Virus record (IMG/VR): IMGVR_UViG_3300021197_000302
Location: 1-23,843 of that record
Reading direction: 5' to 3' (one strand)
Length of the DNA stretch: 23,843 bases
Source of the DNA: a virus
The position numbers and the translations under genes are program-made. The notes beneath the pieces were generated by a model, which did no database searches, was not told where the DNA came from, and saw nothing but the letters and a program-made list of their open reading frames with translations. Every line of letters begins with the position of its first letter. Position 1 is the first letter of the stretch. Of the stretch, positions 1-23,843 are shown piece by piece.

Positions 1-76
1 CTACAAAACCATCCAACAACTCACCCTCGACGGAACGCGACTTCGCGCGGCCATCGAAAAACTCATGAAAAAATGA
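1..76 (+). CDS. C-terminal end of an unidentified early gene (partial)
   Basis: An open frame enters from the left edge (first full codon at 2) and stops with TGA at 74-76, leaving only 24 residues that end in IEKLMKK. The next gene starts at 73 inside an ATGA overlap, the usual sign of translational coupling, so this is the tail of an upstream gene in the same rightward operon. The fragment is too short to assign a family. It shows that the early operon continues beyond the window. Confidence 0.6.
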   Translation, partial: YKTIQQLTLDGTRLRAAIEKLMKK

Positions 77-459
77 AATTGAACGACTCCGAAAAACCCC
101 AACTCCGAAACCTGTTTGAATCCAATGGACTTTCAAAGGATGACATATTTGTCGCCAAACATTTCACCATCGTCAAACGATCGGGCATTCAGAAAATCCA
201 GGCCACCCAAAACATCCACATCGAATTCGAGGTGATACAATGCGATCGCGATTTCGTGGTGATCAAGGCGCATGGATGGCGACGCAACGATCCCGAAAAG
301 CGAATCGAAACATATGGTTCGGCAACAAAGGAAAATTGCATGTCGAAACACCTGGTTGAGATGAGCGAGAAACGCGCCATGTCCCGTTGTGTCCTCTCCT
401 TGACTAACCTATACCAACACGGTGTTTTTGGTGAGGATGAGGATGTCCACCGTGGGTGA
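73..459 (+). CDS. Phage early protein, possibly recombination/annealing-related
   Basis: This 128-residue protein starts in an ATGA overlap with the preceding gene. Residues about 22-85 alternate charged and beta-type hydrophobic stretches (FTIVKRSGIQKIQA, then IHIEFEVIQ and DFVVIKAHGW). They are followed by TYGSAT, a helix EMSEKRAMSRCVLSL, and an acidic GVFGEDED end. A TYG box, then an EKRAxxR helix, then GxxGEDE recurs in small phage proteins encoded in recombination/replication modules, and the arrangement resembles the core of Erf/Rad52-type annealing proteins. That resemblance is from memory of the pattern, not a database hit. The protein is shorter than full annealing proteins, so it could be a cut-down relative or an accessory protein. 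Its place in an early rightward operon fits DNA metabolism. Confidence 0.5.
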   Translation: MKLNDSEKPQLRNLFESNGLSKDDIFVAKHFTIVKRSGIQKIQATQNIHIEFEVIQCDRDFVVIKAHGWRRNDPEKRIETYGSATKENCMSKHLVEMSEKRAMSRCVLSLTNLYQHGVFGEDEDVHRG

Positions 460-721
460 TTGGATCGACGACGTATTTGAACAGCTTGATGGGCGGGTGG
501 TCGACTTGGCCACCCGTTACCGTTTGGAGGATTTGTTGGAAACCGCCTTGATCGAGGGCGATGAGGACCACGACTTCATGTCGCGGATCAACGCCGAATC
601 ACTCACATGGGATGAGGTCCATGAGTTATTCCGACAACTCATCGAGCGACAACCCCGCATCCCTGACATGTACGCCCCAAGCCAAACCGAATTGGCGAGG
701 TGGATTCGGTCATTTTGCTGA
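443..721 (+). CDS. Small acidic protein of unknown function
   Basis: About 92 residues from ATG 443, overlapping the end of the preceding gene by 17 nt. ATG 437 or GTG 452 are alternative starts; the AGGATGAGG stretch just upstream would suit 452. The product is acidic and looks mostly helical, with no recognised motif, signal peptide or membrane segment. It is the last gene of the rightward early operon. Its stop codon (719-721) lies one base from the stop of the convergent integrase gene (723-725), so no room is left for a terminator between them. Confidence 0.55.
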   Translation: MSTVGDWIDDVFEQLDGRVVDLATRYRLEDLLETALIEGDEDHDFMSRINAESLTWDEVHELFRQLIERQPRIPDMYAPSQTELARWIRSFC

Positions 722-722
722 C

Positions 723-2060
723 TTACAATCCCAACTCCTTGGCCTTTGCTGTCAATCGTAGGCCCGCGCGCTTGGACACATCCAAACGACTGACGTTCAA
801 ATACACCATCAATGATGATTCCGATTCGTGACCAGTCAATGACATCAACTCCCCAAGTGACATGATGTCGAGGTTGTACACGTTCGTCGCGAATGTTCGT
901 CGCGCCGTGTGATTGGTCACCAACTCCCAAAGTTCATTTCGGGAAACATCCTTGGATTTCGCATTGGTGGACGCCTGTTCAACGACACGATCCAGGCCCG
1001 CCGCCTTGCAAACCAACTTCACCGTTGAATTCATCTTTGATTCGTTCGGCAACTTCGGCAATTGGCCTTTGTACCGATTGACGATCCGTTTGACGGGTTC
1101 CAACATCGGGACGGTCACTTCGGAATTGGTCTTGGACTGAATGAATGTCAGTTGATCGGGACAACTGTTTCCGTTCTCCTTGTATCGGAGGGCGATGAGG
1201 TCCCGAAATTGTTTCAGGTCCGACACACGCGCGGCGGTCCAACATGCGATGATGAAATAATCCCGCACCGTATCCCATGAGGTTCGTTCGACACCATTGT
1301 TGTGGACCTTCTTGGGAATTTTGAATGTTTCCAATTGGGACACCTCCTCAATTGTGAGGTGTGGTTTGGCGACCTTGACTTCACGCGGTTTGAACGCGTC
1401 GGATTCCCACTTGCGATTGTTGTGAACCTCGCGTTGAAACGATGTTTTCATCCACGTTTTGATGACCGCCATGTCTTTGGCGATCGTGTTAATTCCAACC
1501 CCCGCAACTTTGCCGTGGCCCTCCGACCTAAATTTTGCCCACTGGCCAACAAACTTTTCGTCAATCTCATCAAACCGAATGACGCGTCCCCACACACGTT
1601 TCGAGAATGCGTCCAACATCTTTTGTGTGGTTCGGTACTTCTGAACGGTTCGACGATCAATTTGACGCCCCATTTGGTTCGTCCTCTCACCACGCTCCGT
1701 TTCCTCAATGAACTCATCCACCCATTGATTGAACGTCAACACCTTTTCGGCGACTCCGACTTTGCCTTCCTTCATTCGCTTCACACCGTCGCGCATTGCC
1801 TCAACGGATAGTTCGACCCCATCGTTGACGACCAATTGATTGTGGAGGTTTACAATGGCTGTGATCGCATTGTCCAAATCACTTTGGAGGGCGATGAGGT
1901 TTTTGGATGTTCCCGTCTTGATCCGTTGGTTGGTTTTGTCCCATGCCGCGGTTGGAATTGAAATCAAACCCGTTTTGAATCGGCGTTTGTTGATGAACGC
2001 GATGAGGTGGACCAACGTTTCGGTCGAATCTGGGCGGGCCAATGTGAGGTTGAATTTCAT
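723..2060 (-). CDS. int: Tyrosine recombinase, phage integrase
   Basis: A 445-residue site-specific recombinase expected to join phage and host DNA at attP/attB and, with an excisionase not seen here, to excise it. The N-terminus (about 1-60, including FKTGLISI and AAWDKTNQRIK) matches the arm-binding region of Bacteroidota integrases. A SAM-like core-binding domain lies at about 105-205 and the catalytic domain at about 230-440. All six active-site positions can be read: R278 (TAARVSDL), K310 (QSKTNSEV), H384 and R387 (NHTARRTF), H411 (LTGHES) and the nucleophile Y420 (MVYLNV). Length is normal and nothing suggests inactivation. The ATG at 2060 overlaps the first of three 12-bp direct repeats, and a Bacteroidota-type promoter lies about 55 nt upstream. 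Transcription runs away from the putative attP and converges with the early operon. Confidence 0.95.
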   Translation of the reverse strand: MKFNLTLARPDSTETLVHLIAFINKRRFKTGLISIPTAAWDKTNQRIKTGTSKNLIALQSDLDNAITAIVNLHNQLVVNDGVELSVEAMRDGVKRMKEGKVGVAEKVLTFNQWVDEFIEETERGERTNQMGRQIDRRTVQKYRTTQKMLDAFSKRVWGRVIRFDEIDEKFVGQWAKFRSEGHGKVAGVGINTIAKDMAVIKTWMKTSFQREVHNNRKWESDAFKPREVKVAKPHLTIEEVSQLETFKIPKKVHNNGVERTSWDTVRDYFIIACWTAARVSDLKQFRDLIALRYKENGNSCPDQLTFIQSKTNSEVTVPMLEPVKRIVNRYKGQLPKLPNESKMNSTVKLVCKAAGLDRVVEQASTNAKSKDVSRNELWELVTNHTARRTFATNVYNLDIMSLGELMSLTGHESESSLMVYLNVSRLDVSKRAGLRLTAKAKELGL

Positions 2061-2103
2061 GTGGGTCGTGATGTGGGTCGTGATGTGGGTCGTTTTGGGC
2101 CGT
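2059..2103. repeat. Tandem 12-bp direct repeats at integrase start (cluster 1)
   Basis: Three perfect copies of ATGTGGGTCGT begin at 2059, 2071 and 2083, spaced exactly 12 bp apart. A degraded fourth (TTTTGGGCCGT) occupies 2093-2103. The first copy contains the integrase start codon. The same unit recurs at 2303-2325. Evenly spaced direct repeats next to an integrase are typical of arm-type integrase binding sites; an operator for integrase expression is the alternative. Confidence 0.8.
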
Positions 2104-2115
2104 TTTAATAACCTC

Positions 2116-2146
2116 CAAACCTACACCATTTTTCTCCCTTTCGCAA
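2116..2146 (-). promoter_or_regulatory. Predicted Bacteroidota-type promoter for the integrase
   Basis: On the minus strand, TAGGTTTG (2123-2116) matches the Bacteroidota -7 consensus TAnnTTTG. A TTG (2146-2144) sits 20 nt upstream, in the range expected for the -33 box. Transcription would start near 2110 and give a leader of about 50 nt that contains the 12-bp repeats, so a protein bound there could repress integrase. This rests on consensus matching only. Confidence 0.5.
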
Positions 2147-2200
2147 CTGTCAACACCCAATCAACCGCATTGGCGGGGGTTTGCGGGATGTTTAGGCATG

Positions 2201-2231
2201 AAAAAACCCACACCGTGGGGGATGTGGGTTT
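2201..2231 (-). terminator. Rho-independent terminator, minus-strand orientation
   Basis: A 9-bp perfect stem AAACCCACA (2204-2212) / TGTGGGTTT (2223-2231) with a 10-nt loop is followed on the minus strand by a run of six T (2206-2201). On the plus strand the downstream bases (GTTCGTTTTG) are less U-rich, so leftward termination is favoured. No leftward gene ends immediately upstream of it. It may insulate the integrase from leftward read-through, or serve a host tRNA gene after integration. Confidence 0.65.
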
Positions 2232-2302
2232 GTTCGTTTTGTAGCCCGTAGGGGGCTAACAACATGTCAATGAATTCAGTGGTTTCAGGTGATTCAAACC
2301 CC

Positions 2303-2325
2303 ATGTGGGTCGTCATGTGGGTCGT
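2303..2325. repeat. 12-bp direct repeats (cluster 2)
   Basis: Two perfect copies of ATGTGGGTCGT at 2303-2313 and 2315-2325, with the same 12-bp period and orientation as the cluster at the integrase start. They lie about 240 bp away on the other side of the putative attP core, consistent with paired P and P' arm sites. Confidence 0.8.
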
Positions 2326-2339
2326 TTTTGCAAGGAATC

Positions 2340-2358
2340 GAACTTGACGACGTCAACC
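2340..2358 (+). promoter_or_regulatory. Directional palindromic motif, copy 1 (holin operon)
   Basis: GAACTTGACGACGTCAACC reads toward the holin gene and ends 18 nt before its ATG. It fits the consensus RAAYTTGACRRCGTCAACS, shared with three other sites in the window, each upstream of a gene start in the same orientation. The core TTGAC-N3-GTCAA is a dyad that could bind a dimeric regulator. No TAnnTTTG box is seen beside it. Confidence 0.6.
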
Positions 2359-2376
2359 ACATCCCATTGGCGATGA

Positions 2377-2856
2377 ATGAGTTTCGTGGCCTTGGACAAC
2401 GCGAAACGAAAAAAACTCCGTGACACAAAGGTCGGTCAATGGCTCCGAACATCCGCCCCAAAGGTATTGGACGCGGTCGGTGATGCTCTCCCCGATTCGG
2501 GTGTTTTGGGTATCGTCAAAAACCTGGTCGACCTGGACAACGATGTCACCCATGAACAACGGGTCGAACTCCACAACCTCATCGTGTCGGAACGGATCGC
2601 GATGGAATCCGAGTTGACCAAACGTTGGGCGTCTGACAACTCATCCGATTCATGGTTGGCCAAACACACACGGCCCATGATCGTGTTGTCCCTGGTCATC
2701 GCCTTGTTTGTGTTCATCGTCCTTGACTCCCTGGAAATTGCCTTTGAGGTTCGGGACGCATGGGTCACACTGTATGAAATCCTCATCGTCACCGCGGTGG
2801 GTGGATATTTCACCCTTCGGTCGGTGTACGACAAACGAACACCCCCACGATCATGA
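2377..2856 (+). CDS. Putative holin (3TM-type family)
   Basis: A 159-residue protein with a charged, mostly soluble N-terminal half. Two clear hydrophobic segments follow, at about 101-118 (MIVLSLVIALFVFIVLDS) and 131-147 (TLYEILIVTAVGGYF), and the C-terminus is basic. This layout, with PM just before the first segment and a YEIL..GGYF second segment, resembles the Holin_3TM/GTA-type holins of phages infecting Gram-negative bacteria. The expected job is to permeabilise the inner membrane at the end of infection. It overlaps the next gene by ATGA and is preceded by copy 1 of the repeated palindromic motif. It lies about 3.4 kb from the amidase and on the opposite strand, which is unusual for a holin. 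Confidence 0.65.
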   Translation: MSFVALDNAKRKKLRDTKVGQWLRTSAPKVLDAVGDALPDSGVLGIVKNLVDLDNDVTHEQRVELHNLIVSERIAMESELTKRWASDNSSDSWLAKHTRPMIVLSLVIALFVFIVLDSLEIAFEVRDAWVTLYEILIVTAVGGYFTLRSVYDKRTPPRS

Positions 2857-3869
2857 GTCCACGTCCATTGTCCCCCGCCTGGGCATACGTCCACGACCTG
2901 TTGGAACAATTCCCCAACACGCCATCCCTCACGTTGGCCAAAAAGGTCATGACGGACAACCCCTCCATGTTCACGACTGTTGAGGCGGCCCGAACTGCGA
3001 TCCGATATTTTCGAGGTGCGACGGGTTCCAAATCCAGGAAACACGCCCACGCAAAATTGGCGCGTCCATTTGACGAATCATTGTTCAACCCATTTGGGAT
3101 TCCCGAATCCGACGAAGTTGAATTCATCCCGTTCATCCTCCCCGAGTCATGTTCCCGCGTCCTGTACCTGACGGACATACATGTCCCATATCACAACATC
3201 GAGGCATTGACCGCGGCCATTCAACTGGGAATGGATCGGCGCATTGACACGGTATTCATTGGCGGTGATTTCTTGGACTTTTACTCCCTTTCAACATTTG
3301 AACGTGACCCCCGACAACGTGGGTTTGCCGATGAACTGGAAATGGGACGTGAGGTCCTGGGGATCATCCGACGTGAGTTCCCCGATGCGGCGATGTTTTA
3401 TCAGCTTGGAAACCATGAGGAACGGTTTGAACGATACATGAGGGTCAAGGCCCCCGAGTTGTTGTCGGTTGATGAATTCAGGATCGACAAGTTGTTGGGG
3501 TTTGAAAAACTTGGAATCGAACTCATCGACGGGAAACGTGTGGCAAAGGCGGGCAAACTCAACATCGTCCACGGACATGAGTTTGGACGCGGTGGGGCGT
3601 CCTCATCTGTGAACCCCGCCCGCGGTTTGTACAATCGTTCAAAAACATCAACCATTTGTGGCCACCACCACCAAACCAGTGAACACACCGAACGCGATTT
3701 GAATGGCGATTTGGTGACGACCTGGTCGTGTGGTTGCCTGTGCGAATTGTCGCCCGATTACATGCCGATCAACCGATGGAATCATGGGGCCGCATTCATC
3801 GAAATCGACCACACCAATGGGTGGTTCAAAGTCGAAAACAAACGGATCATCAACGGGTCCATCATTTAA
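2853..3869 (+). CDS. Calcineurin-like metallophosphoesterase
   Basis: A 338-residue protein. Residues about 20-55 look like a small helical DNA-binding region. From about 103 a metallophosphoesterase domain shows every metal-binding motif in order: LTDIH (D108, H110), GGD (D139), LGNHEER (N187, H188), VHGHE (H240, H242) and CGHHH (H271-H273). Such proteins hydrolyse phosphodiester or phosphomonoester bonds with two metal ions; phage members are often annotated as DNA-repair exonuclease-like, but the substrate cannot be read from sequence. It starts in an ATGA overlap with the holin-like gene, so the two are co-translated. The C-terminal strands after the last motif are intact, so the enzyme should be active. 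Confidence 0.88.
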   Translation: MSPRPLSPAWAYVHDLLEQFPNTPSLTLAKKVMTDNPSMFTTVEAARTAIRYFRGATGSKSRKHAHAKLARPFDESLFNPFGIPESDEVEFIPFILPESCSRVLYLTDIHVPYHNIEALTAAIQLGMDRRIDTVFIGGDFLDFYSLSTFERDPRQRGFADELEMGREVLGIIRREFPDAAMFYQLGNHEERFERYMRVKAPELLSVDEFRIDKLLGFEKLGIELIDGKRVAKAGKLNIVHGHEFGRGGASSSVNPARGLYNRSKTSTICGHHHQTSEHTERDLNGDLVTTWSCGCLCELSPDYMPINRWNHGAAFIEIDHTNGWFKVENKRIINGSII

Positions 3870-3878
3870 CGGAACAAC

Positions 3879-4100
3879 ATGAAATCAATTTGGAAATGGG
3901 TGTCCACCCGTGACGCCGCCACCATGCGCCTTTTGTGCATCGCCGCCATCATGCTCAACATGTGGGGCATGTGCGAAGCCAAAAACCCCGACGTTCAATC
4001 CTTTGGGTTGTGGCTTGGGTTGGGAATGTATGTCACCTCAATCGTGGCATTCACCACGTTGGTGATCGCTTTGACCATTCAGGATTCAACCGAATCGTGA
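3879..4100 (+). CDS. Small two-helix membrane protein of unknown function
   Basis: A 73-residue protein starting 9 nt after the phosphoesterase gene (AACATG). It has two hydrophobic stretches, at about 16-34 (RLLCIAAIMLNMWGM) and 42-67 (GLWLGLGMYVTSIVAF onward), joined by a short polar loop. It could assist lysis, acting as an antiholin or pinholin, or modify the envelope; no family is recognised. Its 3' end overlaps the convergent minus-strand gene by 22 nt. Confidence 0.6.
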   Translation: MKSIWKWVSTRDAATMRLLCIAAIMLNMWGMCEAKNPDVQSFGLWLGLGMYVTSIVAFTTLVIALTIQDSTES

Positions 4101-4315
4101 TCCGAGGTCGGTGATGGGTTGACGGTCACCCGTTCGATGGTGACATCACCTTTGACGAACGCACCCCCACGCCTGGACAAATGGTTCATGATCGTGTCAT
4201 ATGGTGCGACGTCATGAACGGCCAACAATTGTTTGACACTGGTGAACGCCTGGATGGTTTGACCTTCGGGGGTTGACTCAATGAAAACGACAATTCGTTT
4301 GTTTGGCTTTGGCAT
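4079..4315 (-). CDS. Small protein of unknown function
   Basis: 78 residues from ATG 4315 (MPKPNKRIVVFIEST). The open frame extends upstream to 4429, but that part would overlap the preceding gene and contains low-complexity sequence, so the internal start is preferred. Residues about 25-50 (FTSVKQLLAVHDV, then TIMNHLSRRGG) look like a small helical, possibly nucleic-acid-binding unit, and the C-terminus is acidic. It is the last gene of the leftward block and converges with the membrane-protein gene. Confidence 0.5.
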   Translation of the reverse strand: MPKPNKRIVVFIESTPEGQTIQAFTSVKQLLAVHDVAPYDTIMNHLSRRGGAFVKGDVTIERVTVNPSPTSDHDSVES

Positions 4316-4376
4316 GGGGTCAAAGTTAGGAGGAAAATGGGCGGGTTTCCCCGCCCCCTCCAGGTTGTCAAATGAT

Positions 4377-4916
4377 TCAGAAGTTGAAATCATAGTGTTT
4401 GCGCGGTGCAAAATCCAATCGGTAACCATTCTTGAGGAACCCTTTTCCCAACCTCATCCGCATGTTGTCGCCTTCGACCTTTTCGAATCTCCATTTTTGC
4501 GCCCAATTGTTTGGACAATGGCCCGCAAAACCACCTGGGATGAATTCCATTTTGGTTGTTTGCTCAACGCCGTCCCAAGGCTCAACGATGATTCCAGTTT
4601 TGCCGAATGTCCCGACGACCTTTCCAACACAATTGACGTCCGACCAAAGGAGTTTGCACACGAACATCCCGACCAATGATTCATTGTCGAATTCGCCATC
4701 GCGCATGGATTTGGTGATGTGTTCTTCGACCGCCCATTCAACTTGTGTTTCGATGGTTTGATCACTTCGGTTGTAAAAATCCGCGATCAATGTGTCGTCG
4801 TTGAACACACCAATTTTGTGTTCGGTGAATGTGCGACCCATGCATGTGACTTCGTTTTGGATCGGTGCGTAGTTGTGTCCGACGTGTGTTCCTGGTGTGA
4901 TTGTTTGTTCGTTCAT
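4377..4916 (-). CDS. Phage protein of unknown function
   Basis: 179 residues from ATG 4916 (MNEQTITPGTH). The frame is open to 5000, but that extension would overlap the upstream gene. The middle (about 90-140) is rich in beta-type stretches with conserved-looking glycines (VVGTFGKTGIIVEPWDG, then GGFAGHC). The C-terminus is basic-aromatic (FAPRKHYDFNF). I recall similar small proteins ending in YDYNF-like tails in Bacteroidota phages, without known function. It has no membrane segment or catalytic motif. It lies in the cluster between the nuclease and the convergent junction. Confidence 0.6.
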   Translation of the reverse strand: MNEQTITPGTHVGHNYAPIQNEVTCMGRTFTEHKIGVFNDDTLIADFYNRSDQTIETQVEWAVEEHITKSMRDGEFDNESLVGMFVCKLLWSDVNCVGKVVGTFGKTGIIVEPWDGVEQTTKMEFIPGGFAGHCPNNWAQKWRFEKVEGDNMRMRLGKGFLKNGYRLDFAPRKHYDFNF

Positions 4917-4963
4917 GATTGAAATGTGTTTGTGTGTTTGTTGTCGTTTTGAGTTGGGGTCAA

Positions 4964-5281
4964 TTAGAAAATTGGGGTTTGGGTTTCGCCTTCGGACCAT
5001 ATGCGCGCCTCAATGATTTGGACGATTTCGGTGAGGTCGTTGATGGTTTGTTCGTTGCATCCAACCGCGGCCACATCTTGGATGAGGTTGTTGTACAAAT
5101 ACCCATCGAACAATCCCATGACCTTGTTGAATACGGGTCCCATGAATGAACCTGTGTTGTCGTATTCGGCGGTTTCAACCACACGTTTGATGGCCCACGC
5201 GGTGTTGTGCATGTCGCGGGTGAATACGTCGTGACGGTTGAAATTCTTGAATCCTTTGTCGGTTGTGTTTAAGTTGCTCAT
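4964..5281 (-). CDS. Phage protein of unknown function
   Basis: 105 residues from ATG 5281 (MSNLNTTDKGF). The frame runs open to 5497, but those extra residues read through an A/T-rich promoter-like intergenic region and the nuclease gene, so the shorter start is chosen. The protein looks helical and moderately acidic; no domain is recognised. A TAnnTTTG box at 5338-5331 lies about 50 nt upstream, so this gene and the two after it may form their own leftward transcript. Confidence 0.6.
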   Translation of the reverse strand: MSNLNTTDKGFKNFNRHDVFTRDMHNTAWAIKRVVETAEYDNTGSFMGPVFNKVMGLFDGYLYNNLIQDVAAVGCNEQTINDLTEIVQIIEARIWSEGETQTPIF

Positions 5282-5330
5282 TTTCAGTGTTTTACGTTTT
5301 TGAGGGGTCATTTTGTACGCCCTTCGGTGA

Positions 5331-5338
5331 CAAATATA
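5331..5338 (-). promoter_or_regulatory. Predicted Bacteroidota -7 promoter box
   Basis: TATATTTG on the minus strand matches the TAnnTTTG consensus exactly. It lies in the 133-bp A/T-rich gap between the nuclease gene and the gene starting at 5281. The nearest TTTG upstream is about 25 nt away, somewhat longer than the usual 19-21, so the -33 box is uncertain. A transcript would have a leader of roughly 45 nt. Confidence 0.5.
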
Positions 5339-5414
5339 CGCACAATGTTTGTTTGTACCGACACAAAACGACAAGAAAACACACCTTTTTTTGTCATTTG
5401 CGACAAAACCCCCG

Positions 5415-5813
5415 TCAATCCAGGGTTTGCGACAAGTATTTTTCGAGGATGTCGACCGCCATTTCAAAACCTTTGGCGATGGTGGCGTGGTATCCACGCG
5501 TTTCGAGGGCCTGTTGCCACTCTTTTTGACTCGGACTCACACGTCCCCCCGAATCCTTTTTCATTTCAATGGCGAGGCCCTGGAACGATCCTCGGGGTTC
5601 ATACACGAACACGTCAGGGAATCCCCTTTTGTATCCCGTGGCTTTCATGCGCTTGGCCTCATTCATTGAGGTCCGCGCCCCACCCGCTGACGCACACCAC
5701 AACACATTGGGGTGTTCGGTGTCGATGTATTCCGCGAAACGTTTTTGGATTTCGTATTCACTCCCCTCCCCGTGGCGATTGCTTTTCGCCTTGACCCTTT
5801 TACGCCTCCTCAA
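5415..5813 (-). CDS. VRR-NUC domain nuclease
   Basis: A PD-(D/E)XK-type VRR-NUC protein. The conserved order is visible: helix YEIQKRFAEYID, then CASAGGART, GYKRGFPDVFV (catalytic D), LAIEMKK (catalytic E and K), GGRVSPSQKEW, and a terminal strand/helix (GYHATIAKGFEMAVDIL). These domains cut branched or structured DNA, and free-standing phage copies probably process replication or packaging intermediates. The start is uncertain. No ATG occurs after the amidase stop (5800), so I place it at TTG 5813, a 14-nt overlap giving 132 residues. ATG 5900 would add about 29 residues read from within the amidase gene. Its position between lysis genes and small unknowns is common in phages of this type. 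Confidence 0.8.
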   Translation of the reverse strand: MRRRKRVKAKSNRHGEGSEYEIQKRFAEYIDTEHPNVLWCASAGGARTSMNEAKRMKATGYKRGFPDVFVYEPRGSFQGLAIEMKKDSGGRVSPSQKEWQQALETRGYHATIAKGFEMAVDILEKYLSQTLD

Positions 5814-6264
5814 TGCCTGGGCGTTGGGTGAATGTCCGTCCCCACTTTTCCAGGACGTTGAACGATGGACACGCCTTCGAGCTGAATTCGTTGTGGCCAT
5901 GAATGGTGATCGGACCAAACACAAAACGGAGTTGGTCGACCAATTCAAAAAAGGCGCATTCCTGAATGTCCGTCATGGTGTCACACGGATCACCCATCCC
6001 GTCGATCCCTCCAACGTAACAAATGCCGATCGTGTCGTTGTGTCCTTTTGTGTGCGCTCCATTGCGCCACACTGGTCGCCCTCTCTCGACTGTTCCCATG
6101 CCGTCATTGAGGATGATGAAATGGTATCCGATGTCCGACCAATTCCGAGGTGGTGAGGTGTGCCACTCACGAATCGTTTCCGTGGTGATGTTGTCACCTT
6201 CCGAGGTTGCGGAACAATGGAGGATGATTCGGTTGTACTTCACCCCACCAATTGTTTCAACCAT
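5800..6264 (-). CDS. N-acetylmuramoyl-L-alanine amidase (endolysin)
   Basis: A 154-residue zinc amidase of the Amidase_2/PGRP fold, cutting the bond between N-acetylmuramic acid and the stem peptide of the cell wall. Expected zinc ligands are H16 (ILHCSAT), H122 (TIHGHNEF) and C132 (SKACPSF). Y47 (IGYHFII) and K130 occupy the places of the catalytic Tyr and Lys of T7 lysozyme, which is nearly the same length. ATG 6264 is chosen because it immediately precedes the fold; ATG 6306 would add 14 arginine/tryptophan-rich residues. There is no signal peptide, so export needs a holin. It overlaps the XhlA-like gene upstream by 25 nt, making a lysis cassette. Confidence 0.9.
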   Translation of the reverse strand: MVETIGGVKYNRIILHCSATSEGDNITTETIREWHTSPPRNWSDIGYHFIILNDGMGTVERGRPVWRNGAHTKGHNDTIGICYVGGIDGMGDPCDTMTDIQECAFFELVDQLRFVFGPITIHGHNEFSSKACPSFNVLEKWGRTFTQRPGIEEA

Positions 6265-6482
6265 AGGCCAACGGCGAGGAAAAAGGCCCCAACCCCTGAC
6301 CACCACTTTTTTTGGAGTCCATCAATGACCTCATCGTGTTCCTTGACTTGATCGGAAACACCATCCAATTTGGTTTCGACACGCGCCAACGTCGTGATGA
6401 TTTGGTCCAACTTCTCCATGTGGGTTTCAATTTGTCGACGTGAGTTTTGTTTGGGGTTGACGCTGTCAAATTCTGAATGATT
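6240..6482 (-). CDS. XhlA-like membrane protein of the lysis cassette
   Basis: 80 residues from ATG 6482, or 59 from ATG 6419. The middle is a heptad-patterned coiled coil (MEKLDQIITTLARVETKL, then a second helix up to GLQKK). It ends in a single hydrophobic helix, WWSGVGAFFLAVGLWLKQL, close to the C-terminus. That layout, next to an amidase, resembles the haemolysin XhlA family, membrane-anchored helpers of holin/endolysin lysis. The shorter start would place the repeated palindromic motif (6455-6473) 35 nt upstream of the gene, matching the 33-nt spacing at two other sites. With the longer start the motif lies inside codons 4-10. Confidence 0.6.
   Translation of the reverse strand, partial: NHSEFDSVNPKQNSRRQIETHMEKLDQIITTLARVETKLDGVSDQVKEHDEVIDGLQKKWWSGVGAFFLAVGLWLKQLVG
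6455..6473 (-). promoter_or_regulatory. Directional palindromic motif, copy 2 (lysis cassette)
   Basis: The minus strand reads GAATTTGACAGCGTCAACC, matching RAAYTTGACRRCGTCAACS. It overlaps the stop codon (6468-6466) of the upstream gene and points toward the XhlA-like and amidase genes, ending 35 nt before ATG 6419. The 13-bp core is identical to copy 4 upstream of the portal gene. Confidence 0.6.
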
Positions 6483-6717
6483 CATCCACGTCATCAACCA
6501 ATGAGTTCAACAAATCGGTCATCGCTTGATCAACGGACCATTCGGTCACACCTGACAATTTGAGTTCGTGGTAAACGTCACGAACAAGTTGAATTCCACA
6601 CATCATGTTTTTGGCGTACTGTTCACCATAGAACTCCCAAACCATCCCGACATTTCGTTGTTTGTGTTCGGGCCATCGCGAGTTGATTTCGTTGGTTGCG
6701 CCTTCGTGTAACGTCAT
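6466..6717 (-). CDS. Small phage protein of unknown function
   Basis: 83 residues from ATG 6717, beginning one base after the stop of the tail tip/fibre gene. It is rich in aromatic and acidic residues and probably helical (YAKNMMCGIQLVRDVY, then VDQAMTDLLNSLVDD). It has no membrane segment or known motif. Lying between the fibre gene and the lysis cassette, it could be a tail-fibre assembly or lysis accessory protein, but nothing in the sequence proves either. Confidence 0.55.
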   Translation of the reverse strand: MTLHEGATNEINSRWPEHKQRNVGMVWEFYGEQYAKNMMCGIQLVRDVYHELKLSGVTEWSVDQAMTDLLNSLVDDVDESFRI

Positions 6718-6718
6718 G

Positions 6719-9700
6719 TCAAATGTTTTGTGAAAATGATTGTAGGTTACTCCCCGTCCCCACACCACTGAAATCCGCGACCTCAATTTCCTCACCCGAA
6801 AAATTGCCCGTGTTGCTTCCGAAAACCTTGATGTTTGTGGCGTCCGTGAAACTTCGATTGGTTGTTACCGTGATACTCCCAAGCGTTGTGGCCGTTGCAA
6901 ATTCAATTTGAACCCATGCATTCGCCGCCGTGCCGTTCCCAATTGTCCACCAACCCGTGTAGGTGTGGACGTCGCCGACTTTCCAAGGTGCGTAGGTTGA
7001 GGAGTGTTGGTAACCACTCGACAAGGTGATCCCCGATTCGCTTGTGTTGCTTGTCAAACTCGTGGTTGGATATTCGGTCCCGCCTCGATTTGCAAGTGTG
7101 AACAATTGGATGTCGCCGACATACATTTTGGCGGAACTCGCTGACCCCGTTGATGTGTATGACTGAAACCGCCAATGACTGAAATTCCTGGTGGCGATAA
7201 CTTCAAAAGTTGATGTTGTTGTGACGCTTCGGAGTTTACCCACATCGGCGGCAAAAATTCGAAGTTCATATCCCGTGGCCACGGTTGATGGCGCGGAAAA
7301 AGTAACGTTCCCACTACTGTCAACGGTCACGGGGTTCGCTGTTTGTTCCACACCTGCGGAGTTGTACACCCTGGCGTCATATGTCCGACCCGCTGAATGA
7401 TTGGAAATCGAAATCCCACTCACTGCGCCCGCCTGTGAGTATGACGACGCCACCCCCGAAACTGTCGGAGAAACGGTCGTCAACAAACCCGATGTGACAC
7501 CATCTTCATCGACTTGAAAAATGGTTGTCCCCGCTTGGTTTTTTACGATGAACGCTTGGGCGGGTTCGTTGCTGTCATAGTCCAAAACAACCGTGACATT
7601 TCCGTTGGATTGTATTTCCAGGTCGGACGGTGACGACCCCGCAACGGTGGACGGACCAATTGCCGATGACCCACCACCAATGAAATTGAGGTTGGTGGTG
7701 TATAGGTCGCCCGATATGGTCGCATCACCTCCAAAGGTTGCGTCGCCTGTGAATGAACCCGCCACGCCCGAAATGGACCCCGTGATTGATCCAATGTTAC
7801 CGACTGAGGCGATCGACCCCGTGGTCACAATGTTGGTGAATGTTGGCGATGAGTTCACGCCGATTGTCACTTCGTCCGTTGTGGCGTCCGTGGTCAACAC
7901 GGCATTGGTTCCCGCGGCCAACGTCAACGTGTCGTTCGTTGCATCGGCCACCACATTTGATTGTCCCGAAACGGCGATCGTTCCAAAGGCGTTTCCACCT
8001 CCTCCACCACTGGATGTTTGCGCGGTCCATTCACTGGACGCGTTGTCCCATGTCAACACTTGACCATCCGTTGGTGAGGCGTTGACGTCATCCAGGTCAT
8101 TCAAATCAATCCCCGACACATTCCCCGAAAACTCGATGTTTGGCAACTGCGAACCCTGGGTCCCCTGAATGGTGATCGCCGTGGAACTTGTTTGACTGTT
8201 CGATGGTCCCACCTGGACGGCCATTTCTATTGACCCTGGTGAGGTTTCGGACATGTCAATGTGTGTGTTTCCCCCACCCGCTTGGAGTTTTGCGGTGGTT
8301 GACGTGAGGCCCATGAATGATGACGTGGTGTTCTTTCCACTGTCAACATATACACCCGCACCGCCACCCGTGAGGGTGGATTTCAAAACGTTTTGGATCG
8401 ACGTGACATCGCTTTCAACGGAGGTGATGTCCGACGCATTTGTCGCAACGCCTGACGCATTGGTTGCGATGTTGGTGACGTTGGTTCCAACCTGGGATTC
8501 GATGGTGTCCAAGTTCACCGCCTGGGTCACTGTGATGTTGTCGGTTTTGGTTTGGATCGCGGTGATGTCATCATACGCCTCGGCGATGATCCCTTGCGTG
8601 AACCCTTCGGGTGTTTCGGTCGACGATGCACCGATCGCACCAACGGGGGCAACACCGCCATTGGGACCACCTCCCGATCCTCCATCCCCTTTTCCTTTTC
8701 CTTTGACGTCTTGGGCCTCCTCATGGCTCAATCGTTGACGCGATTTCACAAAGGCGTCCACGTCAAATGTGGCGGGACCACCTGTCATTGACAACCTCAT
8801 CGGGACCAGGTATTCGACGAGGTCCGATTGGGTCGAACAATTGTGTTTCATCACCGTCAACATGTCCATCGGTGCGGACGTGTTGGATGCGGTTGAATGC
8901 TTTGGGGCAATGACCCCACGTTGAACGCCCATCACGTTCCCCCTCATGAACAAGTGTTCGCGACACATGGCCAACAAAAGTTCGGTGGGTTGATCATCAC
9001 CCGAAACCGAATCGGTCACACTATTCCACCCCGTTGTGGTGAGGAATGGGGTGATTGAATTGACACCGTATTGAATAACCGACAAGGCCCCGTCACTTTG
9101 AGGAACTCCCGCCACGGTGTTGTCGCCCAAGCTGGTTTCCCCAAGGTCAATGAATTCGGTGTTGGATGTTTGCTCAACGAACACATCCACATCGGCGTCA
9201 TCGGAGTTGTTCCCGATTCCCACGACCATGTTGTCCAACCTGTCGGCGGGTGCGCTTTGCGAGTATGACGCCAAATCCGAACCCGTGGAATCGTAATTGA
9301 CGATCGCCACCGATTGGAAAACGTTTTCAAGTTGAGGGAATGTTTGACGGACGTTTCCATCGCATGTGACGACAATTCGGTCAAACGTTATTTCGACCCC
9401 TGTGTATGATGACGAGGTGGATGGCAATGGGACCGTGATGAAATCAATGTCATGGGCGACGTCATCTTGTTGGGTTTGGTTGACCCTGTATTCGAACTCC
9501 GCGTTTTGTGTGGCGCGGATATGCAACCCGCCCACACGGGTCCATCCCTGGGACTCCTCCACCTCGGCGGCGGGTGTTGAATGCGTCCACGGGATGATGA
9601 TGTCAAAAAACTTTTCGGTTGATGACCATGACGGCGATGGGACCGATAATTCCTTGAAATCCAAATCACCACCCGTTCCCGTTGGCATGTCGATTGACGT

Positions 9701-11089
9701 GGTGTCGGTGTCGACCGTGTATTCGCTTCCGTAGTAAAGGGACCCGACTTTGAGTTTGCATCGAAGGACGATCCGCGCCCCAATGCGATCGGTTCCGTAA
9801 TCGTTGACCGCATTTCCCAAAACCCCAAATTCCTTGACAAGATCGCCCGACGTGTATGTCCCACGAATGTTGAATGAATCACCCTCGGACACCACCAAAT
9901 TGGCGTTCCCAAATCCTTTGGTTCCTCCACCGCTGTTGGGATAATCCAAATAAAAATTCCGAGGTACTCCGAAAACGGATCGTTGGCCCGCGTCGGTGAG
10001 TGTAACGGTGGCCCGTTTGACTGGCAACAAATACGAATTGGCCCACCCATCACCCAACGCGTGGTTGGTTTCAACATCCTGTTCGAAGTTGATGTCCTCA
10101 TGGGTTGAGGTGTTCACGTTCAAACTCCCACTCAATGTGGTTTGGATCGTTTCGGTGGCGACCTGGGTTCGTGTCCATTTTTGAACCCGCAATGTGTGCG
10201 CCCAATTGTACGCGTTCGGAGGGAACACCCACCACCCGAATCGAGTGAGGAACATTCGCGCCCCAAGTGCGATGGCGATTTCCTCCAAAACATCACGGCA
10301 TGAATTGAAATCACGGGGTTTGGCAACCCGTCGGTCGTATTTGTCGGTTTTCCCTTCTTTGCGTTTTGAGAATGTCGCGGCGTTCACGACCGTCCTTTCC
10401 AGGACACCCGCGGGGAATGCGTCCCCCGCTGTTGAGGTCCAATTGGACGTGGCCAAATGGCTGTCATTGTAAAGGTCCACCACCTCATTCAATTGGTATT
10501 CCGACCCATTCCAAAAATTGGCGGTCGGGATTTTGTTGAGGCATGTGGCGACCACTTCGGCCAATGACATTTGGTCCAAGTATGCGTCGCCATCATCGGC
10601 GAACTCGATGTCACCCAATCGTTGCAAACCACACGACGCCGACAACGTCACCAAATATGGACGGTCCTTCAATTCATATTCAATGGCCTCATGGTTGAGG
10701 GTTCCCACCCAATATGGTTTCCAGGTTGTTCCCCCGTCGTCATAGTACACCGCCAAACCGAACCGCCTGTCATTGGATGATTTGATGATCGACACCAATG
10801 GTTCCATTGCTGACGTGGAAATGGCCAATGTGATTTCACACGATGACGGGATCAAGGTTCCACCGATGTGATCGGATGGACCGTCCCAACTCAAATTGAA
10901 ACCGTCCGATGTCAACTCCACGTCATGTGGTGCGTCGGATGGTGACAAATTGAACTCGGACGCGGCGATCGACGTGGTTTCATTGTCAATGACTTCGACC
11001 CGCCATTGCCGTCCCTGGGCGTCATAAAATTCCGACGCGTACCGTGCGCGCCAATTGCCTGTTGTGGTGTTGGTTGCTTGATTTGGCAT
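6719..11089 (-). CDS. Tail tip/baseplate protein fused to a tail fibre
   Basis: A 1456-residue structural protein, the largest in the window. Residues 1 to about 790 look like a baseplate or tail-tip protein, beginning with a beta-rich distal-tail-like region (FYDAQGRQWRVEVID) and holding a long middle with no enzymatic motif. A Gly-rich linker lies at about 795-815. A helical heptad region follows (about 835-900, with repeated TNVTNIATNASGVATNASD-type sequence), then a fibre-like beta region with PTDGQVLTWD near 1010 and FGGDATISGDLY near 1120. Next comes a possible Ig-like region at about 1200-1290. The last roughly 150 residues (ANAWVQIEFA and similar strands) resemble a discoidin/F5-8-type carbohydrate-binding domain. 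The C-terminus is the likely receptor-binding end. It overlaps the tape measure stop by one base (TAATG). Confidence 0.8.
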   Translation of the reverse strand: MPNQATNTTTGNWRARYASEFYDAQGRQWRVEVIDNETTSIAASEFNLSPSDAPHDVELTSDGFNLSWDGPSDHIGGTLIPSSCEITLAISTSAMEPLVSIIKSSNDRRFGLAVYYDDGGTTWKPYWVGTLNHEAIEYELKDRPYLVTLSASCGLQRLGDIEFADDGDAYLDQMSLAEVVATCLNKIPTANFWNGSEYQLNEVVDLYNDSHLATSNWTSTAGDAFPAGVLERTVVNAATFSKRKEGKTDKYDRRVAKPRDFNSCRDVLEEIAIALGARMFLTRFGWWVFPPNAYNWAHTLRVQKWTRTQVATETIQTTLSGSLNVNTSTHEDINFEQDVETNHALGDGWANSYLLPVKRATVTLTDAGQRSVFGVPRNFYLDYPNSGGGTKGFGNANLVVSEGDSFNIRGTYTSGDLVKEFGVLGNAVNDYGTDRIGARIVLRCKLKVGSLYYGSEYTVDTDTTSIDMPTGTGGDLDFKELSVPSPSWSSTEKFFDIIIPWTHSTPAAEVEESQGWTRVGGLHIRATQNAEFEYRVNQTQQDDVAHDIDFITVPLPSTSSSYTGVEITFDRIVVTCDGNVRQTFPQLENVFQSVAIVNYDSTGSDLASYSQSAPADRLDNMVVGIGNNSDDADVDVFVEQTSNTEFIDLGETSLGDNTVAGVPQSDGALSVIQYGVNSITPFLTTTGWNSVTDSVSGDDQPTELLLAMCREHLFMRGNVMGVQRGVIAPKHSTASNTSAPMDMLTVMKHNCSTQSDLVEYLVPMRLSMTGGPATFDVDAFVKSRQRLSHEEAQDVKGKGKGDGGSGGGPNGGVAPVGAIGASSTETPEGFTQGIIAEAYDDITAIQTKTDNITVTQAVNLDTIESQVGTNVTNIATNASGVATNASDITSVESDVTSIQNVLKSTLTGGGAGVYVDSGKNTTSSFMGLTSTTAKLQAGGGNTHIDMSETSPGSIEMAVQVGPSNSQTSSTAITIQGTQGSQLPNIEFSGNVSGIDLNDLDDVNASPTDGQVLTWDNASSEWTAQTSSGGGGGNAFGTIAVSGQSNVVADATNDTLTLAAGTNAVLTTDATTDEVTIGVNSSPTFTNIVTTGSIASVGNIGSITGSISGVAGSFTGDATFGGDATISGDLYTTNLNFIGGGSSAIGPSTVAGSSPSDLEIQSNGNVTVVLDYDSNEPAQAFIVKNQAGTTIFQVDEDGVTSGLLTTVSPTVSGVASSYSQAGAVSGISISNHSAGRTYDARVYNSAGVEQTANPVTVDSSGNVTFSAPSTVATGYELRIFAADVGKLRSVTTTSTFEVIATRNFSHWRFQSYTSTGSASSAKMYVGDIQLFTLANRGGTEYPTTSLTSNTSESGITLSSGYQHSSTYAPWKVGDVHTYTGWWTIGNGTAANAWVQIEFATATTLGSITVTTNRSFTDATNIKVFGSNTGNFSGEEIEVADFSGVGTGSNLQSFSQNI

Positions 11090-13887
11090 TATCGACCGCG
11101 ATTTCGTTTTGCCCGTTCTTGGGCCAATAAGATGTCCGAACCATGAATCCGTCCCGTCACATTCATGTTTTGTGATGTCCCCGCAACTTGCCCGAGGAAC
11201 GATCCCATTTTTTCCATTGGGATAACAGCTTCACGGCCCGAGGGATTGTCGCCGATGAGGGCGAGTTGTGGTCCAAGGGTCATTCCCCCGTCATGGAGTT
11301 TTGGAATGGACCCAAGCAATGAGGCGATCGCGGCTTTGTATCCCGCGGCCTTTGCCACACCCGACGCGCCACCCGTGGCGATGTTGTCAGGTGTTGGACT
11401 GAATGCGAGCGCGATGGCATTGGCGACCGCCGATTTGATCGCCCCCAAAATGAGTTGTTGGAATATGTTTGAAACGGACTGACCAAATGAAATGGAATCG
11501 TCGGTGGCGGATGCAAACCCCGCCCCAATGATGTCGGCGGCAACACGTCCCGCATCGGCGGCATTGAACAACGTTTCGGATGTTTGCTTTGCCCCTTCGG
11601 TGTTGGAATCCAACAAGTCCCGCAATTCCAACATTTTGGCATTGAGGACCGTGAATTGTTCCGTGTCAATGAAATCAGGATCGGCCAACAATGAGTTGAC
11701 CAAAAACGATTCGAGTTCGGCGAGGGTCCGTTTGGCCAATTCCATGTCGTCAATGATCCCCAACCCCTTTTGTGTTTGGAGTTCGGCAACTGCGACATTG
11801 AAATCCTCGGCGAGTTTTGCCGCGGTGGATTGTGTGACCTCGGCGAACGTTTGCATTTGGGCAACCAATGCGACCAATGCATCATCCGCATTTTTGAAAT
11901 CCGCGGTGACAATCTCTTTGATCGCCCCTTCGATTGCGGCGAACTTTTGATCATCAAAGTTTTCGCCAAACAACACCTCCAATTCCGCGATGTCGGCGAG
12001 TTCCTTTTTGAGTTCGGATTGTACGTCGGCGAGGGTTTTGGGTGCGTCCTTCAACAACGATGACACGTCGATCGGGTCGGGTTCATCACCGTCAGGGTTC
12101 AACGCCTCATCCAACGCCGATTGGAATTTGTCGCGCTTGGCCTCCAATCCTGAACGGTATTCACTCACGGTGGCGTCGACCACCTTTTGCAAACGGCCTT
12201 CGACAAATGCGATGGCGTCATCACCGAACAATCCTTGTTGGACTGCCTGGGCGGTGAGGATGTTGATTTGTTCTTGGAGTTTGGTTCCGAGTTCCTTTTT
12301 CAGCAACGGGGAAAGTTCATCCCCGATTTTGCCAATGTCCTGAACCCTGAATCCCGTTCGATCAAGTTCGACGGACACTTTGGATGAAACCGCCTTTGTG
12401 TTGAACGCCTCCAATTGGGCGTTGATTTGCGCCACCCCATTCCTCAATTCCTTGATGGACGCCATGTTGACATCCAGGTTGAGGGCGGTTCGTAGGATGC
12501 CCACTTGTTTGGCCAACTCAATGTTGGCGGCGCGGGTTTGCTCAACCAACTCACGTTCCTCATCGGACATTTTGCCCATGTTCGCGATGAACGGAATGGC
12601 CACCGCGGTGATGGCGGTGATGACTGTGATGATGGCCCCAATGGGATTGGCGGCGACCGCCCGTCCTAATGTGCGAACCATGACGGCCATTCGTTTGAAA
12701 CGCATGTTGGCCGTGAATCCTTTGGCGGCGACGGCGGTGAATGCCTGGGACATACCCAACACCAACCGTGTCACACCACCCGCGATGGATGTGAGTGGAC
12801 CCAATGCCGCAATGAATGCGACAACCTTGATGGTTGTTTTTTGTGTTTCGGATGACATCGCCCCAAATGCTTGGGCCATGCTTTTGATCCTGTCAATGAT
12901 TTTGAGGACCACGGGGGCGAGTGCGTTTCCGATTTGGATTTGTGCGCCCTCTATGGCGGATTTCATGGATGCGATGCCCCCTTTGGCGGAATCATCCATT
13001 TCATCGGACATGGCTTTGGCCCGTCCTTCGGATGACTTTAATTCCAACCCGAGGGCGGCGAGGTCATCTTTGTTTTTCCCAAGGATCGGGGAAAGGATCG
13101 CGGCCCGTTTCCCAAGCAAATCGACGGCGTCTTTGTAGGACAACGAACCGTTGATGATCCCCGTGAAAACCTCTTTGACGTTGAACCCCTCGGCGGCCAA
13201 CTGTGAAAACGCCATTTTGAGTTTGGTTCCCGCGTCGGTTCCTTCAATCCCATTGTTGGCGAGTACACCCAACAACGCGGTGGTTTCCTCCAAGCTGAAC
13301 CCAAATTCCTTGGCGACTGGGGCCACGTTGCCCATTGCCCCACCAAACTTTTCAAGGTCCAAGGCGGACGCACCAAATGCGGTGGCCATGACATCAGCAA
13401 CCGCGCCCGCGTCCTCGGCCTCCAACCCAAATTGGTTGATGGTTTTGACGACTGTTTCGGCGGTTGGTCCCAATTCATTCCCGAACGCCTGGGCGAGTGA
13501 CAAGGTGGATGATGTCGCCTTGACAATCTCATCGGAGGAAAGGCCCAATTTTGCCATTTCCAATTGGAGGGATGACACGGACGAAGCGGAAAAAACGGTG
13601 GACGCGCCCAAGTCCAACGCGCTTTGGTTGAGTTTGTCAAACTCTTTTCCCGTGGCCCCTGACACGGCCTTCACTTTTTTCATCGCCAATTCAAAATCGG
13701 CGGCCACCTTGAATGATGACGCGCCGATCGCGGCGAGTGGTGCGGTGAGGCCAATGGTGAGGCCACGACCAACACTCGAAAGTTGGGTGGATGTTGCTTT
13801 GAGTTTGCGTTGGGCCGATGTCAACCCCCGTTCAAATTTGTCACTTTTTAATCCGAGGACGACGGAAAGGAGGGATTGACGCGCCAT
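11089..13887 (-). CDS. Tail tape measure protein (TP901 family)
   Basis: A 932-residue protein that sets tail length and occupies the tail lumen. The N-terminal 30-330 region has the TP901-type core (ALDLGASTVFSASSVSSLQ, then a Leu/Ala-rich domain with NNGIEGTDAGTKLKMAF). Hydrophobic segments lie at about 350-375 and 407-435, with another at about 800-830; these may insert into the host membrane during DNA ejection. Long charged helices fill 440-780. The end carries GPQLALIGDNPSGREAVIP, a motif commonly found near the C-terminus of tape measures. At roughly 1.5 angstroms per residue it would imply a tail of about 140 nm, a rule of thumb only. The gene overlaps the chaperone extension upstream by 40 nt. 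Confidence 0.92.
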   Translation of the reverse strand: MARQSLLSVVLGLKSDKFERGLTSAQRKLKATSTQLSSVGRGLTIGLTAPLAAIGASSFKVAADFELAMKKVKAVSGATGKEFDKLNQSALDLGASTVFSASSVSSLQLEMAKLGLSSDEIVKATSSTLSLAQAFGNELGPTAETVVKTINQFGLEAEDAGAVADVMATAFGASALDLEKFGGAMGNVAPVAKEFGFSLEETTALLGVLANNGIEGTDAGTKLKMAFSQLAAEGFNVKEVFTGIINGSLSYKDAVDLLGKRAAILSPILGKNKDDLAALGLELKSSEGRAKAMSDEMDDSAKGGIASMKSAIEGAQIQIGNALAPVVLKIIDRIKSMAQAFGAMSSETQKTTIKVVAFIAALGPLTSIAGGVTRLVLGMSQAFTAVAAKGFTANMRFKRMAVMVRTLGRAVAANPIGAIITVITAITAVAIPFIANMGKMSDEERELVEQTRAANIELAKQVGILRTALNLDVNMASIKELRNGVAQINAQLEAFNTKAVSSKVSVELDRTGFRVQDIGKIGDELSPLLKKELGTKLQEQINILTAQAVQQGLFGDDAIAFVEGRLQKVVDATVSEYRSGLEAKRDKFQSALDEALNPDGDEPDPIDVSSLLKDAPKTLADVQSELKKELADIAELEVLFGENFDDQKFAAIEGAIKEIVTADFKNADDALVALVAQMQTFAEVTQSTAAKLAEDFNVAVAELQTQKGLGIIDDMELAKRTLAELESFLVNSLLADPDFIDTEQFTVLNAKMLELRDLLDSNTEGAKQTSETLFNAADAGRVAADIIGAGFASATDDSISFGQSVSNIFQQLILGAIKSAVANAIALAFSPTPDNIATGGASGVAKAAGYKAAIASLLGSIPKLHDGGMTLGPQLALIGDNPSGREAVIPMEKMGSFLGQVAGTSQNMNVTGRIHGSDILLAQERAKRNRGR

Positions 13888-14234
13888 TGTGAAATGAGGT
13901 TTTTTTGTTCTTCGGTTACTTCATTCGATCCACTTTCATTGGTTTCGGTTTCGATGTCCTTGTATGGTGTAAAGTCCGCGGGATCAAACGGGGTTGGACG
14001 TCGCTTCGGGTCACGGTTGGCATTGGCGAACAACGCCATGAAACTGGACGTGTGGTTCCACATGCGGCGGTCGTCATCAATTCGTCCTTTGCTGAATGCG
14101 AAGAGTTCGAAAAATGTGAACGACCAAAACTCATGTGGTCGGAGTCCAAGTCCTAACCCGTGGCGGTATAGGTCCGCCCATGTTTGGAGGGATGAGGGAA
14201 CGGATTTTGGCCCGTCCCCTCCTGTCAGTTTCCC
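13848..14234 (-). CDS. Tail assembly chaperone, frameshifted C-terminal extension (gpT-like)
   Basis: An uninterrupted -1 frame runs from the slippery site to the stop at 13850-13848. It has no start codon until Met 14063, so independent initiation would lose its conserved first half. It encodes about 126 residues including WADLYRHGLGLGLRPHEFW, FFELFAFSKGRIDDDRRMW and an acidic end with NEVTEEQKNL. The LGLxPxEFW...GRxDDxRxMW pattern is typical of second tail-chaperone domains in siphoviruses. As in lambda gpG/gpGT, the fusion probably bridges tape measure and tail tube proteins during assembly and is absent from the virion. It overlaps the tape measure start by 40 nt. Confidence 0.85.
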   Translation of the reverse strand, partial: GKLTGGDGPKSVPSSLQTWADLYRHGLGLGLRPHEFWSFTFFELFAFSKGRIDDDRRMWNHTSSFMALFANANRDPKRRPTPFDPADFTPYKDIETETNESGSNEVTEEQKNLISQWRVNPSFPSSSD

Positions 14235-14566
14235 GACTTTTCCTCCCCGACTTTGGTTCCAAGGGATGATCCGATCGCCTCCGACAAATTGGTGAATTGG
14301 TCCATGTCACCACACACAACCGCGGCGAGGCGATTGAATGGGATTTCGGGCCGTGGTTCACCTTTGAAATCGGCGGCGTTCATGACGCCCCAAAACACCA
14401 CACATGGGACAAACTCCAATGGGTTGGCATTGACGAACTCATCGAGTTCGGACAACTCCATGTCGCGATCCTGACACATGAGGCGAAACGCGTTCATGTT
14501 CAACAACACGTCAATGGTTTCATCGCCAATTGTGACGATGGTTTCTCCTCTCATTTCGTTCGCCAT
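14225..14566 (-). CDS. Tail assembly chaperone (gpG-like)
   Basis: 113 residues from ATG 14566 (MANEMRGETIV), starting 5 nt after the tail tube stop. It begins with a short beta region (TIVTIGDETIDVLLNMNAF) and continues as an acidic helical protein (FRLMCQDRDMELSELDEF). The stop TGA (14227-14225) directly follows a GGGAAAC heptamer. Position, size and the frameshift signal identify it as the first of the paired tail chaperones that coat the tape measure before tube polymerisation. The unshifted product should be made in excess over the fusion. Confidence 0.85.
   Translation of the reverse strand: MANEMRGETIVTIGDETIDVLLNMNAFRLMCQDRDMELSELDEFVNANPLEFVPCVVFWGVMNAADFKGEPRPEIPFNRLAAVVCGDMDQFTNLSEAIGSSLGTKVGEEKSGN
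14228..14234 (-). promoter_or_regulatory. -1 programmed ribosomal frameshift site (GGGAAAC)
   Basis: On the minus strand the zero frame reads TCG GGA AAC TGA, so GGGAAAC fits the X XXY YYZ slippery rule. Slipping back one base gives GGG AAA CTG and enters the long open frame ending at 13848. A GGGGAGG stretch (14248-14242) lies 7 nt upstream and could act as a stimulatory Shine-Dalgarno-like element. Lambda uses GGGAAAG at the same place in gpG/gpGT. Confidence 0.85.
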
Positions 14567-14571
14567 GCTCA

Positions 14572-14997
14572 TCAACTGAAGTTTCCTGTTGACATTGTGT
14601 CACAATCGAAGGACACCGAAAATGATGTTGAGTCGTTCAATGGTGCGGTTTCTTCGAAACTGGTGATGTATGCGTTGACCTGGACATATGGGTCACCCGT
14701 GACGCCCGATCCGTATCGGAGGGTCAATTGTGTTTTGTCTTTGACCGATGCGAAAAGTTGTGTTCGTCCGACGTTGTTGTATGCTGTCAATCCTTCGATC
14801 GTGATGTTGATGGACTGTTGACCAGGCAACACGGAACGCGCGCCGTCGTTGTCCTTACAAACTGTTTCGATCATGTCGTTGGTGATGTTCAACGATGCGT
14901 TGGTCCCGCATGCGATGAGGTCATATCCGACGGGGTCGGAATCGTCGGCGATGTACACCCCGACGAGGTTTCCTTTTACTGTTCCTGTGGTTGCCAT
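14572..14997 (-). CDS. Major tail tube protein
   Basis: A 141-residue protein matching the compact tail tube class (TP901-1/phi13 type). It begins MATTGTVKGNLVGVYIAD, then shows beta strands with ASLNITNDMIETVCKD, an ITIEGLTAYN stretch and a C-terminal SFSVSFDCDTMSTGNFS. Many copies stack as rings around the tape measure to form the tail tube. It sits just upstream of the chaperone pair and downstream of the small Cys-rich gene, the canonical tail-gene order. The length is at the short end for tube proteins, with no decorative Ig-like domain. Confidence 0.88.
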   Translation of the reverse strand: MATTGTVKGNLVGVYIADDSDPVGYDLIACGTNASLNITNDMIETVCKDNDGARSVLPGQQSINITIEGLTAYNNVGRTQLFASVKDKTQLTLRYGSGVTGDPYVQVNAYITSFEETAPLNDSTSFSVSFDCDTMSTGNFS

Positions 14998-15000
14998 GTG

Positions 15001-15276
15001 TTATTGTTTGGAGGTTGTTTTTGGTTTCGCCTTACGTCGGGACCGCTTTGGTTTGGGCGCATCCTGTGCGGCCTTTTCGTTGCATTTCTCACACGGTTCA
15101 TTTGACTCATCCTCACACGGACATTTGTGTGTCGGTGGTGGATCGGTCACGGTTGGATGGATGATCGCGACGCCCTCATCAATGAGGCGGCGTCCCATCA
15201 CCTCATCGTCAATGATGATGGTGTGTCCAACTGGCCAATTGCGGCCCTCGGGGGTGGCGATTATTTGGAGTTTCAC
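15001..15276 (-). CDS. Small protein with Cys cluster and basic tail
   Basis: 91 residues from a GTG start at 15276. The first half resembles a small domain often found in phage head or tail genes (NWPVGHTIIIDDEVMGRRL, then EEGV-like DEGVAII). A cluster CPC-x7-C-x2-C follows (HKCPCEDESNEPCEKC) that could bind a metal. The last 20 residues are strongly basic (PKPKRSRRKAKPK). It is the first gene of the tail transcription unit and lies just downstream of a copy of the repeated palindromic motif. Its role is unknown; a structural or DNA-contacting role near the neck is only a guess. Confidence 0.6.
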   Translation of the reverse strand: MKLQIIATPEGRNWPVGHTIIIDDEVMGRRLIDEGVAIIHPTVTDPPPTHKCPCEDESNEPCEKCNEKAAQDAPKPKRSRRKAKPKTTSKQ

Positions 15277-15309
15277 AACGCCAAAAATGACACCTCAACA
15301 ACGGGATCA

Positions 15310-15328
15310 CGTTGACGTTGTCAAGTTC
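15310..15328 (-). promoter_or_regulatory. Directional palindromic motif, copy 3 (tail operon)
   Basis: The minus strand reads GAACTTGACAACGTCAACG, matching RAAYTTGACRRCGTCAACS. It lies 33 nt upstream of the GTG start of the first tail-unit gene, the same spacing as copy 4 to the portal start. It is also 38 nt upstream, in reverse, of the rightward cargo gene at 15367, so one site could act on both. Confidence 0.6.
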
Positions 15329-15366
15329 ATCGCGATATTGCATCCCACTAACAAAACACGATTTTC

Positions 15367-16053
15367 ATGATGGAACAATGGAAACAACGTTTGTACGGAC
15401 TTTGGGAATTCATGGGGTTTGACGCCGCAACCGTGGCCGAATATGAACGGATTTTGTTTTATGATGTGGACCCGAAAAAATCGTTGAAAGAAAATGCGTT
15501 CATGATGGGGGGCCAAACACGTTTGTTGTGGTTGGAAAATGCGGGAATTCATCAAATCCAACACACCGTGGACGAATACTTGGCGGCGTGGTGGTTTGCT
15601 TATGGCATGGACGAACATGGACAACAACAATGGTTCGCATGGGACGAGGTGATCGAGCGATTGCGCGACACATTGGTGGGATCAAAACCGTGTGTGTTTT
15701 GGAATCAAATGGACGCGACCGAACGTCACGCATGGCGTCAACTCCCAAAGGCATTTCCAAGGACTTCAAACCGTTGGCCGATTCAACCCACATTCACATT
15801 GTTCCGTGGGATTGGTGTTCCTCAATCCGATGAACCGTCGACGAAGGGTTACGATGTCGGGATTTCTTGGACCGACTCATTGGAAACGGCGCAATGGTTC
15901 GCCAAACGTTACAAGTCGGAAACGGTCAATGGTTATGTCCTGGAATATGAATTCACAATCCACGAAATTTTGGGCGTGAAACTCGGTCGCAATGAACGCG
16001 AATTCATTGTTGACCCTGGGGATGTGATGGACGTTTCGGTGACTCAAGTGTGA
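15367..16053 (+). CDS. Putative ADP-ribosyltransferase-like cargo gene (moron)
   Basis: A 228-residue protein encoded against the direction of the surrounding head and tail genes. Residues 1 to about 125 are helical and tryptophan-rich with no known motif. From about 131 the pattern of an R-S-E mono-ADP-ribosyltransferase can be read: R137 in TLFRGIG, S167-W-T169 in GISWTDSLETAQWFAKRY (the STS-type box plus helix), and E210-R-E212 in LGRNEREFIVDP (the ExE box). If so, it would move ADP-ribose from NAD onto a host or phage target; the N-terminal half may select the target. The assignment rests on motif order and spacing, without a structural test. It has no signal peptide. Its 3' end overlaps the convergent tail completion gene by 10 nt. 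A host-takeover or superinfection-exclusion role is plausible but unproven. Confidence 0.55.
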   Translation: MMEQWKQRLYGLWEFMGFDAATVAEYERILFYDVDPKKSLKENAFMMGGQTRLLWLENAGIHQIQHTVDEYLAAWWFAYGMDEHGQQQWFAWDEVIERLRDTLVGSKPCVFWNQMDATERHAWRQLPKAFPRTSNRWPIQPTFTLFRGIGVPQSDEPSTKGYDVGISWTDSLETAQWFAKRYKSETVNGYVLEYEFTIHEILGVKLGRNEREFIVDPGDVMDVSVTQV

Positions 16054-16448
16054 CCCAATTGGGCCGTCCTTTTCACCGTCACGATGTATTCGGAAATCGT
16101 GATGAACGTTTCGTCCTCGGCTGACATGCCCGTTTCCAGGTCGTCAAATCGGACCTCCAATTGTTCCCCGTTTACGGTCCCGACATATTGGTCGAGTTCA
16201 TTTCGGCAACTCATGGCGAGGTCATACGATTGTTTGGGGTTGTCACTGTATGTGGACACCTGGATCGTGATGAAATCCAAATCACTGGATTGGTGTTTGG
16301 TTTCATTGGTTTTGATGTCAATGAGGTCCACCACTATGGCGGGCAACCCTGACCCCTGTTTCCTTTGGATGGGAAAGATTTGTGACGTTCCCACCGCGTT
16401 GGCGATGGTCAAATCGTTTTGTAGGATGGCGACAATTTCTCCGATCAT
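16044..16448 (-). CDS. Tail completion/terminator protein (DUF3168-like)
   Basis: A 134-residue protein with the profile of DUF3168/gpU-like tail terminator proteins: an N-terminal helix (MIGEIVAILQNDLTIANAVG), then IFPIQRKQGSGLPAIVVDLI, DFITIQVSTYSDNPKQSYDLA, and a final strand before TVKRTAQ. These proteins cap the tail tube and join it to the head. It overlaps the gp10-like gene upstream by ATGA. Its place after gp10 and before the tail genes is canonical, although the rightward cargo gene now separates it from the tail tube. Confidence 0.82.
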   Translation of the reverse strand: MIGEIVAILQNDLTIANAVGTSQIFPIQRKQGSGLPAIVVDLIDIKTNETKHQSSDLDFITIQVSTYSDNPKQSYDLAMSCRNELDQYVGTVNGEQLEVRFDDLETGMSAEDETFITISEYIVTVKRTAQLGHT

Positions 16449-16918
16449 AGGATGACGATGTTGTTGATTTCCTTGGCGATGCGTGTTTCAGCTTCACCCG
16501 CTTTGGTTTTGAATGCCTTGTCGATGAACCCCACTCCCCTCACCCCACGACGTTCGATTGACTTGACACGGATGGTTCCACCCCCTGGGACGAACACGGA
16601 AAATTTCCCGCGTTTGGCCGTGTAGGTTCCACCCCTTGATCCGAGTTCAACGATGTGGGCATATGGTGCGCCCTTCTTGCCACCCCTGGGTCCAATGATG
16701 ATGTTTTCCCCCGCGGCTCGGTTTTTCTTGCCACGCCTGGTGGCGATGGACTTGTGGAGGCGGCCCGATCGTTTTGGGGCCAATTGTTTCATTTCCCTTT
16801 TGATCGGTGGCGCGCCTTTTCGGAGAATCTTGACCGCACCTTTGCGGCCCAATTTCCCCTCCAATCGTCGCAACCGTTGGGACAACTTGTCGATCCCTTC
16901 AATTCGAATGTCACTCAT
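16445..16918 (-). CDS. HK97 gp10-like head-tail/tail completion protein
   Basis: 157 residues from ATG 16918 (MSDIRIEGIDKLSQRLRRL). The frame is open to 16990, but that extension lies inside the upstream gene, and the chosen start gives an 8-nt overlap. The HK97 gp10 hallmarks are present: an N-terminal amphipathic helix, PPIKREMKQLAPKRSGRLHKS, the APYAHIVELGS segment and a C-terminal helix. It is strongly basic. It helps complete the neck between connector and tail terminator. Confidence 0.88.
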   Translation of the reverse strand: MSDIRIEGIDKLSQRLRRLEGKLGRKGAVKILRKGAPPIKREMKQLAPKRSGRLHKSIATRRGKKNRAAGENIIIGPRGGKKGAPYAHIVELGSRGGTYTAKRGKFSVFVPGGGTIRVKSIERRGVRGVGFIDKAFKTKAGEAETRIAKEINNIVIL

Positions 16919-17234
16919 CGTTGTCGCGTCGTGTTGTGATGAGTCGATGACCACACCCACGTCCAATGGTTTCGATGGATTGGATGTCATAGAATGCCCC
17001 CGCGTATGAAATGCGGTCCGTCACCTCAACATCGGTGTTTGGTCGAATCGTGAAATACACGCGGTCCACATTGACCCGCTGTTCGGCGGATTGGGTTTCC
17101 CGTCCACCTTTGAAATTGACGGATGCCCAAATGGTGTTTCGGTCCGAATATGTGACCACCGAATGGTTCCAACTGTCATTGGTGACGGTTCGTTTTTGGT
17201 GGGTGATCCGTTTGTCAAGGCGGCCAATGTTCAT
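16911..17234 (-). CDS. Head-tail adaptor/head closure protein
   Basis: A 107-residue protein of the head-tail joining type (SPP1 gp16-like): start MNIGRLDKRITHQKRT, then IWASVNFKGGRETQSAEQ, VYFTIRPNTDVEVTDRISY and FYDIQSIE. This beta-barrel family closes the packaged head beneath the connector. It overlaps the upstream connector gene by ATGA and the downstream gp10-like gene by 8 nt. Confidence 0.85.
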   Translation of the reverse strand: MNIGRLDKRITHQKRTVTNDSWNHSVVTYSDRNTIWASVNFKGGRETQSAEQRVNVDRVYFTIRPNTDVEVTDRISYAGAFYDIQSIETIGRGCGHRLITTRRDNDE

Positions 17235-17839
17235 GTGAATGATTTGAGGCGGTACGGCTCCATCAAATACCGTGAGGCCAATGGAGTTTCAAACGTTTTG
17301 AATTGCCCGACATCTTGTCGGTTCTCATACAAATGGCCAATGATGAGCAACATGGCCGCGATGAGTGCATCGGGTCGGTCGCCATCGGTGTATCCACATG
17401 TCACGTCGATCCTCACGGCGTTCAACTCATCGTTGATGTCGGTGGGAATGGACATCATGCGCAACCGTGCGGGGTATCCGACCCCCTCGATTTGATAGTC
17501 GATCGCGGGAATGGTTGTTCGGACATCCTGGTCGTTCATGTATGTGACCCCATCGGTTTCGGTGTTGATGGTGAGTCGAGGTCCCGCGTGGAGGTTGATG
17601 AATTCATCGAATGAGTCGAAATAAAAATGTCCCGTGGTGGTTTGTAGGAACGCGCCCGTGTACCCTTCGACCAAATCTTGGGCCACTGAAATCAACGTCG
17701 TGATCAACGTGTCATCGGTTGAGTGTTCCACCCTCAAATGGCTTTTGGCCGTGGCGAGGGTCACCACATTCAACGCATCGGGAAATGTGGTCCGTTGGAA
17801 TCTCATGGCGGCGGAATACGTTGGGCGATGGTATCTCAT
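17231..17839 (-). CDS. Head-tail connector protein (gp6-like)
   Basis: 202 residues from ATG 17839; ATG 17806 (MRFQRT) is an alternative. The N-terminal half has the gp6-like connector signature (LATAKSHLRVEHSTDDTLI, then a helix with AQDLVEGYTGAFL), and the C-terminal helix has ALIAAMLLIIGHLYENRQD. About a dozen copies would form a ring under the portal. It is the first gene after the predicted terminator that follows the capsid gene, so its expression probably depends on partial read-through. Confidence 0.88.
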   Translation of the reverse strand: MRYHRPTYSAAMRFQRTTFPDALNVVTLATAKSHLRVEHSTDDTLITTLISVAQDLVEGYTGAFLQTTTGHFYFDSFDEFINLHAGPRLTINTETDGVTYMNDQDVRTTIPAIDYQIEGVGYPARLRMMSIPTDINDELNAVRIDVTCGYTDGDRPDALIAAMLLIIGHLYENRQDVGQFKTFETPLASRYLMEPYRLKSFT

Positions 17840-17857
17840 GGGTTTGGTTTAGGGGTG

Positions 17858-17893
17858 AAAAAAAAGGGACCGACCAAAACGTCGGCCCCCTTT
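17858..17893 (-). terminator. Rho-independent terminator after the capsid gene
   Basis: On the minus strand a 9-bp stem (17889-17881 / 17874-17866, including one G-U pair) with a 6-nt loop is followed by eight T (17865-17858). Three further A-U pairs can extend the stem. The G-U pair would be an A-C mismatch in a plus-strand transcript, so the hairpin works only leftward. It lies between the major capsid and connector genes and probably lowers connector expression relative to capsid. Confidence 0.85.
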
Positions 17894-17913
17894 CTCAATC
17901 ATCATGGTTGGTT

Positions 17914-19236
17914 TTACGCTGGAGTCGCGGCGGCTGTCAATCCTGCGAGGACCTGAACCGATCCCGCACGACGGACATTTGCGTCGGCGTACATGTTGGC
18001 GATCAAACGGATGGTCCCTTGGTGGGCCAACGTTAGCGCGTCAATTGTGACGTCCAATCCTCCGAACTTGGCAATGAACAAATCCGATGGATCAACAAAG
18101 AAAATTGGACGGATGGATGTTTCCGTCGAAGTCGATGCAATGCCACTGAAATATGTATCCGCCACAACTGTTTGTTGTGCCACGTTAGTGGATGCGAAAA
18201 CAGGGTATCCCAAAATTTCATTCCCAACATTCAGGATTTGACCACCCGCGGATTGTGACACGCCTTTGAGGTATGCCGCCATCGCGGGGTCCATCAACAA
18301 GGCGAGGTTTTGTCCCGCGGGGTTGTTCGATAGGAACGCGCCTTCGTGGGCGGTTAAGTCCGCGAAATCGGTGGCCGTGCAAACCGTTGTTGAACTGACC
18401 GAACCGTTGGTGATTTCAGAAGTTCCGAAAAGGTTGGTTCCGATGACGTATTGGTCAAGCTCGTTGGCAATTGCCACGGACATGTCACGCGCGATGACCG
18501 CATCCAACGCGGGGTCGGATTGGTGCAACATTTGGCGTGTCAAGTCCATCCGCATCCCAAAACGTTTTGGTGTCAACTTCGTGTTTCCAAAGTCACCATC
18601 GAGGTTGGCGATGGTTGCGACTTCATCAACCTTGACCGCTTCGGCGTTTGGCAATGATGGCAACACCAAATCGCCCGTGGCCTGAATGACGGTCGCGCCC
18701 ATTCGCTCCAATACTGGAACGGGTCGCAAACCCTCGATCATCCCGAGGTGTTCGGTGCCTCTGACGGCTTCGCCTTGGGCCTGACCACTTGCGGAATCGA
18801 CCGAATAGGTTTCATTGGCTCGGGCCTCACCCATTAAGAATGACGGGATGGTGAGGTTTCCACGCGCTGACGCGCCCGCCTTTCCCATTTCGTTCCTTCC
18901 TTCCTGGGCCATTTCGAGTTCAATTCCATCGAGTTGGCCTTTGTTGACGATGTCGGAAATGGCTTTCGTCAATCGGAATTTGCCGCGGATTTGCTCCACT
19001 TCTTTTTCCTCGGACTTTGACGATGCATTACCCGCCGCAACTGCGAACACCTGTTCGTTTGTTTTGGCGCGCTTGATCGCGTTGTCAAGGGTTTCCACTT
19101 CTGCGTGGATTGCATCTTGGCGCGTGTTTTCCACTTCCGTGAAATCACGTTCCTCAGTCGCGACGGTATCGAGGAGGGTTTCGAGTTCCTCCACCAATGC
19201 GCCACGCTGTTCCATTAATTTTTTGGAATCTTTCAT
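17914..19236 (-). CDS. Major capsid protein (HK97 fold)
   Basis: A 440-residue capsid precursor. Residues 1 to about 60 are a charged coiled coil (MEQRGALVEELETLLDTV), the delta/scaffold domain normally removed by the protease. The mature shell protein probably begins around 100-125. The body has the usual features: LVLPSLPNAEAVKVDE, the spine-helix region TRQMLHQSDPALDAVIAR, an LLMDPAMAAYLKGV stretch, the GYPVFASTNV loop and a C-terminal IRPIFFVDPSDLFIAKFG. It overlaps the protease gene upstream by 4 nt and is followed by a strong terminator, consistent with very high expression. Confidence 0.95.
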   Translation of the reverse strand: MKDSKKLMEQRGALVEELETLLDTVATEERDFTEVENTRQDAIHAEVETLDNAIKRAKTNEQVFAVAAGNASSKSEEKEVEQIRGKFRLTKAISDIVNKGQLDGIELEMAQEGRNEMGKAGASARGNLTIPSFLMGEARANETYSVDSASGQAQGEAVRGTEHLGMIEGLRPVPVLERMGATVIQATGDLVLPSLPNAEAVKVDEVATIANLDGDFGNTKLTPKRFGMRMDLTRQMLHQSDPALDAVIARDMSVAIANELDQYVIGTNLFGTSEITNGSVSSTTVCTATDFADLTAHEGAFLSNNPAGQNLALLMDPAMAAYLKGVSQSAGGQILNVGNEILGYPVFASTNVAQQTVVADTYFSGIASTSTETSIRPIFFVDPSDLFIAKFGGLDVTIDALTLAHQGTIRLIANMYADANVRRAGSVQVLAGLTAAATPA

Positions 19237-19853
19237 GATTGGTTTTTAAGGTTTGCGAGGGCGAGTTTGGATCGTGACCACTTTACACGATCAACCGTTG
19301 TTTCCCTTTCCTCGACTTGGGTTTGTTGTTGTGGTGGATTTGCTTTTGGGACATCAGGCAACGAACGCGCCATGACTTTCGTGGCCTCATACGCGGGGTA
19401 TGTCACCACGCTCAGGTCGATGAGGTTTCCGAGGCGTGTGATGTTTCGATGGGGTTTCCCATCACGCTCCTCCCATTCATCCGCGTCAACGGTAAAGGCG
19501 AACGACGCTTGGTCGATGTCACCCCGTTTGATGGATTCGTGGAGGTCTTGGGCGTATGATTGGGGACCAACTGGGAATGAGAAAAACACACCCGTGTCGT
19601 CAACCCTCATTTCCAATGTTCCCTCACCATCCTTGGATCGGGCCAATGGGAAATTGGGGTCGTGATTGAACAACATTCGCACATCGTCACCCATTACGGT
19701 TTCGAATGCGGATCGGTCAATTGTTTCGGTGAATGGTCCAAGGTCGGCGGCCTCGTTGAAAACGGAGGCGTACCCCTCGACCCTGGGAATGTCATTTGTT
19801 TCGGCGTCCGATTGTCGGGCCTCAATGGATGTGGTGATGAATCTTCGTTCCAT
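19233..19853 (-). CDS. Prohead protease (HK97 U35 family)
   Basis: A 206-residue serine protease that matures the prohead. Its start MERRFITTSIEARQ leads into VEGYASVFNEAADLGPF, a typical prohead-protease opening. Catalytic candidates are H64 in MLFNHDPNFPLAR and S117 in IDQASFAFTV, with the acidic residue near LIDLSVVTYPAY (about 146). The C-terminal 40 residues are polar and are probably lost after self-cleavage. It starts 9 nt after the portal gene and overlaps the capsid gene by 4 nt. Confidence 0.93.
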   Translation of the reverse strand: MERRFITTSIEARQSDAETNDIPRVEGYASVFNEAADLGPFTETIDRSAFETVMGDDVRMLFNHDPNFPLARSKDGEGTLEMRVDDTGVFFSFPVGPQSYAQDLHESIKRGDIDQASFAFTVDADEWEERDGKPHRNITRLGNLIDLSVVTYPAYEATKVMARSLPDVPKANPPQQQTQVEERETTVDRVKWSRSKLALANLKNQS

Positions 19854-19862
19854 GTGTTGTTG

Positions 19863-21113
19863 TTATTGGTTAGGATCACCCGTTGCGGCGGTGATTTTTT
19901 CACCATATGCCTTGGCCGAATCCAATGGGATTTGGTTGACCTGGACCAAATGGATGTCACCCGATTCGCCGATCCCATTGAAATCCTCCATTTTGCGGAC
20001 TTCGTTGACACTCATGAATCCGTGTTGGATTGCGGTGGCGTAAAATTCACGGCGTGAATCCAGGTCACCCCGCAACAATGACCGCATGTCAAACCGTGTG
20101 TGGTATTCACCGCGCTCACGATCGGGGATCAACTTTCGGTCGAGTTCCATTTCGAACCGTCGCGCCCACGGGATCAATGTTTGTTGGGCGAATGCAATGA
20201 GTATTTGTTCGACGTTGTTGTACGTCGTGGCCCCCTCAGCTTGAATAAGGATTGGAGGGATGCCAAAAATTCGGGCGACCTCCTCAACTTGAAATTTGCG
20301 GGTGGCGATGAACTGGGCCTCATCGGGTGGGATCGTTGATCGTTCGAACTTCAACCCGTGTTCCAAAATCGCGGTTTCATGCGCGTTGTGGATTCCCTGG
20401 TGTTGTGTTGACCAGGTGTTTTTGAGTCGGTGGTACTGTTCGTCCGTCAATGACTTGTCGGTCATTAGAAACCCACCGATGTTTCCACCCGTTCCAAAAA
20501 ACCGCGCGCCGTATTCCATCGCCGCCGCCGTGATCCCCATGTTTTCCATGTGGAGGCGGATGGGGGATTTGCCACGGAATGACTCCAGGACAATGAGGTC
20601 GTCGGGGTAATACACCGAACCCGAATCGGAATCGCGGAAAATCTTTTGGCCATCAAATACGTCGGGGCGTATGACCTCGGGATCGAGTGGGTGCAATGCA
20701 ACGGGACGCGATGTCACCGAACCCCTTTCGATGGCGGCATATGCTCGGCCATACATGAGGGCGTCGGACAACATCCGTTCGATGAATGTGAACGCGGTTT
20801 CCTGTTCGTTTGGTTCTGAATTGAGAATGACAAACGCGGGGTGTTCTTTGGCGATGACTTTTCCTTCCGCGGTTTCGCGGTAAAGGTTCAAAGGCAATGA
20901 CGCGAGGGTGGACGAAATCTTGTTGATCGCGGCGTACACCGCCGACAATCCCAACGCGCCCTCCTCAGTGATCCCGACACCCGATTTGGTGTTGCGACCA
21001 AACACACCCATGAATGGATTGGTGACGTTGATATTGGACCGTTTCTCGGCGTCCGTTTGACCTTTGTTTCGGCGCAAACGGGACAACAAATCGAATTCGA
21101 AGGATAGTCGCAT
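19863..21113 (-). CDS. Portal protein (HK97 family)
   Basis: A 416-residue portal that forms the dodecameric entry ring for DNA packaging. Recognisable parts are SAVYAAINKISSTLASLPL (about 55-75), ERMLSDALMYGRAYAAIER (about 110), YYPDDLIVLESFRGKSPI (about 165-185), LKNTWSTQHQGIHNA (about 235) and the clip/stem segment EEVARIFGIPPILI (about 270-285), followed by a polar C-terminus. It is the first gene after copy 4 of the palindromic motif, so it may head its own head-gene transcript. Confidence 0.95.
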   Translation of the reverse strand: MRLSFEFDLLSRLRRNKGQTDAEKRSNINVTNPFMGVFGRNTKSGVGITEEGALGLSAVYAAINKISSTLASLPLNLYRETAEGKVIAKEHPAFVILNSEPNEQETAFTFIERMLSDALMYGRAYAAIERGSVTSRPVALHPLDPEVIRPDVFDGQKIFRDSDSGSVYYPDDLIVLESFRGKSPIRLHMENMGITAAAMEYGARFFGTGGNIGGFLMTDKSLTDEQYHRLKNTWSTQHQGIHNAHETAILEHGLKFERSTIPPDEAQFIATRKFQVEEVARIFGIPPILIQAEGATTYNNVEQILIAFAQQTLIPWARRFEMELDRKLIPDRERGEYHTRFDMRSLLRGDLDSRREFYATAIQHGFMSVNEVRKMEDFNGIGESGDIHLVQVNQIPLDSAKAYGEKITAATGDPNQ

Positions 21114-21146
21114 TGGGGCGAAATTCCTTCATTCATGACGCGAACG

Positions 21147-21165
21147 CGTTGACGCTGTCAAGTTT
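21147..21165 (-). promoter_or_regulatory. Directional palindromic motif, copy 4 (portal/head operon)
   Basis: The minus strand reads AAACTTGACAGCGTCAACG, matching RAAYTTGACRRCGTCAACS. It begins at the last base of the upstream gene's stop codon and ends 33 nt before the portal start. The 51-nt gap it occupies is long for this tightly packed operon, which supports a regulatory role. Confidence 0.6.
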
Positions 21166-21413
21166 CAAAGGTCCGATCGGCGACGTGCGTTCCATCGGCT
21201 CAAAACCGAGGCGAAAACCTCATGGCCGTTGTACCGTGTGCGGCCAAACAATGACATGTGGTCGTGTTCGACCGACCAATACGCGTTGGCGTTTGTGTCA
21301 CTGTCTTTGAGTCGGACAAAGTATTCCTCGACAAACCCTTCACGGGTCGAAATCTTTGGGGCCAATTCAATGAGGCGGATGAGTTGTTTGGGGTCTTTGG
21401 GTGGAATGCTCAC
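21165..21413 (-). CDS. Small protein between terminase and portal, unknown function
   Basis: 82 residues starting in an ATGA overlap with the terminase large subunit gene. It has a helical start (PPKDPKQLIRLIELAPK), a polar middle (YFVRLKDSDTNANAYWSV) and a basic end (SRWNARRRSDL). It has no recognised domain, and no Cys/His cluster to suggest an HNH enzyme. The position suggests a packaging or portal-assembly accessory role, but that is context only. Confidence 0.6.
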   Translation of the reverse strand: MSIPPKDPKQLIRLIELAPKISTREGFVEEYFVRLKDSDTNANAYWSVEHDHMSLFGRTRYNGHEVFASVLSRWNARRRSDL

Positions 21414-23110
21414 AATGTTCGGATGGTGTAATTGTTGGGAATACTTGTTTGGGGTTTGGATTGGTCCGTCATGGCTTGACCAATGGACATGATGAGTGAA
21501 ACAATACCGTCAATTTTGTCGCCTGACTTTTCCTTGTCGGGTTTGATGTTGCCCGATGGGTCCATCCTCAACACGACGTTCCCGAACATCCAACGGATCA
21601 CGGGATCACCACCATGATGGATTCGACCTTCACTCATGAGTCGTTCCAATTCTTTGGATGGTGCGGACATACTGACAAACCCTTGGCCAAATGGCGCGAC
21701 GTTGATTCCATCGGCGGCGAGATTCAAAACACATTGGGATGAATTGAAACGGTCAAACGCGATGGCCTCGATTTTGTATCGGGTGGCGAGTGCGTCGGAA
21801 TCGTACTTGACCCGCCCGTCCTCGATATGGTATCCAGTGACGAACCGTCGAATTGAATCGTAGTCGGTGACGTTGCCATCGGTGATGAATACGTTTTCCA
21901 GGTTTGCGAAATCCTCGTACATGCGGGACCCTGTTGACTGGATACGTTTTTCGACCGCGTCTTCGGGCAACCAAAACCACGATCGTGTGATGTATCCACC
22001 TTCGTGTGGCCAAACCAATGTGAGGGCGGTGATGTCGCCAACGGACGCGAGGTCGAGTCCACCCCAACATGGTTGTGTGGGGTTGGGTTCAATGATCGTG
22101 TCACCCTGAACAACGACGTGATCGGGAATCCATGTCGCCGATGATGACACCCATTCGTTCATGTGTTTGGTGCGGAAATTCACCAACATGGACCCACCAT
22201 AGTTTTGGGACTGGACCAATTCTTTTTCCAGGTATGACGCGGGGATCGACACATCCATTGATGGGTTCGCTTTGATCCACACCGACGGGTCCGTGAAATC
22301 GTCATCATCGTCCAACGTGTACATGAGGGCGAACAAGCTGTCATCGGAGGTTTTGCCCTCCAACACTTCACCCGCGCCCCGCATCAATTGAAAACAAGGT
22401 CCACCGATATTGAATCCCGCGGTGGTGATCACGGCAATGAGTGGGTTGGTGCGCGCCCCTGTTGCCGATTTCAAAACGTTCAACAAGTCGGCGTCCTTGT
22501 GTGCGTGGAATTCATCCAACACCGCACATGACACGGACAACCCGTCGGCGGACTTTGCATCCGATGACAATGGTTCCGCGGTTGAATGTGTGGATTTGAC
22601 CGTGAGGTTGTTTCGGAGTACGGTGACGCGCTTGTTGAGTGCGGGCGATGCCTTGACCATTCGCGTGGCCTCATCATGGGCGATTTTGGCTTGATCCCTT
22701 TTCGTTGCCGCAAACACAACCGACGCGGCGGGTTCATTGTCAAAGTCCAACAACGCCAAACCGATCCCCGCCAACAATTGGGTTTTGCCATTCTTGCGTC
22801 CGACCTGGCAATACAAGGTCGAGAACCGCCGCGATCCGTCGTCCTTTTTCCAACCGAAAATGGAGGCGACGAGGAATTGTTGCCACGGCAAAAGGAGGAA
22901 CGGTTGTCCCGCCCACTTGCCTTTGGTGTGGCTCAAAAACTGTTCGAAAAACTGGATGAATCGGTGGGCGTCATTTTCATCAAACCAAATTCCACGCGAA
23001 TGACCCTCGACCAAATCGTCGATGTGTCTTTGACACGCGAGTCGAACCCACTTTGACGCGACGATGGTTCCGTCGGTCACGTCCTGGGCGTATTGGTCCC
23101 ACGCTGTCAT
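21410..23110 (-). CDS. terL: Terminase large subunit
   Basis: A 566-residue packaging motor of the Terminase_1 (HK97/YmfN-like) type. The ATPase has a Walker A-like QVGRKNGKTQL (104-110) and Walker B CAVLDEFHAH (D199, E200). The nuclease domain has D353 in GGLDLASVGD, D453 in AFDRFNSSQ and D531/D534 in GDKIDGIVSL. It pumps DNA into the prohead through the portal and cuts it. It overlaps the small subunit gene by 4 nt and the next small gene by 4 nt. Length and motifs are complete, so it should be functional. Confidence 0.95.
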   Translation of the reverse strand: MTAWDQYAQDVTDGTIVASKWVRLACQRHIDDLVEGHSRGIWFDENDAHRFIQFFEQFLSHTKGKWAGQPFLLLPWQQFLVASIFGWKKDDGSRRFSTLYCQVGRKNGKTQLLAGIGLALLDFDNEPAASVVFAATKRDQAKIAHDEATRMVKASPALNKRVTVLRNNLTVKSTHSTAEPLSSDAKSADGLSVSCAVLDEFHAHKDADLLNVLKSATGARTNPLIAVITTAGFNIGGPCFQLMRGAGEVLEGKTSDDSLFALMYTLDDDDDFTDPSVWIKANPSMDVSIPASYLEKELVQSQNYGGSMLVNFRTKHMNEWVSSSATWIPDHVVVQGDTIIEPNPTQPCWGGLDLASVGDITALTLVWPHEGGYITRSWFWLPEDAVEKRIQSTGSRMYEDFANLENVFITDGNVTDYDSIRRFVTGYHIEDGRVKYDSDALATRYKIEAIAFDRFNSSQCVLNLAADGINVAPFGQGFVSMSAPSKELERLMSEGRIHHGGDPVIRWMFGNVVLRMDPSGNIKPDKEKSGDKIDGIVSLIMSIGQAMTDQSKPQTSIPNNYTIRTL

Positions 23111-23586
23111 CCCATCGCGCGATGTTTGAGGGATTCATATGGGTCGACCGTGTCGGATTTCAAGTTTGAAAACGACATGAGTTTTTCCCGATCCGCGGGA
23201 CTCAACCCCAATTTGGATGACAACGTCAAAACGTTTTTGGTGGCGCGCTCGAATGCGGTGAACGTCCCCGTGATGTTGGTGGCTCCCGAGTCAAATTCCT
23301 GGACCACGTCATCGAGGTCATTGATTTCGTTGGCGGCCTCAACCATGATGTCGATGTTTTTGGCGAGAATGGACAACAACATCCCGTCGACGGGGTATAG
23401 TACCGACGCGTCATTGAGGTGGTCGATGGTGAGGTCGTAAAATGTACGCGCCCGTTCATTCAGCTTGATGACGGGTTCGGGGAACTCATCGCGATCAACC
23501 GTTGACGCTCGGGGTGTGATGTCACGATCGGGACGGATGGTTCCTTGAATGGCTTTCAATGCCTTTGATTTTGGTGTGGTTCCCAT
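23107..23586 (-). CDS. terS: Terminase small subunit (P27 family)
   Basis: A 159-residue DNA-recognition subunit. The basic N-terminus (KSKALKAIQGTIRPDRD) precedes a helical body (LNERARTFYDLTIDHLND, then MLLSILAKNIDIMVEAAN). The C-terminal LSSKLGLSPADREKLMSF is characteristic of P27-type small terminases. It binds phage DNA and directs the large subunit to it. It overlaps the large subunit gene by 4 nt and the upstream gene's stop by one base (TAATG). Confidence 0.88.
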   Translation of the reverse strand: MGTTPKSKALKAIQGTIRPDRDITPRASTVDRDEFPEPVIKLNERARTFYDLTIDHLNDASVLYPVDGMLLSILAKNIDIMVEAANEINDLDDVVQEFDSGATNITGTFTAFERATKNVLTLSSKLGLSPADREKLMSFSNLKSDTVDPYESLKHRAMG

Positions 23587-23843
23587 TACTCAAAAAAATC
23601 TGTGATGTCGAATCCGCCACCGTTCTCCTCGAATTCATTGATTTCAAATTCCAAATCCTCAATCGCTTCGGAGTTAACCAACGCCCAAACAAGGTTGGTG
23701 ATGTCGATTCCTTTGAATTTGAAACGGACCAATTCAATGGATGACGGCGTTGATGGGTGGCCCGATCCGTCCGTGTAGTATGTGACCTCACGTTCGCCCG
23801 CGTCGAAACTGTATTCGACCTCGATGGGTTCGTTGGATGAGGT
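23586..23843 (-). CDS. C-terminal part of an acidic phage protein (partial)
   Basis: An open frame enters from the right edge and stops with TAA at 23588-23586, sharing one base with the small terminase start. The visible 85 residues (VEYSFDAGEREVTYYTDG near the beginning, LEFEINEFEENGGGF near the end) are strongly acidic, with no recognised motif. No start codon lies in the window in this frame at the edge, so the gene begins outside. It probably belongs to the same leftward unit as the terminase. Confidence 0.7.
   Translation of the reverse strand, partial: TSSNEPIEVEYSFDAGEREVTYYTDGSGHPSTPSSIELVRFKFKGIDITNLVWALVNSEAIEDLEFEINEFEENGGGFDITDFFE

Follow-up and report, generated by a model that had tools for sequence, protein, structure and literature searches.

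Genomic context of the predicted ADP-ribosyltransferase gene

The window, which is the whole 23.8-kb stretch of one virus record that was analyzed here (23,843 nucleotides), looks like a portion of a temperate siphovirus genome, and the host group is probably Bacteroidota. In addition to the integrase and tail genes (Table 1), PHROG matches name the major head protein, portal, large terminase, and amidase. A 1456-aa protein encoded on the minus strand (positions 6719 to 11089), downstream of the tape measure gene, has no match to any PHROG.

The gene of interest is an ORF on the plus strand (15367 to 16053) that starts with ATG, encodes 228 amino acids, and runs opposite to the leftward structural operon. 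Its 3' end overlaps the end of the tail terminator gene by 10 bp, and a gap of 90 bp separates it from the small gene on its other side. The preliminary description had reported a lone rightward gene within a leftward structural operon, and the ORF and the strands of its neighbors agree with this. The same description had placed it between the tail completion and tail tube genes; leftward tail genes do flank it, but the adjoining gene is more exactly the tail terminator gene, with the Neck1/tail completion gene next. Homologues with 86% protein identity were found at the same place and in the same orientation in two IMG/VR contigs (L001 and L002). Because these same-strand homologues lie at the same site, and others occur in many phages and bacteria, the ORF is, on comparative grounds, a protein-coding gene. 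A spurious antisense ORF was also considered and was ruled out by the homology and the conserved place.

Table 1. Features of the predicted ADP-ribosyltransferase (ART) gene and its surroundings in the window
Feature	Position	Strand	Basis or remark
Integrase gene (temperate lifestyle)	723..2060	-	phrog_1, E 7e-21
Tape measure gene	11089..13887		PHROG match
Major tail (tube) protein gene	14572..14997	-	phrog_1407, E 4e-21
Small gene upstream of the major tail protein gene	15001..15276	-	Conserved in relatives; without PHROG match
Palindrome TTGACnnnGTCAA at the slot edge	15312..15324	.	Kept in occupied and empty slots
Variable cargo slot, palindrome to tail terminator stop codon	15331..16043	.	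Ends inferred from empty and differently filled relatives
Predicted R-S-ExE ADP-ribosyltransferase gene, 228 aa	15367..16053	+	ORF, conservation, AlphaFold2
Predicted N-terminal all-helical lobe, residues 1-124	15367..15738	+	AlphaFold2
Predicted C-terminal ART core, residues 141-228	15787..16050	+	AlphaFold2, fold search; PHROG 4776 match to residues 129-227
R147 codon, catalytic-type arginine, strand 1	15805..15807	+	40/40 relatives
S167-W168-T169 motif, strand 2	15865..15873	+	S 38/40, W 39/40, T or S 40/40
E210-x-E212 motif, strand 5	15994..16002	+	Both Glu 40/40
Tail terminator gene	16044..16448	-	phrog_347, E 5e-9
Neck1/tail completion gene	16445..16990		PHROG match

A variable cargo slot next to a palindrome

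Relatives of the locus were located through the flanking tail genes and then compared. The ART gene occupies the slot in the window and in two contigs. The slot is empty at 11 loci, where the tail terminator and the small gene are 45 to 80 bp apart, and it is filled by other inserts in five contigs. The cargo genes of every insert examined lie opposite to the operon strand. The earlier suggestion that this is a cargo gene is strengthened by these empty or differently filled relatives: the gene is facultative, located between conserved genes and absent or replaced in close relatives, which is one mark of a moron or lysogenic-conversion gene. The flanking genes of L117, which holds a different insert, are 95 to 97% identical to those of the window, and the cargo exchange was therefore recent.

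The alternative cargo lies at 2337 to 4379 in L117, 1011 to 2268 in L130, 1329 to 2372 in L131, and 1899 to 2780 in L138. Between them, L117 and L138 encode a lipoprotein-like protein and a predicted secreted protein with a Fib_succ_major domain, L117 and L130 encode predicted secreted proteins with DxDxDG-like repeats, and L131 encodes a membrane protein with a bacterial PH domain (bPH_2) together with a predicted secreted protein. The signal sequences of this cargo look Bacteroidota-like.

The palindrome at the slot edge also holds a TTGAC -35-like hexamer upstream of the ART gene, and a scan for sigma-70-like promoters gave one match, at 15312, which is no more than shuffled sequences yield. 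Four perfect copies of TTGACnnnGTCAA are present in the window (2344 to 2356, 6457 to 6469, 15312 to 15324, and 21149 to 21161), each of them at a border between genes and in most cases shortly before a start codon. Allowing up to one mismatch raises the count to 8, whereas shuffled sequences predict 1.7. Related phage records of 22 to 28 kb contain 2 to 4 copies each, and a control pattern occurs 0 to 1 times. The palindrome is possibly an operator or a stoperator-like site.

Conserved residues and predicted fold

Conservation was counted over 40 aligned relatives, most of which share only 16 to 28% identity with the query while keeping the R-S-ExE residues. The conserved arginine is R147 in the motif L-F-R147-G148, with both R147 and G148 present in all 40 sequences. 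S167 is found in 38 and W168 in 39 of them, position 169 is always T or S, and E210 and E212 are invariant, as are A175, F178, and R208. The spacing is 10 to 19 residues from R to S and 41 to 47 from S to the second E. The preliminary description had named R137, S167-W-T169, and E210-x-E212 as an R-S-E signature and expected R137, S167, and E212 to be conserved in homologues. The serine and glutamate motifs are where it put them, and S167 and E212 are conserved; the arginine had been misplaced, since residue 137 is W, the segment with R136 is absent from 37 of the 40 relatives, and R147 takes its place. A catalytic arginine at 136/137 was accordingly rejected.

The AlphaFold2 model of the window protein, built from the 40-row alignment, has a pLDDT of 82.5 and a pTM of 0.76. 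Residues up to 124 are all-helical, followed by strands at 142-152, 167-169, 187-197, 201-207, 210-215, and 224-227 and a helix at 172-182. The predicted core thus consists of six strands and one main helix, with R147 on strand 1, S167 on strand 2, and E210/E212 on strand 5. According to a review of ART structures, the core comprises six strands and one helix and carries R on the first strand, S on the second, and E on the fifth (PMC7827354). The predicted C-terminal half shows this strand order, in line with the ART fold expected in the preliminary description. The turn between strands 4 and 5 is only about two residues long. The position of the canonical ARTT loop aromatic, the third of eight residues ending in E212, is occupied by G207, and the E210-x-E212 part of the loop is present. 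The same R/S/E strand order was repeated in the model of a relative from Clostridia (AlphaFold2, pLDDT of 90.7).

Neither the window protein nor the Clostridia relative matched a PDB fold at an E value of ≤1e-3. Of the 10 best-ranked entries found with the window protein, 6 are named ART enzymes or toxins, namely, Vis, cholera toxin A (twice), TreX-TriX complexes (two, counted by entry name and not by chain), and Tpt1; the best of these has an E value of 0.26. Two further top matches are CNFy chains, which were left outside the ART count. For the Clostridia relative, 7 of the top 11 matches are chains of KptA, an ART-fold enzyme, with Foldseek probabilities of 0.80 to 0.99; its first six matches are all KptA chains, with E values of 0.02 to 0.1 (best, 0.022). 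In a library of viral models, the best fold match is the relative in Gordonia phage Octobien14 (E value of 7e-8).

Family distribution and evolution

The window protein has no credible match in Pfam, NCBIfam, or the PADLOC defense families, and the family profile matched no solved structure when compared with PDB sequences. PHROG 4776, with members in more than 100 Mycobacterium and Gordonia phage records, matches residues 129 to 227 with an E value of 5e-10. No publication on PHROG 4776 or on a named mycobacteriophage ART was retrieved in a literature search. Relatives are present in phages of Mycobacterium, Gordonia, Ruegeria, Mesorhizobium, and Lysinibacillus, in large-genome viral contigs, and at 52 bacterial loci, mostly in gut Clostridia; a second profile scan of the viral contigs added none. 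Two viral contigs, each longer than 400 kb, encode an ART-like domain that runs in frame into a C-terminal region in which HD-hydrolase-like motifs can be discerned by eye (L021, 5428 to 6645, and L022, 5455 to 6735).

No single-sequence match was found between the window protein and T4 ModA/ModB. At the profile level, the ModA/ModB alignment matched the C-terminal profile of the family with an hhalign E value of 3.9e-4 and a score of 29.9, and the highest score in 100 column shuffles of this comparison was 19.5. Profiles built from the phage sequences or the Clostridia sequences only gave E values of 7e-4 and 4e-4, respectively. The alignment pairs R147-G148 with R73-G74 of ModB and S167 with S99, and R73 is required for the activity of ModB (PMC10468400). 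Only the segment with the R and S motifs aligns confidently; the ExE was not placed, even when an end-to-end alignment was forced, because the ModB segment there is longer.

Motif conservation, the predicted fold, fold searches led by ARTs, and a ModA/ModB profile match that exceeds its shuffles all support the proposal that the cargo gene encodes an R-S-E ADP-ribosyltransferase. Weighing against it are the failure to find a PDB fold match at an E value of ≤1e-3 or a sequence match to a solved structure, the restriction of the ModA/ModB alignment to the R and S motifs, and G207 and the short strand 4-5 turn at the ARTT loop. This prediction is considered probable, at roughly 0.7.

Between the window and L002, dN/dS is 0.48 for the ART gene, 0.04 for the tail terminator, and 0.29 for the major tail protein. 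Most of the differences in the ART gene fall within its first 95 codons. In the block from 15459 to 15512 (residues about 31 to 52), 28 of 50 bases are identical, whereas the remaining blocks of the gene have 41 to 50 identical bases out of 50, a pattern in the predicted helical lobe as in recombination or diversifying selection.

Possible function

In total, 22 of the 52 bacterial loci have an ArdA antirestriction gene near the family gene within the fetched DNA, and in 11 of the 52, ArdA is immediately upstream, stop to start. Since the background in the same genomes is about one ArdA per Mb, this association exceeds chance, although the loci are not independent and many come from related mobile elements. 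Three proteins of about 400 aa encoded directly upstream of an ART-like gene (L085, 930 to 2138; L055, 6262 to 7455; L069, 6373 to 7533) combine an ArdA domain at the C terminus with about 210 aa of other sequence in the N-terminal half. Antirestriction and anti-CRISPR genes are known to cluster on mobile elements (PMC7648647), and AcrIF11, an ART of phages and plasmids, is an anti-CRISPR (PMC12421852). Counter-defense is the first guess for the family because of the ArdA proximity, this gene clustering, and the AcrIF11 precedent. The suggestion draws on distant relatives, about 20 to 25% identical, and the other cargo of the slot, mostly predicted secreted proteins and not known counter-defense, appears to count against it. 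Host takeover or superinfection exclusion may be envisaged instead. The odds that the predicted ART serves counter-defense or host takeover are put at about even.

The gene would be a moron-type lysogenic-conversion gene carried by a temperate siphovirus whose host is probably a member of the Bacteroidota. Its product may be an R-S-E mono-ADP-ribosyltransferase that works in the cytoplasm, with the helical N-terminal lobe packed against a minimal ART core. In such an enzyme, R147 and S167 would bind NAD+, and E210/E212 would be responsible for cleavage of the nicotinamide bond and for transfer of ADP-ribose to a cellular macromolecule. Since the slot is exchangeable and the gene is oriented against the late operon, expression could be independent of the late genes, either in the prophage state or at an early stage of infection. 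The most likely purpose would be counter-defense or takeover through the modification of a host or rival-phage factor.

An R-S-E ART-fold protein might also act as an NADase or small-molecule modifier that depletes NAD+ or makes a signal in the lysogen and so aborts superinfection. Some ART families do act as NADases (PMC9503650), cargo slots borne by lysogens suit superinfection exclusion, and a very short strand 4-5 turn replaces the full ARTT loop in the minimal core. However, ExE is a motif typical of transferases, the nearest profile is that of the protein modifiers ModA/ModB, the slot holds no antitoxin or partner gene, and PADLOC gave no defense-family match for the window protein, which makes this activity unlikely. 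Packaging of the effector in the head or tail, with synthesis alongside the structural proteins and injection like T4 Alt, would fit the pattern that phage ART genes often neighbor virion genes, with packaging predicted for their products (PMC9503650); it is rendered quite improbable by the gene strand opposite to the late operon, the empty slot in many relatives, and the resemblance of the other cargo to secreted lysogen products. That the protein is degenerate and binds a partner without catalysis, as the weak fold scores and its faster change than the tail terminator might suggest, is very unlikely because motif residues invariant or nearly so in phages and bacteria are hard to explain without catalysis.

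A macromolecule-modifying ART remains the preferred reading. A broader proposal, put forward tentatively and at clearly less than even odds, is that a previously unannotated minimal R-S-E ART family common to phages of several bacterial groups and to mobile elements of gut Clostridia is an enzymatic counter-defense module, which is joined to ArdA in Clostridia and is here one of the alternative cargoes of a palindrome-marked slot in the tail operon.

ADP-ribosyltransferases are among the main means by which phages take over their hosts, and at least one of these enzymes acts as a block to CRISPR-Cas. Phage ARTs themselves are already known; what is new is the predicted ART annotation for a family carried as "hypothetical protein" in more than 100 phage records. 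The same family occurs on bacterial mobile elements beside antirestriction genes, and the exact residues to mutate are now defined. The location of the ART gene in a cargo slot abutting a conserved palindrome and the proximity of its Clostridia relatives to ArdA are likewise new. The slot itself is a defined cargo site in marine temperate phages, at which alternative lysogenic genes can be compared while the rest of the sequence stays nearly the same.

Comparison with known systems

The FRG domain (PF08867) also has an F/Y-R-G motif followed by an A-x-x-F-A motif; it was rejected as a candidate, with no Pfam match and a nonsignificant hhalign E value of 0.05. The profile of PHROG 4776 matches the C-terminal half of the window protein, whereas the N-terminal halves hardly align, and the group is annotated as "unknown function". 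The active site of AcrIF11 is not known to be of the R-S-E type. AcrIF11 is similarly a small ART on phages and mobile elements that is used in counter-defense (PMC12421852). Like T4 ModA/ModB, which are ARTs of the R-S-E clade, the window protein is a stand-alone phage protein of about 200 aa, with the motifs [LF]-[YF]-R-G, S-[FW]-T, A-x-x-F-A-like, and E-x-E in the same order. It differs in how far S lies from the second Glu of ExE, with 41 to 47 residues here and about 73 in ModB, and in its setting, since the Mod genes belong to lytic T4-type phages, whereas the window gene lies outside any T4-like early region. Although not classed as a member, the window protein appears, from these sequence comparisons, to be related to the T4 Mod family.
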